This document shows, one piece after another, positions 1 through 64,000 of a stretch of DNA of 64,000 bases. Location of the stretch: NCBI RefSeq assembly GCF_003369835.1, contig NZ_QPMJ01000002.1:186001-250000 (forward strand), read 5' to 3'. A model generated the notes under the pieces. The model was not told the origin of the DNA. It saw nothing but the letters and a program-made list of their open reading frames with translations, and ran no database searches. Within the stretch, counting starts at the first letter, position 1. Each line of letters starts with the position of its first letter. This DNA comes from Halorussus rarus. Its GTDB lineage: Archaea; Halobacteriota; Halobacteria; Halobacteriales; Haladaptataceae. The position numbers were made by a program, and so were the translations under genes.

Positions 1-1908
1 CGCGAGGACCGCGAAGGCGACGACGCCGAGCGCGGTGACCGCGAACACCAGCGGCACCGTGAGCAGCGATCCCAGGCTCCCCGGCCGGAAGACGATGCTG
101 TTCGGGTCGGTCGCGAGGAGCGCGACGAAGCCGACCAGGAACCCGACCGCGTGCAGTCCCGCGAGGCCGGCGAGCCACCGGGCCGCCCGCGGGCGGTCGC
201 TCCCGGTCCCGCGACCGTTCGCGGAGACTGCTGTCCCCTCACTCGCAACGCGCCTCCTGCGGCGCCACCGGCGCACGCGCCGCCAGAGCGCGGCGGCCGG
301 CCAGCCCGCCAGCCCGGAGAGGACGACGAGCAGCGCGCCCGCGAGCAGGCCGGCCTGAACCATCGTCGTCTCCCACGGCGCGATGCGCTCGAAGCTCTGG
401 GGCGCGGCGCCGTCGAAGAAGACGTACGTCGCTCGGCCGTCCTCGACCCGGAACGCCATCCGGCCCTCGCCGCCGACCTCCTCGAAGACCGTCGGCGCGG
501 TCCGGACCCACCGGCTGGTCCCCTGACCGGGTAGCGAGGCCACCAGCGTCCCGTCGTCGGCCGCCCGGACCCGGAAGTCGCCGTTGACCGCGGCGATCTT
601 GGTGAAGTCGGTGTACGACATCCGGGTGGTGCGGTACGCCCCGGTGAACGCCGAGAGCGGCGGGTCGGCGATGTCGCTGCCACCATCTGCGGCTACCGGC
701 GACGCGGCCGGCTCCGAGTCGGTCGGGAAGAACCGGTCGACGAACGAGCCGATGAACTCCTCGCGGGCCGCCGCGCCGCCGACGCTGTTGTAGGAGACGA
801 ACACGCCGAGGTCCCGCTCGGGGAACAGCCAGAGTCCGGAGTGGAACAGCTCGGTGTCGCCGCCGTGGCCGATGATGCGGACGCCGTTCCGGTCCTGCTC
901 GTAGAAGCCGAACGCCATCCCGTCGACCGCGGGATGGTTGGTGAAGTGCTGGCGGTGCATCCGCTCGGTGGCCGCCGCCGAGAGGACGCGCGAGTCGCGG
1001 TACCGGCCGTCCTGGAGGTGCGCGACCATGAAGTTCGCCATGTCGGTCGACGTGGCGCTCATCGACCCCGCGGGCGGCACGCCGACGGTCTCGAACTCGC
1101 CGCGGACGAACCGACCGCGCTCGTAGCGGTAGCCCGCCGAGAGCCTGCCCGGCATCGAGGCCGGCACCGGCTGGCGGAAGGTGCTCTGGGTCATGTCCAG
1201 CGGTTCGTAGAGGTTGCGCTCGACGTAGCTGTCGAACGAGGTGTCGGCCCGCCGCGCGACGATGTGGCCGGCGAGGGCCGCGCCGTAGTTGGAGTAGGAG
1301 GTGACGACGCCCGGCGGCCGGACCCGGGCGGGCACGTTCCGCAGGGTCTCACCGAGCGGTCGGACGTCCGCGGGCGACTCGACGAAGACGCCCTCGTACT
1401 GGTCCTCGAAGCCCGCGGTGTGGGTCGCGAGGTGTTCGAGCGTGACGGGCTCGCCGTACTTCCGGGGGATCTGAACCTCGCCGAGGTAGCGGTTCACGCT
1501 CGCGTTCGGGTCGAGTCGACCGCGCTGGACCTGCTGCATCGCGGCGGTCCAGGCGAACAGCTTCGACACCGACCCGATGCGGAACATGGTGCGGTTCGCG
1601 ACGACCGGCGTCGCGTTCCGGCGGTCGGCGTAGCCGTACCCCTCGGCGAACAGCAGTTCGCCGTCCTTGACCACCGAGACGGTCGCGCCCGAGACGTGGT
1701 GCTCGTCCATGTCCTCGGCCATCGCGGCGTCGACGAACGCCTCGACCTCGGCGGCGGAGTCGACGCCGCGGGCCCCGCCGTCCCGGGTCGATTGGTTCGA
1801 GGAGGGAACCGCCGCTCCCGACGACGCGACGGCCACCGCGGGACCGATCTGGCCGACCAGGAGGAACAGCACCGCGAGGACCGGCAGAAGTTGTTGTCCG
1901 CGTTTCAT
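1..1908 (-). CDS. Membrane-anchored serine hydrolase, beta-lactamase/PBP-like family (C-terminus cut by window edge)
   Basis: The gene starts at 1908 and runs off the left edge; 636 residues are visible. A hydrophobic signal-like stretch (about residues 8-28) precedes a class C beta-lactamase/D-aminopeptidase-like domain. SVSK (113-116) gives the nucleophile and base of the SxxK motif, YSN is at 205-207, and HGGDTE (348-353) stands where KTG lies in penicillin-binding proteins. From about residue 515 there are at least three membrane segments. The active domain should therefore face the cell exterior. Archaea lack murein, so a peptidase or esterase role is more likely than beta-lactam hydrolysis; the substrate is unknown. 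It is divergent from the flavoprotein gene at 2133. Confidence 0.85.
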   Translation of the reverse strand, partial: MKRGQQLLPVLAVLFLLVGQIGPAVAVASSGAAVPSSNQSTRDGGARGVDSAAEVEAFVDAAMAEDMDEHHVSGATVSVVKDGELLFAEGYGYADRRNATPVVANRTMFRIGSVSKLFAWTAAMQQVQRGRLDPNASVNRYLGEVQIPRKYGEPVTLEHLATHTAGFEDQYEGVFVESPADVRPLGETLRNVPARVRPPGVVTSYSNYGAALAGHIVARRADTSFDSYVERNLYEPLDMTQSTFRQPVPASMPGRLSAGYRYERGRFVRGEFETVGVPPAGSMSATSTDMANFMVAHLQDGRYRDSRVLSAAATERMHRQHFTNHPAVDGMAFGFYEQDRNGVRIIGHGGDTELFHSGLWLFPERDLGVFVSYNSVGGAAAREEFIGSFVDRFFPTDSEPAASPVAADGGSDIADPPLSAFTGAYRTTRMSYTDFTKIAAVNGDFRVRAADDGTLVASLPGQGTSRWVRTAPTVFEEVGGEGRMAFRVEDGRATYVFFDGAAPQSFERIAPWETTMVQAGLLAGALLVVLSGLAGWPAAALWRRVRRWRRRRRVASEGTAVSANGRGTGSDRPRAARWLAGLAGLHAVGFLVGFVALLATDPNSIVFRPGSLGSLLTVPLVFAVTALGVVAFAVLA

Positions 1909-2103
1909 GAAGGCCGGTACGAGCACCTCGTACTTCAAAACTCGTGGGGGTACGACACCTCGGAGCACACGATCCGGGACGCGGTTCGGTCCGACGCGGC
2001 CGGGGCCGTCCGGATCCGGCGTCCCGCTCCGAGTCCGCGCCCGGAACCGCCCGCGGCGGCCGAAAATCGAACCCCCAGTGTCGCGGAATCGGAAGGTCAA
2101 TTC

Positions 2104-2111
2104 TTTAATAC
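2104..2111 (+). promoter_or_regulatory. TATA box of the leaderless geranylgeranyl-reductase-like gene
   Basis: The AT-rich element TTTAATA sits 23-29 bases before the ATG at 2133 in GC-rich surroundings. That spacing places the transcription start at or next to the start codon, the usual leaderless arrangement of haloarchaea. It also supports the chosen start. Confidence 0.55.
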
Positions 2112-2132
2112 CCGGCGCGGAACCGTAGGGGT

Positions 2133-3506
2133 ATGAAGCGAGTCGACGTTGCGATCGTCGGCGGCGGGCCCGCGGGCAGTTCTGCCGCGCGGGCGGCCGC
2201 CGAGCAGGGGGCCGACGCGCTCCTCGTCGAGAAGGGCGTCCCGCGGGCCGACCGCGAGGAGCTGGGCCCGGACTCGACCGACGCCGCCGGGATGCTCGAC
2301 TACTGGGTCGACATCATGGACGTGTCCTTCGAGGAGATTCCCGACCACGTCGTCCTCCGGAAGCTCGACCGGACCGAGTTCTACGGCCCGACCGAGACCG
2401 CGACCATGTCGGCCACCGGCATCGAGTCGTCGTACGACGAGGGGTTCGGGTTCACCTTCGACCGCACCCGGATGGACGACTGGCTCCGCGACCGGGCCGA
2501 GCGGGCCGGCGCCGAGTACCGCGTCGGCGTCGGCGTCACCGACGTCGAGACCGACCTCACCGGGACGCCGACCCACACGCTCCACCTGTCGGACGGCGAG
2601 GACGTCGAGGCCGAGTACCTCGTGCTCGCCGACGGCCCCCAGCGCCAGGTCACGATGCGCGTGCTCGACCGGTTCGCACCCGATGGCAAGGCCATCTCGG
2701 AGATCATGGCGCCGAACACCGCCAACCACATCGCCTACCAGGAGTACCGGGAGTTCCCCGAGGAGCTGTTCGACCCGGACGCGCTCAAGTTCTGGTGGGG
2801 CGTGATGCCCGGCGAGACCGCCTACCCCTGGATATTCCCGAACGACGGCACGGTCGCCCGGGTCGGCCTCACGATGCCCATCGGGATGAACCTCGAGGAC
2901 GTCGAGAACCCCGAGTCCTACGACCTCCTCCGGCCCGACGACGACGCGCTGCCCCGGCCCGCCGAGTACATCGAGCGCCTGCTGGAGCGGCAGTACGGCG
3001 ACGAGTACGACCTCGCGGACTTCCCGCTGGTCACCGACCGCGGCAAGAGCGAGGGCACCGAGACCTACCCGATCTCCTCGACCCGGCCCATCGAGTCGCC
3101 GACCGCGGCCAACGTCGCGGTCGCGGGCGGCGCGATGGGCACCACCTCTGCGTTCCACGAGGGCGGCTACCACGTCGCGGCCCGGACCGGCCAGATCGCC
3201 GGCGAACTCGCGGGCGAGGGTCGGCTCGACTCGTACAACGACCGGTGGAAGGACGCCATCGGCGAGGAGATCGTCCGGAACGTCACCTTCGCCGACATCG
3301 TCGCCGACTACGGGCCCGACGACTGGGACCGGACGTTCGCGATGGCCAGCGACATCCTCGCCGACGAGGGCGAGGGCCGCCTGCTGAAGTACCGGCTCTC
3401 GTCGGGGCTCCGGGGCGCGAAGCTGGTCACCAGGTACAAGATGGCCAAGCGCAAGTACCGCAACGGCAAGTACGTCCAGTTCGCCGAGTCGGAGTACGAG
3501 GTCTGA
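2133..3506 (+). CDS. Geranylgeranyl reductase family FAD-dependent oxidoreductase
   Basis: The 457-residue protein opens with a beta-alpha-beta dinucleotide fold (VAIVGGGPAGSSAARAA, residues 6-22) that binds the FAD ADP moiety, followed by an acidic strand end (LLVEKG). A second FAD contact, GGAMGTT, lies at about residue 337. The overall plan matches digeranylgeranylglycerophospholipid reductases, which saturate isoprenoid chains of archaeal lipids or quinones; halophiles carry several paralogues and the substrate of this one cannot be read from sequence. A TATA box at 2104-2111 predicts leaderless transcription. GtrA follows 93 bases downstream on the same strand. Confidence 0.8.
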   Translation: MKRVDVAIVGGGPAGSSAARAAAEQGADALLVEKGVPRADREELGPDSTDAAGMLDYWVDIMDVSFEEIPDHVVLRKLDRTEFYGPTETATMSATGIESSYDEGFGFTFDRTRMDDWLRDRAERAGAEYRVGVGVTDVETDLTGTPTHTLHLSDGEDVEAEYLVLADGPQRQVTMRVLDRFAPDGKAISEIMAPNTANHIAYQEYREFPEELFDPDALKFWWGVMPGETAYPWIFPNDGTVARVGLTMPIGMNLEDVENPESYDLLRPDDDALPRPAEYIERLLERQYGDEYDLADFPLVTDRGKSEGTETYPISSTRPIESPTAANVAVAGGAMGTTSAFHEGGYHVAARTGQIAGELAGEGRLDSYNDRWKDAIGEEIVRNVTFADIVADYGPDDWDRTFAMASDILADEGEGRLLKYRLSSGLRGAKLVTRYKMAKRKYRNGKYVQFAESEYEV

Positions 3507-3599
3507 CGGCCACGCGACATTCCCTCCGGTGTCGGTTATCGTACAGGTAAAACTCGAAACCAGAACGCACTACACGCTCGAAGCCCTCCTGTCCCAGTC

Positions 3600-4028
3600 G
3601 TGGGCGACTCCGGATACCGCAGCGTGACGAAGCACCCGACGTTCGTCCGCCTCTATCGGTTCGTCATCGTCGGGACGAGCGCCGCCGGCGTCCAGACGGT
3701 AGTCCTCTGGTTGCTCGTGGAGTTCGCCGGCCTCAACTACCTGGTTGCGGCCACGCTCGCCATCGAACTCACCATCATCCTCCAGTACGTTGTGAACAAC
3801 GCCTGGACGTTCCAGCACTCCCGGTACACCACCCGGTACGACTTCCTGGTCGGGCTGGCCCGGACCAACGTCGTTCGGGGGTCGGCCATCCCGCTCCAGT
3901 TGGCGCTGCTCTGGGCGTTCGTCAACTGGGCGGGGCTGGTCTATCTGCTGGCCAACGGCTTCGCCATCTTCATCAGCGGGCTCTACCGGTACTACCTCGA
4001 CTCCCGGTGGACGTGGCAGATCGCGTGA
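3600..4028 (+). CDS. GtrA-like membrane protein
   Basis: A 142-residue protein with four predicted membrane segments (about 19-40, 47-68, 88-110 and 114-135). The C-terminal signature with YRYYLDSRWTW is typical of GtrA/DPMS-type proteins, which are thought to help flip polyprenyl-linked sugars or to anchor glycosyltransferases. The reading frame begins with GTG at 3600; a second GTG at 3624 (giving MTKHP) is an alternative start. No glycosyltransferase gene lies next to it; the upstream gene is an isoprenoid reductase, so a shared link to polyprenyl carriers is possible but is only inference. Confidence 0.8.
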   Translation: MGDSGYRSVTKHPTFVRLYRFVIVGTSAAGVQTVVLWLLVEFAGLNYLVAATLAIELTIILQYVVNNAWTFQHSRYTTRYDFLVGLARTNVVRGSAIPLQLALLWAFVNWAGLVYLLANGFAIFISGLYRYYLDSRWTWQIA

Positions 4029-4189
4029 CCGGCCGAGGACGCGCTGGACCGCCGACCGCCGACGGATATGACCACCGCCGACGGACCTGACGACCGCCGG
4101 CGTCGGCCCACCGCGACAGTTCGGCGTCGGTCGTCCCGGTTCTCTCCGCGGCCGACGCTCCGAGCTCCGTCCCCGCGAGGGTCGTCCCT

Positions 4190-5806
4190 TCAGTCACCTA
4201 TCCCGTCCTTCCAGCTCTCCTTCTCGTCTTTCCAGTCGCTCTTCGCGTCCTTCCAGTCGTCCTCGTCGAAGTCGTCCCACCAGTCGTCCGCCTCGCGGGG
4301 CTCGACCTCCTCCTCGACCGCCTCCTCGAGGTCGAGGTGGCCCTCGCCGCTGTAGGTCGGCTGGTCGAGGTCCTCGGCGGTCGCGACGAGGTGGCGACGG
4401 ACGTCGCCCGGCGTCGCGCGGGGATTCAGGCTCTTGACCAGCGCGGCGGCCGCCGAGACCTGCGGGGCGGCCATCGAGGTGCCGGCCTTCCACCCGTACG
4501 CCGGAATCATCGTGTCGTCGTCCTCGCCCCACTCGAAGGCGGTGCTCAGCACCATGTCGTACTGCCAGTCGGCGTCGGCGGGCGGGTCGGCGGCGTAGTT
4601 GCCGCCGGGCGCGCTGATGTCGACCGCCTCGCGTCCGTGGTTCGTGTACGTCGCGGGCGTCGTCGTCGGCTTCCGCAGGTCGTCGAGCGGGTCGTCGAAG
4701 TCCTCGAGCTCGCCGTCGTCGTCCCGTCGGCCCCACTCGGGGGTCTCCCCGCTCTCGCCTTCCGCCTCGTCTTCGTCATCCACCCCTCTCTCTTCGCCGT
4801 CGTTCTCGCCCCGCTCTTCGTCGTCCTCGTCGTCCCAGCGATAGCCGATGGGTCCGGTCGCGCTGACGCTCATGACGTTGTCCGCCTCGTTCGGCAGGCT
4901 GAGGACGTCGCCGTCGGCGTCGAGGTCGACGCCGTCGTTGCCCGCCGCCGCGACCATCAGCGTCCCCCGCTCGTTCGCGAACGCCGCCGCGCGCTCGATG
5001 GCGTCCCGGAGCGTCGCGGTGTCGGCGTCCTTCGGGAGCGGGTAGACCCCGAGGCTCATGTTGGCCACGTCCGAGCCGACGTCGGCGCTGTACACCATCG
5101 CCGCGATGATGTCGCCGAAGAACGCGAACGGTCCGGTGAACACGCGCAGCGCCACGAGGTCGGTCCCGGGCGCGGTGCCGAGAATCCCTTTCTCGTTCGA
5201 ACCGTCTGCCGCGATGATGCCCGCGACGTGGGTGCCGTGGTCGTTGACGTAGGGCGTGAAGTCGCCGCCGTCGCCGGTGAAGTTCCGCGAGAGGTCGGCG
5301 TTGAGCGGCCCCTCGAGGTCCGGATGGTCGGCTATCGCCCCCGAGTCGATGACCGACACTCGCGTCCCCTCGCCCCGGGTCTCCTCGGCGGCCTCCAGCA
5401 GCTCCTGGGACTGCTTGTCCCACTGGAGCGCGAACCGGGACGGGAGCTTCGACTCGTCGTCCCAGTAATCGCGCCCGTCGAAGTCGTCCTCCTCGCCCTC
5501 GTCGTCGTCCCTGTCGTCGTCCTCGTCGCCGTACTCCCTGTCCACCTCGAACTTCATCTCGACGTCCTTCGAGTGGCGCAGGCCGCTGACCGAGTTCGGG
5601 TTGCCCTCGACGACGGCGACGTCGATCTGGCTCAGGTCGTGGACGACGGTCACGTCGTCGAGGTCTTCGGCGGCGGTGTCCTCGAGGTCGACGATGTACC
5701 GCTCCTCGGTCGACCTGGCCGAGACGGTCGCGGTCGGGAGCGCGAGGCCGGCGAGCGCGGCGCCCGACCCCTTCAGGAACGAGCGACGGTTGGTTTCATC
5801 CACCAT
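4190..5806 (-). CDS. Tat-exported subtilisin-like serine protease with acidic insert and WKD tail
   Basis: The 538-residue S8 family protease has a twin-arginine signal (RRSFLKG, residues 7-13, then a hydrophobic core), so it is exported folded, as for halolysins. The catalytic triad is visible: D154 (VIDSG), H190 (HGTHVAG) and S444 (GTSMAAP), with the oxyanion Asn at N290 (AAAGN). A propeptide-like region fills about 35-120. An acidic insert at about 324-376 separates N290 from S444. The C-terminus ends in a Trp-Lys-Asp repeat (518-535) after a Trp/Asp-rich stretch, not in a polycystic kidney disease-type domain. A TATA-like element at 5832-5841 serves the start at 5806. Confidence 0.9.
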   Translation of the reverse strand: MVDETNRRSFLKGSGAALAGLALPTATVSARSTEERYIVDLEDTAAEDLDDVTVVHDLSQIDVAVVEGNPNSVSGLRHSKDVEMKFEVDREYGDEDDDRDDDEGEEDDFDGRDYWDDESKLPSRFALQWDKQSQELLEAAEETRGEGTRVSVIDSGAIADHPDLEGPLNADLSRNFTGDGGDFTPYVNDHGTHVAGIIAADGSNEKGILGTAPGTDLVALRVFTGPFAFFGDIIAAMVYSADVGSDVANMSLGVYPLPKDADTATLRDAIERAAAFANERGTLMVAAAGNDGVDLDADGDVLSLPNEADNVMSVSATGPIGYRWDDEDDEERGENDGEERGVDDEDEAEGESGETPEWGRRDDDGELEDFDDPLDDLRKPTTTPATYTNHGREAVDISAPGGNYAADPPADADWQYDMVLSTAFEWGEDDDTMIPAYGWKAGTSMAAPQVSAAAALVKSLNPRATPGDVRRHLVATAEDLDQPTYSGEGHLDLEEAVEEEVEPREADDWWDDFDEDDWKDAKSDWKDEKESWKDGIGD

Positions 5807-5831
5807 AACGCGGCCATAAAACCCGCCCGGC

Positions 5832-5841
5832 TTAAATTTAT
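5832..5841 (-). promoter_or_regulatory. TATA element upstream of the subtilase gene
   Basis: On the minus strand the sequence reads TAAATTTAAG, 26-35 bases before the ATG at 5806, in GC-rich surroundings. The position fits a transcript with little or no leader. Confidence 0.5.
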
Positions 5842-6040
5842 TGTAGGGGAGGAGAGTTTATCATTTTGCTCGAATTTGGGAGACAGAAACGCGGCGGGAG
5901 TGCGACCAGGGCGGAGAGCCGGGCGCAGACATCGAGGGGACGTAACGAGCGCAGACGTCGACGGAGGACAAACGCACCCAGAGCGAGTACGTAGAAGCAG
6001 TGCGGACGGCAGAACGGCGAGAAGTACGGTCCGGGAGCCA

Positions 6041-6056
6041 CCGCGACCGGTCGCGG
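6041..6056 (-). terminator. Perfect palindrome just downstream of the acyl-CoA dehydrogenase gene
   Basis: CCGCGACCGGTCGCGG is a perfect 16-base inverted repeat starting 3 bases past the stop codon of the gene at 6059-7231. Its position suits a transcript end or mRNA-stabilising hairpin. No T-run follows on the minus strand, so intrinsic termination in the strict sense is unproven. Confidence 0.4.
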
Positions 6057-6058
6057 CC

Positions 6059-7231
6059 CTAGAACCCCTTGCCCATCAGTTCGCGCGCGATGATGTTCTT
6101 CTGGATCTCGGTCGTGCCCTCGTAGATCTGGGTGATCTTGGCGTCGCGGTAGAACCGCTCGACCGGGAAGTCGTTGACGTAGCCCGCCCCGCCGTGGATC
6201 TGGACCGCCTCGTCTGCGACGTCGACGGCCACGCGGGAAGCGAACTCCTTGGCCATGCTGGCGAGCTTCGTGATGTCCTCGCCCTGGTCGACGCTCCAGG
6301 CGGCCTTGTACGTCAGGTTGCGCGCGGCCTCGGTCCGGGTGTGCATGTCCGCGAGCTTGTGCTGGATGGCCTGGAAGTCGCCGATGGGCCGGCCGAACTG
6401 CTCGCGCTCCTCGGCGTAGGAGAGCGCGGCCTCGCAGGCGCCCTTGGCGATGCCGACGCCCTGGGCGGCGACCGCGGTTCGGGTCTCGTCGAAGAACTGC
6501 ATCTGCTGGAGGAAGCCCATGCCCTGGGTGCCGATGAGGTTGTCCTCGGGCACGCGCACGTCGTCGAGGATGAGCTCGGCCGTGTCGGAGGCCCGGATGC
6601 CGAGCTTGCCGGTGATCTTGTCGGCCTCGAAGCCGTCGCGGTCGGACTCGACGACGATCTGGCTGAAGCCGTTGTACCGGCCGTCGGCGTCGGGGTCGGT
6701 CTGGCAGAGCACGACGAAGTAGTCGCCGATCGAGCCGTTGGTGATCCACATCTTGTTTCCGTTTATTACCCATTCATCGCCGTCCTTCTCGGCCCGGGTC
6801 GAGACCGACGAGACGTCCGAGCCGGTGTCGGGTTCCGAGATGGCCGCGCCCATGATGGCGTCGCCGGCCGCGACCGGCGAGAGGAACCGCTCCTTCTGGT
6901 CGTCGGTGCCGAACTCCATGATGGCGTGGGCGCCGAACGACGCCGAGGTGACACAGAGGCCGATGCCGGGGTCGACCGAGAACAGTTCCTCGGTGATGAT
7001 GGCCGACTCGAGGTTGTTGTAGCCCGCGCCGCCGTACTCCATCGGGATGATCGAGCCCAGCATCCCCATCTCGGCGGCCTTGTCCATGACCTCGTGGGGG
7101 TACTCCTCCTCGACGTCGTACTCCTGGGCGACCGGTTCGATCTCGTTCTCGGCGAATCGCCGCACTTCCTCGCGGATCTGCTTCTGTTCGTCGGAGAGTC
7201 CGAAGTCCATGTCTCCGAGTTGACCAGCCAT
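6059..7231 (-). CDS. Acyl-CoA dehydrogenase
   Basis: A 390-residue flavoenzyme that oxidises acyl-CoA to trans-2-enoyl-CoA, passing electrons to ETF. The N-terminal helical domain ([15 protein letters not shown]), the FAD/substrate middle domain (ISEPDTGSD and the MWITNG strand) and the C-terminal helical domain with IYEGTTEIQ are all present; the Glu of YEGT is the usual catalytic base. The start at 7231 (MAGQLGDM) is chosen because a TATA-like GTTTAC lies 24-29 bases upstream; a Met seven codons later (7210) is the alternative. It is divergent from the HBDH-ECH fusion at 7326, so the two form a beta-oxidation pair around one promoter region. Confidence 0.93.
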
Positions 7232-7325
7232 CACTAAATCTCTTCGTAACCGTGAGTAAACTCGTCCGGAGTTTCTAACCTGCGATAGGGAAACGTTCAA
7301 ACGCCCGGCAACCGACCCCACGAAC

Positions 7326-9302
7326 ATGGAGGTCGAAGATATCAACACCGTCGCGGTTCTCGGAGCGGGCAACATGGGCCACGGCATCGCCGAAGTCGCG
7401 GCCCTCGCCGGGTACGAGGTCGTCCTGCGCGACATCAAGGAGGAGTTCGTCCAGAACGGCTACGACCAGATCGAGTGGAGCCTCGGGAAGCTGGCCGAGA
7501 AGGACCAGCTCACCGACGAGGAGGCCGACGCGGCCCTCGACCGCGTGACGCCCGTCGTCGACTTCGAGGAGGCGGTCTCGGACGCAGACTTCGTCATCGA
7601 GGCCGTGCCCGAGAAGATGGACATCAAGAAGGACGTGTACGGCGAGCTCGAGGAGTACGCCCCCGACGAGGCGGTGTTCGCCACCAACACCTCCAGCCTC
7701 TCGATCACCGAGCTCTCGGAGGTCACCGAGCGCCCCGAGCGGTTCTGCGGGATGCACTTCTTCAACCCGCCGGTCCGGATGCAGCTCGTCGAGGTCATCT
7801 CGGGCGCCCACACCGACGACGAGGTGCTGGACCTGACCGAGGACCTCGCCGAGTCGATGGGCAAGACGCCCGTGCGAGTGCGCAAGGACAGCCCCGGATT
7901 CATCGTGAACCGCGTGCTCGTTCCCCTGATGAACGAGGCGGCCTGGATGGTCGAGTCGGGCGACTACACCATCGAGGAGGTCGACAGCGCGACCAAGTTC
8001 GACATGGGCCTGCCGATGGGGAGCTTCGAGCTCGCCGACCAGGTCGGCATCGACGTGGGCTACCACGTCCTCGAGTACATGCACGAGGTGCTGGGCGACG
8101 CCTACGAGCCGTGCCCGCTCCTCGCGGAGAAGGTCGAGGCCGAGAAGCTCGGCAAGAAGTCCGGCGAGGGCTTCTACGACTACGAGAACGGCGGCGCCGA
8201 CATCCCGACCGACGCCGGGAGCGAGGACGCGGTCCGCCGGCTCCAGGCCGTGATGGCCAACGAGGTCGCCAAGCTGGTCGAGAACGACGTCTCGGACCCC
8301 GACGCCATCGACGAGGCCGTGATGCTGGGCGCGGGGTTCCCCGACGGCCCGGCGAAGCTGGCCGACGAGACCGGCCTCGCCGCGCTGGTCGACGCGCTCG
8401 ACGACCTCCGCGAGGAGACCGGCGCCGAGCGCTACGAGGTCGCGGACTACCTCCGAGAGGCCGCCGAGGAGGGCGGCTTCTACGGCGGCGACGAGGAGGG
8501 CGAGGAGGGCGCGTACGACTACGACGCCATCCGGGTCGAGAAGCCCGGCGAGATGGTCGGCAAGGTCGTGCTCGACCGGCCCCACCGGATGAACACCGTC
8601 AGCGAGGAACTGCTGGACGAACTCGGCGACGCGGTCGACGCCCTGACCGAGGACGACGAGGTGCGCGCGCTGCTGGTCGTCGGCGAGGGCGACAAGGCGT
8701 TCTCGGCGGGCGCCGACGTCCAGAGCATGGCCGCCGGCGGGGGCGACCCCCTCGCGTCGGTCGAGCTCTCGAAGAAGGGCCAGGACACCTTCGGCAAGCT
8801 CGAGGCCTGCCCGATGCCCGTCGTGGCGGGCATCGACGGCTACTGCCTCGGCGGCGGGATGGAGATGGCGACCTGCGCGGACATGCGGATCGCCACCGAC
8901 CGCTCGGAGTTCGGCCAGCCCGAGCACAACCTCGGCCTGCTCCCCGGCTGGGGCGGCACCCAGCGGCTGAAGCACGTCGTCGGCGAGGGCCGCGCCAAGG
9001 AGATCATCTTCACCGCCGACCGCTTCGAGGCCGACACCATGGCGGAGTACGACTTCGTCAACGAGGTCGTCTCGCCCGACGAGTTCGAGGACCGGGCGTT
9101 CGAGCTGGCGGCCGACCTCGCGGCCGGCCCGCCCATCGCCCAGAAGTTCACCAAGCGCGCGATGCTCGCGGGCCGCGACGACACCGACGCCGGCCTCGAG
9201 GTCGAGTCCCAGGCGTTCGGCCACCTCATGAACACCGACGACCTGATGGAGGGCGTCACGGCGTTCATGGGCGACGGTGAGCCGGACTTCCAAGGAAAGT
9301 GA
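7326..9302 (+). CDS. 3-hydroxyacyl-CoA dehydrogenase / enoyl-CoA hydratase fusion
   Basis: The 658-residue bifunctional enzyme carries steps two and three of beta-oxidation (or the reverse in short-chain hydroxyacyl metabolism). Residues 1-290 are the NAD-binding dehydrogenase: GAGNMGHG near 13-20, catalytic His in CGMHFFNPP and the Glu that follows. After an acidic linker (about 375-400) comes a crotonase domain with the oxyanion-loop sequence AFSAGADVQ and both general acid/base Glu positions (GGGMEMA and [13 protein letters not shown]). Dehydrogenase first, hydratase second is the archaeal order, reverse to bacterial FadB. It lies 94 bases from the divergent acyl-CoA dehydrogenase gene. 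Confidence 0.95.
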
Positions 9303-9355
9303 GCGAAGCGAACGCCGCCGGACGTCCGGCGAACGTCGTCAGAGCTTGCTCTGAC
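9301..9355. repeat. Composite palindromic element after the HBDH-ECH gene
   Basis: Directly overlapping the stop codon region are three blocks: GAGCGAAGCGAAC (9301-9313), the perfect palindrome GCCGGACGTCCGGC (9317-9330) and an 8-bp hairpin GTCAGAGC/GCTCTGAC with a TT loop (9338-9355). The first and third blocks recur exactly, in the same relative order on the opposite strand, inside birA at 37797-37836, so this is a dispersed repeat and not just a local terminator. It could still act as a transcript end. Confidence 0.6.
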
Positions 9356-9504
9356 GGAAGCGAGCCGGAGTTCGAAGGGAAGTAACCGCACTACATCGGG
9401 TCGAACACTTGCCTATCTTTTTCGCGGCTTGAGAGTGGGGCGTCGAGTAGTTTCCAGAGACCCCTCCGGAGATTTATAATCGGTGTGGTCGGAAGTGACT
9501 GTCC

Positions 9505-10245
9505 GTGAAGCGATACCGCAACGGCTGGTGGCTCGAAGTCAAGTACTGGGACGAGGGACTCACCCAGCGCGAGATCGCCGAGGAGTGCGGTGTCTCACCG
9601 CGGCTGATACGGAAGTACATGAACCGATTCGACATTCCGACGCGAGAGATGCGCGGTGAGAACCATCCGATGCACGGCCGAGAGCGAACGGAGGAGGAGA
9701 AGCGGAAGATCTCGGAATCGCTCGATGGTCGGTCGCTTTCAGACGAGACTCGTCGGAAGATATCGGAGGCACAACGAGGCCGTGAACTACCCGAGAACGT
9801 CCGGGAGAAGATCGCCGAGTCGCTCGAGGGACTTAATCGGTCGGAGGCCACTCGTCGCAAGATGAGCGAATCGACCGCCGGGGAGACGAATCCGAACTGG
9901 CGTGGAGGGTACAGCGATCGGTACGGTCCCGGCTGGTCGGTCGCACGCGAGAACATTCTGAAACGAGATGAAGTGTGCCAACACTGTGGTCGCGATGGAA
10001 CGAATCATCAACTCGACGTCCATCACATCATCCCGGTCAGAGTGTTTCGACAGGCCGACCATCTCTCTCTCGGGGACGCACACGACGAGCGAAATCTCGT
10101 CCTTCTGTGTAGCCGCTGCCACGGACGAGCAGATCACGGGCAAATCGAGTTCGATGCTCCGGTGGAGTTGCTCTTCGAGCCGAAACGAAAGGGAAGTTCC
10201 GAGAGCGGGTCCACCAATTCGCACCCCGGCGGAAGAGCGATTTAG
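9505..10245 (+). CDS. HNH endonuclease with HTH and NUMOD3-type repeats (homing-endonuclease-like)
   Basis: The 246-residue protein begins at GTG 9505. Residues 15-45 form a helix-turn-helix (QREIAEECGVSPRLIRKYM). Residues 50-125 hold three to four NUMOD3-like DNA-binding motifs (ETRRKISEAQRG and variants). The C-terminal HNH nuclease has two zinc Cys pairs (CQHC, CSRC), the DVHHIIP catalytic His pair and the RNLVLLC Asn. Codons are richer in A/T third positions than in neighbouring genes, which suggests transfer. No interrupted host gene, intron or intein is visible; it stands alone 66 bases before tRNA-Glu. A restriction or mobile-element nuclease is the alternative. Confidence 0.85.
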   Translation: MKRYRNGWWLEVKYWDEGLTQREIAEECGVSPRLIRKYMNRFDIPTREMRGENHPMHGRERTEEEKRKISESLDGRSLSDETRRKISEAQRGRELPENVREKIAESLEGLNRSEATRRKMSESTAGETNPNWRGGYSDRYGPGWSVARENILKRDEVCQHCGRDGTNHQLDVHHIIPVRVFRQADHLSLGDAHDERNLVLLCSRCHGRADHGQIEFDAPVELLFEPKRKGSSESGSTNSHPGGRAI

Positions 10246-10250
10246 TGTAG

Positions 10251-10260
10251 TTTATAAGTA
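10251..10260 (+). promoter_or_regulatory. TATA box upstream of tRNA-Glu
   Basis: TTTATAAGTA lies 5 bases after the HNH stop codon and about 52 bases before the mature tRNA 5' end. It gives a strong archaeal TATA match, with transcription expected to begin near 10280 and a short 5' leader to be removed by RNase P. Confidence 0.6.
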
Positions 10261-10311
10261 TGCAGGTCAATCGTCAGAATGCGTTCGGGAGCGGCCCGGA
10301 CGGAAACGGAA

Positions 10312-10386
10312 GCTCCGTTGGTGTAGCCCGGCCAATCATTTCGGCCTTTCGAGCCGATGACCTGGGTTCAAATCCCAGACGGAGCA
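10312..10386 (+). tRNA. tRNA-Glu (anticodon TTC)
   Basis: A 75-nt cloverleaf can be drawn. The acceptor stem pairs GCTCCGT with ACGGAGC, the anticodon stem pairs TCGGC with GCCGA around the loop CTTTCGA (anticodon TTC), and the T arm pairs CTGGG with CCCAG around TTCAAAT. Discriminator base A is at 10386; CCA is not encoded. No intron is present. The promoter is at 10251-10260, just behind the HNH endonuclease gene. Confidence 0.95.
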
Positions 10387-10472
10387 CTTCTCGACGTTCA
10401 ATTCGCGAGCGATAGCGCTACTCGTTACTCCTCCAAAGACGGACAATCTGGCCGTTCACAGCCGAACGACCG

Positions 10473-12821
10473 CTACCGGTCGGCGTCGCCCCGCTCGAAA
10501 TCGACGCCCCGAATCTCGAATCGGGCACCGCCGTCCGCCCCGTCGGTCACCGAGATGTCCCAGCCGTGGACGTTCACGATGTCCTGGACCACCGCGAGGC
10601 CGATTCCCGTCCCGCTGCCCGAGGTGTAGCCGTACTCGAACACCTCGTCGCGGCTCTCCGGCGGAACTCCCGGCCCGTCGTCCTCGACGTAAAATCCGCC
10701 GTCGAAGCTCCCGACCCGGACCTCGATGCCGTCGCCTTGCTCTACCGCGTTGCGGAACAGGTTCTCCAGCACCGTCTGGAGCTGGTCGGCGGCGGCGACC
10801 ACCGTGGCGGCGTCCGCCTCGACCCGGAGGGTCGCGTCGTCGGTCTCGACGTTCTGCCACGCGCGCTCGCTCGCCGCGGAGAGCGCGACCGGTTCGGTAT
10901 CAGAGTCTCCCTCTCCCTGGCGGGTCGTCGTCAGCAGATTCTCGATGATGGTCTCCATCCGGTCGAGCGCCTGGTCAACCTGGTCGAAGTCGTCCGGGTC
11001 GCCCTCCTCGCGCGCCATGTCCAGGTACATCTGGGCGATGGACAGCGGGTTGCGCAGGCCGTGGGAGACCACGCTGGCGAACCGCTCCAGGCGACGTTCG
11101 TGTTCCTTGCGCTCGGTGATGTCCAGCGCCAGGGTCATCCCCATCGAGACCTCGTCGCCGCTGCCGATGGGGACCGCGTGGAGGATCCACTCCCGGCCGG
11201 CGTACGTGACTTCGACCGACTCGTGGGAGCCCGCCAGTGCGGTCCGGAGCGCGGCGTCCACTGTCTCGGCCACCGTCTCGTCGTTCCACACCTCCAGGGG
11301 CCGTCGGCCCTCGACGTCCTCGGGCGAGACGTCGAGGTAATCGAACGCCTGCCCGGCGGCGAGCGTGTACTCGCGGTCTTGGTCGAACAGCGTGACCAGT
11401 CCGTTCGGGAAGTTCTCGGCGAGCGTCCGGTATCGACGCTCGGACTCGCGGAGTTCCCGCTCGCGCTCTTTGCGCTCGGTGACGTCGCGGTCCGAGACGA
11501 TGACCGACACGACCTCGCCGTCGTCGTCGGTCACGGGCCTGAAGACGCCGTTGATGACGTAGCGCTCGCCGTCCGGCCGGGTGAGGTCGGCCTCGAAGTC
11601 GACGTACTCGCCGGACGCGGCCCGCTCGACCCACTTCCGGACGTCGTCCTGAATCTCGTCGCCCTTGCCCCACCAGGGCGTCTCCCAGAACGGCTCGCCG
11701 GTCACCTCGGCGAGGTCGGCGTCGATGTACTCCATCGCGGTATGGTTGATGTCGAGGACGGTCCCGTCCGGGTTGAGCAGGCCGACCAGGATGTTGGGGT
11801 CCTCGAACACCGCTTCGAACCGGCGCTCCTTCTCCCGGAGCTCCTGCTGGCGCTCCTTGCGTTCGGAGACGTTGCGGAAGTAGACGGACAGTCCGCTCTC
11901 GGAGGGGTAGACGTTCGTCTCGACCCAGAAGTCCAGCGGCGGGAAGTAGAGCTCGTAGCTCGTCGGCTCCTGGGTCTCCATCGCGGTGTGGAAGCTGTCC
12001 CGGACGGCCTCGTTCTCGGCGGCCCCCGGGAACACGTCCCAGAGACTCTCGCCGAGGAGGTCCTCCTCGTCGCGATCGAGGAGCTGCTCGGCCCGCTCGT
12101 TGACGTGGGTGAACCGGTACTCCTCGTCGAGAGCGTAGAAGGCGTCGGAGACCCGACCGAAGACCTCGCTGAGTTCGGTCGCGAGACCGCGCTCGCGCTC
12201 CTTGAGATCGGTGATGTCCTCGCCGGTCGTGATGACCCGTTCGAGGTCGCCGTCGGGGCCGAACACCGGGGCGGCGTTGACCGAGAGCCAGGTCCGCTCG
12301 CCGTCGGCGTTCTCGACCGCTATCTCCTCGTTGTACACCGGGTCGCCCGTCTCGCGGACCCGGGCCGGGGGTAGCTCGTCGCGGGCGAGCGGCTCGCCGC
12401 TCTCGTCGTAGATGGTCGCGTCGACCGCGCTCTTGGCCTCGGCGTCGCCCCGGAGCTCGCGCTCGGACGCGCCGAGGACCGCCTGGGCGCGCTCGTTCGC
12501 GAGCAGGACGTTCCCCTCCCCGTCCTGGACCCAGATGGCGACCGGCGACGTCTTCAGCAGCTGTTCGGTCTGGTCGCGCTCCCGCCGGAGCCGTCGCTCG
12601 CTCTCCGGTCGCCCGGTCGGCCACCACACGCGGCCCTCGTCGCCGACGCGCTTGGTCGCGAGGGCGCCCCGCTCGACCAGTTCGTCGAGCCGCTCGGTCG
12701 CCGTCCGCCGGGTCCAATCGAGTTCTTCGGCCAGTTCGCCCGCCGTGACCGGCTCGCGTTCGGCACCCAGTCGTTCGAGCGCGTCCCGGGTTTCGGCGAG
12801 CGGAGTCTGGCCCGAATCCAT
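10473..12821 (-). CDS. Multi-PAS sensor histidine kinase with N-terminal winged-helix domain
   Basis: The 782-residue soluble kinase has no membrane segment. Residues 5-70 look like a winged helix (LAEELDWTRRTATERLDELV). Four PAS domains follow at about 88-212, 220-335, 342-458 and 470-583, each ending in a DIT/DVT/NVSERKE-type motif. The HisKA site is H587 (SHGLRNPL); the ATPase domain shows N691 (NLFRNA), DDGPG (about 714) and GTGIGL (737-742). It should autophosphorylate in response to cytoplasmic redox, light or small-molecule cues. No response regulator gene is adjacent. A DNA-binding domain fused directly to a kinase is unusual outside haloarchaea and hints at direct promoter binding. 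Confidence 0.9.
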   Translation of the reverse strand: MDSGQTPLAETRDALERLGAEREPVTAGELAEELDWTRRTATERLDELVERGALATKRVGDEGRVWWPTGRPESERRLRRERDQTEQLLKTSPVAIWVQDGEGNVLLANERAQAVLGASERELRGDAEAKSAVDATIYDESGEPLARDELPPARVRETGDPVYNEEIAVENADGERTWLSVNAAPVFGPDGDLERVITTGEDITDLKERERGLATELSEVFGRVSDAFYALDEEYRFTHVNERAEQLLDRDEEDLLGESLWDVFPGAAENEAVRDSFHTAMETQEPTSYELYFPPLDFWVETNVYPSESGLSVYFRNVSERKERQQELREKERRFEAVFEDPNILVGLLNPDGTVLDINHTAMEYIDADLAEVTGEPFWETPWWGKGDEIQDDVRKWVERAASGEYVDFEADLTRPDGERYVINGVFRPVTDDDGEVVSVIVSDRDVTERKERERELRESERRYRTLAENFPNGLVTLFDQDREYTLAAGQAFDYLDVSPEDVEGRRPLEVWNDETVAETVDAALRTALAGSHESVEVTYAGREWILHAVPIGSGDEVSMGMTLALDITERKEHERRLERFASVVSHGLRNPLSIAQMYLDMAREEGDPDDFDQVDQALDRMETIIENLLTTTRQGEGDSDTEPVALSAASERAWQNVETDDATLRVEADAATVVAAADQLQTVLENLFRNAVEQGDGIEVRVGSFDGGFYVEDDGPGVPPESRDEVFEYGYTSGSGTGIGLAVVQDIVNVHGWDISVTDGADGGARFEIRGVDFERGDADR

Positions 12822-12936
12822 ACCTCTGTTTCACCGATTGGTGAACATAGTGGTTGGGAATCGAGACACGTACTGCCACCCGATCCGTCCCGGTAGCCGC
12901 CGCGACACCAGGAGAGTTCGCCGGCCCGACGCCTGC

Positions 12937-13794
12937 TCACTCGAACCAGAGGTCGCCGAACGACTCGAAGAACGGGCTGCCGGTGTCGATGCGCTCGTAG
13001 CGCGCCCGGAGGTCGCGGGCCGCGTCCTCGACGGCGTCGGCGTGGGCGTCGAACCGCTCGCGGTACGACCCCTCCAGCCGCTTGCTGACGTACGCCCGGA
13101 GCGACGCCTCGCTCTCCAGCGCCTCGAACACCGCGTCGTCGCCGGTCGGCAGGTCCCGTTCGTCGGGCGCGACGACGTGGGCGAGCACGACCCGGTTCGC
13201 GGCCAGCGCCTCCAGGCCGGCGTCGATGGCTCCGACGTCGCCGAGGAAGTCGCTGCAGACGACCACAAGCGCCTTCGAGTCGATGGTGGCGGCGTAGTCG
13301 GCCAGCGCCGCCTCGAAGTCGGCCTCCCCGTCGGGGTCGACCGCGTTGCACCGCTCGACCAGGCCGAGAACTTCGCCGCGGTTCGACCGCCCGCGGTCGA
13401 GGCGCTCGGCGGTCGCGCCGAACGTCGCGAACCGGAAGTCGTTGTGCTCGCGGGCGGTCAGGTAGGCGAACCCGAGTCCCAGTTTCGCGGCGTACTCGAA
13501 CTTGTGGGCGTCGCCCTCGCCGAAGTCCATCGACGCGCTGGCGTCGACCAGGACGTGGACCGTGAAGTTGCGCTCGGCCTCGAACTGCTTGACGTACAGC
13601 TCGTCGGTCCGGGCGTAGAGGTTCCAGTCGATGAACCGGGGCTCGTCGCCCGGCGCGTACCGCCGGTAGTCGGCGAACGTCAGCCCCTCGCCGACCGCGT
13701 CGGTCCGGCGCTCGCCCTGACGGCTGGACCGGGCGTCGCGGTCGCCGGCGTCGTCGAACCGGTCGAGTTCGTCGAGGAACTCGGTCGTTATCAT
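12937..13794 (-). CDS. DUF58 domain protein (VWA-like), partner of MoxR
   Basis: A 285-residue DUF58 protein. The family core (FADYRRYAPGDEPRFIDW, about residues 39-57, then the ART and VKQFE stretch) is followed by a VWA-like fold with the metal-site sequence DASASM (about 88-93). DUF58 proteins act with MoxR AAA+ ATPases, probably in assembly of metal-containing or surface complexes. It is the last gene of the six-gene operon and overlaps the moxR stop by four bases (ATGA), which implies coupled translation. Confidence 0.9.
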   Translation of the reverse strand: MITTEFLDELDRFDDAGDRDARSSRQGERRTDAVGEGLTFADYRRYAPGDEPRFIDWNLYARTDELYVKQFEAERNFTVHVLVDASASMDFGEGDAHKFEYAAKLGLGFAYLTAREHNDFRFATFGATAERLDRGRSNRGEVLGLVERCNAVDPDGEADFEAALADYAATIDSKALVVVCSDFLGDVGAIDAGLEALAANRVVLAHVVAPDERDLPTGDDAVFEALESEASLRAYVSKRLEGSYRERFDAHADAVEDAARDLRARYERIDTGSPFFESFGDLWFE

Positions 13795-14744
13795 CGGTCC
13801 TCGACCAGTTCCGTCACGACGTCGTCGGGGGTCAGCCCCTCGCGCTCGGCCCGGAAGTCGACCACGACGCGGTGGCGCAGCACCGGCACCGCCATCGCGG
13901 TCACGTCCTCGCCACTGACGTGGGTCCGGCCCTCCACGAGCGCGCGGGCCTTCGCGGCCCGGACCAGCGACATGCTGGCCCGGGGGCTCGCGCCGTACTC
14001 CAGGTCGGCTGCGGTCCGGGTGTCGCGCACGACGTCGACCGCCAGGTCCCGGAGGTCGTCGGCGATGGGGACCTGGTGGGTGAGCTGCTGCATCGTGCGG
14101 AGGTCGCCGGCCGACACCTGTGGCTCGACCGCGACCGAGGCGTCGACGTCCCGGGTGTACCGGTCGACGATCTCGCGCTCGGCCTGGGCGTCGGGGTAGT
14201 CGACGAGTATCTTCATCAGGAAGCGGTCGGTCTGGGCCTCGGGCAGCGGGTAGGTCCCCTCCTGATCGATGGGGTTCTGGGTCGCCAGGACGAAGAACGG
14301 CTCGGGCAGGTCGTAGGTCTCGTTGCCGGCGGTCACCTGGCCCTCCTCCATCGCCTCGAGCAGCGCCGACTGGGTCTTCGGGGTCGCGCGGTTGATCTCG
14401 TCGGAGAGCACGAGGTTGGCGAACACCGGCCCCTTCTCGAAGGTGAACGTCCGGCCGGTCTCGGTCTCCCGTACCATCTCGGTCCCGACCACGTCGGAGG
14501 GCATCAGGTCGGGCGTGTTCTGGATGCGCGAGAACGAGAGGTCGGTCACCGCCGCGAGCGTCCGGACAAGCAGCGTCTTGCCCAGCCCGGGCGTGCTCTC
14601 CAGCAGCGCGTTGCCGTCGCAGAGCAGGCAGGCCAGCACCTGGTCGACCACCTGCTCCTGGCCCACGATGCGCTTTCGCACCTCGGACCGGATCGCCTGG
14701 ATGCGGTTCGTCACGTCGTCTATCGCCGGGTGTCTGTCAGTCAT
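13791..14744 (-). CDS. moxR: MoxR-family AAA+ ATPase
   Basis: A 317-residue AAA+ ATPase of the MoxR class. Walker A is STPGLGKT (about residues 49-56), Walker B is LVLSDEIN, the sensor-1 strand reads FVLATQNP, and the QTDRFLMKI arginine-finger region follows. MoxR proteins work as chaperones for VWA-domain partners, and this operon supplies three such partners (two large VWA proteins and DUF58). It overlaps the upstream membrane protein gene by eight bases and the DUF58 gene by four. Confidence 0.95.
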   Translation of the reverse strand: MTDRHPAIDDVTNRIQAIRSEVRKRIVGQEQVVDQVLACLLCDGNALLESTPGLGKTLLVRTLAAVTDLSFSRIQNTPDLMPSDVVGTEMVRETETGRTFTFEKGPVFANLVLSDEINRATPKTQSALLEAMEEGQVTAGNETYDLPEPFFVLATQNPIDQEGTYPLPEAQTDRFLMKILVDYPDAQAEREIVDRYTRDVDASVAVEPQVSAGDLRTMQQLTHQVPIADDLRDLAVDVVRDTRTAADLEYGASPRASMSLVRAAKARALVEGRTHVSGEDVTAMAVPVLRHRVVVDFRAEREGLTPDDVVTELVEDR

Positions 14745-15693
14745 CGGTCGTGTTTCCTCCGAGTTCGTGCGCGTACCGCCGGACGAGCGCCGCGTCCTCG
14801 ACGCGCTCGGGCGAGGCGAACCCCGCCCGCCGGGCGTCGACGCCGCCGTCGGGACCGGCCGAGTCGCCGGCCTCGGTCTCGTAGTTCCAGTCGCGCTCGC
14901 CCTCGCCGCCGGGGCTCGCGGAGACCGCGGCCGAGAGGTTCTCCGAGCCCGCGGTCACGTCGGTCGGCTCGCCCAGCACCTCGTCGCCGCTCCGGAGCTC
15001 CGCGCTCCGGTTCGAGAGCGGCGCCCGGTCGTCCGAACCGTGGGCCGGGCCGGTCGAGCCCGTTCCCGATCCCGCGACGCCCGCACCGAGATCGAGGCCC
15101 ACGACCGCGGTCTGGACCGACGCCAGGCTCAGCGCGAGCGCCAGCCCGACGGTCGCGGCCAGCCGGGTCGCGTCGAGCAGCCCGACGCTGGAGGACTCCC
15201 GGAGCCGGTCGAGGACGTCGGCGTACAGCGCCCGCGTCATGGGGTTCTCCCGGTAGGCGCCGGCCGCGTCGCGGGCGGTCCGGAGCGCCTCGCTCACCGC
15301 GGGGTTGGCGTCCTCGAACCGCTCGGCGGCGGGCCGGCGCGCCCTGACGGCGAACTCCGCGGCGAAGGCGACCGCGCCGGCGACCAGTCCGACCAGGGTG
15401 CCGAGGTCGGGCGCGGGCAACCCCAGCGAGCCGAACGACGCCCGGGCCACCGCGGCGTCCAGCGCCGGGACGCCGGCGACGCCGGCCGCCAGGTCGACCG
15501 CCAGCAGGACGCAGACCGCGTCGAGGCTGGCGTAGACGAACGCCGCCTTGCGGACCTCCCGGCGGACCTCGGCGAGCGCGGCCCGGATCTCGTCGGGGGT
15601 CGCATCCGCGCCATCAGCCGAAGGCCCCGGGTCGTCTGGGGGAGACCCGGAGTCGCCGTCTGCGTCGACCCCCGGTTCGGACTCCCCGGTCAT
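14737..15693 (-). CDS. Predicted membrane protein of the MoxR operon
   Basis: A 318-residue protein of no family I can name. An acidic Pro/Gly-rich N-terminus (1-33) precedes an amphipathic helix and membrane segments at about 50-75, 96-118 and 183-205. The 120-180 loop is Arg-rich and likely cytoplasmic. The C-terminal 110 residues are polar, Ser/Gly/Asp-rich and probably disordered. Overlaps with both neighbours (four bases upstream, eight downstream) make it an integral member of the MoxR/VWA operon. A scaffold or anchor role for the complex is inference. Confidence 0.7.
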   Translation of the reverse strand: MTGESEPGVDADGDSGSPPDDPGPSADGADATPDEIRAALAEVRREVRKAAFVYASLDAVCVLLAVDLAAGVAGVPALDAAVARASFGSLGLPAPDLGTLVGLVAGAVAFAAEFAVRARRPAAERFEDANPAVSEALRTARDAAGAYRENPMTRALYADVLDRLRESSSVGLLDATRLAATVGLALALSLASVQTAVVGLDLGAGVAGSGTGSTGPAHGSDDRAPLSNRSAELRSGDEVLGEPTDVTAGSENLSAAVSASPGGEGERDWNYETEAGDSAGPDGGVDARRAGFASPERVEDAALVRRYAHELGGNTTDD

Positions 15694-16400
15694 CGCCGCA
15701 CCTCCGCCCTGACGGCGTCGACGCGACGACCGTCCGTCGACCCCGCCTCGGACTGACGACTCCGGAGCGGGTCGGGGCCGGTCAGGGCGCTCGACCGGGA
15801 CTGTTCCAGCTCCTCGATGCGCTCCTGGAGTCGCTCGACCTTCGTCCGGAGCTCCTCGATGGTCTGGTTCTTCCGAACGAGCGTGCGCTCCTGGCGCTCG
15901 ACCGTCTCGTTGACCCGCTCGAGGGTCCGGTTGCGGGCGTCGGCCACGGTCTGGAGCCGGTCGACGGTGTCGTTGAGTTCGTCGGTGCGCTCCCGGACCG
16001 CCTCCAGCCGGCGCTCCAGCCGGTCGCGCTCGTCCCGGAGCGTCGCGAGCCGGTTCCGGACCTGCTCGAGCTTCCGCTCGGTCCCGTTGAGCTCCGCCCG
16101 GGTCTCGTTGAGCCGTTGCTCGGTCGCCCGCAACTGCTCGGACACCGCCTCGATGTCCGAGAGCCGGGTCCGGAGCGTCCGGTTGATGTTCTGGAGCGAG
16201 GCGTTCAACTGGTCGATTCGCTGCTGCTTGCGTTCGACCGTCGCCGCCAGCGCGTCGTTCCGGTCGGCAAGCTGCCGGTTCTCGGTCCGGAGCCGGTCGA
16301 CCGACTCCTCGTAGTAGACGGTCGTCCCGACCAGCCCGGCCGCCGACAGCGCGACCAGCAGCGCCAGCGCGACGTTGATGGTGTCGCCGATGTAGCTCAC
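15690..16400 (-). CDS. Membrane-anchored extracytoplasmic coiled-coil protein with heptad-phased N-glycosylation sequons
   Basis: The start is GTG 16400, four bases inside the upstream VWA gene (GTGA overlap), giving 236 residues. One membrane segment (about 8-28) is followed by an uninterrupted predicted coiled coil (about 32-200) and a polar tail. Eight N-x-S/T sequons occur at N66, N73, N98, N105, N143, N157, N164 and N178. Six share one residue class modulo 7 and the other two share another, so the sequons would lie on defined faces of the coil. The pattern suggests that the coil is outside the cell and glycosylated. No named family is recognised. Confidence 0.75.
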   Translation of the reverse strand: MSYIGDTINVALALLVALSAAGLVGTTVYYEESVDRLRTENRQLADRNDALAATVERKQQRIDQLNASLQNINRTLRTRLSDIEAVSEQLRATEQRLNETRAELNGTERKLEQVRNRLATLRDERDRLERRLEAVRERTDELNDTVDRLQTVADARNRTLERVNETVERQERTLVRKNQTIEELRTKVERLQERIEELEQSRSSALTGPDPLRSRQSEAGSTDGRRVDAVRAEVRR

Positions 16401-18766
16401 GGTATCACTCCCTGACCGCGGTGGCGGCGGAGCCGCCGGACGCAGATCTCGCCGACCAGCACGACCAGCCCCGCCAGCAGGGCGGCCCAGTCCCACGACC
16501 GCTCGACGCGGCGCTCCCGGGTCGCCTGGCGGACGACCGCGTCGGCGATGGCCGCGGGGTCGTCGGGCGAGAACGCCCGGCCGCCGGTCCGCTCGACGGC
16601 GCGCTTCAGGGCCGGCGAGACGCCGAGGGCCGCGTACTCGGCCGGATAGTTCACCGCGAACGCGCTGCCGAGCACCTCGCGGTAGCCGGGGTCGGTCGGC
16701 GCGACCGTCGCCTCGTAGCGTCCCGGTGCGACCCGGGCGAACGAGAGGTTCGTCGGTTCGGGCGGCTGCCGGCCGGCGTACACCACCGTCGTCGACTCGC
16801 CGACCCGGGTGTCCGGCGCGGCCACGACGCCGGTGGCCTTCCGCTGGGGGTCGCCGATGGCCCAGTTGACCGACCGCGAGACCAGCAGCGAGTTCGGCTC
16901 CGAGAGCAGGTCGCCGAGGCCGCCGTCGGCGCCGTACGCCGTGACCGCGGCGACCCGACCGAGGCCGAACCGCCACGTCGACAGGGCGGGCGCGCCGGTG
17001 CCGGTCGCCACCAGCAGGTCCGCGCCGTCCTTGACGCTGACGTCGTTGGTGCCCGCCAGCGACGCGGTCGGCGACGCGCCTCGGGTCACGAAGTGGCCAT
17101 CGTCGACCACGACCGCGTGGTCGCCGCTGTAGCGCCGGTTCGGGCCGCCGAACTCGACCCTGAGCCGGTCGGTCTGGTCGGCCAGCAGGAACGACCCGTC
17201 GGTGCGCTCGGCGACCCCGCGGAGCAGGCGCTGGTTCACCTCGCCGACGCCCACGCTAACCACGCGGACGCCCCGGTCGGCGAGCCGCCGGGCGGCCGAG
17301 AACGCCGGCTTGCGCGCGTCCCGACCGTCGCTCAGCAGGATGACGGTGCCGCCGCCGTCGCCGAGCAGTTGAGAGGCGCCGATCAGCCCGGCGCCGACGT
17401 CGGTCGTCCCGCCGCTCCGGAGGCTGCGTATCTTGCGCTTCAGCGTCTCCCGGTTGCCCTCCAGCGACCGGACGTCGGCGACCCGGTAGGCGCTCCCGTC
17501 GAACGCGACGACGCCGACCTCGTTGCCGTCGCCGAGCTGGCCGAGCACGTCGAGCGCGAGCGCCTTCTGGACCCGCATGCCGGCCTTCGCGCTGCCCGAG
17601 ACGTCGACCGCCAGCGCGACCCGGGACGTCTCGCCGGTCGACTCGCCGACCTCGACCGGGAGCAGCGACGAGATGCGGGAGTTGCCGTACTCGCCCTTCC
17701 CGAACGCGTGGTCGCCGCCGACCGTCAGGAGCCCGCCGCCGTCGATGACGAACTCCTGGAGCGCGCCGACGTCGCCGAGGTGGGGCGCGGCGACGTCCTG
17801 GACGACGACCGCGTAGTAGTCCTCGAGGTCGGCCGGCACCGACTCCGCCCGGGTCACGTTGTACAGCTCCCGGAGGTAGTCCTCGAGGGCGTGGTCGCCC
17901 CGGCTCACGTACAGCACCTCGGGCCGGTCGACGACCTGGACCGTCTTCCGGGCGACGTCGTTGACCCCGAAGGCGTCGTCGCCCGACAGCCGGGCCGTGA
18001 CGCGGTGGGGCCCGGTGGCGCTGAAGTTGCGGGTCACCGCGAACGACCCGTCGTCGGGGACCTCCCGGGACGCGACCTCGGAGCCGTCGACCGACACCGT
18101 GACCGCCGCGCCGGCGGGCGGTCCGTCCACGCCGGCGACCGCGACCTCGAACCGGGTCTCGACGCCGACGCTGGCCTTCCGCGGGCCGGAGACGGTGACG
18201 CGGGCGTCCGACCGGTTCGTCCGGAGCGCGACCCGGTTGACGGTCGCGTTCACGGAGCGAGCGAGGTCGGCGGCCCGCGAGAGCGAGGCGCCGCCGGTGG
18301 CCCGCCCGTCGGAGACCACCAGCAGGCTCCCGTTCGGTCGGAGGTTGGCGACGACGCCCGACCCGACCCGCGACCGGTTGCCCGCGGCGACGGTGACCCG
18401 GTCGACCGCGACGCCCTCGGCCTCGATTCCGGCCGCGAGGTCGGCGGCGACCGGTTCGTGGACGCCCATGCTGGCCGACTCGTCGACGACCACGGTGACC
18501 CACGGGTCGCCCGCCGTCGTCGCGGTGGTGACGGTCGTCGGGCCCGCGGCCGCGACCACCAGGCAGGTGACGACGACGAAGCGACTCGCCCAGAGACCGG
18601 CCCTGGCGCGGCGGCTCGGGCCGTCGGGCTGGCCTTCCTCGCGGTCGTCTTCGACCGGACCGCCGCGCCGGACCACGAGCGCCCAGAGGACGACCGCGGC
18701 GACCGGGACGCCCGCGAGGACGACCGGCCGGGCGAACTCGACCTGGGGACCGCTCGGCACCGCCAT
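16397..18766 (-). CDS. Large VWA-domain membrane protein of the MoxR operon
   Basis: A 789-residue protein with membrane segments near the N-terminus (about 12-28 and 60-77) and at the C-terminus (about 765-783). Two metal-site-like stretches are present: DESASMG (about 93-99) and a fuller VWA domain beginning AVDVSGSAK (about 390) with the TTDVG loop and LLSDGRD strand. Between them lie Ig-like sequence and a class I glutamine-amidotransferase-like segment (GGGLLTVGGDHAFG) that is often seen in such proteins without catalysis. Several N-x-S/T sequons suggest an exterior location. It shares one base with the upstream gene and four with the downstream gene. Confidence 0.85.
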   Translation of the reverse strand: MAVPSGPQVEFARPVVLAGVPVAAVVLWALVVRRGGPVEDDREEGQPDGPSRRARAGLWASRFVVVTCLVVAAAGPTTVTTATTAGDPWVTVVVDESASMGVHEPVAADLAAGIEAEGVAVDRVTVAAGNRSRVGSGVVANLRPNGSLLVVSDGRATGGASLSRAADLARSVNATVNRVALRTNRSDARVTVSGPRKASVGVETRFEVAVAGVDGPPAGAAVTVSVDGSEVASREVPDDGSFAVTRNFSATGPHRVTARLSGDDAFGVNDVARKTVQVVDRPEVLYVSRGDHALEDYLRELYNVTRAESVPADLEDYYAVVVQDVAAPHLGDVGALQEFVIDGGGLLTVGGDHAFGKGEYGNSRISSLLPVEVGESTGETSRVALAVDVSGSAKAGMRVQKALALDVLGQLGDGNEVGVVAFDGSAYRVADVRSLEGNRETLKRKIRSLRSGGTTDVGAGLIGASQLLGDGGGTVILLSDGRDARKPAFSAARRLADRGVRVVSVGVGEVNQRLLRGVAERTDGSFLLADQTDRLRVEFGGPNRRYSGDHAVVVDDGHFVTRGASPTASLAGTNDVSVKDGADLLVATGTGAPALSTWRFGLGRVAAVTAYGADGGLGDLLSEPNSLLVSRSVNWAIGDPQRKATGVVAAPDTRVGESTTVVYAGRQPPEPTNLSFARVAPGRYEATVAPTDPGYREVLGSAFAVNYPAEYAALGVSPALKRAVERTGGRAFSPDDPAAIADAVVRQATRERRVERSWDWAALLAGLVVLVGEICVRRLRRHRGQGVIP

Positions 18767-20577
18767 CAGAGGTCACCCCGGTAGCGCAGCACGGCCAGTT
18801 CCAGCACGACGAGCAGGACCGCGACGCCCGCCACCGCCGGCGTCAGCGTCTGGGGGACGGTCGTCGTCTCGTCGTCGTCGCTCCCGTCACGGGCCGTCCC
18901 GCCCTCGGTCACTGACGGGGCGGTGACGTTCGACTCCGCGGCGCTGGCCAGCGACGCGCCGTAGCGCCGGTCACCGACCCCGTAGAAGCCGATCCGCCGG
19001 AGCGTGACGGGACCGGTCTGCCGGCCGCCGCCGGGCGTCCTGACGGTGGCGTTCCCGTCGACCGAGAGCGCCGTGCCGGTCCGGCGGTTCGTCGCCGACA
19101 GCGACTCGCGGCCGGTCAGTTCGTACGCGACGCGCTTCCAGAACACCGGGTACCGGTAGTTGTGCTCGAACGACGACCCCTCGGCCGTATAGCCGTAGTA
19201 GAACAGCCGACCGCCGTCGAGTCGGGCGGTCGCGAGCAGCGGCGTCCCGTTGACCGTCCGGAGCAGCGCCCGCCCGGCCCGAAGGTCGGCCCGCACGTAG
19301 CGCTTCGGCGCCGGGAACGTCACGTCCGCCGTGAGCGTGCTGGTCGCCGGCTGGCGGACGGCCGGGTCCGAGCCGGTCCCGTTGGGCACGACCGGCAGCA
19401 GGTCGCCGTAACCGACCGCCGAGAGGTTCGACTGGGCCTGGACCACAACGCCGCCGCCCGCCGACAGCGTCTCGCGGGCGACCCGGAGCGTCCCGTCGAG
19501 CAGGCGGCCGGGGGTGACGTCGCCGAACACCACGAGGTCGTAGGTCCTCGAGATGGACGCCGGCGGGTGTTTGACGGTCACCCGGGTCCCCCGGATGACG
19601 CGCAGCGCGGTGACGAGCGGTCGGTTCGCGTCGTTCGTGACCACGAGCACGTCGATGGTCGGGTCCTCCGGTGCGGCGATCGCCAGCCGGTCGTCGACCG
19701 CGAACGAGTCGCCGGGTGCGAGTCGGACGCGACCGCCGCCCGCGGGCACCGGGAGCGTTGCGGTCGCGACCTCGCCCGGCCCGAGGGTCACGGACTCGGT
19801 CGCGTCGCCGAGCGCGACCTCCCGGGTCGCCTCGCGGTCGCCGAAGTTCTTCGCCCGGACGGTCGCGGTTCCGTTCGAGAACGAGTAGTCGACCAGGCCG
19901 ACGTTGGCCGCGCCGCCGCGGGCGAACTGCCGGAGGTCGACCGCGTACCCCCGGGCGCGGGCCGCCACGACCGCCGACCGCCAGTCGCCCGAGGCGAAGT
20001 CGCTCAGCACGACGATGCGGGCGTCCTCGCCCGCGACCGCCGCGGCCCGGCTCACGCCGTCCCGGAGGTCCCCCGGCGCGCCGCTGACCCGGAGGTCGTC
20101 GAGGACCGACGTCGCCTCCGCTGCCGGCGCGCGCCGGGTTCGGACCGCGGTCTCGGCGCCGGCGACGACCACCGAGGTCTCGCTCGTCGCGACGTCCTTC
20201 GCGGCCCGGACCGCCCGGTCGAACCGTGCGACGCCGCCGGCCTCGGTCGCCATGCTGGCGGAGGCGTCGACCACGACCACGGTCTCCGAGACCGTCTTGC
20301 GCTCGGCGACGGGGACGTATGGGGCGGCCAGCGACGCCGCGACCGCCGCGATGGCCAGCAGCTGGATCAGCAGGAGCGCGTTGCGCCGGAGCCGGCGGAG
20401 CGCGGGGTGGCGCCGGCGCTCCTCGCGGTCGCCCAGCAGGAACTCGACCGCGGGGAACCGGACCCGCTCGGGGTCGGGTCTGAGCAGATAGAGCGCTATC
20501 ACCGGTATCACGGCCGCCAGCGCCGCGAGGCCGAGCGGCCGGAGGAACACCGACGAGAGCGCGTCCGCGAGAGTCAC
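18766..20577 (-). CDS. BatA-like VWA-domain membrane protein, first gene of the MoxR operon
   Basis: A 603-residue protein starting at GTG 20577. The N-terminal 90 residues match the BatA-type membrane module (IPVIALYLLRPDPERVRFPA plus a second hydrophobic segment near 70-90). A VWA domain follows with VVVDASASM (about 107-115) and the LSDFASGDW strand. A CARDB-like beta-sandwich and a glutamine-amidotransferase-like region lie in the middle, and a last membrane segment is at about 578-596. A 24-codon reading frame (20648 down to 20574) ends in a GTGA overlap with this start; it may be a leader peptide or chance. Confidence 0.85.
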   Translation of the reverse strand: MTLADALSSVFLRPLGLAALAAVIPVIALYLLRPDPERVRFPAVEFLLGDREERRRHPALRRLRRNALLLIQLLAIAAVAASLAAPYVPVAERKTVSETVVVVDASASMATEAGGVARFDRAVRAAKDVATSETSVVVAGAETAVRTRRAPAAEATSVLDDLRVSGAPGDLRDGVSRAAAVAGEDARIVVLSDFASGDWRSAVVAARARGYAVDLRQFARGGAANVGLVDYSFSNGTATVRAKNFGDREATREVALGDATESVTLGPGEVATATLPVPAGGGRVRLAPGDSFAVDDRLAIAAPEDPTIDVLVVTNDANRPLVTALRVIRGTRVTVKHPPASISRTYDLVVFGDVTPGRLLDGTLRVARETLSAGGGVVVQAQSNLSAVGYGDLLPVVPNGTGSDPAVRQPATSTLTADVTFPAPKRYVRADLRAGRALLRTVNGTPLLATARLDGGRLFYYGYTAEGSSFEHNYRYPVFWKRVAYELTGRESLSATNRRTGTALSVDGNATVRTPGGGRQTGPVTLRRIGFYGVGDRRYGASLASAAESNVTAPSVTEGGTARDGSDDDETTTVPQTLTPAVAGVAVLLVVLELAVLRYRGDL

Positions 20578-21024
20578 GGGTCGACGGCCACCTCGGGGGC
20601 CAGCGTCGTCCGCCGAGCGCGGGTCGCGGGGCTACGTGTCGGTGCCATCGTTCGTGATTCGCCCGCGAGGGGAGTCGTGGAGGGCGAGCGGGCGAGTTAC
20701 CGGGTGTGCTCGCGGATAGTGTAAATAGCTTTTCATCCTGCGAGGGCGTCGGCGCGTACCACGCGCTGTACCCGGCGGCGGGACACTGCGACGTCCCGCA
20801 CGTGCTCGGCGCGCTCGACGCCCGGGGCGTCCGGACCGAGAACACGACAGTCTGACCGACGACGAATTCCACGGAGAGTCGGGTCGACGGGCGGTTCGGG
20901 GTCGACCTCGTCGCCCGGTTTTACATTCGCGGCGGGGGTCCCGGTCGCGCTCCACGTGGCCCGCTGCTCCGGCCCCGATGCAACGGCCCGTCCCGCAGGT
21001 CGACGTCCGAGACGAGTGGCGAGG
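20578..21024. other. 447-bp gap: likely operon promoter and a possible gene remnant
   Basis: A minus-strand TATA-like CTATTTACAC near 20718-20727 could drive the MoxR operon with a leader of over 100 bases. A plus-strand 49-codon frame from GTG 20706 to the stop at 20853-20855 has strongly coding-like GC-ending codons over its last 38 codons (CEGVGAYHALYPAAGHCD and on), yet no recognisable family and no good upstream signals. It may be the 3' stub of a decayed gene. The remainder shows nothing further. Confidence 0.35.
20706..20855 (+). pseudogene. Possible gene remnant, 49 codons, unrecognised
   Basis: The frame opens at GTG 20706 but only the last 38 codons look coding: almost all third positions are G or C and the residues are Gly/Ala/Asp/Val-rich with Cys, His and Tyr. 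The first eleven codons are AT-rich and overlap a minus-strand TATA-like element. I do not recognise the family. A real short protein is the alternative to a remnant. Confidence 0.25.
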
Positions 21025-22284
21025 TCAGTCCGGCGTCACGTTGCCGGCCCGCCGCGTGACGCTGAACGACACCTGGTCGTCGGTCTCGCCCTCGGCCTCG
21101 ACCACCAGCGTGTAGACGCCGGGTTCGAGGCCGTCAGTGTCCATCGCGACCGACCAGTTGCCGTCCGCGTTCCAGTCGTGGGTCCAGACGGGCGGGAGTC
21201 GTCCGGCCGACGGCCCGTCGACCGCCTCGATACGGATGGTGTTCTCCCCGGGGAAGAGGTTGGTGCGCCCGGCGACGACCATCCGTTCGCCGGCGGTGAT
21301 CGAGTAGATCCGTCCGGGAACGAACTGGCTCTCGGTCGCGACGGTCGTGATCCGGGTGGTGGGGTCGACGTAGTCGAACTGCTCGGCGATGAGGAGGTCG
21401 TCGCTTCCCGCCTCGTCGACGGTCTGGTCCAGGAACCGCTCGCTGACCTGCCGGGCGTCGAGCCTCGCGGTGCTGCCGGCGACGTACTCGGCCAGCGAGT
21501 CGAGCGTCGCGTTCGCTCCGTCGGGGAGCCGGCCGTCGCCCGGGACGTCGTCCCTGCCGAGCGCGAGCACGTACGCTCGCACGGGGCCCTCGGCGAACGG
21601 TCGGCCGTCGACGGTCCGGAGCGGCACGTCGGCGTCGAACGACCCGTTGCCCCGCGGGACCGTTATCCGGTCGGTCCCGACGCGGCCGCGCGAGTCGACG
21701 AGCACGACCAGCAGCTCCCGGCCGCCGCGAGCGGTCCCGCGGACCGTGACCTCCGCGTTCGAGGTCGCCACCTGGGACGCGACCGTCCGGAAGCTGCCCC
21801 TCAGCCGCGCACGGTTCACCCGAATCGGGGTCTGGCCGCCCTCGGTCTCCACGAACCGGGCCGGGTCGATGCTGGACGGGAGCGTCCCGTTCCCGCCGAC
21901 GGCGGTCGCGTTCACCACCCCGATTCGGTAGCTGCCGGGGTACGACAGCACCCGGCTGGCGTTCGAGAGCACGAGGTTCCTGACCGACCAGTTGCCCCGC
22001 TCGTCGACCGGCACCCGGTCGTCGCCGTCGAGTTCGCCGTCGCGATTGACGTCGAGCAACTGCCAGTCGCCGCCGCCCGATGCGTAGACTGCGACCGAAT
22101 CGGTGGTCGCGTTGGCCGTCCCGGACACGTTGACCGCCTGCCCGACGAAGTACGTCCCTTCGGGCGAAGAGATGCGTATCGACTCGTGGGAGGCGGTCGC
22201 GACGGGCGCAAAGAACGCCCAGAGGGTGCCGACCGATACCGCAAGCGCGACGACGACGGCCAGGAGTGGTTTCGTACGGGCCAT
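21025..22284 (-). CDS. Secreted surface-glycoprotein-like protein with dockerin-type calcium motif
   Basis: A 419-residue protein with a clear signal peptide (LLAVVVALAVSVGTLWAFF, ending in an ATASH-like cleavage region near 32). A bacterial-Ig-like start (SPEGTYFVGQAVNVSG) leads to an EF-hand/dockerin-type loop DVNRDGELDGDD (about residues 78-89), and two more beta-rich domains resemble S-layer glycoprotein repeats of haloarchaea. There are at least eight N-x-S/T sequons. It ends at VTPD without a PGF-CTERM membrane anchor, so it is likely released or held by other surface proteins. Located upstream of the MoxR/VWA operon on the same strand. Confidence 0.75.
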   Translation of the reverse strand: MARTKPLLAVVVALAVSVGTLWAFFAPVATASHESIRISSPEGTYFVGQAVNVSGTANATTDSVAVYASGGGDWQLLDVNRDGELDGDDRVPVDERGNWSVRNLVLSNASRVLSYPGSYRIGVVNATAVGGNGTLPSSIDPARFVETEGGQTPIRVNRARLRGSFRTVASQVATSNAEVTVRGTARGGRELLVVLVDSRGRVGTDRITVPRGNGSFDADVPLRTVDGRPFAEGPVRAYVLALGRDDVPGDGRLPDGANATLDSLAEYVAGSTARLDARQVSERFLDQTVDEAGSDDLLIAEQFDYVDPTTRITTVATESQFVPGRIYSITAGERMVVAGRTNLFPGENTIRIEAVDGPSAGRLPPVWTHDWNADGNWSVAMDTDGLEPGVYTLVVEAEGETDDQVSFSVTRRAGNVTPD

Positions 22285-22365
22285 CGTGTTTCTTGTGAAC
22301 TAGTGCCATGGCTTCGGTCCTTATCCTTGTTCGGGCTATCAGCGGGACGTGAAGTACATTCGGCG

Positions 22366-22748
22366 TCAGGAGACGACCGTCACGTCGACCTGCCGGGTCC
22401 GCGGGCCGTCGCACTCCACGAACAGCACAGACTGCCACGGCCCGAGCGCGAGGTCGCCGTCCTCGACCGGGATGCTTACCGACTCGCCGAGCAGGGTCGC
22501 CCGGAGGTGGGCGTCGGCGTTGTCGTCGATGCGGTCGTGGCTGTAGTCGCCGTCGCTCGGGACGACGTCCTCCGCAACGCCTCGATGTCGGCGAGCAGCC
22601 TCGATTCGGCCTCCTGGACGACCACCCCGGCGGTGGTGTGCCGGACGAAGACGGTGCAGAGCCCGGTCGCGTCGTCGGGCACCTCGGCGGCCACGCGGTC
22701 GGTCACGTCGACGACCTGGGTGCGCTCGTCGGTCCGAACCTCGAACAT
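22366..22748 (-). pseudogene. yjbQ: yjbQ/UPF0047 family gene with a single-base frameshift
   Basis: From ATG 22748 the frame reads [19 protein letters not shown] and continues through the family hallmark [13 protein letters not shown], then breaks near 22580. A second frame resumes with [20 protein letters not shown] and runs through the LGPWQSVLF motif to the stop at 22366. The span is 383 bases, one short of a multiple of three; adding one T in the GCGTTGCGG stretch restores a 127-codon gene. Both halves retain the His/Asp residues of the thiamin-phosphate-synthase-like fold. This is either a recent inactivating deletion or a sequencing error. Confidence 0.85.
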
Positions 22749-22892
22749 GGCCGGGGGTTCGGGGGCGAGCGCCGTAGGTGCTCCGGGTCTCGAAGCGATA
22801 CTTCGTTCTCCACGTCGGCGCGCGCTGGGGCGGCCCGCCAGTGGCCGCCCCATCGTTGCGCGAGGTCTTCGGGAACGAAGCGACCGAAGGCT

Positions 22893-22950
22893 CGTCGGAG
22901 CTTGCCTCCGACGGTGGACGAGGAGCGCAGTGAGCGCAGCGAGCGAGCAC
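22893..22950. repeat. Palindromic, GAGCGCAG-rich repeat element
   Basis: A hairpin with 8-bp arms (CGTCGGAG at 22893-22900, CTCCGACG at 22906-22913) is followed by purine-rich iterations of GAGCGCAG and GAGCGAGC. It resembles in layout the elements at 9301-9355 and 37797-37842 (hairpin beside a GAGCGNAG block), though the bases differ. Confidence 0.45.
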
Positions 22951-23154
22951 CGCAGGAGGCTGGGGAGGGGTGAGGCCGTCGCGGTGCGGTGGCGGTGCTG
23001 TGTGGGACATATGTGACGGCAGTAGCTAGCTCCGAGTCGTCCCGATCGAGTAACTGTGGCCGGTCATTCTCGGCATCGTTCGAGCAGGTAGTCGTCCAGG
23101 AATACGAATCACGACCGAACGACACGGATGTCCTCCTCGCCGCTTCAGGAGCCA

Positions 23155-23162
23155 CTTTAATC
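23155..23162 (+). promoter_or_regulatory. TATA box of the D-2-hydroxyacid dehydrogenase gene
   Basis: CTTTAATC lies 25-32 bases before ATG 23187 and supports that start over the longer upstream open frame beginning at 22989. Confidence 0.5.
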
Positions 23163-23186
23163 CCGGCGCGCCAACGACGAACCGAC

Positions 23187-24143
23187 ATGACCGACAGCCC
23201 CGACGTAGTGGTCCTGCGCAAGAGCACGCACGGCGTCCCGGTCTCCGAGTACGTCGCGGAACTCCGCGAGCGACTCCCCGAGCACGACGTGCGCCACGCC
23301 CGGACCCCGACCGAGGAGCGCGATCTCCTCGCCGACGCCCGGGTCGTCGCCGGGATGGAACTGGACGAGGAGCTGCTGGCCCACGCCGACGAACTGGAGC
23401 TGTTCGCGTGCGCCTACGCCGGCACCGGCCACCTGCCGCTGGACGCGCTCGAGGAGCGCGGCGTGGCGGTCACGAACGCCTCGGGCGTCCACGGGCCGAA
23501 CATCGGCGAGCACGTGCTGGGCAACATCCTGGTCTTCGCCCGCCGGCTCCACGAGGGGTGGCGCCGCCAGCGGGAGCGCGAGTGGCGCCACTTCCAGGCC
23601 CACGAGCTCCGGGGCAGCACCGTCACGGTGGTCGGCCTGGGCGCCATCGGCCAGTCGGTGGTCGAGCGACTGCAGGGATTTGGCGTCGATACCATCGGCG
23701 TGCGCTACACCCCCGAGAAGGGCGGCCCGACCGACGAGGTGGTCGGGTTCGGGGGCTCCGAGTTCGAGGACGCGCTGGCCCGGACCGACTACCTCGTGCT
23801 GGCCTGCCCGCTGACCGACACCACGCGGGGGCTGATCGGCGAGGCCGAACTCAAGACGCTCTCGCCCGAGGCCGTGCTGGTCAACGTCGCCCGCGGGCCG
23901 GTGGTCGACACCGACGCGCTGCTCTGGGCGCTCCGGGGCAACCACCTCCGGGGCGCGGCGCTCGACGTGACCGACCCCGAGCCGCTGCCCGAGGACCACG
24001 CGCTCTGGAACCTGGAGAACTGCCTGATAACGCCCCACTGCTCGGGCCAGACGCCCGAGTACTACGCGCGGCTGGCCGACATCGTGGCCGAGAACGTCCG
24101 GCGACTGGACGCCGGCGAGGAGCTGACGAACCGGGTGGTCTGA
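23187..24143 (+). CDS. D-2-hydroxyacid dehydrogenase
   Basis: A 318-residue NAD(P)-dependent enzyme of the D-isomer 2-hydroxyacid family. The nucleotide-binding loop is VVGLGAIGQS (about 151-160). The catalytic Arg is in NVARGPVVD, the Glu in DPEPLPEDH and the His in ITPHCSG, all at normal spacing. The substrate (2-oxoacid such as glyoxylate, hydroxypyruvate or a branched-chain oxoacid) cannot be fixed from sequence; related haloarchaeal enzymes act on branched and aromatic 2-oxoacids. The start is placed at the ATG behind a TATA box; the longer upstream frame is not coding-like. Confidence 0.92.
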   Translation: MTDSPDVVVLRKSTHGVPVSEYVAELRERLPEHDVRHARTPTEERDLLADARVVAGMELDEELLAHADELELFACAYAGTGHLPLDALEERGVAVTNASGVHGPNIGEHVLGNILVFARRLHEGWRRQREREWRHFQAHELRGSTVTVVGLGAIGQSVVERLQGFGVDTIGVRYTPEKGGPTDEVVGFGGSEFEDALARTDYLVLACPLTDTTRGLIGEAELKTLSPEAVLVNVARGPVVDTDALLWALRGNHLRGAALDVTDPEPLPEDHALWNLENCLITPHCSGQTPEYYARLADIVAENVRRLDAGEELTNRVV

Positions 24144-24179
24144 GGACCCGCCGATGGGTCTGACCGTCGCTCCCCTACC

Positions 24180-25079
24180 CTACCCCGAGCGCCGGGCCAG
24201 CGACAGGAAGATGGCGCCGAACAGGCCGGCCATCAGGGCGGCGTAGACGAGGACGGCGCCGCCGCGGGGGGTCGGCCCGGTCGGGTCGACGGTCAGCAGC
24301 AGGCCCGCGAACGCGAGCAGTCCGACGCCGAACACCGCCAGGGTCGCCCGGATCGCGGGGTTGGTCGGGTCGGACTCCGGCGGGTCGGCGGCGACCCCGG
24401 CGTCGAGCGCCGCGCGGAGGGCGTCGTCCACGCCCGCAGGGACGACCAGAAACCGCGGTGTGGTTGGCGTCATCGCGCCGGCGACGTACGAGAGCCGGTA
24501 GACGACGAGGCCGCCGAGACCGACCCGCCGGACCCCGTCGAGGGCCGAGAGATCGATATCGGTCCCGCAGTAGGTCAGCGTCTCGGCGTCCGAGCGGAGT
24601 TCGCCCTCGGACGTGAGCGCCGAGACGGCGACCATCGGCACCGCGATGGTGCCGAACACGACGAGGAAGAACTCGATATCGCCGAGTCGGACGCCGAGCC
24701 AGACGACGCCGGCGCCGAACGCCGTCGCGGCCGCGAGGCCCAGCCACCCCGAGTCGTGGAGCGCCCCGTGTAGCAGCGCGAGGCGGTCGGAGGTCCCGGT
24801 ACGGAAAGCTGTGATTTGGGGCGCAATGCGTGCTGCCGTGAATAGCAGCGCGAAGAGGAGCGCGACCGCGATGCCGTACCTCCCCGACAGGAACGAGCCG
24901 GCCGTGAACGCCACCGCCGCGACGCCGGCCGCGAGCGCCATCGCCGCGAGTACGCCGAACGACGCCCCGGCCAGCGCGCGGAGCAGTCGCGACTCGGCGA
25001 CCGTGTGCGACCACTCGACGTCCGCCGCGTCGGCGTCCTGCGCGGGAGTGGTCTCGCTGGCCGACAGTTCGTTCGCCAT
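24180..25079 (-). CDS. Predicted polytopic membrane protein, unrecognised family
   Basis: A 299-residue protein. After an acidic 30-residue start come about six membrane segments: 35-60, 68-85, 108-130, 134-152, then a soluble stretch (about 155-235, ending FLVVPAGVDDALRAALDAG) and a final pair at 248-267 and 275-293. The middle region, with a conserved-looking CGTDIDLSALDGVRRVG turn, resembles PH-like membrane proteins of haloarchaea but no function can be named. The start at 25079 is supported by a TATA-like element on the minus strand (ACATTTATC, 25107-25115). It is convergent with the dehydrogenase gene. Confidence 0.7.
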   Translation of the reverse strand: MANELSASETTPAQDADAADVEWSHTVAESRLLRALAGASFGVLAAMALAAGVAAVAFTAGSFLSGRYGIAVALLFALLFTAARIAPQITAFRTGTSDRLALLHGALHDSGWLGLAAATAFGAGVVWLGVRLGDIEFFLVVFGTIAVPMVAVSALTSEGELRSDAETLTYCGTDIDLSALDGVRRVGLGGLVVYRLSYVAGAMTPTTPRFLVVPAGVDDALRAALDAGVAADPPESDPTNPAIRATLAVFGVGLLAFAGLLLTVDPTGPTPRGGAVLVYAALMAGLFGAIFLSLARRSG

Positions 25080-25244
25080 CACGAGCGGCGGTACGCACCG
25101 GGTGGTGATAAATGTCGGTTCGGAAACGTGCACCGGACTTGGTCGGCCAGCGACCGCAGCCCGAGTCGGGGAATTTCGCACCGAGCGAAAGGTTAGAGTC
25201 GAGTTAGGTTCGGTGCACGAAAAGCTTCCTGCGCTTCCCGCCGG

Positions 25245-25607
25245 GTGAAAATCGACCGAGTGCACTCTAATTTCGAGGAGCTATCCGCCTTCATGCAGCG
25301 TCGCATCGACAGGGTCTGCCGGGCGCTGGCTCACCCGCTCCGGCGGGAGCTGCTGTGCCTGCTGTCCGGCCGAGACGACCACGTCGCCGAGTTCGAGGAA
25401 CTGCTCGACCGGATGGACGACCCGCCGGCGGACCGGTCGGCCGAGCGGCTCGAGGCGGCGGCCCACCACGAGCACCTGCCGCTGCTGCGGGAGGCGGGCC
25501 TGGTCGAGTACGACCCCCGGACTGGGACGGTCCGCTATCGGGACCCGCCGCCGGCGTCGGAACTGGTCGAGGTCGTCCTCGAAGAACACCGCGAGCCGAG
25601 CGACTGA
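25245..25607 (+). CDS. Small winged-helix (ArsR-like) transcription regulator
   Basis: A 120-residue protein from GTG 25245 (Met at 25293 is an alternative start). Residues 25-110 fit the haloarchaeal ArsR-like fold: RALAHPLRRELLCLL as the first helices, the HEHLPLLREAGLVEYD recognition helix region and the TGTVRYRD wing. The set of short regulators in this window (see also 38410 and 62963) shares this plan with a His-x-HLP motif. The target is unknown; the divergent membrane protein gene at 25079 is a candidate. Confidence 0.7.
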   Translation: MKIDRVHSNFEELSAFMQRRIDRVCRALAHPLRRELLCLLSGRDDHVAEFEELLDRMDDPPADRSAERLEAAAHHEHLPLLREAGLVEYDPRTGTVRYRDPPPASELVEVVLEEHREPSD

Positions 25608-25636
25608 TCCGGGCTTCGCACCGTTTCTGCGACCAC

Positions 25637-25644
25637 CTTTATAC
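25637..25644 (+). promoter_or_regulatory. TATA box of the 76-residue protein gene
   Basis: CTTTATAC ends 24 bases before ATG 25668, the spacing of a leaderless transcript. Confidence 0.6.
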
Positions 25645-25667
25645 CGGTCGCTCCCGACGTTCGAACC

Positions 25668-25898
25668 ATGCGAGCACGAATCAAGCGGATTCTGAATCGA
25701 GCGGAGTACGCCGCCGTCGGGGCCGCGGTCGGGGGTGCGCTCGGCGGACTGATCAGCCGGAACGCCGCCAGCACCGCGGCGGGAATCGGTGCGCTCGTCG
25801 GCGCGACAATCGGCGAGAAGCGCGGCTCGGTCGACGCGGCCGTCACCCGGGTGACGGACAACACGAGCCGCCCCGTGAAACGGCTCCGGGGGAAGTGA
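25668..25898 (+). CDS. Small glycine-zipper-like membrane protein
   Basis: A 76-residue protein with its own TATA box. Basic ends (MRARIKRILN and KRLRGK) flank an Ala/Gly-rich hydrophobic centre (about 15-50) with GxxxG spacing (AAVGAAVGGALGGLISR and GIGALVGATIGEK). This is a glycine-zipper pattern that favours helix packing in membranes. No function is assignable. Confidence 0.6.
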   Translation: MRARIKRILNRAEYAAVGAAVGGALGGLISRNAASTAAGIGALVGATIGEKRGSVDAAVTRVTDNTSRPVKRLRGK

Positions 25899-25939
25899 CG
25901 CGGTACTGACGGGACCGAAGGAGAGAGCCGCGACGAGTT

Positions 25940-26974
25940 CTAAATCCAGCCTTCGCTCTGGAGCAGTTCGCCGTTCAGCACCGCCGCGCCCGCCGCGCCG
26001 CGGATGGTGTTGTGGGCCAGGCAGTTGTACTGGACGCCCGCCGGCGTCTCCTGGACGCCGCCGGCCGCGACCGCCATCCCGCCGCCCAGCGTGCGGTCGA
26101 GCCGGGGCTGGGGTCGGCTGGGGTCCTCGAACACCTCGATGAGCGGGTCGGGCGAGCTCGGCAGGTCGAGACTCTCGACCGCGCCGAAAGCGTCCTCGAC
26201 GTCGGCCGCAGTCACGTCGTCGCTGGTCTCGGCCCAGACGTTCTCGAGGTGGCCGTCGATGGTCGGCACGCGGTTGCACGACGCGGAGACCTCGGCGTCG
26301 TGGTGAGCGAGTTCGGCGCCGTCGAACTGGCCGAGCAGCTTCCGGGACTCGGTCTCCATCTTCTCCTCCTCGCCGCCGATGTGCGGGATGACGTTGTCGA
26401 TGATCTCCATCGAGGTGACCCCCGAGTACCCCGCGCCCGAGACCGCCTGGAGCGTCGAGACGTGGACCCGCTCGAGGCCGAACTGGTCGAGCGCCGCGAG
26501 CGTCGGCACCATCGTGATTGTCGAGCAGTTGGGGTTCTTGACCACCGCGCCGTCCCACCCGCGCTCGTCGCGCTGGACCTCCAGCAGGTCGAGGTGGCCG
26601 GGGTTGATCTCGGGGATCACGAGCGGCACGTCGTCGGCCAACCGGTCGTTCGAGGAGTTCGACGAGAGGACGTAGCCGTCCTCCGCGAAGTCGGGTTCGA
26701 CCTCGGCCGCGACGCCGGAGGGCAGCGACGAGAACAGGAGATCGACGTCGTCGGGCACCGCGTCGGGTTCGGTCGCCCGGACCGTCAGGTCCGCCACCGA
26801 CGAGGGGATCGGGGAGTCGACCCGCCACTTCGCGGCCTCGCTGTACGGGAGGCCCTCGCTGTCTTCGCTCGCCGTTACCGCCGCCAGTTCGAACTCGGGG
26901 TGGCCGTCCAGCAGCTGGATGCAGCGCTGGCCGACCGCTCCGGTCGCACCGAGAACGCCGACTCGTACGGTCAT
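25940..26974 (-). CDS. asd: Aspartate-semialdehyde dehydrogenase
   Basis: The 344-residue enzyme converts 4-aspartyl phosphate to aspartate semialdehyde with NADPH, feeding threonine, methionine and lysine synthesis. The NADP loop VLGATGAVGQR (7-17), the SSLPSG turn, the catalytic Cys150 in NPNCSTIT, and the CNRVPTIDGH region that provides substrate-binding Arg and His are all present. The fungal/archaeal-type Asd length fits. A TATA box (GGTTTTATCG on the minus strand, 26999-27008) supports ATG 26974. Confidence 0.95.
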   Translation of the reverse strand: MTVRVGVLGATGAVGQRCIQLLDGHPEFELAAVTASEDSEGLPYSEAAKWRVDSPIPSSVADLTVRATEPDAVPDDVDLLFSSLPSGVAAEVEPDFAEDGYVLSSNSSNDRLADDVPLVIPEINPGHLDLLEVQRDERGWDGAVVKNPNCSTITMVPTLAALDQFGLERVHVSTLQAVSGAGYSGVTSMEIIDNVIPHIGGEEEKMETESRKLLGQFDGAELAHHDAEVSASCNRVPTIDGHLENVWAETSDDVTAADVEDAFGAVESLDLPSSPDPLIEVFEDPSRPQPRLDRTLGGGMAVAAGGVQETPAGVQYNCLAHNTIRGAAGAAVLNGELLQSEGWI

Positions 26975-26998
26975 GCTAGGGGTGGTTCGGCGTCACGG

Positions 26999-27008
26999 CG
27001 ATAAAACC
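26999..27008 (-). promoter_or_regulatory. TATA box of asd
   Basis: Minus strand GGTTTTATCG, 25-34 bases before ATG 26974, giving a leaderless or near-leaderless transcript. Confidence 0.5.
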
Positions 27009-27103
27009 ATTTGGGAAGGACAGCTTTTTGCGCGGAGATGAAAGCGAGTTGCAGAGTGACTACTGGGGTGGAAGCTATCGGAGCAACTGGCGCGAGCGCG
27101 GCG

Positions 27104-27277
27104 TTACTTCTTGTGGGTGACGTAGCCGGCGATGCGGTTGCGGACGCCCTTCGACTCGATGTTGGTCAGCTTCGAGACGCTCTCCTTGTTCTGGTCGAAG
27201 TCGGTCGTGAACGCGTCGGGGTATCGCTCCAGGAGCAGGTTCCCCGTCTTCTTGACGTAGTCGGGTTTGATCGCCAT
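27104..27277 (-). CDS. rps17e: 30S ribosomal protein S17e
   Basis: The 57-residue protein has the S17e signature: MAIKPDYVKKTGNLLLERYP at the start, then FTTDFDQNK and RNRIAGYVTHK. It is an archaeal/eukaryotic-type small-subunit protein with no bacterial homologue, which fixes the domain of life. The start is the ATG at 27277; the longer open frame upstream to 27463 is not coding-like. A TATA-like CTTACTTTCG sits about 27 bases upstream on the minus strand. Confidence 0.95.
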   Translation of the reverse strand: MAIKPDYVKKTGNLLLERYPDAFTTDFDQNKESVSKLTNIESKGVRNRIAGYVTHKK

Positions 27278-27529
27278 ACTGGTACCGAAAAGTGCCGAAA
27301 GTAAGAACCTTACCGTTTCGTCCGTCGGTCCGACCGCCGTATAACGAGCGTGGCAACCGCGCGGAATTGCGATTCTCGCGGCGGGGTGGCCGCCCTCGAC
27401 GTCGGCGCGCGATGGCGGCGGGTCGGCGGGGCAAGCTGAACTCCCCGCCTCCGGGGGCGCCAACCTTTAGGACGCCAGCCGCCAATCTCCGCGTGGGTTC
27501 GCTCGCGGTTCGGGAGCCCGTGAGTACAT

Positions 27530-28396
27530 ATGGTATCCAAAGTCACGCGACGGGGGTTGTTGGGCGGGAGCGCGCTCGCGCTGGCCGGGTACGGCGCGAG
27601 CACTCTGATTCGGGACGGCGACGAGGAGTCCGCCGAGCAGCCCCCGCCCGAGCTCGAAGACCGGGCGGAGTCGGAGGCTGTCGACTTCCCTACCAACGAC
27701 ACGTCGAGGGTCGAACAGTCTCCGGCGGTCGGGAGCGGGCCGTCGCTCCGGGTCCAGTACCCCTACGGCGAGCACAAGGGATTGAGCCGGCTCTACGAAC
27801 TCGACTCGCGGCCGACCGAGCTCTACTCGCAGTACTGGATCCGGTACGACGAGGACTTCGACCCGTCGGGACTGGACGGTGAGTGGGGCGGCCCCAAGCA
27901 GCCGGGATTCCGATACCCCGGTAGCTACGGGACCGACGACCCGCCGGACGGGACCAACGGCTGGTCGTCGAAGCCGAACGTCACGCCCGACGGCGGTCTC
28001 TCGCAGTACACGTGGGACATGAGCGTCGACCAGGGTGAGTACGGCAAGCAGTACCACGTCACGGACGACTTCCCGTTCGGTGAGTGGGTCAAGCTCACCC
28101 AGCGGCTGAAGCTGAACAACGTCACCGAGGACGGGGAGGCGTACTGGGACGGCGTGCTCCAGGTGTGGGTGAACGACGACCTGGAGCTCGACGAGCGGTC
28201 GCTGCGGTTCTCGACGGAACCCGAGGAGCAGGGCATCTACGGTTGGCTGGTGTTCTTCTTCGGCGGCGCCGAGCCGTCGCCCCGCGACCAGGGGCTGAAC
28301 TTCGACGAGTACGTGCTCTCGCCCGACGACGTCACCGACGCGGAGTCGGCCTCGGAGGCCGCCCGGTCGGACGAGAACGGGGTCAGGGTCTTCTGA
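27530..28396 (+). CDS. Tat-exported protein resembling polysaccharide lyase family 14 (alginate-lyase-like) domains
   Basis: A 288-residue protein with a twin-arginine signal (KVTRRGLLGGSALALAGYG). After a polar linker, residues 60-265 look like a concanavalin-type jelly roll: LRVQYPYGEHKG, YSQYWIRYDEDFDP, the GPKQPGFRYPGSYG loop that parallels the GGKLPG motif of alginate/glucuronan lyases, FGEWVKLTQRLKLN and GVLQVWVNDDLE. The motif order fits polysaccharide lyase 14-like folds, and a function on acidic extracellular glycans is plausible. The active-site residues cannot be confirmed by eye, so this could be a non-catalytic carbohydrate-binding relative. Confidence 0.6.
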   Translation: MVSKVTRRGLLGGSALALAGYGASTLIRDGDEESAEQPPPELEDRAESEAVDFPTNDTSRVEQSPAVGSGPSLRVQYPYGEHKGLSRLYELDSRPTELYSQYWIRYDEDFDPSGLDGEWGGPKQPGFRYPGSYGTDDPPDGTNGWSSKPNVTPDGGLSQYTWDMSVDQGEYGKQYHVTDDFPFGEWVKLTQRLKLNNVTEDGEAYWDGVLQVWVNDDLELDERSLRFSTEPEEQGIYGWLVFFFGGAEPSPRDQGLNFDEYVLSPDDVTDAESASEAARSDENGVRVF

Positions 28397-28533
28397 CGTT
28401 GCGGTCCGAGTCGGTCCCGGCCCGCGGGCGGACTGAACCGGTCCGTTCGCCCTATCGGCCCGCCGCGGTCGGCAAGTGACGTTTCGCTTCGTAAGGATAA
28501 TTATGGTGGACCGTACAATCCGAGTCACCAACC

Positions 28534-28734
28534 GTGCGCGGAACGAACCGAGACACGGACGGCGAGGCGGTCGAGGAGGAGTCGGCCGACCGCACGTTCG
28601 AACGCGAACTCGAAGAGCTCGTCCTGCGGGCGTTCGGGCAGGGCAAGGAGATCGAGGGCGTCTGGGATCTGGAGTACGAGCCCGAGGAGCTGCCCGACTG
28701 GACGGTCACCATCGACCGCAAGGACCGCATCTGA
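28534..28734 (+). CDS. Small acidic protein, unrecognised
   Basis: A 66-residue protein from GTG 28534. It is strongly acidic with a probable helix (RTFERELEELVLRAFGQG) and a beta hairpin (VWDLEYEPEELPDWTVTIDR). Codon use is typical of the neighbours, which supports a real gene. A TATA-like GGATAATTATG lies about 32 bases upstream. Function unknown. Confidence 0.6.
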   Translation: MRGTNRDTDGEAVEEESADRTFERELEELVLRAFGQGKEIEGVWDLEYEPEELPDWTVTIDRKDRI

Positions 28735-28750
28735 GCGCCGCTCCGGAGAG

Positions 28751-29407
28751 TCACGAATCGTCCCCGACGTAGTCCGATAGTCGGTCGAGCGCCTCTCGCA
28801 CCCGGTCGTCGCCGCAGTTCCGGCCGACCTCCTCGAAGTAGGCCAATCGATCCTTCAGTTCCGACTGATTATATGCATCGACGCTGAGCCGCGACGCCGC
28901 GACTGTGGCCTCGACGACCGCGTTGAATCCCCGGTTGACCGTCGGTACTGTCTCTCCATCGACGCCGGCCTCGCGGGGATACAACTCCCACTCCTCCCAC
29001 TGAGTGCCGCCGGACTCGCCGGAATCTACTCGCTCGGCGTCGACCTCGACCCAGGCGTCCGCGGCGTCCAGTACTGGCGCCTCGACCTCGTAAATCGAGA
29101 GCGCGGCGTCGACGAACGTCACCGGGTCGCGGACGAACTGGACGTAGCCGCCCCCCTGCCGATGAAAATTGCGGCGGGTCCGGGTGTTCCCCCACGTTCG
29201 AGCAGTCACGACCGGTTCGTCCGCCGATTCAGCTGTGGACGATACGCCTTCCGAATCCGGCGGATGGAGGCCGAGCGCAGCGACGTTCCAGAGGTCGTTG
29301 GGTCCGAGCGTACTGACGACCGACTCCGTGACGCCCCGGAACTCGACCGGCCAGTCGAGGTCGACGGCGCAATCTTCGTCTCCATCACTCGTCTCCTCGT
29401 CCCTCAC
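28751..29407 (-). CDS. DUF447 family protein
   Basis: A 218-residue protein from GTG 29407, which overlaps the upstream stop by four bases (GTGA). The domain start EFRGVTESVVSTLGPNDLWN is diagnostic of DUF447, a split-barrel flavin-binding-like family restricted mostly to archaea; ARTWGNTRTRRN and QFVRDPVTFVDAAL continue the pattern. Members often stand beside genes for tetrahydromethanopterin or F420 cofactors. It closes the cofD operon here, so a redox-cofactor role is likely, though no reaction is known to me. Confidence 0.85.
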   Translation of the reverse strand: MRDEETSDGDEDCAVDLDWPVEFRGVTESVVSTLGPNDLWNVAALGLHPPDSEGVSSTAESADEPVVTARTWGNTRTRRNFHRQGGGYVQFVRDPVTFVDAALSIYEVEAPVLDAADAWVEVDAERVDSGESGGTQWEEWELYPREAGVDGETVPTVNRGFNAVVEATVAASRLSVDAYNQSELKDRLAYFEEVGRNCGDDRVREALDRLSDYVGDDS

Positions 29408-30252
29408 ACCGTCACCTCCCCGCGGGTCAGCGCCACGAACAGCGCGGCGGCCGTGAGGTCGGCGCTGGTGCCCGGATTGATGCCGTCGGTCACCAGCGAC
29501 TCGGCGAACGCCTCGATTACCTCGGGGCCGCCCTCGAGCGCCTGTTGGGCCCGGACCCGAACGCTCTCGGCGGTCTTCGGGCCGTGCTGCTTCACGACGA
29601 GAGTGTCGGGCTCGCGCGCCAGGAGTTCGAGGTAGACCCGCGCGGCCTTGGCCGAGGCCGGACCCTCGAGCTCCGCCAGACGGTCGGCCGCCCAGAACGT
29701 GCGCTCGAAGCCGCCGGTCCACTCGGCGGCCACGTCGTCCTCGTCGTCACCGAGCGCCAGCACGTCGTGGAGGGTGGCCTCGCGGTCCTCGACCGCCGGC
29801 ACCGCGTCGCTCCCCCGGCGGACGTCGAGGTCCTCGGCGTCCTCCGGCGGGTCGTCGACGGACACGTCGGCGTGGTCGAACGCCCGGAAGAAGTTCGCGG
29901 CGTCCTCGACCGTGGTGTCTTCGACAACTCGGGAAACGGACTCCGGCGAGAGGTCCTCGCCCTCCTCCAGTTCCGCCACAGCCCTGACCAGGGGCACCAG
30001 CAGGAGGAGCGCGCCGAACTGGGTGTTGCCCCCCTCCTGGCGACTCATCCCGGCGACGGCCTCCTCGAACGCCTCGCCGACCGGGGCGCCGTCCTCGGCG
30101 GCGCGCAGCCCGGGGCCCGCGCCGACCGCACCCGCGAGGAAGTGCTCGAACCGGAGGTCGGGGAAGTCGCGCTCGCGGTCGACGTTGCCCGGCTTGGGCG
30201 TGCCCGCCACCTCCAGCAGGAGCGCGAGCTGGGCGTTCTCGGCGGGGGTCAT
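29404..30252 (-). CDS. CitG-like (triphosphoribosyl-dephospho-CoA synthase family) protein
   Basis: A 282-residue protein with the CitG family landmarks: GTPKPGNVDR (about 17-26), GGNTQFGALLLL (about 74-85), VVKQHGP and the end block DGINPGTSADLTAAALFVAL. CitG proper makes the citrate lyase prosthetic group, but no citrate lyase genes are present. Archaeal members instead lie with DUF447 and cofactor genes, and their substrate is unsettled. The gene overlaps its upstream Dus-like neighbour by four bases (ATGA) and its downstream DUF447 neighbour likewise. Confidence 0.85.
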   Translation of the reverse strand: MTPAENAQLALLLEVAGTPKPGNVDRERDFPDLRFEHFLAGAVGAGPGLRAAEDGAPVGEAFEEAVAGMSRQEGGNTQFGALLLLVPLVRAVAELEEGEDLSPESVSRVVEDTTVEDAANFFRAFDHADVSVDDPPEDAEDLDVRRGSDAVPAVEDREATLHDVLALGDDEDDVAAEWTGGFERTFWAADRLAELEGPASAKAARVYLELLAREPDTLVVKQHGPKTAESVRVRAQQALEGGPEVIEAFAESLVTDGINPGTSADLTAAALFVALTRGEVTV

Positions 30253-31064
30253 GCTCGCACCTCCGCGCCGTCCTCCGGCGACTTCTCACCGTCGTCCCGG
30301 TCGTGCTCGGCGAACCACTCGTCGACCGCGCTCCGGACTCGCCGGAGCACCGCGGGGTCGTCGCTCGGGCGGCCGACGCTCACCGCGTCCGCGCCGTAGT
30401 CGAGATACTCCCGGACCGAGGTCGCGTCACGCACCTCGTTGTTCGCGATGACGAACAGGTCCGACGACTCCGCGACATCGGCCACGTCGGCGATCACTTC
30501 CTCAGAGTCCATCGCGTCGACGTGGACGGCGTCGCCGCCAGCGTCGGCGACGACCTCGGCGATCTCGGAGAGGTCGACCCCCGGGAGTTCCGCACGGACC
30601 TTGACGCTCACCGCAGGGCCTCGCTCGCCTGCTTCGCCTCCTCCGGCGGCGGCTTCGACCTGCTCGAGGAGGCGGTCGGGGTCCCGCAGCAGGGCCTCGC
30701 CCGCTCCTGCGTCGCACATCTCGTCCTGGCGGCAGTGGGCATTGAGTTCCAGCATCGCGCCGTGGTCGGCACAGACCTCGGCGACCTCGCGGAGCGGCCC
30801 GAGCGAGGTCGTCCGGACGTTGACGCCCGGCCGGAGGTCTGCGTCGGCGAGCGCGGCGAGCTGGCGGTCCACGAACGCCACCGGGTCGTCGGGCAGGAAC
30901 TCCTCGCGTTCGCGGTCGACCATCGCGCGGGCCGCCTCGCGGGTCGGCCCGTCGAGCGCGATGCCGCCGAGGAACGCCGCGCCCGCGAACGCTTCTGCGC
31001 TGCGGGCCCACTCGGCGTCGGACCGCCCGCTGAGGCTGGCGAGCGCGAGGCGTGGCTCGAACAC
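30249..31064 (-). CDS. Dus-like FMN TIM-barrel protein of the cofD operon
   Basis: A 271-residue TIM barrel related to tRNA-dihydrouridine synthases. Strand 4 reads MLELNAHCRQDEMCDAG, in which the Cys takes the position of the catalytic GCP Cys although Pro is replaced by Arg. The FMN phosphate loop VSVGRPSDD follows IANNEVRDATSVREYLD. It lacks the C-terminal helical tRNA-binding domain of true Dus proteins, so a small-molecule substrate is more likely. The GTG start at 31064 abuts the cofD stop directly, with no gap. The C-terminal 25 residues are polar and probably disordered. Confidence 0.75.
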   Translation of the reverse strand: MFEPRLALASLSGRSDAEWARSAEAFAGAAFLGGIALDGPTREAARAMVDREREEFLPDDPVAFVDRQLAALADADLRPGVNVRTTSLGPLREVAEVCADHGAMLELNAHCRQDEMCDAGAGEALLRDPDRLLEQVEAAAGGGEAGERGPAVSVKVRAELPGVDLSEIAEVVADAGGDAVHVDAMDSEEVIADVADVAESSDLFVIANNEVRDATSVREYLDYGADAVSVGRPSDDPAVLRRVRSAVDEWFAEHDRDDGEKSPEDGAEVRA

Positions 31065-32075
31065 TCAGACCACCTCCAGCGCGTCGGCGACCGCCCGGGC
31101 CACGCGCTCGGCGTCGGCCCCGTCGCCCATCTCGGTGTCGGTCCGGACGACCGGTCGCTCGAGCTCGGTGCCGTCCTCGTCGTCGAGCACGAAGGCGTCG
31201 GCGAACGGGTAGGCCTCCGCGACGCCCGCGGTCGAGGGGTCGAAGCCCACGCCTTCCATAAGGTCGGCCGCAGGGCCGGAGAACACCTCGTCCTCGACGA
31301 ACGGCGAGACCGCGACGACCGTCGCGGCGTCGAGGGCCTCCCGGAGCTCGTCGATGGCGAGCATCGGCCCGATGCTGGTGACGGGGTTCGACGGGCCGGC
31401 GACGACCGGCCCCTCCTCGATGGCGCCCAGCGCGGCCGGCGCGGGGTCGGCGTCCTCGGCGCCGCGGAACTCCACGTGGTCGACCTCGGGGTCGCCGCGG
31501 TGGGCCACCCAGAACTCCTGGAAGTGCATCTCGTCGGCGTACTCGTCGCCCTCGCGTGGCGTGTGGACGATGGAGGCCACCGGGTCGTCGCTCATCGGTA
31601 CCACGTCCACGGGCACGTCGAAGGCGTCGGCGAGCAGCCGGGTGACCTCCGTGAGCGACCGGCCCTCGTCGAGCAGGCCCGTCCGGGTCAGGTGGACCGC
31701 CCGGTCGCGGTCGCCGATCTCCATGAACTCCGCGACGCCGGAGAACCGCCGCCACCGGGCGATGTCGCGGCCCGCGGTCTGGACCGCGTCGGGCAGGTAG
31801 CGCGGCCCGGATTCGAGGCCGACCGCGTCGGCGAGGGCGTGGAGCTCCTCGTGGGTCTCGGTCGTGTCGTCGGCGATGCCCCACCACGTCTCGCGGTCGA
31901 GCACGTCGCCCTGCTCGAACAGCACGGTGTCGACGTCGGGACACACCAGCAGGCCGCCCAGCTCGACGTCGTCGCCGGTGTTGGCCACGACGGTGGCGTC
32001 GGCCGGGTCGAACACCGACTCGGCCCCGGCCAGCAGCTTGGGGGTGCCGGTGCCCCCGGAGAGGAACGTCGTCAT
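31065..32075 (-). CDS. cofD: 2-phospho-L-lactate (phosphoenolpyruvyl) transferase, coenzyme F420 biosynthesis
   Basis: The 336-residue CofD joins the LPPG-type nucleotide donor to the deazaflavin FO, making F420-0 or its dehydro form. [14 protein letters not shown] (5-18) is the family N-terminus; [12 protein letters not shown] (31-42), the [11 protein letters not shown] region and the conserved [17 protein letters not shown] block (about 222-238) complete the fold. It is the first gene of a coupled four-gene operon with the Dus-like, CitG-like and DUF447 genes. A TATA-like element is about 27 bases upstream. Confidence 0.95.
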
Positions 32076-32272
32076 ATGGCGAGGTGCGTGTTCCGGTGGG
32101 TAAACGCTTGTGCTGTCCCGGCATCTCGCAGCGGTTCAGCGGTTCGACGGCCGAACCCGGGCGAGGCGCGGAGTTTCTCCGGCGGTACCGCGTTGTAGAA
32201 TGGGCTGCGTGTCAGGAAAGGCAAACCAGAGCCTATCACCGCGCGTCTCGCACGCCGATGCGGGGAGAAACC

Positions 32273-32389
32273 ATGCCAAAGAAACCGCCGCATCCCGAGA
32301 GCCATCGCGACGGCGACCGGAGCGCGCCCAGCATCGGCGAGATCATCGGTCGCATCATCCGCGAGCCGACCGGCGGTTCCGGCGCGTAG
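32273..32389 (+). CDS. Possible 38-residue protein
   Basis: ATG 32273 opens a 38-codon frame: a basic/His-rich start (MPKKPPHPESHRDGD) and a helix-like end (IGEIIGRIIREPTGG). Codon third positions are mostly G or C as in the neighbours. It sits between divergent cofD and the HD-domain gene. No homologue is recognised; a Met at 32259 in the same frame could extend it. Confidence 0.35.
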   Translation: MPKKPPHPESHRDGDRSAPSIGEIIGRIIREPTGGSGA

Positions 32390-32542
32390 CGCCGCACCAG
32401 TCCCGCTTTTTTCCGTGAGTGCGGTCAGTCGGTCGTAGGCCGTTGCACGAACCGTCCCGAGAGCGACGACCCCGCGACAGTCCCGTGTGCTCGCCCTACA
32501 CGGTCTCGCTACGTAGTCTACGAGCGGATTCGCTCCCGGCGG

Positions 32543-32551
32543 TTTTTATAC
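32543..32551 (+). promoter_or_regulatory. TATA box of the HD-domain gene
   Basis: TTTTTATAC lies 22-30 bases before ATG 32573: a leaderless promoter. Confidence 0.6.
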
Positions 32552-32572
32552 GAAGACGACGAACCCCGTGAT

Positions 32573-33799
32573 ATGAAGACCATCAAGGACAGCGTCCACG
32601 ACCACATCGAGGTCGAGGGCGTCGCCCGCGTCCTGCTCGACACCCCCGCGGTCCAGCGGCTCCGGCGCATCAAGCAGCTGGGCCCCGCCCACCTCGTCTA
32701 CCCCTCCGCGAACCACACCCGGTTCGAGCACAGCCTCGGGGTCTACAACCTCGCCTGCGAAGGGCTCGAACACCTCGGCATCCGGGGCAGGCAGGCCGAG
32801 CGCGTTCGGGCCGCCGCCATCCTCCACGACGTCGGCCACACCCCGTACAGCCACGCCATCGAGGGGGTCGTCCACCGCCACACCGGGAAGTACCACGACG
32901 ACGTCCACGAGCTGCTGGCGACCAGCGAGGTTGGGGACGTGCTCCGGGACCACGGCCACGACCCCGACACGGTCGCGGACCTCATCGCCGGCGACGGGAA
33001 GCTGGGCCAGCTGGTCTCGGGCGAGCTCGACGTCGACCGGATGGACTACCTGGTCCGGGACGCCCACCACACCGGCGTCCCCTACGGCACCATCGACCAC
33101 GCCCGGCTGGTCCGGGAGCTCACGCTCATCGACGGCGAACTCGTCCTGGCGGAGGGCAACGTGCCGACCGCCGAGAGCCTGCTGCTGGCCCGGGCGCTGA
33201 TGAACCCCACAGTCTACAACCACCACGTCACCCGCATCGCCCGCGGGCTGCTCCAGCAGGCCAGCGAGCGACTGCTCGAAGCGTCGGACGTGACCCCCGA
33301 GCGGCTCCGCCGGATGGACGACTACGACTTCCTGGTGGCGCTCCGCGACACCCCCGAGACCGCCGAGTACGCCCGCCGACTCAGCGACCGCGACCTCTTC
33401 AAGCGGGCGGTCTGGGCCGAGATGCGCGACGTCCCCGAGGGGGTCATCGACGCCGACTACGAGACGCTCCGTGAGTACGAGGCCGACATCGCGGCCGACG
33501 CCGGCGTCGACCCGGGCGAGGTCATCATCGAGGTGCTCGACCGGCCGAGCATGACCGAGTCCGAGAGCCGGGTCATCGTCAACGGCGAGATCCGGCGGCT
33601 CGACCAGCAGTCGGCGCTGGTCGCGGCGCTCCAGCACGTCCAGCGCGAGCAGTGGCGCCTGGGCGTCTACGCGCCAGCCGCGGAGACCGACGCGGTCGGC
33701 CACGCCGCCGAGCGCGTGCTGGGACTGGAGACCGACGGCGCGCTGGTCAACGAGGTCCGGACCGCCGGCGAGCGGACGACGCTCGACGAGTTCAAGTAA
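32573..33799 (+). CDS. HD-domain phosphohydrolase (SAMHD1/dGTPase-like)
   Basis: A 408-residue metal-dependent phosphohydrolase. The H..HD..D motif is complete: His in HTRFEHSLGVYNLA (about 53), His-Asp in ILHDVGHTPYSH (about 84-85) and Asp in LDVDRMDYLVRDA (about 160). The order and spacing match the SAMHD1/dNTP triphosphohydrolase branch (also seen in YdhJ/HDIG relatives), which cleaves dNTPs or related nucleotides. No SAM domain is present. A strong TATA box precedes it. Roles in nucleotide pool control or phage defence are possible; no defence genes are adjacent. Confidence 0.85.
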   Translation: MKTIKDSVHDHIEVEGVARVLLDTPAVQRLRRIKQLGPAHLVYPSANHTRFEHSLGVYNLACEGLEHLGIRGRQAERVRAAAILHDVGHTPYSHAIEGVVHRHTGKYHDDVHELLATSEVGDVLRDHGHDPDTVADLIAGDGKLGQLVSGELDVDRMDYLVRDAHHTGVPYGTIDHARLVRELTLIDGELVLAEGNVPTAESLLLARALMNPTVYNHHVTRIARGLLQQASERLLEASDVTPERLRRMDDYDFLVALRDTPETAEYARRLSDRDLFKRAVWAEMRDVPEGVIDADYETLREYEADIAADAGVDPGEVIIEVLDRPSMTESESRVIVNGEIRRLDQQSALVAALQHVQREQWRLGVYAPAAETDAVGHAAERVLGLETDGALVNEVRTAGERTTLDEFK

Positions 33800-33804
33800 G
33801 TCGG

Positions 33805-33812
33805 CTTTTATC
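33805..33812 (+). promoter_or_regulatory. TATA box that decides the aldolase start
   Basis: CTTTTATC is centred 28 bases before ATG 33836 but only about 19 before ATG 33827. The spacing rule for leaderless genes favours 33836. Confidence 0.5.
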
Positions 33813-33835
33813 GCGACCGGCCGCGAATGACCGGT

Positions 33836-34594
33836 ATGACACCGAACGACACGCTTCGGACGCTCGACGCCGGCGACCCGGCGCTCGGCGCGTGGCTGAC
33901 GTCGATGAGTCCCCGCGTCGCGGAGGTCATAGCAGCGACCGACGTCGACTGGGTCGGCGTCGACGCCGAACACTCCCCGATTTCGACCCAGCGCGTCGAG
34001 TCGGTCCTCCGCGCCGTCGAGGGGTCCGCGACACCCATCGTCCGGCTCCAGTCCGTCGAGGCCGCAGTCGCGGGCGGCGCCAAGCGCGTGCTCGACGCGG
34101 GCGCGCAGGGCGTGATGGTTCCGGGCGTCGAGACCCCGGACGAGGCCGAATCGGTCGTCCGCGCGTCGAAGTTCCCGCCCGAGGGGACCCGCGGCGTGGC
34201 CGGCACGACCCGCGCGAACGACTACGGCGCGTCGTTCGACGAGTACGTCGCCGAGACCAACGACGAGACGCTGATCGTGGTGCAGCTCGAGACTCCCGAC
34301 GCCGTCGCGCGGGCCGACGAGATACTCGCGGTCGACGGCGTCGACGTGGGGTTCGTCGGCGAGAACGACCTCTCGGCGGCGCTCGGGACGCCCGGAGAGA
34401 AGGACCGCCGCGAGGTCCGCGAGGCGGTCGAGACGGTCCGCGAGGCGGCCGCGGGCAACGACGTCGCGCCCGGCATCGCGGCGCGCTCGCCCGAGAACCT
34501 CGGCGAACGCACCGACCGCGGATTCCGGTTCTTCCTGCTCGGCGCGGACCTGAAGTTCGTCCGGTCGGGCGTCGAGGACTTCCTGACGGAGTGA
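33836..34594 (+). CDS. HpcH/HpaI family aldolase
   Basis: A 252-residue class II (metal-dependent) aldolase of the HpaI/2-dehydro-3-deoxyglucarate type, a pyruvate-type lyase. The barrel shows LGAWLTSMSP, WVGVDAEHSPIS with the acidic/His pair, QGVMVPGVETPDEA, FPPEGTRGV, VVQLETPDAV with the metal Glu, and VGFVGENDLSAALG with the metal Asp. The substrate is not identifiable. The start at 33836 follows the TATA spacing; three extra residues (MTG) would be added from 33827. Confidence 0.88.
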   Translation: MTPNDTLRTLDAGDPALGAWLTSMSPRVAEVIAATDVDWVGVDAEHSPISTQRVESVLRAVEGSATPIVRLQSVEAAVAGGAKRVLDAGAQGVMVPGVETPDEAESVVRASKFPPEGTRGVAGTTRANDYGASFDEYVAETNDETLIVVQLETPDAVARADEILAVDGVDVGFVGENDLSAALGTPGEKDRREVREAVETVREAAAGNDVAPGIAARSPENLGERTDRGFRFFLLGADLKFVRSGVEDFLTE

Positions 34595-34676
34595 GTCGCA
34601 CTGTCGACGCCGAGTGGCCCCGCAGGGACCGGCCGAAAGGGAGAGTTTCAAGGCGGCCCGGCCGCATTCACCGGAC

Positions 34677-35735
34677 ATGATACTCGAAGGGACCGTCCTC
34701 CGGGGTCCCGAGTTCGACCCGGTGGAGGGGCGCGTGGTGGTCGAGGACACCGAGGCGTCGAAGACGCCTCGAGCAGACGGCGAGGCCGTCGACGGCGAAA
34801 TAGTCGCGGTCGAGGAGGAATCGGTCGACTCCTCGAAGATCATCCTGCCGGCGTTCGTCAACGCCCACACCCACATCGGCGACTCCATCGCCAAGGAGGC
34901 CGGCGGGGGCCTGAGTCTCGACGAGCTCGTCGCGCCCCCTGACGGGCTCAAACACCGGCTGCTCCGGGCGGCCTCCCGCGAGGAGAAGGTCGACGCGATG
35001 CGCCGGTCGGTCCGGTTCATGCGCTCGACCGGCACCGCGTCGTTCCTGGAGTTCCGCGAGGGCGGCGTCGAGGGCGTCTACGCCCTCCGGGAGGCGGTCG
35101 AGGGCCTGGACGTCGACCCCGTCATCCTGGGCCGCGAGACCGTCGAGGCGATGGAGGCCGCCGACGGGTTCGGCGCCAGCGGCGCCCGCGACGGCGACTT
35201 CTCCCGTGAGCGCAACGCCACCGCTCGAGAGGGCAAGCTGTTCGGCATCCACGCCGGCGAGCGCGACGCCGACGACATCAACCCCGCGCTCGACCTCGAC
35301 CCCGACTTCCTGGTCCACATGGTCCACCCCGAGCCCCTCCACCTCGACCGGCTGGCGGACAGCGGGATTCCGGTCGCGGTCTGCCCCCGGTCGAACCTCG
35401 TGACGGGCGTGGGCGTCCCGCCCATCGCCGAGCTCGCCGACCGGACGACGGTGGCGCTGGGCACCGACAACGTGATGCTCAACAGCCCGTCGATGTTCCG
35501 CGAGATGGAGTTCGCCAACAAGCTCGCCGACGTGAGCGCCCGCCAGGTGCTGGCGATGGCGACGAAGAACGGCGCCGAGATCGCGGGGTTGGACTGCGGC
35601 GTCATCGAGGAGGGCCGGCCCGGCAAGCTCCTCGCGCTCGACGGCGATTCGGACAATCTCTCCGGGGCGCAGGACCCGGTTCGGGCGGTCGTGCGCCGGG
35701 CGGGCGCGAGCGACGTGGCCGACGTGATTCTGTAG
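34677..35735 (+). CDS. Metal-dependent amidohydrolase carrying a palindromic insert near its N-terminus
   Basis: A 352-residue amidohydrolase-fold enzyme. Metal ligands appear as NAHTHIGDS (about 62-70), the His of LFGIHAGERD, the His of FLVHMVHPEP and the Asp of ALGTDNVMLN; the pattern is close to cytosine deaminase/chlorohydrolase-type deaminases. The start is ATG 34677. In the first beta sandwich, codons for TEASKTPRADGEAVDG are made of two perfect DNA hairpins (34751-34771 and 34776-34790), which looks like an in-frame repeat insertion between two strands (VVVED and EIVAVEE). The substrate is unknown. Confidence 0.88.
   Translation: MILEGTVLRGPEFDPVEGRVVVEDTEASKTPRADGEAVDGEIVAVEEESVDSSKIILPAFVNAHTHIGDSIAKEAGGGLSLDELVAPPDGLKHRLLRAASREEKVDAMRRSVRFMRSTGTASFLEFREGGVEGVYALREAVEGLDVDPVILGRETVEAMEAADGFGASGARDGDFSRERNATAREGKLFGIHAGERDADDINPALDLDPDFLVHMVHPEPLHLDRLADSGIPVAVCPRSNLVTGVGVPPIAELADRTTVALGTDNVMLNSPSMFREMEFANKLADVSARQVLAMATKNGAEIAGLDCGVIEEGRPGKLLALDGDSDNLSGAQDPVRAVVRRAGASDVADVIL
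34751..34790. repeat. Twin palindromes inside the amidohydrolase gene
   Basis: Two perfect hairpins in tandem: 9-bp arms CGAGGCGTC/GACGCCTCG with a GAA loop (34751-34771), and 6-bp arms GACGGC/GCCGTC with a GAG loop (34776-34790). They lie within coding sequence and keep the frame. Confidence 0.6.
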
Positions 35736-35741
35736 TACGGA

Positions 35742-36641
35742 CTACGCCCGGTTTCGCTCGACCACGTGCAGGTCGCCGTCGACTACCAGTTCGAGGCTGT
35801 CACCGTCCAGTTCGACCTCGAGTGCGACCTCCCACGGGTCGGTCGACCGGACCGTGACGTACCGGTCGGTCATCGCGAACTCCAGTTCCCACCGGGGCGT
35901 CTCGGTCACGTCGAGGCCCCGCTCCCGGCAGAACGCGACCAGGTCGGGGTCGTACAGCAGCGCCAGCCCGACCGACATGTACGAGCGGGCGCCGCAGTGG
36001 TCGCAGGGCCGGTGGACGATCGCGTCGAGCTCCTCGGCGTCCAGCATCGGCGTCTCGCCCGGCCGAAGGAACGTCGCGTCGAGCGCGTGGGCGCAGACCG
36101 GACAGACGCCCCGTGACCGGGCGAGCGTCCGGTGACGGTTGAACTGGTCGACGCGGGCCAGCAGCTCGCGCTCGCCAGCACCCTCGACCGCGCTCGGCGG
36201 CACCAGCGTGTGGTCGTACACCCGTCCGCAGTCCGGGCAGGCGACCTCGAAGATGCCGTCGTCGTAGCTCGCCTCGACCGCCCCGCCGCAGTTGTAGCAG
36301 TCCAGTCCGACCGGGAACGGGTCGAGCGCCGCATCGCGGGTGAACGACCCGGCGCGGACCGCCCGGTAGAGCTTCATCCCCGCGGGGCGCAGCCGGTACC
36401 CCTCGTCACTCTTTGCCACGAACCGCCCCACGAGCTCCTGGAGGTGGTAGTTGAACTTCGCGCTGTCGACGTCGGCGTCGACCCGCGAACGGAGCTCGGA
36501 GAACGACACCGGCTCCCACGGGCTCTCGCGGCCCGCGTCGTCGCCGAGCGCGCGGACGATGCTCGCCCTGAGGTCGTTGCCCACGAGGCCGAACGCCTCG
36601 TCGGCCGGGTCGTCGGTCCCGGGTCGGTCGTCGCTCGCCAT
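35742..36641 (-). CDS. ArsR-like HTH protein with multiple zinc-binding Cys pairs
   Basis: A 299-residue protein. Residues 15-95 form a winged helix of the haloarchaeal type (FGLVGNDLRASIVRALGD, VSFSELRSRVD, KFNYHLQELVGRFV). Downstream are four Cys pairs: CYNC, CPDC, CPVC and CDHC, which make two zinc ribbons or rubredoxin-like knuckles. The C-terminal 70 residues are beta-rich. The layout suggests a transcription regulator with a metal- or redox-sensing or protein-binding half. It is convergent with the amidohydrolase and divergent from UspA. Confidence 0.8.
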   Translation of the reverse strand: MASDDRPGTDDPADEAFGLVGNDLRASIVRALGDDAGRESPWEPVSFSELRSRVDADVDSAKFNYHLQELVGRFVAKSDEGYRLRPAGMKLYRAVRAGSFTRDAALDPFPVGLDCYNCGGAVEASYDDGIFEVACPDCGRVYDHTLVPPSAVEGAGERELLARVDQFNRHRTLARSRGVCPVCAHALDATFLRPGETPMLDAEELDAIVHRPCDHCGARSYMSVGLALLYDPDLVAFCRERGLDVTETPRWELEFAMTDRYVTVRSTDPWEVALEVELDGDSLELVVDGDLHVVERNRA

Positions 36642-36749
36642 CTCGTTGCAGACGTCGAACGGCCACCGGGTAATCGCTTCGGTCGGGTTTCACCGCCGCC
36701 CGCCTACAAACGCTTAATATGTGCGGACTGTTACCATCCAACGGATTAG

Positions 36750-37277
36750 ATGTACGACCGGATACTCGTGCCGACCGACGGCTCGTCCGAGACCGAGCGC
36801 GCGGTCGAACACGCCGCGGAACTCGCTGCCGCACACGGAGCGGAGCTACACGCGGTCTACGTCGTCAACTCGGCGACGTTCGCGGGGCTCCACGTCGAAA
36901 CCTCCTGGGAGGGCGTCGACGACGTCCTCCGCGAGGAGGGCCGCAGCGCCCTCGAGCGGGTCGAGGCAATCGGCGCGGACTACGGGCTCGACGTCGAGTC
37001 GAGCCTGCTCGACGGCTCGCCGAGCAGGCGCATCGTCGAGTACGCCGAGGGCGAGGACTGCGACCTCGTGGTGATGGGCACCCACGGCCGTGGCGGCATC
37101 GACCGCCTGCTGCTCGGCAGCGTCGCCGAGGGGGTCGTCCGGGCCTGCTCGGTCCCGGTGCTGACGGTGCAGGTCGGCGGCGAGAGCCGGAGCGGGTCCG
37201 GCGGGTCCGGGGCGACCGGCGAGTCGGAGTCCGAGGCCGCGAGCGACTCCGAGACCGAGGCAGCGACCGCAGAATAG
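36750..37277 (+). CDS. Universal stress protein (UspA family)
   Basis: A 175-residue UspA protein: MYDRILVPTDGSSETERAV at the start and the ATP-binding G-2x-G-9x-G-(S/T) motif as MGTHGRGGIDRLLLGSVAEGV (about 110-130), so the nucleotide-binding type. The last 35 residues are a Gly/Ser then Glu/Ala-rich tail not found in the family core. A TATA-like GCTTAATATG (36712-36721) is about 34 bases upstream, implying a short leader. Confidence 0.93.
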   Translation: MYDRILVPTDGSSETERAVEHAAELAAAHGAELHAVYVVNSATFAGLHVETSWEGVDDVLREEGRSALERVEAIGADYGLDVESSLLDGSPSRRIVEYAEGEDCDLVVMGTHGRGGIDRLLLGSVAEGVVRACSVPVLTVQVGGESRSGSGGSGATGESESEAASDSETEAATAE

Positions 37278-37328
37278 CGCTCTCCGGCGCCACCCGCGTC
37301 GGCGGTCCGGCGGAGCGACGCCGCATCC

Positions 37329-38354
37329 TCACGCCGGCCGCAGGTGCTCGCAGTCGCCCGCGTGAATCCGGGCGCGCTCGCCGTCGTCGGTCTCGACCAC
37401 GAGCGCGCCGGGGAACGCGACGTCGACGGCCTCCCCGACGATTTCTCGGTTCGGCGTCTCCACCCGGACGCGTTCTCCGAGCGTCGCCGCGCGCTCGCGC
37501 CACGCCTCGACCGCCGCCTCGGGGTCGGCCCGGAGCTCGTCGAACCGTTCGAGCAGGCGCTGGACGAACGCCCGGCGGTCGATCCCGCCGACTTCCCCCT
37601 CGATGCTCGTCGCGCCCGCCGGCAGGTCGTCGGCCGGGATGTTGGCGTTCACGCCGATACCGACCACGACCCACGAGACGCGGTCGGCCTCGCCCTCCAT
37701 CTCGGTCAGGATGCCGGCCAGCTTCCGGCCGCCCCGGTCGGTCGCCTCGTCGCCAGGGGTCACATCACCGTCGGAATCGACCGGCACCAGCACATCGTCA
37801 GAGCGAGGCTCTGACGTGCTCTCGTTCGCTTCGCTCACGAGAACGTCGTTCGGCCACTTGATCTCGGCCGGTACGCCCGCCTCCCGGGCGGCGTCTGTCG
37901 TCGCCACCGCGGCCGCCAGGGTGAGTGCAGGGGCGTGGGCGGGCGGCAGGTCCGGGCGGAGCACCGCGCTCAGATAGACGCCGCCCGGCGGGGCCGACCA
38001 CTCGCGGTCGAGTCGGCCCCGGCCGCCGGTCTGCTCGTCGGCCAGCACCGCGACGTCGGCGGCGCCCTCGGCGGCCAGCTCCCGGGCCCGGTCGTTCGTG
38101 CTCCCGACGGCGTCGTGGTACTCGACCTCGAAGGGGGCGTCGAGGCCGTACTCGACAGCCGGCCCGCCGTACTCCGGCGTCCCGGCGAGCGCGTAGCCGT
38201 CGTCGCCGCTGGCGACCTCGAAGCCGGCGTCCCGAAGCGCCTCGACGTGTTTCCAGACCGCGTTGCGCGAGACGCCGAGGCGGTCGGCCAGCGCCGGCCC
38301 GGTGACCGGTCCGTCGGCGAGCGCCTCGAGCACGGCCCGGCGGGTGTCGTTCAT
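37329..38354 (-). CDS. birA: Biotin--[acetyl-CoA-carboxylase] ligase / biotin operon repressor with palindrome-encoded insert
   Basis: A 341-residue BirA. The N-terminal winged helix (ALADRLGVSRNAVWKHVEAL, about 19-38) suggests repressor function. The ligase core has GSTNDRA, ADEQTGGRGRLDREWSAPPG (biotinyl-AMP loop, about 105-124), KWPNDVLV and KLAGILTEMEGE, then VVVGIGVNAN. Between NDVLV and RKLAGIL, where BirA proteins have a few residues, about 36 extra residues occur; part is encoded by the palindromic element at 37797-37842 and the insert ends by repeating DDVLV. It should biotinylate Lys578 of the carboxylase at 39325-41163. Confidence 0.95.
   Translation of the reverse strand: MNDTRRAVLEALADGPVTGPALADRLGVSRNAVWKHVEALRDAGFEVASGDDGYALAGTPEYGGPAVEYGLDAPFEVEYHDAVGSTNDRARELAAEGAADVAVLADEQTGGRGRLDREWSAPPGGVYLSAVLRPDLPPAHAPALTLAAAVATTDAAREAGVPAEIKWPNDVLVSEANESTSEPRSDDVLVPVDSDGDVTPGDEATDRGGRKLAGILTEMEGEADRVSWVVVGIGVNANIPADDLPAGATSIEGEVGGIDRRAFVQRLLERFDELRADPEAAVEAWRERAATLGERVRVETPNREIVGEAVDVAFPGALVVETDDGERARIHAGDCEHLRPA
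37797..37842. repeat. Palindromic element in frame inside birA
   Basis: Hairpin one is GTCAGAGC/GCTCTGAC with loop GAG (37797-37815). Hairpin two has arms TCTCGT and ACGAGA around GTTCGCTTCGCTC (37820-37842). The 13-base GAGCGAAGCGAAC (37824-37836, minus strand) and the GTCAGAGC arms are identical to those at 9301-9355, in the same order on the opposite strand. The insert keeps the birA frame. Confidence 0.65.
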
Positions 38355-38409
38355 GGGTCGGGGTACGGACGACCCGATGAAGAAAGGCTCGCTTCGCGGA
38401 ACGGGCGCG

Positions 38410-38775
38410 CTACTCCGGCGCCTCGCCCGCGGCGTCGAGGAACGCCTCGACGGTCCGCTGTTCGCCCGCGAGGCGGACTCGCCCCTCGCGGGCGTCGTAG
38501 ACGGCGATGCCCGCCTCGTCGAGTTGGGGGAGGTGGGCGTGGTGGAGCGACCGGCGGGCGTCGTCGACGTCGTCCTCGCCGGCGACCGCCTCGGCGAGTT
38601 CCCCGACGTCGACCGGGCCGTCCCCGTCGCGCGCAACGAGATACCGGAGGGCGGCCCGGCGTCTGTCGTCGGCCAGCGCACCCAATGCGTCCTCGAGTGA
38701 GGGGTCGGAAACGTCGGCCTCGGCGCTCTGTCGGTCGGTTTCGGAGGGGGATTCCCGAGTCATCGTTCTCCTCAT
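38410..38775 (-). CDS. Small haloarchaeal winged-helix regulator
   Basis: A 121-residue protein. After an acidic tail, residues about 30-115 show the halobacterial ArsR-like domain: ALGALADDRRRAALRYL, DVGELAEAVAG, ARRSLHHAHLPQLDEAGIAV and the wing DAREGRVRL. The HHxHLPxLdeag signature is shared with the regulator at 62963. ATG 38775 is chosen because a TATA-like CCGTTACTCGG is centred 27 bases upstream; ATG 38763 is an alternative. It is upstream of birA on the same strand, 55 bases away. Confidence 0.8.
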   Translation of the reverse strand: MRRTMTRESPSETDRQSAEADVSDPSLEDALGALADDRRRAALRYLVARDGDGPVDVGELAEAVAGEDDVDDARRSLHHAHLPQLDEAGIAVYDAREGRVRLAGEQRTVEAFLDAAGEAPE

Positions 38776-38837
38776 CCGGGTACAACGGTCGGAGCCCGAG
38801 TAACGGTTGGCCCTTACTTGGGAGGCCGTTGAAAAGC

Positions 38838-39212
38838 TCACTCCAGTCCGGCCACGCCGAGGCACCGCCGGATGAAACTGCTCTGGGCCAGGAACGTCTC
38901 CGTGTCGAGCGCGACCGCGACCCCCTGGCGCTCGTCGGCCACGAAGTGCATCTCGATGGCCTCCTCGAACACCCAGACCGAGCAGTTCAGCGGGCCGTGG
39001 CCCCGGAGGTCCTCGCGGATGCCCTGCTCGTAGGAGTCGGCCCAGAGGTCCGCGACGATCTCGTCGACGTCCTCGTCCGCGTAGTCGTCGGCGTCGTCGC
39101 GGACGTACACGACCTCGTACCCCTCCCGGTCGTGGTAGATGACGCTCCGCAGCCCGTCGCCGACCTGCTCGTGCAGAAAGTCCGCCAACCGATAGGGGTA
39201 TATCTGCGACAC
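38838..39212 (-). CDS. Conserved-looking small protein, unrecognised
   Basis: A 124-residue protein from GTG 39212 (MSQIYPYRLADFLHEQVGDG). It has a mixed alpha/beta pattern with an acidic loop (RDDADDYADEDVDEIVADLW) and a predicted beta core SVWVFEEAIEMHFVADERQG. No family is named with confidence; similar stand-alone proteins are frequent in haloarchaea. A TTG-initiated extension to 39239 is possible but less likely. Confidence 0.65.
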   Translation of the reverse strand: MSQIYPYRLADFLHEQVGDGLRSVIYHDREGYEVVYVRDDADDYADEDVDEIVADLWADSYEQGIREDLRGHGPLNCSVWVFEEAIEMHFVADERQGVAVALDTETFLAQSSFIRRCLGVAGLE

Positions 39213-39324
39213 GGACGGGGATTGGCGCGCGCCGCGCAAGTGGGTTGTGGCTACCTGTTCAGGCAGGCAGTGGTGCGGTCTCGGCTCGGCCGACCGGCAC
39301 GGTCGGTGGAGCGAGACGGACCCC

Positions 39325-41163
39325 TCACTCGATGGTGACCAGCACGTCGCCCATGTCGACGCTGTCGCCCTCGGCGACCGCGACGCCCGTGACGGTGCCG
39401 CCCCGCTCGGCGACCACGTCGTTCTCCATCTTCATGGCCTCCAGCACGCAGACCACGTCGCCGGCGGCCACCTCGTCGCCCTCCGAGACGTTCACGTCGA
39501 GGATGGTGCCCTGCATCTCGGCGGTGACGCTCTCGCCCTCGCCGCCTGCGTCGACCTCGTCGCCGCCGCTGTCGCCGCCCGCGGGCTGGGGCTTCTGGCC
39601 GCCCGACTCGCCGCCGGCGCTCCCGGCGGGAATCGCGGCCGCGCCGCGCTCCTCGAGGTCGACCTCGAAGCGCTTGCCGTTGACCTCGACCGTGAACTCC
39701 CGCTCGACGACCTCCTCGTCGTTGTCTGCGGCTGACTCGGTGTCGGCGCCCCACTTCTCCTGGGCCTCCGCGATGCGCTCGGGGTCGAGCGCGTGGTCGA
39801 GGTACTTCGTGGTGTGGGTGCCGGTCACGAACGCCTCGTCGGTGAGCATCAGCCGGTGGAACGGGATGATGGTCGGGATGCCCTCGATGTCGTACTCGGC
39901 GAGCGCGCGCTCCGACCGGGCGATGCACTCCTCGCGGTCGGAGGCGTGGACGATGAGCTTCGCGATCATCGAGTCGTAGTCGGTCACGAGGTCGTCGCCC
40001 TGCCGGAGCGCGTCGTCCATCCGGACGCCGATGCCGCCCGGCGGGTCGTAGGTCGCCAGCGTCCCGCCGGTCGCGGGCGCGAAGTCGTCGGCGGCGTTCT
40101 CGGCGTTGATGCGGAACTCCATCGCGTGGCCCTCCAGGTCGACGTCGTCCTGGGCGAAGCCCAGTTCCTCGTCGGCCGCGACCCGGATCTGCCACTTCAC
40201 GATGTCGATTCCCGTCAGCATCTCGGTGACGGTGTGCTCGACCTGGATGCGGGTGTTGACCTCCAGGAAGTAGAAGTTCGCGTCGGTGCCGAGGAGTTCG
40301 CCGTCCTCGCGGTCCGGGTCGTCCTCCACGAGGAACTCGAAGGTGCCGGCGTTGTAGTAGCCCGCAGCGTCCGCGCCGCGGCGGGCCGCCTCGCCGATCT
40401 GCTCGCGCAGCTCGTCGGTCAGCGCGGGCGAGGGGCCCTCCTCGATGACCTTCTGGTGGCGGCGCTGGAGCGAGCAGTCCCGCTCGCCGAGGTGCCGGAC
40501 GTTACCGTGGTGGTCGGCGATGATCTGGACCTCGATGTGGCGGGGGTTCTCGAGGTAGCGCTCGAGGTAGACGTTGTCGTTGTCGAAGTACGCCTCGCCC
40601 TCGCGCTTGGCTGACTCGAGCTGGTCTTCGGCCTCCTCCGCGCTCCGGACGACCTTCATGCCGCGGCCGCCCCCGCCGCCCTCGGCCTTGATGGCGATGG
40701 GGTAGCCGTGTTCGTCGCCGAACTCTGTCACTTCCTCGGGGTCCTCGACCGGGTCGGTGGTGCCGGGCACGATGGGCACGTCGGCCTCGCGCATCGTCTT
40801 GCGGGCCTTGGTCTTCTCGCCGAGCTGCTCCATCGAGTCGGCGTTCGGACCGATCCACTTGACGCCCTCCGTCTCCTCGACCTTCGCGGCGAACTCGGCG
40901 TTCTCCGCGAGGAAGCCGTATCCGGGGTGGATGGCGTCGGCGTCGGCCTTCTTCGCGGCGTCGACGACCGCCTCGTGGTCGAGGTAGGAGTCGGCGGCCC
41001 GCGCCGGGCCGACGTTGTACGCCTCGTCGGCGTACCGGACGTGGCCGCTGTTCTTGTCGGCCTCGCTGTAGACGGCGACGGTGTCGATACCCAGCTCCTC
41101 GCAGGCCCGCATCACGCGGACCGCGATTTCGCCGCGGTTGGCGACGAGCACCTTGTCGAACAT
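39325..41163 (-). CDS. pccA: Acyl-CoA carboxylase biotin carboxylase / biotin carboxyl carrier subunit
   Basis: A 612-residue fusion. Biotin carboxylase fills about 1-450: [20 protein letters not shown], the ATP lid [12 protein letters not shown] (about 164-175), the catalytic [10 protein letters not shown] and the RINAE region. After a Gly/Glu-rich linker the biotinyl domain has LEAMKMEN with Lys578 as the biotin site. With the carboxyltransferase at 45259-46809 it would carboxylate acetyl- or propionyl-CoA; propionyl-CoA fits other haloarchaea, feeding methylmalonyl-CoA. The start is ATG 41163; the frame runs upstream to 41244 without coding character. The name pccA is given by analogy. Confidence 0.93.
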
Positions 41164-41637
41164 CTTGGGGTTGGATACTCGGGTCGGCAACCTCATTCTG
41201 TCGGTTCCGAGCGAGGAGTCGCTGCGTTCGTCCACTCTCGTCACGGCCGCGGTTGACGGACTGCGTCGCGCTCGGTCCGGCCGCGGGGACGCTTCCGAGG
41301 TCGTCGAGCGGCTGGAGACGTCGCAACCGCAGCCGTCAGTGACACGAGTTACCGGGGCTCAGACAGATTGAAGCATCGACCTCCCGACGCTTCGACCGTG
41401 ACGCGACCGGCTCCACCCCTCGCCGGTCCGCATCCGGGACCAGCGACAGCGCTCCGTCGGGTGGAGTCCTGACCGCCGGTGGCCCGGCGCCGGGGCGAAA
41501 CCCGCCGAATCCGACCGTTCTTCAGTTTCGCCCTTCGACTGACTGCCACCCAACCGAACACCCACGATGAAAGCGACAATCCAGTCCCGACGAATCGCCA
41601 GCGAAGAACGATCGAGCGACGCGGCGAGGGCCGACCG
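41164..41637. other. 474-bp gap between divergent carboxylase and methyltransferase genes
   Basis: No convincing gene or RNA is seen. The frame of the methyltransferase stays open upstream to 41479 but lacks coding-type codons. A 24-codon frame (ATG 41567 to TGA 41639-41641) ends by overlapping the methyltransferase ATG, with non-haloarchaeal codon use; it may be a leader or chance. The region should hold both divergent promoters. Confidence 0.4.
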
Positions 41638-42489
41638 ATGAGCGACGGCGGCGCCGACATGGACCCCGAGGTCTACTACGACGAGTTCGCCGAGCGCGAG
41701 TGGGATCGCCTCGACCGCGACCCCGTGACCCGGATGGAGTTCGCGAACACCGTCGACTACCTGGCCGAACACCTGCCGGCGGTCGACGGGACCAGCGATT
41801 CAGTCCGCGTCCTCGACGCCGGCGGCGCGGCGGGCCGGTACGCCTGCTGGCTCGCCGAGCGAGATTACGACGTGACGCTCGTGGACCTCTCGACCGAGCA
41901 GGTAGCCCTGGCCCGCGAGAAGGCGGCCGAGCGCGACCTCGCCGACCGCGTCACCGCCGAGAAGGGCGACGTCCGCGACCTCGGCTTCGAGGACGAGACG
42001 TTCGACGCGGTCTGCTGCCTCGGCGGCCCGCTCAGCCACGTCGTCGACGAGGACGAACGCGCGACCGCAGTGGCCGAACTCCGGCGCGTGGCGAAACCCG
42101 GTGCACCCACCTTCATTTCGGTCATCGGTCGACTCGCGATGCTCCGAGACGTCCTGAAGTTCAACGTCGACACGGAGCACGGCCTGCTCGCCCCCATCGC
42201 GGAGGACGGCGACCTCACCGCCGACCGCGCCGCCGAGTACGCCGACGGCGAGGGCTGGGCGGAGTGCCACGGCTTCCGCGCCGACGAGTTCGAGGCCGAA
42301 CTGGAAGCCGGCGGCTTCGAAGTGGAAACGCTCGTCGGTCTGGAGAACGTCGCCAATCGGATGAAGCGGGAGCTGGCGGACGCGGACGACGAGGCGCTCG
42401 ACTCGGTGCGCGAGGTCGTCCGACTGCTCCGCGAGGACCGGGCGGCGGTCGACTGGTCCGAGCACATGCTGGCGGTCTGTCGGGCTTGA
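41638..42489 (+). CDS. Class I SAM-dependent methyltransferase
   Basis: A 283-residue methyltransferase with the SAM-binding motif I VLDAGGAAGRYACWLAE (about 58-74), the acidic end of strand 2 (TLVDLS), GDVRDLGF (motif II) and DAVCCLGGPLSHV (motif III region). The order suits small-molecule or quinone-type methylation (UbiE-like), but no substrate can be named. ATG 41638 is chosen as the first Met where coding-type codons begin. Confidence 0.85.
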   Translation: MSDGGADMDPEVYYDEFAEREWDRLDRDPVTRMEFANTVDYLAEHLPAVDGTSDSVRVLDAGGAAGRYACWLAERDYDVTLVDLSTEQVALAREKAAERDLADRVTAEKGDVRDLGFEDETFDAVCCLGGPLSHVVDEDERATAVAELRRVAKPGAPTFISVIGRLAMLRDVLKFNVDTEHGLLAPIAEDGDLTADRAAEYADGEGWAECHGFRADEFEAELEAGGFEVETLVGLENVANRMKRELADADDEALDSVREVVRLLREDRAAVDWSEHMLAVCRA

Positions 42490-42555
42490 CCAATTGTCGG
42501 TGCATCCCCGCCAGTCCACTACGCACTGCGGAAATCACGGGAGTGCCGACGGTTT

Positions 42556-42690
42556 AGAAAGCCCCCGCCCGGTCGCGGTCGCTCAGCGGGATATTTCGCG
42601 CCTCTCCGCACAGCCCGGCGCGAAATAGTGGCCGCGCTGAGGCGACTCAATTGCACGCGACCGGGCGGCCCCTTTCAGTCCACCCGGACG
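42556..42690. repeat. Large nested palindromic element (possible dispersed repeat or structured RNA)
   Basis: Three nested pairs of arms fold on one axis: CCGCCCGGTCGCG (42565-42577) with CGCGACCGGGCGG (42656-42668); CTCAGCG (42582-42588) with CGCTGAG (42635-42641); ATTTCGCGCC (42593-42602) with GGCGCGAAAT (42617-42626). Both ends carry a GAAAG/CTTTC pair beyond the outer arms. It lies between a methyltransferase gene and a convergent HTH gene, without coding potential. Similar-looking elements are, to my memory, widespread in haloarchaea, but I cannot check this here. Confidence 0.7.
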
Positions 42691-42757
42691 GGATGGCATC
42701 GTTCGAGCGCATTCGCGTGAGTCGGTCGGGGCGGCTCTCTCTTCCAAACTTCCAGAG

Positions 42758-43438
42758 TCACCTGACGAGCGCCGCGTCGACCAGCGCGCGCTCGGCCTTC
42801 CGGAGCAGCGCCGACGCCGTGCTCTGGGTGCAGTCGAGCGCGTCGGCCACGTCGGCGAGTTCGGCCTCCCGGGGCACGTCGTAGTAGCCGAGGTCGCGGG
42901 CCGCCTCGACGGCCTCGAACTGCCGGGCCGTCAGCCGACCCGCCAGCGACCCCGGGAGGTGGTCGTGCTCGCTCACGCGGTCGACATCGACCGCGATCTC
43001 GTCGGGGAACTCCGCGACCACCTGCCGGAGTTCGTCGGGGTCGCCCAGCACAGTGAGCGCAATCTCGCCCTCCGGCCCGAAGACGACCGGCGGGACCACC
43101 ACGACCCGGCGGGCCGCCAGCACCCCGAACCAGGCGTCGTCCTCCGGCCGGAGGTCCATGGCGACGTAGGCGTAGAACCGGTCGTCGTCTATCCGCGAGA
43201 GGTCGAATCGGCGGACAGCCTCGACCGCGTCGAGCGCCTCCCGGACCGCGTCGAGGTCGCCGACCACCAGCGAGAGGAAGTACTGGAGGCCCTCGTCCTC
43301 GTGAGTGTGCCACGAGAGCAGTTCCTCGCGGACGAAGTCGTCGCCCGGGGCGACCGGGTCGGGCACCGACAGTCGGAGCTCCGGCGGGAGCCGCAGGGTC
43401 ACGTCGAGCGACTGCACGTCCCGAACGACGCGGGCCAT
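42758..43438 (-). CDS. Bacterio-opsin-activator-type HTH-10 regulator
   Basis: A 226-residue protein. The C-terminal HTH-10 domain is typical: LTARQFEAVEAARDLGYYDV, then AELADVADALDCTQSTASAL and LLRKAERALV. The N-terminal 150 residues are the beta-rich sensor module that goes with this HTH in haloarchaea. The start is ATG 43438 (GTG 43441 precedes it). It is divergent from the cytochrome P450 at 43501 with only 62 bases between, so control of that gene is the first hypothesis. Confidence 0.88.
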   Translation of the reverse strand: MARVVRDVQSLDVTLRLPPELRLSVPDPVAPGDDFVREELLSWHTHEDEGLQYFLSLVVGDLDAVREALDAVEAVRRFDLSRIDDDRFYAYVAMDLRPEDDAWFGVLAARRVVVVPPVVFGPEGEIALTVLGDPDELRQVVAEFPDEIAVDVDRVSEHDHLPGSLAGRLTARQFEAVEAARDLGYYDVPREAELADVADALDCTQSTASALLRKAERALVDAALVR

Positions 43439-43500
43439 CACTTAAAGGCACCAACTGCTTCGCGGCAACCGGCAGGCGCGTCCCCGCGCAATCGGTAGAT

Positions 43501-44898
43501 ATGAGCGACCTCGACCACCGCGACGCCGAGCGCGCCGCGCGAGAGCGACCGACCGAGTCCGCCGTCGGGTCGGCAGACCTGCCGCCCGGACCGTCCGGCC
43601 TCCCCGTCGTCGGGTCGACCCTCGCGGCGTCCCGGGACGGCCTCGGCTTCACCGGGTCGCTGGCGTCGTACGGCGACCTCGTCTCGTACCGCGCCTTCGG
43701 CACGGATTTCGTCGCCGTCTTCGACCCCAACGTCGTCGAGGCGGTGCTGGTCTCGCGCAGCGACGCCTTCCGGAAGGGCGACTTCGAGATGGCGTTCGGC
43801 GACCTGGTCGCGCCCGAGGGACTGGCGTTCGCCGAGGGCGAGCGCTGGCGGCGCCAGCGGACCGCGCTCCAGTCGGCGTTCGCGCCCGACCGCATCGCCT
43901 CCTACGCCGACGAGATGGTCGCGGGCACCGCCGCGCTGGCCGACGACTGGGCTAACGGGGAGGTCGTCGAACTCGGCGACGCCTTCGCCGGCCTGACGCT
44001 CCGCGTCCTGACGCGGGCGCTGTTCGGCGTCGACCTCGGTGCCGAGCGCGGGGCCGTGGTCCGCGAGGCGGTCGGGGCCATCGACGCGACGATGGACCGG
44101 TTCGGACTGCTGTCGTTCCTGCCCGAGTGGGTGCCGACGCCGACCGAGCGCCGCTACGACCGGGCGATGGCCGACCTCGACGCGCTCGTCGACGCGCTGA
44201 TGACGGAGCGCGAGGACGACCCCGGCGACCGCGACGACCTGCTCACGCTGCTACTGGGAGCCGCGGACGCCGACGGGACCGGGATGGACCGCGAGGCGGT
44301 CCGCGACCAGCTCGTCACCTTCCTGTTCGCGGGCCACGAGACGACCGCGACCGCGCTGACCTACGCCTGCTGGCTGCTGGCGGGAGCTCCCGACGCGCGC
44401 CGGACGCTGGACGACGAACTCGACGCGGTCCTCGACGGTCGCGACCCCGAGTTCGGCGACCTGCCGGCGCTGGGCTACACCGAAGGCGTCGCGAAGGAGG
44501 CCCTGCGGCTCTACCCGCCAGTCTACGCGCTGTACCGCCAGCCCCGGGAACCGACGGTGCTCGGCGGCTACCGGATTCCCGCGGACGCGACGCTCCAGCT
44601 GGCCACCTACGGAATCCAGCGCGACGACAGATGGTGGGACGCGCCCGACGAGTTCCGTCCGGAGCGGTGGAGCAGCGGACCTGAGGGGACCGACCGCCCG
44701 GAGTACGCGTACTTCCCGTTCGGCGGCGGGCCGCGCCACTGCATCGGGATGCGGTTCGCGATGACCGAGCTGAAGCTGGCGCTCGCGACGCTCGCCAGCC
44801 GGGTCGAGTTCGAACGGGTCACGGCGACGCTGGACCCCTCGATGGGCCTGACGCTCGACCCAGGCCCGGTGGAGGTTCGAGTGCGGAGGAGAGACTAG
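43501..44898 (+). CDS. Cytochrome P450
   Basis: A 465-residue P450. The heme loop FPFGGGPRHCIG (Cys414 as the iron ligand) is exact, the I-helix oxygen motif is FAGHETTATAL, the ExxR pair lies in EALRLYPPVYALYR and the PERF-like motif is FRPERW. No N-terminal membrane anchor is present, so it is soluble and needs ferredoxin or a similar donor, which is not encoded nearby. The sequence is nearest to the CYP102/CYP4-like bacterial/archaeal group with fatty acid or terpenoid substrates. Its neighbours are acyl-CoA carboxylase genes and the divergent HTH-10 regulator. Confidence 0.95.
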   Translation: MSDLDHRDAERAARERPTESAVGSADLPPGPSGLPVVGSTLAASRDGLGFTGSLASYGDLVSYRAFGTDFVAVFDPNVVEAVLVSRSDAFRKGDFEMAFGDLVAPEGLAFAEGERWRRQRTALQSAFAPDRIASYADEMVAGTAALADDWANGEVVELGDAFAGLTLRVLTRALFGVDLGAERGAVVREAVGAIDATMDRFGLLSFLPEWVPTPTERRYDRAMADLDALVDALMTEREDDPGDRDDLLTLLLGAADADGTGMDREAVRDQLVTFLFAGHETTATALTYACWLLAGAPDARRTLDDELDAVLDGRDPEFGDLPALGYTEGVAKEALRLYPPVYALYRQPREPTVLGGYRIPADATLQLATYGIQRDDRWWDAPDEFRPERWSSGPEGTDRPEYAYFPFGGGPRHCIGMRFAMTELKLALATLASRVEFERVTATLDPSMGLTLDPGPVEVRVRRRD

Positions 44899-44907
44899 GG
44901 ACGGGAC

Positions 44908-45255
44908 TCAGAACCGGTCGGTCCGGCCCGAGGCCGTCCACGGGTCGGTGGGCGCGCTCGTCGGGACCCGGGCGTCGCGGCCCCGGAGCCCGCGGAGTCG
45001 GCCCGCGAACGCCCACCGACGGTCGCGCCACGACTCCTCACCGTCGTCCGCTGCGGCGGCCGCCGCGGCCTCCTGGGCCCGGAGGTGGGCGCCGATGGCC
45101 GCGGCGATGGCGGCGGCCTCCTCGTCGGTCGCGTCGTCGGGGATGCGCAGGTCGCCGTCGGTCAGCGCGCCCGCGGCCGCGCCGGCGTCCCGCGAGTCGA
45201 CGTCCTCGGCGTCGGCCTCGGACTCGCCGGCCTCCTCGGTGTGCGAGCTCGCCAT
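44908..45255 (-). CDS. pccX: Small acyl-CoA carboxylase subunit (PccX-like)
   Basis: A 115-residue Ala-rich acidic protein. Residues 45-75 form a helix ([20 protein letters not shown]), followed by [16 protein letters not shown] and a C-terminal [14 protein letters not shown]. The helix followed by a W..R..R motif parallels epsilon subunits of actinobacterial acyl-CoA carboxylases, and such a small third subunit (PccX) is known for the haloarchaeal propionyl-CoA carboxylase. Its start is 3 bases beyond the carboxyltransferase stop, so they are co-transcribed. Confidence 0.75.
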
Positions 45256-45258
45256 GGC

Positions 45259-46809
45259 TCAGAGCGGGATGTTGCCGTGCTTCTTGTCGGGCTGCTCGTC
45301 GCGCTTGCTCGACAGCATCTCGAGGTCGTCGATCAGCCGCGGGCGTGTCTCGGGGGGTTCGAGCACGTCGTCGACGTAGCCGAGGTCCGCGACCGTGTAG
45401 GGGTTGGCGAACTGGTCGCGGTACTCGTCGATGAGCTCCTCCCGGCGGGCCTCGGGGTCGTCGGCCTCGGCGAGCTCGTCGTCGTAGAGGATGTTGACCG
45501 CGCCCTGGGGGCCCATGACCGCGATCTCGGCGGTGGGCCAGGCGTAGTTGACGTCGGCGCCGATGTGCTTGCTGGCCATCACGTCGTAGGCGCCGCCGTA
45601 GGCCTTCCGGGTGATGACGGTCATCAGGGGGACGGTGGCCTCAGAATAAGCGTACAGCAGCTTCGCGCCGTGACGGATGATACCGCCGTGCTCTTGGTCG
45701 GTGCCGGGCATGAAGCCGGGCACGTCGACGAACGTCAGGATGGGGACGTTGAACGAGTCGCAGAACCGGACGAACCGGGCGGCCTTCTCGGAGGCCTGGA
45801 TGTCGAGCGTGCCGGCGTTGACCCGGGGCTGGTTGGCGACGATACCGATGGACCGGCCGTCGAGCCGGGCGAAGCCGATGACCATGTTCTTGGCGTACCC
45901 CTCCTGGACCTCGAAGAACGAGTCCTCGTCGACCACGCCGTCGATGACCCGCGTCATGTCGTAGGGCTTCTTGGGCTGGTCGGGGACGATGGACTTGAGC
46001 TCCTCGTCGCGGCGCTCGGGGTCGTCCCACGGCTCGACCCGCGGCGGGTCCTCGACGTTGTTCTGCGGGACGTACGACAGCAGTCGCCGGATGTCGTCGA
46101 GCGCCTCCTCCTCGCTCTTCTCGGCGAAGTGCGCGACCCCGGAGGTCGACTCGTGGGTCTTGGCGCCGCCGAGCTCCTCGAAGGTGACCTCCTCGCCGGT
46201 GACCGTCTCGATGACGTCCGGACCGGTGATGAACATGTGGCTGGTGTCCTCGACCATGAAGATGAAGTCCGTGATGGCCGGGGAGTACACCGCACCGCCG
46301 GCGCACGGACCCATGATGGCGGAGATCTGCGGGATGACGCCCGACGCCTCGGTGTTGCGCCGGAAGATCTCGGCGTAGCCGGCGAGCGACGAGACGCCCT
46401 CCTGGATGCGGGCGCCCGCCGAGTCGTTGAGGCCGATCACCGGCGCGCCGACCTCCATCGCCTTGTCCATCACCTTGCAGACCTTCTGGGCGAACACCTC
46501 GCCCAGCGACCCGCCGAAGACGGTGAAGTCGTGGGCGAACACGAACGTCTTCCGGCCGTTGACCTCGCCGTAGCCCGTGACGACGCCGTCGCCCTTGACC
46601 CGCTTCTCCTCCATGCCGAAGTTGTGACTTCGGTGGGTCCGGAGCTGGTCGAACTCGTTGAAGGTGCCGTCGTCGAGGAAGTAGTCGATGCGCTCGCGCG
46701 CAGTCATCTTGCCCCTGTCGTGCTGGGCCTCGATCCGGTCCTCGCCGCCGCCCTCCAGCGCCTCCTCGCGCAGGTCGCGCAGTTCGGCTATCTTGTCTTC
46801 CATCGTCAT
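45259..46809 (-). CDS. pccB: Acyl-CoA carboxylase carboxyltransferase subunit
   Basis: A 516-residue carboxyltransferase of the crotonase-derived type. DDGTFNEFD, the CoA-site run [16 protein letters not shown], the oxyanion region [11 protein letters not shown] and [13 protein letters not shown] in the N domain, and [15 protein letters not shown] with the [12 protein letters not shown] glycine turn in the C domain, are all present. It transfers CO2 from biotin (Lys578 of the protein at 39325) to propionyl- or acetyl-CoA. The start is ATG 46809 (a second Met two codons in). The open frame continues upstream to 48249 only because the opposite gene structure permits it. Confidence 0.95.
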
Positions 46810-46898
46810 GGTCGTCGGTCCCTCCGATGGCGACTCATTGGGCGAGTTGAGGACTACTGGGCGGAAAAGGTTTCCTAAAAAGGAGCCCTTTGCTCGGG

Positions 46899-48239
46899 CT
46901 ACCCGAGCAGCGAGACGCCCGCCAGCGCGAGCAGGTTCACCGCGAGCGTTCCGAGCAGGAAGAGGGGCAGAATCGTCCGCACGCTCCAGAGCCACGCCGG
47001 GCCGAGCGACCGGACGCCCGAGCCCGCGCCCTCGGAGAACTCGGCGACCGCGTCGGCGCCGAGCACCCACCCGACGAAGACGAGGAAGCCCGCGAGGCCC
47101 GCAGTCAGCATCAGGTCGACCAGCGTCCCGGAGACGAAGGTGAACAGCGCCGGCCGGAGCGCGTTGGCCGACCCGGTGACCAGGACGAGCCCCGAGAGCC
47201 CGAGGGTGGCGGCCCGGCGCGAGACGTCGTGCTCGTCGACGAGGTACGCCACCGGGATTTCGAGCATGCTGATCGACGAGGACAGCGCCGCGAGCACGAT
47301 GACGCCGAAGAAGGTGATCGCGAGCACCTGGCCGAACGGGACCTGCGAGAACGCGCCCGCGAGGCTGACGAACAGCGCGCCGGGCCCGCCGCCGGCGGCC
47401 GGCCCCGCCAGTCCGCCGACCGTCGCGAACAGCAGCGGGAACACCACCAGGCCCGCGAGCACGCCGACGCCGGTGTTGAGCACCGCGATGGCGCCCCCGT
47501 CGAACGCGAGGCTGTGGTCCTCGTCCAGGTACGAGGCGTAGGTTATCATCGTCCCCACGCCCAGCGAGAGCGTGAACAGCGCCTGGCCGGCGGCCGCCCC
47601 GACAACGTCGAGGAGATTGGCCCGCAGGTACGCGCCGTCGAAGTCGAGGTAGAACGACAGGCCGGCGTCGGCGCCCGGCTGGGTCACGGCCCACCCCGCG
47701 AGCGCGATCAGCAGGACGACGATGGCGGGCATCATCACCTTGGTCGCCCTCTCGATGCCGTCCCGGACGCCGCCGACCACGACCAGTCCGGTGAGCGCGA
47801 GGAACGCGACGTGGAAGCCGACCGCGGAGGCGCCGAAGTCGATACTCTCGAAGTACGCTCCCGGCGATCCGAAGTACGCGCCGGTGAAGCTGACGAGGAA
47901 GTACCGGAGAATCCACCCGCCGACGACGCTGTAGAACGACAGCAGGACGACGGCGGTCGTGACCCCGAACAGCCCGACCGCGCCCCACGACTTCGACCCC
48001 GAGGAGAGCCGGTAGAGCGCGCCCGCCGGGTTGCGCTGCGAGCGGCGTCCGATGACGAACTCCGCGAGCAGTCCGGGGACACCGACTACCAGGATGATGC
48101 CCAGGTAGACGACCAGGAACGCGCTCCCGCCGTTCTCCGCGGTCATCCACGGGAAGCGCCAGACGTTGCCGAGGCCGACGGCGCTCCCGACCGCGGCCAG
48201 GATGAAGCCGAGCCGGGTGCGCCACGATTCGCGTGTCAT
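46899..48239 (-). CDS. Sodium-dependent (NSS/SNF family) transporter
   Basis: A 446-residue transporter of the LeuT fold, with about 11-12 membrane helices. TM1 reads [17 protein letters not shown] with the unwound GLGN sodium/substrate site and the gate Arg; [10 protein letters not shown] and [12 protein letters not shown] follow. It should move amino acids or osmolytes with Na+ in. A TATA-like TTATATATTC (48297-48306) is about 60 bases upstream. It is followed upstream by a paralogue on the same strand at 48501-49835. Confidence 0.93.
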
Positions 48240-48500
48240 TGCTACGCACTCACCAGGCGCGCGGTAAGAGGGTTTCGAGTTTGGAACCGTAGGTTCGAAT
48301 ATATAATCATTCTCGGCCGGAAATTCGCGGTTTGTCCGATGTCTCGCCGACCGCTCGGAGGAGGTTTGGTTACGATTCGTAGAATCCGGGCGAGAATACG
48401 GCGGTGCAGGCTACGAATCGTAACCGGAACCGCCGCTGGGGGCGATTCCGGGGGCTTCGCGAAACGGCTCGAAAACGAGGGCGGTCGACCGGCGTCGGCG

Positions 48501-49835
48501 CTAGAAGTACGCTCCGTTGGTCAGGCCGGTGTAGAGCGACTTGATGCCCAGGTAGAGCGTGACGGCGACCGCGATGGGCACGACGGTCCGGACCCACCAC
48601 AGCCACCCGGTGGCGAACGACGAGCCGAGCGAGGAGCCCCGACCGAGTTCGTCGATCGACTCCACGTCGGCGATCCAGCCGACGAAGACCGCGAGCAGCA
48701 GCACCGAGATGGGGAGCAGGATGTTGAACACGAAGTCGTTGTAGAAGCCGAGCCACGACGTCCCGAACGTGGCGGGCACGCCGACGAGGCCGATGAGGAC
48801 GCCCATCGCCACCGCGACCGGCGCGCGGCCGTAGCCGTAGTTCTCGCTGACGAACGACACCGGCACCTCCAGCAGGCTGATGGAACTGGAGAGGGCGGCG
48901 AACAGCAGGACGACGAAGAAGACGAACCCGATGATGCCGCCCGCCGGGAGGCTGCCGAACGCGCCGGCGAGCGCGACGAACGCCGTCCCGGCGCCGCCGC
49001 CGGCGCCCTCGGCCCCGCCCGTGGCGAACAGGATGGGGAAGACGACGAAGCCAGCGAGCAGCGCGACGAGGGTGTTGACGACCACGATGGCGCCGCCGTC
49101 GGCCGGCAGGCTGTCGTCCTCACCGAGGTACGACGAGTAGGCGATCATCACGCTGAACCCGAGCGAGAGCGTGAAGAACGCCTGTCCCATCGCGGGCGGG
49201 ACGATGGACCAGAAGTTGTCGGCGAGGAGGCCGAAGTCCGGCGAGAGGTAGTAGCCGTACCCCGCGGACGCGCCGTCGAGGGTGGTCGCCCAGCCGGCGA
49301 GGCCGACGAGCAGGAGGAGGATGGCGGGGATCATGAACGTCGTCGCGCGCTCGATGCCGTCGGTGACGCCGGCCGCGACGATGCTGATGGTGATGACCAT
49401 GAATACGGCGTGGGCCGCGATGGCGACGGGCCCGGAGGCGACGGAGGCGAAGTAGGTCCCGGCGTCGCCGAAGTACGCGCCGTTCGCGCTCCCGACGATG
49501 TAGTTGAGGACCCACCCGCCCACGACGCTGTAGAACGACAGCGTCACGAGCGATGAGAACACGCCGAGTCCGCCGGCGACCGACCACTGCCCGTAGCCGA
49601 TGCTCCGGAACGCGGCGACCGGGTTCCGCTCGCCGCGCCGACCGATGACGAACTCGACCATCATCGTCGGGAAGCCGATGAGGACGACCGCGAGGAGGTA
49701 GACCACGAGGAACGCGGCGCCCCCGTTCGCCGCGGTCTGGAACGGGAACGACCAGATGTTCCCGAGCCCCACCGCGCTCCCGACCGCGGCGAAGATGAAT
49801 CCGATTCGACTCGTCCAGGTTTCTCGTTCTGACAT
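48501..49835 (-). CDS. Second NSS-family transporter, with Arg to Ser in the TM1 gate
   Basis: A 444-residue paralogue of the transporter at 46899-48239, sharing [11 protein letters not shown] and EFVIGRRGERNP. The TM1 sequence here is GNIWSFPFQTAANGG: the Arg that caps the substrate site in LeuT-type proteins is replaced by Ser. A different substrate or gate is suggested. The start is ATG 49835 (MSERETW), supported by a TATA element TTTTTAAG just upstream; longer frames upstream are not coding-like. Confidence 0.93.
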   Translation of the reverse strand: MSERETWTSRIGFIFAAVGSAVGLGNIWSFPFQTAANGGAAFLVVYLLAVVLIGFPTMMVEFVIGRRGERNPVAAFRSIGYGQWSVAGGLGVFSSLVTLSFYSVVGGWVLNYIVGSANGAYFGDAGTYFASVASGPVAIAAHAVFMVITISIVAAGVTDGIERATTFMIPAILLLLVGLAGWATTLDGASAGYGYYLSPDFGLLADNFWSIVPPAMGQAFFTLSLGFSVMIAYSSYLGEDDSLPADGGAIVVVNTLVALLAGFVVFPILFATGGAEGAGGGAGTAFVALAGAFGSLPAGGIIGFVFFVVLLFAALSSSISLLEVPVSFVSENYGYGRAPVAVAMGVLIGLVGVPATFGTSWLGFYNDFVFNILLPISVLLLAVFVGWIADVESIDELGRGSSLGSSFATGWLWWVRTVVPIAVAVTLYLGIKSLYTGLTNGAYF

Positions 49836-49862
49836 GGCGTACCACGGACTATCCGAACCGCG

Positions 49863-49872
49863 ACTTAAAAAC
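49863..49872 (-). promoter_or_regulatory. TATA element of the second NSS transporter gene
   Basis: Minus-strand GTTTTTAAGT, 28-37 bases before ATG 49835. Confidence 0.5.
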
Positions 49873-49923
49873 TGCCCGAAATCCGTCCAATCACCCCCGT
49901 TACTGGTCCGGATTTTTGGACAT

Positions 49924-49946
49924 TTCACAGAAACTTTTTATGTGAA
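49924..49946. promoter_or_regulatory. Inverted repeat overlapping a two-way TATA-like element
   Basis: TTCACA (49924-49929) and TGTGAA (49941-49946) form an 11-base-spaced inverted repeat. The spacer holds CTTTTTAT, which reads as a TATA-like element on the plus strand and as ATAAAAAG on the minus. No plus-strand gene follows for 2.1 kb, so it may be an operator for the minus-strand transporter gene (start 49835, about 90 bases away) or an orphan promoter. Confidence 0.4.
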
Positions 49947-50113
49947 GGGATACCACCGCACACCGGCCGCGGTCGGTCGGGGCAGAGCGTTCGATCACGG
50001 CCGGGAGGACGCACTTCCGTCACGCGATTCGGGGCCGCCTACGGCGGCAGCGCGAGCGAATCGCTGGCCAGTTCCAGTTACGTGCCGAGTGTGGTTTCGT
50101 GGTGACGGCTCCA

Positions 50114-50899
50114 CTACGCCTCGCCGTAGACGGGGACCGCCGCGCCGCTGGTGACCGAGGTGGCGTCCGAGCAGAGCGCGAGCATCGTCTCGGCGATGTC
50201 GGCGGGGTCGACCCACGCGTCGTGGTCGGCGTCGGGCATCATCTCGCGGTTCGCGGGCGTGTCGATGACGCTGGGCATGACCGCGTTGGCCCGGACCGCA
50301 CCCTTCTCCTCCTCGGCGATGCTCTCGGTCAGCAGGCGGACGCCGGCCTTCGACGCCCGGTAGGGGGCGTCGCCCTCGCCGCCCTCCAGCGAGGCGCGGG
50401 CGCTGACGCTGACGATGGCGCCACGAGCGTCGTCACCGTCGCCAGCCCCGCCGTCGCCGTCGTCACCCGCGCCGTCGCCGCCCCCTCCGCCCTCACTGCT
50501 GCTCTCCCGGAGGTGGGGCAGCGCGTGCTTGGCGGCGAGGAACGTCGTCTTGAGGTTGACGTCGAACAGGAAGTCGAACGTGTCGGCGTCCGTCTCCGCG
50601 ACCGGAGTGCCGCCGCGCCACGTCCCGGCGACGTTGATCAGGTAGTCGAGGCCGCCGTGGTCGTCGACGATCTCGGAAACCACGCGCTCGACGTCGGCCT
50701 CGTCGGTGAAGTCGCCCTCGTAGAAGTCGATGCGCTCGCCGGCGTCGAGTTCGGCGTCCTCGTCGTCGGGCGCCACCACGTCCGCGGCCGCGACGGTCGC
50801 ACCCGCGTCCGCGAACGTCTCGCAGACCGCGCTGCCGAGCGCCCCGCTGGCGCCGGTGACCAGTACCACGCTGTCGCCGAAGTCGAAGCTGACGCTCAT
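50114..50899 (-). CDS. Short-chain dehydrogenase/reductase with a Gly/Asp-rich insert
   Basis: A 261-residue SDR. The cofactor loop is VTGASGALGS (14-23), the NAG-like motif is NVAGTW, the catalytic Ser is in VSVSARAS and the Tyr-Lys pair in YRASK. The acidic D of DVVAPDDEDAE after strand 2 favours NAD(H). A low-complexity segment (SSEGGGGGDGAGDDGDGG and on, about 133-158) is inserted before the Ser strand. It is 42 bases from the MDR gene upstream and possibly co-transcribed with it. Confidence 0.9.
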   Translation of the reverse strand: MSVSFDFGDSVVLVTGASGALGSAVCETFADAGATVAAADVVAPDDEDAELDAGERIDFYEGDFTDEADVERVVSEIVDDHGGLDYLINVAGTWRGGTPVAETDADTFDFLFDVNLKTTFLAAKHALPHLRESSSEGGGGGDGAGDDGDGGAGDGDDARGAIVSVSARASLEGGEGDAPYRASKAGVRLLTESIAEEEKGAVRANAVMPSVIDTPANREMMPDADHDAWVDPADIAETMLALCSDATSVTSGAAVPVYGEA

Positions 50900-50941
50900 G
50901 GAAGCGGCGACGACGGACTCGACAATAAAGCCGGGGCCGGC

Positions 50942-51898
50942 CTACGGCTCGACGACCAGCTTGCCGAAGAAGCTGTTGTGCAGGACCGCCTCCTGGGCGT
51001 CGGCCGCCCGGTCGAGGTCGTACCGGTTCGAGATGCTTGGTTCGAGGTCGCCCGCCGCCAGCAGCCGCGACAGCTTCCCGAGCACCGCGGCGAAGTCGGG
51101 CGTGTTGAACATGCTCATCAGGTGGAGCTCCATCTCCCGGGACCTGGCCGCCGCGACGTTATCGAACCCGGCCTCGGGCTGCGTGTTGCCGATGCCGACG
51201 ACCCGGACGCCCTGCCGGCCCACCTCGGCGTCGAGGTCGAGGTACTGGTCGAGCCGATGGTCGAGGACGACGTCCGGCCGGTCGGCCTCCACGACGGTCT
51301 CGGCCAGGTCGTCGCGGCCGTAATCGACGGTTACGTCGGCGCCCAGGTCCCCGAGTTGGTCGTGGTACTCCCTGGCAGCGGTGGTGACGACCCGGGCGCC
51401 CGTGGCGTCGGCGAGCTGGACCGCGACGTGGCCGACGCCGCCCGAGCCCCCGTGGATCAGGCAGGTCTCGGCCGGGTCGAGGCCGGCGTGGTCGACCAGC
51501 GCCCGCCACGCGGTCACGCCCACGAGCGCGACCGCCGCGCCCTCGGCGAAGTCGACGCCCTCCGGCAGGGGCGCGAGGCGGTCGGCCGGCGCGACCGCGT
51601 ACTCGGCGTAGGTACCCTGGCGGTCGTTGCCGAGGCCGGTGCCGAACACCCGGTCGCCCTCGGCGAACTCGTCGACGTCCTCGCCGACGGCGTCGACGAC
51701 GCCCGCGAGGTCCGACCCCGGAATCATCGGCAGTTCCGGAGGCTCGTAGCTGCCCTCCCGGAAGTAGGTGTCCACGGGGTTGACGCCCGCGGCCCGGACC
51801 GCGACCCGCACCTCCCCGGGGCCGGGGTCCGGTCGGTCGACCTCGTCGACTGTCAGCACGCTCGGTCCGCCGTGCTCGTGGTAGCGAACTGCTCGCAT
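50942..51898 (-). CDS. Medium-chain (quinone oxidoreductase-like) NADPH dehydrogenase
   Basis: A 318-residue zinc-independent MDR enzyme, QOR-like. The GroES-like N domain has GPGEVRVAVRAAGVNPVD and IPGSDLAGVVDAVG; the Rossmann loop is IHGGSGGVGHVAVQLA (about 137-152). No catalytic-zinc Cys/His set is present. The start at ATG 51898 (MRAVRYHEHGG) is the family norm. Likely reduces quinones or enals with NADPH; the partner SDR just downstream suggests a shared detoxification or alcohol pathway. Confidence 0.9.
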   Translation of the reverse strand: MRAVRYHEHGGPSVLTVDEVDRPDPGPGEVRVAVRAAGVNPVDTYFREGSYEPPELPMIPGSDLAGVVDAVGEDVDEFAEGDRVFGTGLGNDRQGTYAEYAVAPADRLAPLPEGVDFAEGAAVALVGVTAWRALVDHAGLDPAETCLIHGGSGGVGHVAVQLADATGARVVTTAAREYHDQLGDLGADVTVDYGRDDLAETVVEADRPDVVLDHRLDQYLDLDAEVGRQGVRVVGIGNTQPEAGFDNVAAARSREMELHLMSMFNTPDFAAVLGKLSRLLAAGDLEPSISNRYDLDRAADAQEAVLHNSFFGKLVVEP

Positions 51899-52059
51899 GG
51901 TCGGAGGGAGGGCGCCCCGGCGCATAAATGTGCGAGACGCGGGACGGGGCCGCCGGCGGTCGGGACGACTGACGACCGTGCGGTCGACCGCCCGGCGGAC
52001 CCCGCCTAACGGCGGAAATCCGACGTTAACGGGCGGCGCCGGCGTTTAAGCTCCCGTAT

Positions 52060-52075
52060 CTGACTTGATAGTCAG
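52060..52075. promoter_or_regulatory. Inverted repeat beside the promoter of the FG-GAP surface protein
   Basis: CTGAC and GTCAG (52060-52064 and 52071-52075) form an inverted repeat around TTGATA. The TATA-like GTTATAAC follows at 52076-52083, 31-38 bases before ATG 52114. The adjacency suggests an operator for a surface-protein gene. Confidence 0.4.
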
Positions 52076-52113
52076 GTTATAACAAACCGGCTAGACGCAG
52101 AGGCTTCGCGGGA

Positions 52114-55098
52114 ATGAGTTCGGAATCACGACGCGGGGAAAATCGAAGAGACGCGGCGCTGATGGCGGTACTGGTCGCGCTAGCGAGCGTGCTCGCGGGC
52201 GCGGGCGGCGCGGCCGCAGTCGCCGCCGAGGAGATAGGGACATCGGCGACAGACGCAACAGCTGCGCAGAACGGGGCGGACGTCACAGTTCCGCAGAACC
52301 GGGCGCAGGCCGGCGGCACGCTCTCGGGGACCATCGACCTCGCGAGCGCCGACACCGAGTTCGTCGGCGAGAGTTCGGAGGAAAAGGCCGGGTGGTCGCT
52401 GGCCAGCGTCGGCGACGTGAACGGCGACGGCCACGCCGACGTCCTGATCGGCGCGCCGTACAACGACGAGGGCGGCGACGACGCCGGCGCGGCGTTCCTG
52501 TTCTACGGGCCGGTCGACCGCGGCGACGTCGAACTCTCGGAGGCCGACGCGACCTTCGTCGGCGCCGCAGCGGGCGACAGAGCCGGCTACTCGGTCGCCG
52601 GCGGCGACCTGAACGGCGACGGCCACGCCGACCTCGTCGTCGGCGCGCCCGGCAACGACCGCGCCGCGACGGACGCCGGAGCCGCATACGTGATCTACGG
52701 CGGCGATTCGGTGACGGGAACGCACTCGCTCGCCGACGCCGACCTGGCGCTCGCGGGCGAGTCCGAGGAGGACAGGGCCGGCCTGTCTGTCGGCGTCGCG
52801 GCGAACCTGACGCGCGGCGACGGCGGCACGGTGCTGGTCGGCGCGCCCTACGAGGACGCCGGCGGCGACGACGCCGGCGCGGTCTACGCGGTCCTGGCCG
52901 CGGACGCGCCGACCGGGTGGGAGTCCCTCGACGACGCGAACGGGAAGTACCTCGGCGTGGAGGCGGGCGACAGAGCCGGCTGGTCGGTCGCCGACGCCGA
53001 GGACGCGAACGGCGACGGCTTCCACGAGATAGTCGCGGGCGCGCCGAGCGCCAACGCCAGCGCGCCGGACGCCGGCGCGGCCTACGTCGTCTCCGACGTG
53101 CTCTGGGCGGGCGACTCGGACCGCGACGGGGCGGGCACCGAGAGCCTCGCGGAAGCCGAGGCCCGACTCCTCGGCGAGGCGGCCGGCGACAGGGCCGGGT
53201 TCTCGGTCGCCACCGCGGGCGACGTGAACGACGACGGCCACGCAGACGTGCTGGTCGGCGCGCCGCGGAACGACGAGGCGGCCGAGAACGCGGGCGCGGC
53301 CTACGTCGTCCACGGCGAAGAGGGGCTGAGCGGCGACGTGAGCCTCGCGGACGCCGATTGGACGCTCCGAGGCGAAGCGGAGGACGACATGGCCGGGTGG
53401 GCGGTGTCCTCCGCCGGGTCCGGCGACGTCACCTGCGACGGCTACGCCGACGTCCTCGTCGGCGCGCCGTTCCACGACCCCGAGACCGGGAAGAACGCCG
53501 GTGCCGCCTACCTCGTCTACGGCGGGACCGGGGACCGGGACGCCAGCCTCGCGGACGCCGAAGCGACGCTGATCGGGGAGGAGAAGGGCGACCGCGCCGG
53601 TCGCGCGGTGTCGGACCTCGGCGACGCGACCGGCGACGGCCGCGAGGACGTCATGGTCGGCGCGCCGTACAACGACGACGGCGGCGAGGACGCGGGCGCG
53701 GCCTACCTCGTCCGCGGGAAGTGCCCCGTCGACGACGCGGAGACCACGACGACCACGACCACCGAGAAGGACGCCGAGGAACCGCTCCGCCCCGGGTTCG
53801 ACTTCGACTGCGAGCGGGTCGCGGTCTGGGCCCACGACTACGACGCGGTGAAACTGACGTTCGCCGACGGGAGCGCCCAGAAGTTCACCGGCGACTACGA
53901 GGGGCGCCACACCTTCCAGGGGGTCGACGAGCACGACGACAAGGTCGTGAAGAAGGTCTACGTCTACCGGGGCGACGAGAAGGTCCACGAGGTGAATCCG
54001 CACTACGAGGACTGCATCGAGACGACGACGACCGAGGAGACGACCACCACGACCACCAAGGAGACCGAGACGACCACCGAAGAGACGACCACGACTACGA
54101 CGAAGAAGACGCCCACGACGACCACCGAGAAAACGACGACCGAGACCCCGACGACAACTACCACGGAGGAGACGACGACCACGACGACCGAAACTACGAC
54201 CACTACCAGCACGACGAAGGACACGACTACGACGACCACCACGACCGAGACGACAACCGAAGAAACGACGACCGAGGAGACGACCACGACAACGACTGAA
54301 GACACGACGACTACGACCGAGACCACGACAACCACCACGACTACGCCAACTGAGACGACGACAACGAAGGACACCACAACGACGACCACTACTACCACAG
54401 AAGAGACCACCACTACGACGACGACCACCACAACCACCACAACGACGACGGAGACGACTACGACGACCGAGAAGACTACTACTACGACCGAGGAGACGAC
54501 CACGACCACTACGACAACGGAGACAACAACCACGACAACGACAACTACCACGACCACTACCACAACAGAGACGACGACCACGACCACCACAACCACAACT
54601 ACGACCACCACGACTCAGGACGATCGCGGCGCGATCAGCTTCATTGCGTTCTGCGTCGAGGGCGGGGAGCAACAGGGCAACGACCCCTGTCCGGACGGCG
54701 AGAGCCTGCTGGTCAAGTTCAATTGGAACGGCAACGCCTTCGTCCCCGAGGGCGGCGACTCCGAGGGCGTGACGGTGACCGTGACCGAGTTCAAGGACGG
54801 CGACCCGAGCGAGCCGGTCGAGGCGACCTGGACCTCCCAGCAGGAGATCTCCACGGTCGTCGTCAAGTCGAGCACTGACGAATGCGAGTACCCCGGCGGG
54901 AACGGCGGCATCGTCGAGTCCTGCGGCCCGCCGCCCGGCCAGCAGTCCCAGGGCGACCCGACCGGCGTCGCCTTCGTCGGCGTCGCGGGCGCGGCAATCG
55001 CGCTGGCGCACCGCCGCGAGAGCCGGCAGCGGCGCGAGGAGTACGAGGCCCACGAGCAGGGCGGGCGGACCGAGTCGAGCGAGAACCGCGAGGAGTAG
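52114..55098 (+). CDS. FG-GAP beta-propeller surface protein on a threonine-rich stalk, C-terminal membrane anchor
   Basis: A 994-residue exported protein. A signal-like helix (about 17-37) leads to seven FG-GAP repeats (about 60-530), each with a calcium-type DVNGDGHADVLIGAP core and AGAAYVVYG strand; repeat 3 is degenerate. Seven repeats fit one closed integrin-type propeller. A small domain with two Cys follows a first Thr run, then a stalk of about 200 residues that is nearly all Thr with scattered Glu/Lys/Pro, a target for O-glycosylation. A four-Cys domain (AFCVEGGEQQG, ECEYPGG) and a last hydrophobic helix with a basic end (PTGVAFVGVAGAAIALAHRR) anchor it. Likely an adhesin or cell-surface receptor. 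Confidence 0.88.
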   Translation: MSSESRRGENRRDAALMAVLVALASVLAGAGGAAAVAAEEIGTSATDATAAQNGADVTVPQNRAQAGGTLSGTIDLASADTEFVGESSEEKAGWSLASVGDVNGDGHADVLIGAPYNDEGGDDAGAAFLFYGPVDRGDVELSEADATFVGAAAGDRAGYSVAGGDLNGDGHADLVVGAPGNDRAATDAGAAYVIYGGDSVTGTHSLADADLALAGESEEDRAGLSVGVAANLTRGDGGTVLVGAPYEDAGGDDAGAVYAVLAADAPTGWESLDDANGKYLGVEAGDRAGWSVADAEDANGDGFHEIVAGAPSANASAPDAGAAYVVSDVLWAGDSDRDGAGTESLAEAEARLLGEAAGDRAGFSVATAGDVNDDGHADVLVGAPRNDEAAENAGAAYVVHGEEGLSGDVSLADADWTLRGEAEDDMAGWAVSSAGSGDVTCDGYADVLVGAPFHDPETGKNAGAAYLVYGGTGDRDASLADAEATLIGEEKGDRAGRAVSDLGDATGDGREDVMVGAPYNDDGGEDAGAAYLVRGKCPVDDAETTTTTTTEKDAEEPLRPGFDFDCERVAVWAHDYDAVKLTFADGSAQKFTGDYEGRHTFQGVDEHDDKVVKKVYVYRGDEKVHEVNPHYEDCIETTTTEETTTTTTKETETTTEETTTTTTKKTPTTTTEKTTTETPTTTTTEETTTTTTETTTTTSTTKDTTTTTTTTETTTEETTTEETTTTTTEDTTTTTETTTTTTTTPTETTTTKDTTTTTTTTTEETTTTTTTTTTTTTTTETTTTTEKTTTTTEETTTTTTTTETTTTTTTTTTTTTTTETTTTTTTTTTTTTTTQDDRGAISFIAFCVEGGEQQGNDPCPDGESLLVKFNWNGNAFVPEGGDSEGVTVTVTEFKDGDPSEPVEATWTSQQEISTVVVKSSTDECEYPGGNGGIVESCGPPPGQQSQGDPTGVAFVGVAGAAIALAHRRESRQRREEYEAHEQGGRTESSENREE
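54019..54615 (+). repeat. Threonine-codon microsatellite-like tract coding the stalk
   Basis: About 600 bases made almost wholly of ACN codons with interspersed GAG, GAA, AAG and CCG. The synonymous Thr codons are mixed (ACG, ACC, ACT, ACA), which will limit slippage; the length could nevertheless vary between strains. The antisense frame gives a Val-only shadow that is not a gene. Confidence 0.8.
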
Positions 55099-55106
55099 CC
55101 CGACGC

Positions 55107-55907
55107 TCAGAGGTAGTCGTCCAATTTCTCGGCGCTGAGTGCCAGATAATCGAAGTCGAAGGTGTACACCTCGACCGAGACCGTCCCGGTCCAGCCCTCG
55201 CGGAGGGGTGCCAGCGCGGTCTCGAAGTCCAGCGTCCCCGACCCCGTGGGGACGTGTTCGTCGGCGGCCTCGCGGGCGTCGTTGACGTGGACGTGCGAGA
55301 CGCGGTCGCCCCGATTTTCCAGGAAGTCCGCGGTGGCCTCGGCGTCCAGCCCGTCGACGCGGGCGTGGCCGGTGTCGAGGGTCGCGGCGGCCTCGGTCTC
55401 TTCGAACACGCGGTCGAGGTGGTGGATCGTGAACGGGACGCCCGGCAGGTTCTCGACGCAGATCTCGATCCCGCGGTCGGCCGCGAACCGGTCGAGGATT
55501 CTGATCGAGTCGAGCAGGTGGGGCGCGATCTCCTCCAGGTCCCACTCGGGCGGGCCGGCGCTGGTGCCGGCGTGGAGCACTGCCTTCTCGGCGCCCATGT
55601 CGGCGGCGACCTCGATGCAGGCGCGCTGCTCGGCCAGCGCGCCCTCCCGGACCGGGTTCCGGGGCGACCCGATCTCGATGCCGACGAACGGGAGGTGGAC
55701 CAGCAGGTCCAGTCCCTCCTCGGCCGCCGCCGACGCGACCGCGTTCGGGTCGAGGCGGGTGCGCTCGGTCGCACCGTCCATGTAGAGCTCCGCGAAGTCG
55801 AACCCGACGTCGGCCGCCTGCCCGAGCGCGTCCTCCCACGGCACCGCCCCGGTGTGAGTCTGGGTGACGTACCCCCGGCGGACGCCGTCGTCGGTCCCGT
55901 CGCTCAC
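55107..55907 (-). CDS. Sugar phosphate isomerase/epimerase-like TIM-barrel protein
   Basis: A 266-residue xylose-isomerase-like barrel (AP endonuclease 2 superfamily). GYVTQTHTGAVPWEDALGQA, LHAGTSAGPPEWDLEEIAPH, RGIEICVENLPG and LDTGHARVDGLDA place the usual Glu, Asp and His metal ligands at strand ends, closing with VSHVHVNDARE. A GTG start (55907) overlaps the NTase-HAD stop by four bases (GTGA), so it is coupled to that gene. Epimerase or isomerase activity on a sugar or polyol is likely; the substrate is not known. Confidence 0.85.
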   Translation of the reverse strand: MSDGTDDGVRRGYVTQTHTGAVPWEDALGQAADVGFDFAELYMDGATERTRLDPNAVASAAAEEGLDLLVHLPFVGIEIGSPRNPVREGALAEQRACIEVAADMGAEKAVLHAGTSAGPPEWDLEEIAPHLLDSIRILDRFAADRGIEICVENLPGVPFTIHHLDRVFEETEAAATLDTGHARVDGLDAEATADFLENRGDRVSHVHVNDAREAADEHVPTGSGTLDFETALAPLREGWTGTVSVEVYTFDFDYLALSAEKLDDYL

Positions 55908-57496
55908 CTCGGGTCGCCTCCCCGCACCGGGCGCGCCGCCGCGCCGTCTTCGGCCGACGTGGCCGCGTCGACGAACCGCGTGAGGGCGCCGGCCGACGGG
56001 GCGACCAGCGACGGCTCGACGTCGCTGAGTTCGACCTCGGTCCGGGTCGCGTCGCCGGTCAGCACGCAGACCGACTCGCAGCCGACGTTCTCGGCGAGCG
56101 CGACGTCGGTCTCCAGTCGGTCGCCGACGACCGCGACGTCCGTCGGGGCGTACCCCTCCTCGTCGAGGACGTGGTCGATCATCTCGGCGTTGGGCTTGCC
56201 GAAGACGCGGGCGGGCGACCGGTCGGTCGCCCGCTCTATCATCGCGGCGATGGAGCCGGCGTCGGGAACGAACCCCTCGGCCGTCGGGCAGACGGTGTCC
56301 GGATGGGCCAGCAGGAATGTGGCGCCGTCGCGGACCGCGAGGGTCGCCTTCCGGGCCTTCTCGTAGGAGAGCTCCGTGTCGAATCCCACGACGACGTACT
56401 CGGGCGCGTCGGCGCCCGAGCCGGGGTCATCGACGACCGGGACCTCGCGGTCGGCCAGCGCCTCGCGCATCGTCTCCGTGCCGAGAACGTACGTCTCGCC
56501 GGCGTCGGCCGACCGGAGGTACTCCAGCACGCCGTCGGTCGAGAGCAGCACGTCCTCGGGCAGCGCCGAGACGCCGAGGTCCGAGAGCCGCTCGGCGTAG
56601 TCGTCCTTCCACTTCGAGGAGTTGTTGGTCAGGAAGTAGACGTCGACGTCCGCGGCCCGCAGCGCCTCGACGAGCCGGTCGGCGCCCTCGACGAGCTCGT
56701 CGTCGAGGTAGATGGTCCCGTCGAGGTCGAAGAAGATCGCCTCCTTGGTCGCGAGGTTCGAGAGCGCGCCGAACCGGAGGTCCGCCTCCGCGAGGTCGTC
56801 GGGGTCGTCGACCTCGAGCCAGTCGTACGAGCCGACCTCGACCGGCTCGACGTCGTGGGTCCGGTTCCGGACGACCTCGTCGATGGCGAGTTCGGTCCAC
56901 TCGCCGTACTCCTCGTCGCGCTCGATGGTCCGGGTGATCTCGGCGAACAGCTTGCTCGAGAACGCCTCGGAGAACCGGTAGACGTCGTTGGAGATGCCGT
57001 GCGCCACGTCGGGGGGCACGTCCTTGGCGATGTGGCTCACGTGGCCGTCCTCGTCGACGGTGATCTTCATCGCCTCCTCGGAGTAGGTGTCGGGGTCGCA
57101 CGCCACCGCGCTGTCGGCGTCGGCCGCCACGAGGTCGGCCAGCAGCCCGGGCTCGAAGACGGCGTCGCCGTTGCTCAGGACGAACGGCTCGCCCGCGACG
57201 GCCTCGCGGGTGCGGTACAGCGAGTACATGTTGTCCGTGTTCGCGTACACCTCGCTCTCGACGACCGACACGTCCAGGCCGGGGTGGGCGTCCGCGACCT
57301 CGTCGCAGAGCGCCCGGACGTCGTCCGCGAGGTAGCCGGCGACGACGGTCACGTCCGTCACGCCGGCCTCGGCGTAGGCCCGGAGCTGGCGCGCGAGCAC
57401 GGGCGTCCCGCCGATGGAGACGCAGCTTTTCGGTTCGTGGAGCGTGAGAGGGCGTAGACGAGACCCGATGCCGGCAGCTAAGATGACTCCTTTCAT
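55904..57496 (-). CDS. Fused nucleotidyltransferase (phosphocholine-cytidylyltransferase-like) and HAD-IIA phosphatase
   Basis: A 530-residue fusion from ATG 57496. Residues 1-245 are a NTP-transferase: GVILAAGIGSRLRPLTLHEP, the product-binding LSNGDAVF and a NTDNMYSLYRTRE stretch like the LicC-type cytidylyltransferases. Residues 250-525 are a HAD of subclass IIA: IFFDLDGTIYLDDE (nucleophile and general acid Asp), YFLTNNSSK, GKPNAEMIDHVL and VVGDRLETDVALA. HAD-IIA includes glycerol-phosphate and phosphoglycolate phosphatases. The combination could convert an alcohol phosphate to CDP-alcohol. It is in the same cluster as GDPD and the TagF-like transferase. Confidence 0.88.
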   Translation of the reverse strand: MKGVILAAGIGSRLRPLTLHEPKSCVSIGGTPVLARQLRAYAEAGVTDVTVVAGYLADDVRALCDEVADAHPGLDVSVVESEVYANTDNMYSLYRTREAVAGEPFVLSNGDAVFEPGLLADLVAADADSAVACDPDTYSEEAMKITVDEDGHVSHIAKDVPPDVAHGISNDVYRFSEAFSSKLFAEITRTIERDEEYGEWTELAIDEVVRNRTHDVEPVEVGSYDWLEVDDPDDLAEADLRFGALSNLATKEAIFFDLDGTIYLDDELVEGADRLVEALRAADVDVYFLTNNSSKWKDDYAERLSDLGVSALPEDVLLSTDGVLEYLRSADAGETYVLGTETMREALADREVPVVDDPGSGADAPEYVVVGFDTELSYEKARKATLAVRDGATFLLAHPDTVCPTAEGFVPDAGSIAAMIERATDRSPARVFGKPNAEMIDHVLDEEGYAPTDVAVVGDRLETDVALAENVGCESVCVLTGDATRTEVELSDVEPSLVAPSAGALTRFVDAATSAEDGAAARPVRGGDPR

Positions 57497-57631
57497 AGCA
57501 ACACTGCACCATACCAGCACGTAGACGTCAATAACCTTGATGGCCTCAATATATCCGCTTCACGAGTGAAATAAAACAGGTAAGCGAAGAGGCAGAACGG
57601 CCACAGCTCGAAACAGCCGATGCGGCCGACC

Positions 57632-58549
57632 TCAGGGCTCGGAGTCGGCGTCGGCGACCGCGCCGGCGTCGGACGTGTCGCCGAACTGGAGGACGCCGGG
57701 GTAGTCGGCGATGACGCCGTCGACGCCGGCTCGCCGGAGCTGGTCGGCCTCGTACCACCGGTCGACGGTCCAGGCGTTGACCGCCCGGCCCTCCTCGTGG
57801 GCGGCCGCCACGATGTCGATGTCCTCGTAGGGGCCGAGCGAGCCGTACTCCGCGTTGAACAGCGGCGTCCCCGCGATCATGTTCCACGGCGGGTGGACCG
57901 CCTCGGCGTCGTACCGCCGCGCGACCTCCATCCCGTCGGCGATGGAGTCGGCCAACACGACCGCCACCGGAACGGAGGGGTCGACCTCGCGGACCGCCGC
58001 CAGGGCGCCCTCCGCGAACGACGAGACCAGCACGTCGTGGTCGTACGCCGCGAGCGCGTCGAGGACGTCCGCTGCGAACTCGCGCCAGAGGTCGGTCTGC
58101 TCGTCGCGGTCCTCGGGGGGAAGGTTCTCGCGCGGTCGAATCTCGGCCGAGCCCGGGTTCTTGAACTCGACGTTGACGCCGACCGCCGGGGGAAGCGCGT
58201 CGAGGACGTCCGCCAGGGTCGGAACCGGCTCGCCGGTGCCCAGGACCTCGAGGTCCGCGAGGGTCTCGTACGGCGTCTCCCACACCTTCCGGTCGGCGAG
58301 GTCGTCGGGGGCGTCGGTGAGTCGGCCGAGGTCGTAGTCGTGGAACGCGACGATCTCGCCGTCGGCGGTCGGCATCACGTCCACCTCGACCATCTCGGGC
58401 GGGCCGCCGAGCGCCGAGGTCGCCGTCGCCTGTTCGACCGCGGCCACCGTGTTCTCGGGGTAGACGCCCGCGAATCCGCGGTGCGCGATGAGCGATACGT
58501 CGGTGCTGTCGGTCGTCGCCTGCCGGGTCGTTGCGCTCGTTCGTTCCAT
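57632..58549 (-). CDS. Glycerophosphodiester phosphodiesterase
   Basis: A 305-residue GDPD-family enzyme. IAHRGFAGVYPENT (about 21-34) holds the catalytic HR..EN set, EVDVMPTADGEIVAFHDYDL (about 54-73) the metal Glu/Asp and second His, and VNVEFKNPG the next Glu. It ends in a VDGVIADYPG turn. It hydrolyses glycerophosphodiesters to glycerol phosphate and an alcohol. No signal peptide is present, so it is cytoplasmic. It lies between the NTase-HAD and TagF-like genes, on the same strand, with 135 and 161 bases between. Confidence 0.92.
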   Translation of the reverse strand: MERTSATTRQATTDSTDVSLIAHRGFAGVYPENTVAAVEQATATSALGGPPEMVEVDVMPTADGEIVAFHDYDLGRLTDAPDDLADRKVWETPYETLADLEVLGTGEPVPTLADVLDALPPAVGVNVEFKNPGSAEIRPRENLPPEDRDEQTDLWREFAADVLDALAAYDHDVLVSSFAEGALAAVREVDPSVPVAVVLADSIADGMEVARRYDAEAVHPPWNMIAGTPLFNAEYGSLGPYEDIDIVAAAHEEGRAVNAWTVDRWYEADQLRRAGVDGVIADYPGVLQFGDTSDAGAVADADSEP

Positions 58550-58710
58550 AGTGTGCGGTGGCGCTTCCGGGGACCGGAGGAAGCACCGCTGCCACCCTTG
58601 GCCGGGGGTTTCGACCTGCCGGACTTCAACTTTTCTCTCTGAATATACATACCGGTACGGAACGGCATAGAGACGACAGACGTCGCCCGAAACTACGTAG
58701 TCGACCGCCC

Positions 58711-60114
58711 TCACCGACTTTCGGCGTTCCGGACCGCGAGGCGCCGCCGGACGAGTCGGGCCACCGCCGCCGACCGCGAGGTCGGGGGCGCGCAGCCGGT
58801 CGAACGACCGGAATCTGTGGTTGCCTTGCCCTCCGGAGATTTCGTTCCTCCCACGGTCGCCGGGTCGGCCCCGAGGAGTCGCTCGCGAACCGCCGCGCGA
58901 CGGTCGGCGTCGGGGTCGTCGGTCGGGTCGAGCGCCCGGTCGAGGCCCGCCAGCAGGCCGTCGAACGTCCGGGCGACCGGGCCCGGGGCGACCGACTCGT
59001 AGTCGAAGTAGAACCCGCGGCGGGCGCGGTACTCGTCGAGGTCGTAGGCGTGGAAGACGACCGGCCGGTCGAGCAGGAGGTAGTCGAAGTAGATCGACGA
59101 GTAGTCGGTGACCAGCGCGTCGGCGTGCCGGAGGAACGGGTAGACGTCGGCCCCTTCGGGTAATTGGACCACCTGCCGGAGGCCGTCCGGGAGGGCGACG
59201 GTGTCGCGGGGATGGGTCTTGACGACGAGCGTCGCGGCGCGCTCGGCGAGGAACGCGTCGAGGGCATCGAAATCGAGGCGGTCGGCGGGCGACTCGTCGG
59301 TCCACTCCCGGAACGTCGGGAGGTAGAAGACCAGCGACTGGTCCGTTGCGAGGGCGCGGATGCGCGCCAGCGCGCCGCCGTCGAGGCCGATCCCCTCGCC
59401 CGGAATCGGCCCGAAGAGCGCGTCGTTTCGCGGATACCCCGCGAGCACCATGCGGTGACGGTCGATGCGAAGCCCCGACGCGAAGGCGTCGGCCACGCCC
59501 GCGCCGGGAACGGTGAGGAGGTCGAACTCCCCCGCCATGTCGGCGTGGCCCGCCCGGACCGCCGCCGGGAGGTCCCGGAAGCCGGCGTCCCACGAGATGC
59601 GCTTGAGGGGGACGCCGTGCCAGAGCAGGACGGTGAACGCGCCCGCGGTGGCGGGCATCGCGAGGTCGCGGTGGCCCTGCGTCAGGAAGACGGCGCCCGC
59701 CCGGAGCGTGAGCAGGAGGCCGCGGGGCGAGCAGGAGCGGTACGCCTCGAAGCCCGCCGCCTGGAGGGTGCGCACGACGTCTGGGTCCTTCGAGAGCCAG
59801 ACCGGCCGGATTTCGGGATGGTCGGCAGCCACGTGGAGGAAGAGGTACTTGGCGTTGTCCGCGAACGCCGACCCGCCGCGCGCGCCGAAGACCCACAGCG
59901 AACTGTCGCGGTCGAACGGCACCGCTGCCGGGTCGATGCCCGACACCCGGTCGCGGACGGAGTCGGCGGCCGCGACTCCGCGGAACAAGCCCCACTGAGC
60001 GAGAAACGACCCGTGGCCCGCGAGCGACGACCCTTCGCTCGCGGCGGCCGCGAGCGCTCGGACCGCCGCGGAAGCGCGCTCGGTCGGTTCGGCGACGCGC
60101 CCGGTCAGGTCCAT
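58711..60114 (-). CDS. CDP-glycerol glycerophosphotransferase (TagB/TagF-like)
   Basis: A 467-residue GT-B-type polymerase/primase relative with every main family motif: WHGVPLKR (165-172), GYPRNDALF (226-234), YLPTFREW (264-271), KTHPRD (299-304), TDYSSIYFDY (336-345) and GFYFDYESVAPGPV (367-380). Such enzymes add glycerol phosphate (or ribitol phosphate) from CDP-glycerol to lipid-linked acceptors, as in bacterial teichoic acids. It has a short N-terminal region without obvious membrane helix, so attachment would be peripheral. ATG 60114 is chosen by the first Met before family-like sequence. The last 40 residues are basic and polar. Confidence 0.92.
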   Translation of the reverse strand: MDLTGRVAEPTERASAAVRALAAAASEGSSLAGHGSFLAQWGLFRGVAAADSVRDRVSGIDPAAVPFDRDSSLWVFGARGGSAFADNAKYLFLHVAADHPEIRPVWLSKDPDVVRTLQAAGFEAYRSCSPRGLLLTLRAGAVFLTQGHRDLAMPATAGAFTVLLWHGVPLKRISWDAGFRDLPAAVRAGHADMAGEFDLLTVPGAGVADAFASGLRIDRHRMVLAGYPRNDALFGPIPGEGIGLDGGALARIRALATDQSLVFYLPTFREWTDESPADRLDFDALDAFLAERAATLVVKTHPRDTVALPDGLRQVVQLPEGADVYPFLRHADALVTDYSSIYFDYLLLDRPVVFHAYDLDEYRARRGFYFDYESVAPGPVARTFDGLLAGLDRALDPTDDPDADRRAAVRERLLGADPATVGGTKSPEGKATTDSGRSTGCAPPTSRSAAVARLVRRRLAVRNAESR

Positions 60115-60252
60115 CGGTCCGTCTCTGCGGTCGGCGGCACTCGGAGAATCATCGTCCCCACGAACGAGACGCGCCGACAAAAAGGCCGTCCGGTGTGCGT
60201 CACGTCGTCCCGCGGGCCGCGTTCTGAGACGCGCGGGCGAACCGGCCCGCGG

Positions 60253-60353
60253 GTGACCGGGTACCGCGGTACCGAGTACCCGTCGGCGACCGAATATCGT
60301 GTTACCGAGCACCCCGCTGGCGACCGGGCATCGTGTCACCGAGTACCGCGAGA
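60253..60353. repeat. Three tandem copies of a 33-34-bp unit
   Basis: Units start at 60253, 60286 and 60320. Each opens with G(T/C)GACCG, has a central (A/T)CCG-type GTGT or GCGG, and contains ACCGAG(T/C)ACC. Copies 2 and 3 agree at most positions; copy 1 is more diverged. Possible regulatory site or a decayed expansion. Confidence 0.55.
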
Positions 60354-60385
60354 CGCGTTCTCGGTGGATTCGGGCTTTAGCAGGC

Positions 60386-60393
60386 CTTATAAC
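60386..60393 (+). promoter_or_regulatory. TATA box of the YchF-like GTPase gene
   Basis: CTTATAAC, 24-31 bases before ATG 60417: leaderless. Confidence 0.6.
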
Positions 60394-60416
60394 CGCAGAC
60401 CCGCCACACGGAGTCA

Positions 60417-61610
60417 ATGAGCTACAAGATCGGTCTCGTGGGCAAGCCCTCGGTGGGCAAGTCCACGTTCTTCAACGCCGCGACGATGAACGACGTCCCG
60501 GAGGGCGCCTACCCGTTCACGACCATCGACCCCGCCGTCGGCGAGGCGTACGTCCGGGTCGACTGCGCCGCCCCGGAGTTCGACGAGGAGTGCACGCCCA
60601 ACGTCGGCTTCTGCGAGGACGGCACCCGGTTCGTCCCGACCAAGCTCGTCGACGTGGCGGGACTGATCCCCGGCGCCCACGAGGGCGCGGGCCTGGGCAA
60701 CCAGTTCCTCACCGACCTCAACGAGGCCGACGTGCTGGTCCACGTCGTCGACTTCTCGGGCACCACCGACGTCGAGGGCGAACCCACCGAAGGCCACGAC
60801 CCCCGCGAGGACATCGACTTCCTCGAGGACGAGCTCGACATGTGGTACCTCGAAGTGCTGGAGAAGGGCATCCGGCGCTACGAGAGCGGCTACGACGGCA
60901 ACGACGACGACATCGAGGTCGAACTGGCCGAGCAGATGAGCGCGTTCCGGACCAACAAGGACGAGATCAAGCGCGAGATCCTGTCGCTCGGCCTCGACCT
61001 CGACCCCGCGACCTGGGACGACGCGGACCGCGAGGAACTGGCCCGCGAGATCCGCAAGACGACCAAGCCGATGGTCGTCGCCGCGAACAAGATGGACACC
61101 CCCGAGGCGCAGGCGAACTTCGAGGAGATCGCGAGCGACCCCGCGTACGACCACCTGACGGTCGTCCCCGTCTCGGCCCACGCCGAGAAGGCGCTGAAGA
61201 AGGCCGACGAGCAGGGCGCGGTCGACTACCGACCCGGCGACGCCGACTTCGAGATCGTGAGTGACGTCTCGGGCGAGCAGCGCGAGGGCCTCGACGCCAT
61301 CGAGTCGTTCGTCGCGGAGTTCGAGGGCACCGGCGTCCAGCGCGCGCTCGAGACCGCGCTGTTCGACGAACTCGGCGTCGTCCCCGTCTTCCCGGGCGGC
61401 GCGAACGGCCTCGGCAACGAGAACGGCGAGGTGCTGCCCGACTGCTTCCTGCTGCCCGAGGGCGCGACCGCCGAGGAGTTCGCCCACCACATCCACTCGG
61501 ACCTCGGCGAGGGCTTCCTCCACGGCATCGACTGCCGGAGCGACCGGCAGGTGGGCGCCGACCACCGGCTCGACGACCGCGACGTCATCGACATCGTCTC
61601 GACGAACTGA
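60417..61610 (+). CDS. YchF/OBG-type redox-regulated translation-associated GTPase (archaeal form)
   Basis: A 397-residue GTPase. The P-loop is VGKPSVGKSTFFN (8-20), G3 is DVAGLIPGAHEGAGLG and G4 is VAANKMDTPEA (about 220-230). The usual archaeal YchF-like organisation follows, with a helical insert (about 120-190) and a C-terminal TGS domain (LPDCFLLPEGATAEEFAHHI). It probably binds the ribosome or its factors. It is preceded by a clear TATA box. Confidence 0.93.
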   Translation: MSYKIGLVGKPSVGKSTFFNAATMNDVPEGAYPFTTIDPAVGEAYVRVDCAAPEFDEECTPNVGFCEDGTRFVPTKLVDVAGLIPGAHEGAGLGNQFLTDLNEADVLVHVVDFSGTTDVEGEPTEGHDPREDIDFLEDELDMWYLEVLEKGIRRYESGYDGNDDDIEVELAEQMSAFRTNKDEIKREILSLGLDLDPATWDDADREELAREIRKTTKPMVVAANKMDTPEAQANFEEIASDPAYDHLTVVPVSAHAEKALKKADEQGAVDYRPGDADFEIVSDVSGEQREGLDAIESFVAEFEGTGVQRALETALFDELGVVPVFPGGANGLGNENGEVLPDCFLLPEGATAEEFAHHIHSDLGEGFLHGIDCRSDRQVGADHRLDDRDVIDIVSTN

Positions 61611-61667
61611 CCGGGACTGCGCCGCGACCCGGAACGTTTCGGCGGATTGACTCGCTCCGACCGATTA

Positions 61668-62507
61668 ATGATGTCGGACGACGAGCCAGCCCGCATGGGG
61701 CAGCAGCACCGGTTCAACGGCGACGCCGGCGTCCTCCACCGCCGGGCGGTCAGGACCCCGCTCCCCGACGAGGAGGCCGAGCGGGTGTTCCACGAGAACA
61801 TGATGACCGTGGCCGACGCCCGCGAGCGCAAGGCCGACCTGCTGGCCGACCCCGACGTCTCGGTGCTGGACGCCTTCGAGACCGAGTACGAGCGGGTCGC
61901 CGAGAGCTTCGAGCGCCGGCTCCGCCGGACCGCGGGCGACGACTACGAGGGCGCGGCGATGGCGTACAATCGCGGCGAGCGCGACGACCGGGTCGGCGAA
62001 CTCGCCGCGTACTACTACGAGGGCCTGTGGCGGATGCAGCAGCGGACCACCGTCACCGACATGCTGTTCTTCCCGGTCATCTGCCGGTACCCCGACAGCT
62101 TCACGACGAACGTCCGGTTCGCCAGCGGGTACGTCACCGACGAGTCGGTGGTGTACGAGTCGCCCGCGCACCTCTCGGAGGAACTGGACGCCGACCACGC
62201 CGAGACTTACTACGCCGAGAGCCGGTACACCCAGAAGCGGGCGGCCGAGTACATCAGGGAGACCGCCCATATCATCCGCGAGGAGTTCCCCCATCCGGAC
62301 GAGTCCTCGTCCGCGGAGCGCGAGTACGGCGGCATCGTCTCGGCGGGCGGGCGGCAGGGGTCGGTCTTCTCGGCGATGCTGAAGCGCGTCGACCCGGACC
62401 CCGACCGGTTCGACGACCCGGTCGAGGCGCCGACCCTGGTCCGGGAGGGCGAAGCGGCCCGACGCACCGAGCGGGAGCTGCTCCCGGACGGCGAAGTGCT
62501 CGTCTGA
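61668..62507 (+). CDS. Conserved-looking protein, unrecognised family
   Basis: A 279-residue protein from ATG 61668 (a Met follows at 61671; a TTG at 61647 would add seven). It is helix-rich and polar: EAERVFHENMMTVADARERKADLL, FETEYERVAESFERRLRRT, then a beta-rich TVTDMLFFPVICRYPDSF and helical KRAAEYIRETAHIIREEF. No membrane segment, no known catalytic motif. It follows the GTPase gene by 57 bases on the same strand, so a linked role is possible. Confidence 0.7.
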   Translation: MMSDDEPARMGQQHRFNGDAGVLHRRAVRTPLPDEEAERVFHENMMTVADARERKADLLADPDVSVLDAFETEYERVAESFERRLRRTAGDDYEGAAMAYNRGERDDRVGELAAYYYEGLWRMQQRTTVTDMLFFPVICRYPDSFTTNVRFASGYVTDESVVYESPAHLSEELDADHAETYYAESRYTQKRAAEYIRETAHIIREEFPHPDESSSAEREYGGIVSAGGRQGSVFSAMLKRVDPDPDRFDDPVEAPTLVREGEAARRTERELLPDGEVLV

Positions 62508-62621
62508 CCCGACAGGTCCGGACTCGGTCGGGAGAGCCCTGCCGGCGCCCCGGTCGCGCCGTCCGGCCGGCGCGTTAAATTCGTCCGACACGTTTTTCGT
62601 GCGACCCCGAGAAGCGACCGT

Positions 62622-62822
62622 ATGGCCGGAGACGCGCGCTGTCCCGACTGCGACGTGTCGCTCGAGGAGGCCGACCTCTTCACCGGGACGGGCGAGTTCC
62701 GGGTTCGAACCGACGCCGAGGGCGACGACGTGTTGGCCGCGGTCGGCGTCGCGACGACGCTCGACGTGACCCCGCGGCGCTGTCCGGAGTGCGGCCTCGT
62801 CCGCCTGTACGCCGAGGAGTAG
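62622..62822 (+). CDS. Small zinc-ribbon protein
   Basis: A 66-residue protein with two CxxC pairs, CPDC (7-10) and CPEC (about 54-57), that form a single zinc ribbon around a beta core (EFRVRTDAEGDDVLAAVGVA). Such small ribbons serve as protein- or nucleic acid-binding adaptors in haloarchaea. A TATA-like GCGTTAAATTCG lies about 40 bases upstream. Confidence 0.75.
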   Translation: MAGDARCPDCDVSLEEADLFTGTGEFRVRTDAEGDDVLAAVGVATTLDVTPRRCPECGLVRLYAEE

Positions 62823-62962
62823 CCGTCGGCGCGACGGTCGCGAACCGGACGAAGCGGCGGTGCGAGGTCGGCGCAGGCGACGCGGCACGGAGTCGGCGTT
62901 CTGATACTACGCTTGCGCGGGTCGAATCCGGGGTGCGCCACGCCGGGACCGCCGGGAGGAGG

Positions 62963-63349
62963 TCACCGGGGGTCGGCGTTCTCGCTCGGGTCCGAGGGGT
63001 CGAGCAGGCCGCGTCGGGCGGCCACGTCGAGGGGGACGCTGCTCGCCCGGGGCGAGAGCGTCACCGTGTTGGTCACGGCGTCGAGTTCTATCAGTTCCGC
63101 GTCGAGCAGTTTCGGGAGGTGGACGTGGTGAAGACCGACGAGTGACGCCGCGTCGTCGGTCGCGGGCGGCCCGGTCGCGCCGGAGGAGTCCGCCTCCACG
63201 ACGCCGATCTCGGCGGCCAGGTCGGTGACCGGGACCGGGTGCGGGTGGCCCAGCAGGTGGCGGAGGACGATTCTGCGGTGGGGGTGGGAGAGCGTGCTGT
63301 ACAGGACGTCGAGGTAGTCGTCGGTCGCGGTGTCGTTGGGACTCATCAT
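62963..63349 (-). CDS. Small haloarchaeal winged-helix regulator
   Basis: A 128-residue protein of the same plan as the one at 38410: STLSHPHRRIVLRHLLGH, DLAAEIGV, then SLVGLHHVHLPKLLDAELIEL and the wing DAVTNTVTLSP. The HHVHLPKLLDA signature marks the family. It is probably a local repressor or activator; the neighbour upstream on the same strand is a Bat-type regulator. Confidence 0.8.
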   Translation of the reverse strand: MMSPNDTATDDYLDVLYSTLSHPHRRIVLRHLLGHPHPVPVTDLAAEIGVVEADSSGATGPPATDDAASLVGLHHVHLPKLLDAELIELDAVTNTVTLSPRASSVPLDVAARRGLLDPSDPSENADPR

Positions 63350-63437
63350 CGCGGACAGTACCGAAGAGCGGCCGGACTGGGAAGGCAGTGTCTTTGAGTG
63401 ATAATGGTCTTCAAATACGCCCCCTTATGCGTTCGGG

Positions 63438-64000
63438 TCACTGCTCCTCGGCCGACGGGTGGAAGAGGACGTGCCGGAGGACCGCGTCGGTCGCGCGCCG
63501 GATTCGCTCGGAGACCGCCTGCTCGGAGACGTCGAACTTCGCTGCGAGTTCCGCGAGGCTGACCTGGCGGGGAACATCGAAGTAGCCGCGGCCGACGGCC
63601 TCGACCAGCGTCTCGTGCTGGACCTCGGTCAGGCCGTGAAGGTCCCTCGCCGCCGACCGGTCGTCGAGCGCGTAGACCCGGTTCAGTCGGTACGTGATGC
63701 CGTGGTCCGCGCAGTAGTTGTGGAACGCGGCGAGCCCGGAGTGGTCCTCGAAGCGGATCCGGAACGTCCACTCGTCGTCGCCGTACGCCTCCAGGATGGT
63801 CGCCTTCGTCTCGGTGATGCCGTGGATGAGCTGCTCGGCGGGCTCCTCCCACTCGATCTTGTAGAGCGCGCTGTCCGGAAGCCGGTCGAGGACGGCGAAC
63901 GACCTGACGTGGGGGTTCGTCTCCATGGTCGACTCGAACGTCGAGAGGTCGTCGCCGTGGCCCCAGACGTACGGCATGACCCGCTTCTCGGCCGGGACGA
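63438..64000 (-). CDS. Bat-type HTH-10 regulator, N-terminus cut by the window edge
   Basis: The frame is open to the right edge; 187 residues are visible and the beginning is missing. The C-terminal HTH-10 domain is complete: LTEVQHETLVEAVGRGYFDV, VSLAELAAKFDVSEQAVSER and IRRATDAVLRHVLF. The upstream part (RVMPYVWGHGDDLSTFEST) is the beta-rich sensor module of this class. An internal Met at MPYVWGHG (63977) is not likely to be the true start because the family module begins before it. Confidence 0.88.
   Translation of the reverse strand, partial: VPAEKRVMPYVWGHGDDLSTFESTMETNPHVRSFAVLDRLPDSALYKIEWEEPAEQLIHGITETKATILEAYGDDEWTFRIRFEDHSGLAAFHNYCADHGITYRLNRVYALDDRSAARDLHGLTEVQHETLVEAVGRGYFDVPRQVSLAELAAKFDVSEQAVSERIRRATDAVLRHVLFHPSAEEQ

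Follow-up and report, generated by a model that had tools for sequence, protein, structure and literature searches.

On balance, we think it probable that haloarchaea carry a conserved gene module that activates and transfers a small polyol phosphate, most likely glycerol phosphate by way of CDP-glycerol. In bacteria, CDP-glycerol and TagF-type transfer serve in the synthesis of teichoic acids and capsules. The basis of our proposal is a comparison of sequences and genomes, namely the enzyme classes, a CTP-type active site, the coupling of a nucleotidyltransferase to TagF in two different gene arrangements, and the absence of TagD and TarI; as a prediction of this kind, the activation-plus-transfer reading is well supported. 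The module lies at positions 55107–60114 of a 64,000-nt stretch of Halorussus rarus DNA (contig NZ_QPMJ01000002.1; the whole stretch is called the window, and all coordinates refer to it) and is made up of the following features:

58711..60114, minus strand: TagF/TagB-like CDP-alcohol phosphotransferase, 467 aa (PF04464 Glyphos_transf, E = 2.8e-60)
57632..58549, minus strand: glycerophosphodiester phosphodiesterase (GDPD), 305 aa, without an export signal (PF03009, E = 2.3e-34)
55904..57496, minus strand: fusion of a nucleotidyltransferase and a HAD-IIA domain, 530 aa (PF12804, 2e-15; PF13344, 9e-22)
56777..57496, minus strand: N-terminal LicC/PntC/CpgD-like cytidylyltransferase domain of the fusion, residues 1–240 (profile and motif)
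55967..56743, minus strand: C-terminal HAD-IIA phosphatase domain of the fusion, residues about 252–510 (PF13344, TIGR01460)
55107..55907, minus strand: TIM-barrel metalloenzyme of the AP_endonuc_2 superfamily, 266 aa, GTG start (PF01261, 5.6e-34)

Family HMM matches and positions confirmed the four genes and their order on one strand, as given in the first-pass annotation. The cytidylyltransferase-like/HAD-IIA fusion that it described is indeed a single protein, with PF12804 matching the N-terminal part and PF13344 and TIGR01460 the C-terminal part. The end of the fusion gene overlaps the start of the TIM-barrel gene by 4 bases. AlphaFold2 models of the fusion (pLDDT 90, pTM 0.86) and of the TIM barrel (pLDDT 88, pTM 0.88) were both confident.

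We surveyed the module in 194 haloarchaeal genomes. The fusion was found in 17 genomes and a PF04464 gene in 31, and all 17 fusion genomes also had a PF04464 gene (hypergeometric P = 2e-16 by genome and 1.5e-4 by genus, relatedness ignored). The TagF, GDPD, and fusion genes are contiguous in 14 of the 17, GDPD and fusion in 16, and the TIM barrel adjoins the module in 14, at the TagF end or at the fusion end. Seven further genomes have a stand-alone related nucleotidyltransferase directly before TagF (gaps of -55 to +4 bases), with no GDPD, HAD, or TIM gene adjacent to the pair; some of these pairs have glycosyltransferases and a gene for polysaccharide pyruvyl transferase as neighbors. In a phylogenetic tree, the TagFs of the fused and stand-alone arrangements cluster together (89/85), away from TagFs that have no such neighbor. 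There were exceptions to the usual gene order: in one genome (G106) the fusion lies 28 kb from a TagF of a different clade and has no adjacent GDPD or TIM gene, and in two others (G024 and G147) TagF and the fusion are on different contigs. In a phylum-wide sample of 345 genomes, the fusion occurred only in genomes from the window's own order; a scan of named genomes with the fusion gave Halohasta salina as the sole full-length match among the matches listed. Mere synteny between close relatives is a disfavored explanation, since the flanking genes vary by genus while the module stays and the TIM barrel switches side. The linkage first drawn from proximity and family extends to several haloarchaeal families in which the module genes are kept together. 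The bacterial activators were missing: no genome of the 194 had a TagD match over the TIGR01518 cut-off (165.4 bits), and none had an IspD/TarI (PF01128) match.

The N-terminal domain of the fusion is a MobA/LicC-like nucleotidyltransferase. The top PDB matches of its profile were LicC (1.5e-31), PntC (8.9e-27), IPCT (8.9e-21), and IMPCT (3.2e-20), and the best five were all cytidylyltransferases of the CTP:phospho-alcohol type. The domain contains a GXGSRX8PK motif, and the catalytic Arg, Lys, and Asp (R13, K23, and D111) were invariant in 24 nucleotidyltransferase sequences; in stand-alone nucleotidyltransferases, the S/T of the GXG(T/S)RX4-8PK motif is sometimes K or R. T87/N89/S92, N109/D111, M143, K158, and W200 are likewise invariant in the fusion domain. 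The residues reported for the cytosine and acceptor sites of CpgD (Arg16, Thr88, Asn90, Thr93, Asn110, Gly111, Met147, Lys161, and Trp201; PMC13228409) have equivalents in R13, T87, N89, S92, N109, G110, M143, K158, and W200, a match by residue spacing. All of these except G110 are common to the fused and stand-alone arrangements. In HMMER alignments, the M143 and W200 positions differ from the active sites of LicC and IPCT.

Sugar-type paralogues of the same genome have a different, Q-x-G-like pattern at these sites, and the module nucleotidyltransferases cluster (95/91) away from six such paralogues in a tree. A role as a sugar-1-phosphate nucleotidyltransferase was ruled out by profile search, motif, and tree; the residues are of the CTP:phospho-alcohol type, unlike those of the sugar-1-phosphate enzymes in the same genome. 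Because the genes are conserved together and the nucleotidyltransferase has residues of this type, the earlier suggestion of CDP-alcohol synthesis and transfer with an activation route of its own is supported.

The TagF-like protein scored 204.7 bits against PF04464 (curated cut-off 22.1) and was under the NCBIfam equivalog cut-offs for TarF (88.3/550 bits), TarL (68/1000), and TarB (37/500). Its H166 and H301 align with positions 444 and 584 of Staphylococcus epidermidis TagF (3l7i), histidines which we take to be the catalytic pair; chain 3l7m carries a substitution at position 584 (both position numbers were deduced from the alignment). Nearly all haloarchaeal TagF copies retain both histidines and the TDYSS motif, the histidines being present in all full-length copies examined. 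To our knowledge, all characterized PF04464 enzymes use CDP-glycerol or CDP-ribitol. We predict that the haloarchaeal enzyme is, by class, a transferase of an alcohol-phosphate unit from a CDP-alcohol.

The HAD-IIA domain scored 137.2 bits against TIGR01460 (cut-off 100.15), and its motif residues D257/D259, K434, and D459 are invariant among orthologues. The best matches were TM1742 (1vjr) and PH1952 and, by structure, the glycerol-phosphate phosphatase Rv1692; the cut-off for TK1734-type 2-phosphoglycolate phosphatase (NF053752) was missed (182.7 vs 475 bits). In GDPD, the residues HRG, E55/D57, H70, and N126-x-E128-x-K130 are invariant in 16 orthologues. Neither a signal peptide nor a membrane or hydrophobic segment was found in the GDPD sequence, and no export signal was found in the fusion or the TIM barrel. 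Because it has no export signal, GDPD is probably a cytosolic enzyme and not one working on a surface polymer, and the turnover of such a polymer that had been assigned to it is unsupported. A secreted polymer-degrading enzyme is disfavored by an N-terminus without a hydrophobic stretch.

The TIM barrel had been labeled an isomerase. However, nine endonuclease IV-type metal ligands (H71, H112, E152, D178, H181, H205, D216, H218, and E246), which line up with those of M. tuberculosis endonuclease IV (5zhz), are invariant in 14 orthologues, and UlaE has different residues at H71, H112, H181, D216, and H218. Fold does not discriminate here: the best Foldseek matches were MJ1311 and epimerases (TM 0.7–0.8). 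CbiR was the top NCBIfam match, and the protein was under the curated equivalog cut-offs for both Nfo (47.2/244 bits) and CbiR (78.9/105). Because all nine endonuclease IV ligands are kept, a phosphodiesterase is more likely than an isomerase, judging from these residues. A sugar isomerase was rejected on the metal ligands, though the fold search alone would favor epimerases; the label is unsupported, as the ligand set is not the single-metal pattern of isomerases and epimerases.

We propose the following order of steps. The N-terminal domain of the fusion would use CTP to activate a three-carbon alcohol phosphate, most likely sn-1- or sn-3-glycerol phosphate, giving a CDP-alcohol for which CDP-glycerol is the leading candidate. 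From this donor, the TagF-like enzyme would then transfer the glycerol-phosphate unit to a membrane-bound acceptor, perhaps a glycolipid or a lipid-linked glycan, as a single addition or a chain. Cytosolic GDPD might release glycerol phosphate from glycerophosphodiesters, and trimming or recycling of the phospho-alcohol intermediates may fall to the HAD-IIA part of the fusion and to the endonuclease IV-like TIM barrel, which would keep glycerol phosphate and glycerol in balance.

Three other readings bear on the substrate and on the fate of the product. CpgD, the best pocket match, takes phosphoglycerate and did not use glycerol-1-phosphate (PMC12275187), and therefore the product of the module could be CDP-glycerate. 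The substrate of the fusion would then be 2- or 3-phosphoglycerate, which the TagF-like enzyme would move to a lipid or glycan, along the lines suggested for CpgD when Caulobacter makes ceramide diphosphoglycerate. Met147 and Lys161 of CpgD, reported above glycerate, correspond by spacing to M143 and K158, which are invariant in the module, and the HAD domain is closest to phosphoglycolate and glycerol-phosphate phosphatases. Nevertheless, we consider this reading unlikely: the known characterized PF04464 enzymes use CDP-glycerol or CDP-ribitol, PF04464 had no match in a Caulobacter control genome, the linked GDPD would yield glycerol phosphate and not phosphoglycerate, and the equivalent of CpgD Ser170 is not conserved in stand-alone nucleotidyltransferases. 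That TagF transfers another CDP-alcohol made by the module (CDP-ribitol, a CDP-choline-like compound, or CDP-inositol) is distinctly unlikely. The nearest characterized relatives by sequence act on phosphocholine (LicC), aminoethylphosphonate (PntC), and inositol-1-phosphate (IPCT), and PF04464 also holds ribitol-phosphate enzymes; however, the differences from LicC and IPCT at M143 and W200, the lack of TarI/IspD in the survey, and the GDPD linkage, which points to glycerol, all argue against it.

Lastly, the module might serve mainly in glycerophosphodiester salvage, with GDPD and the TIM barrel freeing glycerol phosphate, HAD dephosphorylating it, the CDP-alcohol as a side branch, and TagF acting on a membrane lipid with no surface polymer. 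Three of the five domains are phosphate-ester hydrolases, GDPD, fusion, and TIM barrel all lack an export signal, and no glycosyltransferase was recognized near the fused form in the window. We regard salvage as improbable, given that the minimal unit in the seven stand-alone genomes is the nucleotidyltransferase and TagF alone, partly within polysaccharide clusters. A polymer, as against a single addition, and the surface location first suggested are likewise unsupported: the N-terminal sequences of the genes called in the window revealed no recognizable glycosyltransferase or export gene, and TagO, TagA, or an exporter was not recognized among them either, though some stand-alone pairs lie in polysaccharide clusters.

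A lysate of A. fulgidus has a CDP-glycerol-forming activity that prefers Gro1P, and its gene was reported as unidentified (PMC8262930); if we are correct, the module provides a cloneable candidate for this archaeal CDP-glycerol synthetase. A bolder proposal, which we consider unlikely, is that the LicC-type domain is this missing archaeal CTP:sn-glycerol-1-phosphate cytidylyltransferase and that haloarchaea, through CDP-1-glycerol and TagF, furnish their envelope with a glycerol-phosphate structure that resembles teichoic acid in mirror image (sn-1). A literature search, with most subscription papers outside its reach, turned up no description of a teichoic-acid-like polymer in haloarchaea. 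Archaeal glycerol-phosphate surface structures, and their enantiomer, become testable questions.

Compared with known systems, the TIM barrel shares nine aligned metal ligands with two phosphodiesterases of the AP_endonuc_2 superfamily, endonuclease IV and CbiR, but it is below both curated cut-offs and its global fold also resembles sugar epimerases. The nucleotidyltransferase domain has in common with LicC, PntC, IPCT, and CpgD the GXG(T/S)RX4-8PK motif, a cytosine-reading T-x-N-x-x-S/T, and a full-length profile match; it differs in being fused to a HAD-IIA phosphatase and paired with a PF04464 transferase. The closest in its reported pocket residues, by spacing, is CpgD, the Caulobacter CTP:phosphoglycerate cytidylyltransferase (PMC12275187, PMC13228409), which makes CDP-glycerate and is not described as a fusion. 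TagD/GCT glycerol-3-phosphate cytidylyltransferase performs the same reaction as proposed here, CTP and glycerol phosphate to CDP-glycerol, but belongs to an unrelated family. Lastly, the haloarchaeal TagF shares family, fold region, and catalytic histidines with the TagF/TagB/TarF teichoic-acid phosphotransferases and TagF-like capsule polymerases, yet its scores fall far short of the equivalog cut-offs for TarF, TarL, and TarB. Whereas the bacterial systems employ TagD- or TarI-type activators, haloarchaea couple the TagF family, in two gene arrangements, to a LicC-type activator of a different protein family.

The best-supported reading of the TagF-like, GDPD, fusion and TIM-barrel module, in our view, is that a small alcohol phosphate is activated with CTP and that this step is coupled to a PF04464 transferase. 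The four genes that the first-pass annotation had placed here on one strand were recovered, all on the minus strand, with family matches far above the cut-off:

60114-58711, minus strand, TagF-like transferase (PF04464)
58549-57632, minus strand, GDPD (PF03009)
57496-55904, minus strand, fusion of an N-terminal LicC-like nucleotidyltransferase and a C-terminal HAD-IIA phosphatase
55907-55107, minus strand, TIM barrel (PF01261)

The stop of the fusion gene and the start of the TIM gene overlap by 4 bases, and the remaining intergenic gaps are 135 and 161 bases. Halohasta salina (class Halobacteria, in the window's own order) is one relative that carries the same module. No strongly hydrophobic segment was found in the GDPD, the fusion, the TIM barrel or the window's TagF; several TagF orthologues, though, begin with a stretch of moderate hydrophobicity. 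Among the genes called in the window, no glycosyltransferase was recognised by N-terminal sequence.

We also noted several neighbouring genes. Between the TIM gene and oxidoreductase genes sits a gene at 52114-55098 (plus strand) whose 994-aa product combines FG-GAP repeats with a long tract rich in Thr and Glu; it was not seen at the equivalent position of four related loci (L056, L058, L060 and L061). Two tandem SNF-type sodium symporter genes and an SDR gene (46899-49835 and 50114-50899, both minus strand) also come after the module in several of the relatives that belong to the same family.

Next, we examined conservation in 194 genomes drawn evenly from the class. The fusion was present in 17 and PF04464 in 31, with PF04464 also found in every one of the 17 fusion genomes. 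Because the chance figures for this co-occurrence (hypergeometric P = 2e-16 by genome and 1.5e-4 by genus) ignore relatedness, the count by genus, with the fusion in six genera and PF04464 in all six, is the fairer measure. In 14/17 fusion genomes, TagF, GDPD and the fusion form an unbroken same-strand block, GDPD lies next to the fusion in 16/17, and the TIM gene is adjacent in 14/17, its position varying from before TagF in one family to after the fusion in another. The genes flanking the module differ from genus to genus. The conserved haloarchaeal neighbourhood looked for on the strength of the first-pass annotation exists. TIM orthologues at ≥57% identity were found only at module loci; more distant paralogues are scattered, with a match at E 1e-30 in 63 of the 194 genomes. 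Away from module loci, TIM-barrel paralogues with 34-54% identity are widespread in haloarchaea.

A second arrangement was found in seven further genomes (G047, G053, G060, G071, G101, G134 and G157), where a nucleotidyltransferase without a HAD domain lies directly upstream of TagF, separated from it by -55 to +4 bases. The genes around some of these pairs include glycosyltransferases (Glycos_transf_1 and Glycos_transf_2) as well as a polysaccharide pyruvyl transferase. In trees, fused and stand-alone nucleotidyltransferases form sister clades (95/91), and six sugar-type paralogues encoded by the genome of the window fall outside them. Likewise, the TagF partners of both arrangements form a single clade (89/85), set apart from TagFs that have no nucleotidyltransferase of this kind beside them. 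The TagFs of G024 and G147, which lie on other contigs, fall in the fusion clade, and that of G106 falls outside it.

Three individual loci were also noted. At L071 (G106:C1:1840000-1859999), the fusion gene has no adjoining TagF, GDPD or TIM gene; in this genome a TagF of another clade is found ~28 kb from the fusion, inside a glycan-type cluster. At L084 (G129), the PF04464 match is split into two pieces ~1.1 kb apart, hence this TagF may be interrupted, and a distinct nucleotidyltransferase with the motif T-x-x-x-Y-S-L lies nearby. L079 (G064) has three PF04464 genes in ~8 kb, interspersed with glycosyltransferase-like and phosphodiesterase-like genes.

We then considered which nucleotide and which alcohol are used. 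A profile of 24 sequences matched LicC, PntC and inositol-phosphate cytidylyltransferases over full length (1.5e-31 to 5e-20), and these cytidylyltransferases outranked every sugar enzyme. In structures of CpgD, the Caulobacter CTP:phosphoglycerate cytidylyltransferase, cytosine is contacted by Thr88 and Thr93, ribose by Asn90, Gly12 and Gly111, and Asn90, Asn110, Met147, Lys161 and Ser170 lie at the glycerate (PMC13228409). From residue spacing, we infer that Thr88, Thr93, Asn90 and Gly111 correspond to T87, S92, N89 and G110 of the fusion, and Asn110, Met147, Lys161 and Ser170 to N109, M143, K158 and S169. Apart from G110 and S169, these residues are retained in the fused and the stand-alone forms alike, whereas the sugar-type paralogues from the same genome have another pattern. 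Given the profile matches and the retention of CpgD-type residues, unlike in the paralogues, CTP is the likely nucleotide.

Glycerol is the most likely alcohol, judging by the family to which the transferase belongs and by the linkage to GDPD. A rival product is CDP-glycerate, since CpgD, to which the fusion was matched by spacing, accepts phosphoglycerate and not glycerol-1-phosphate (PMC12275187). Neither TagD (above cut-off) nor IspD/TarI was found in the 194 genomes; thus, TagF occurs without the enzymes that usually make CDP-glycerol and CDP-ribitol in bacteria.

The HAD domain retains all of its catalytic residues, and its similarity is to p-nitrophenyl, phosphoglycolate and glycerol-phosphate phosphatases. 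Because phosphatases fused to the nucleotidyltransferase that they feed have precedent in other pathways, we guess that this domain may prepare the substrate or spare it. For the TIM barrel, MJ1311 and sugar epimerases ranked first in a fold search, hence the fold alone is not decisive. All nine endonuclease IV-type ligands are present and invariant among 14 orthologues. The TIM barrel aligns with the endonuclease IV of M. tuberculosis; UlaE, by contrast, differs at five of these nine positions.
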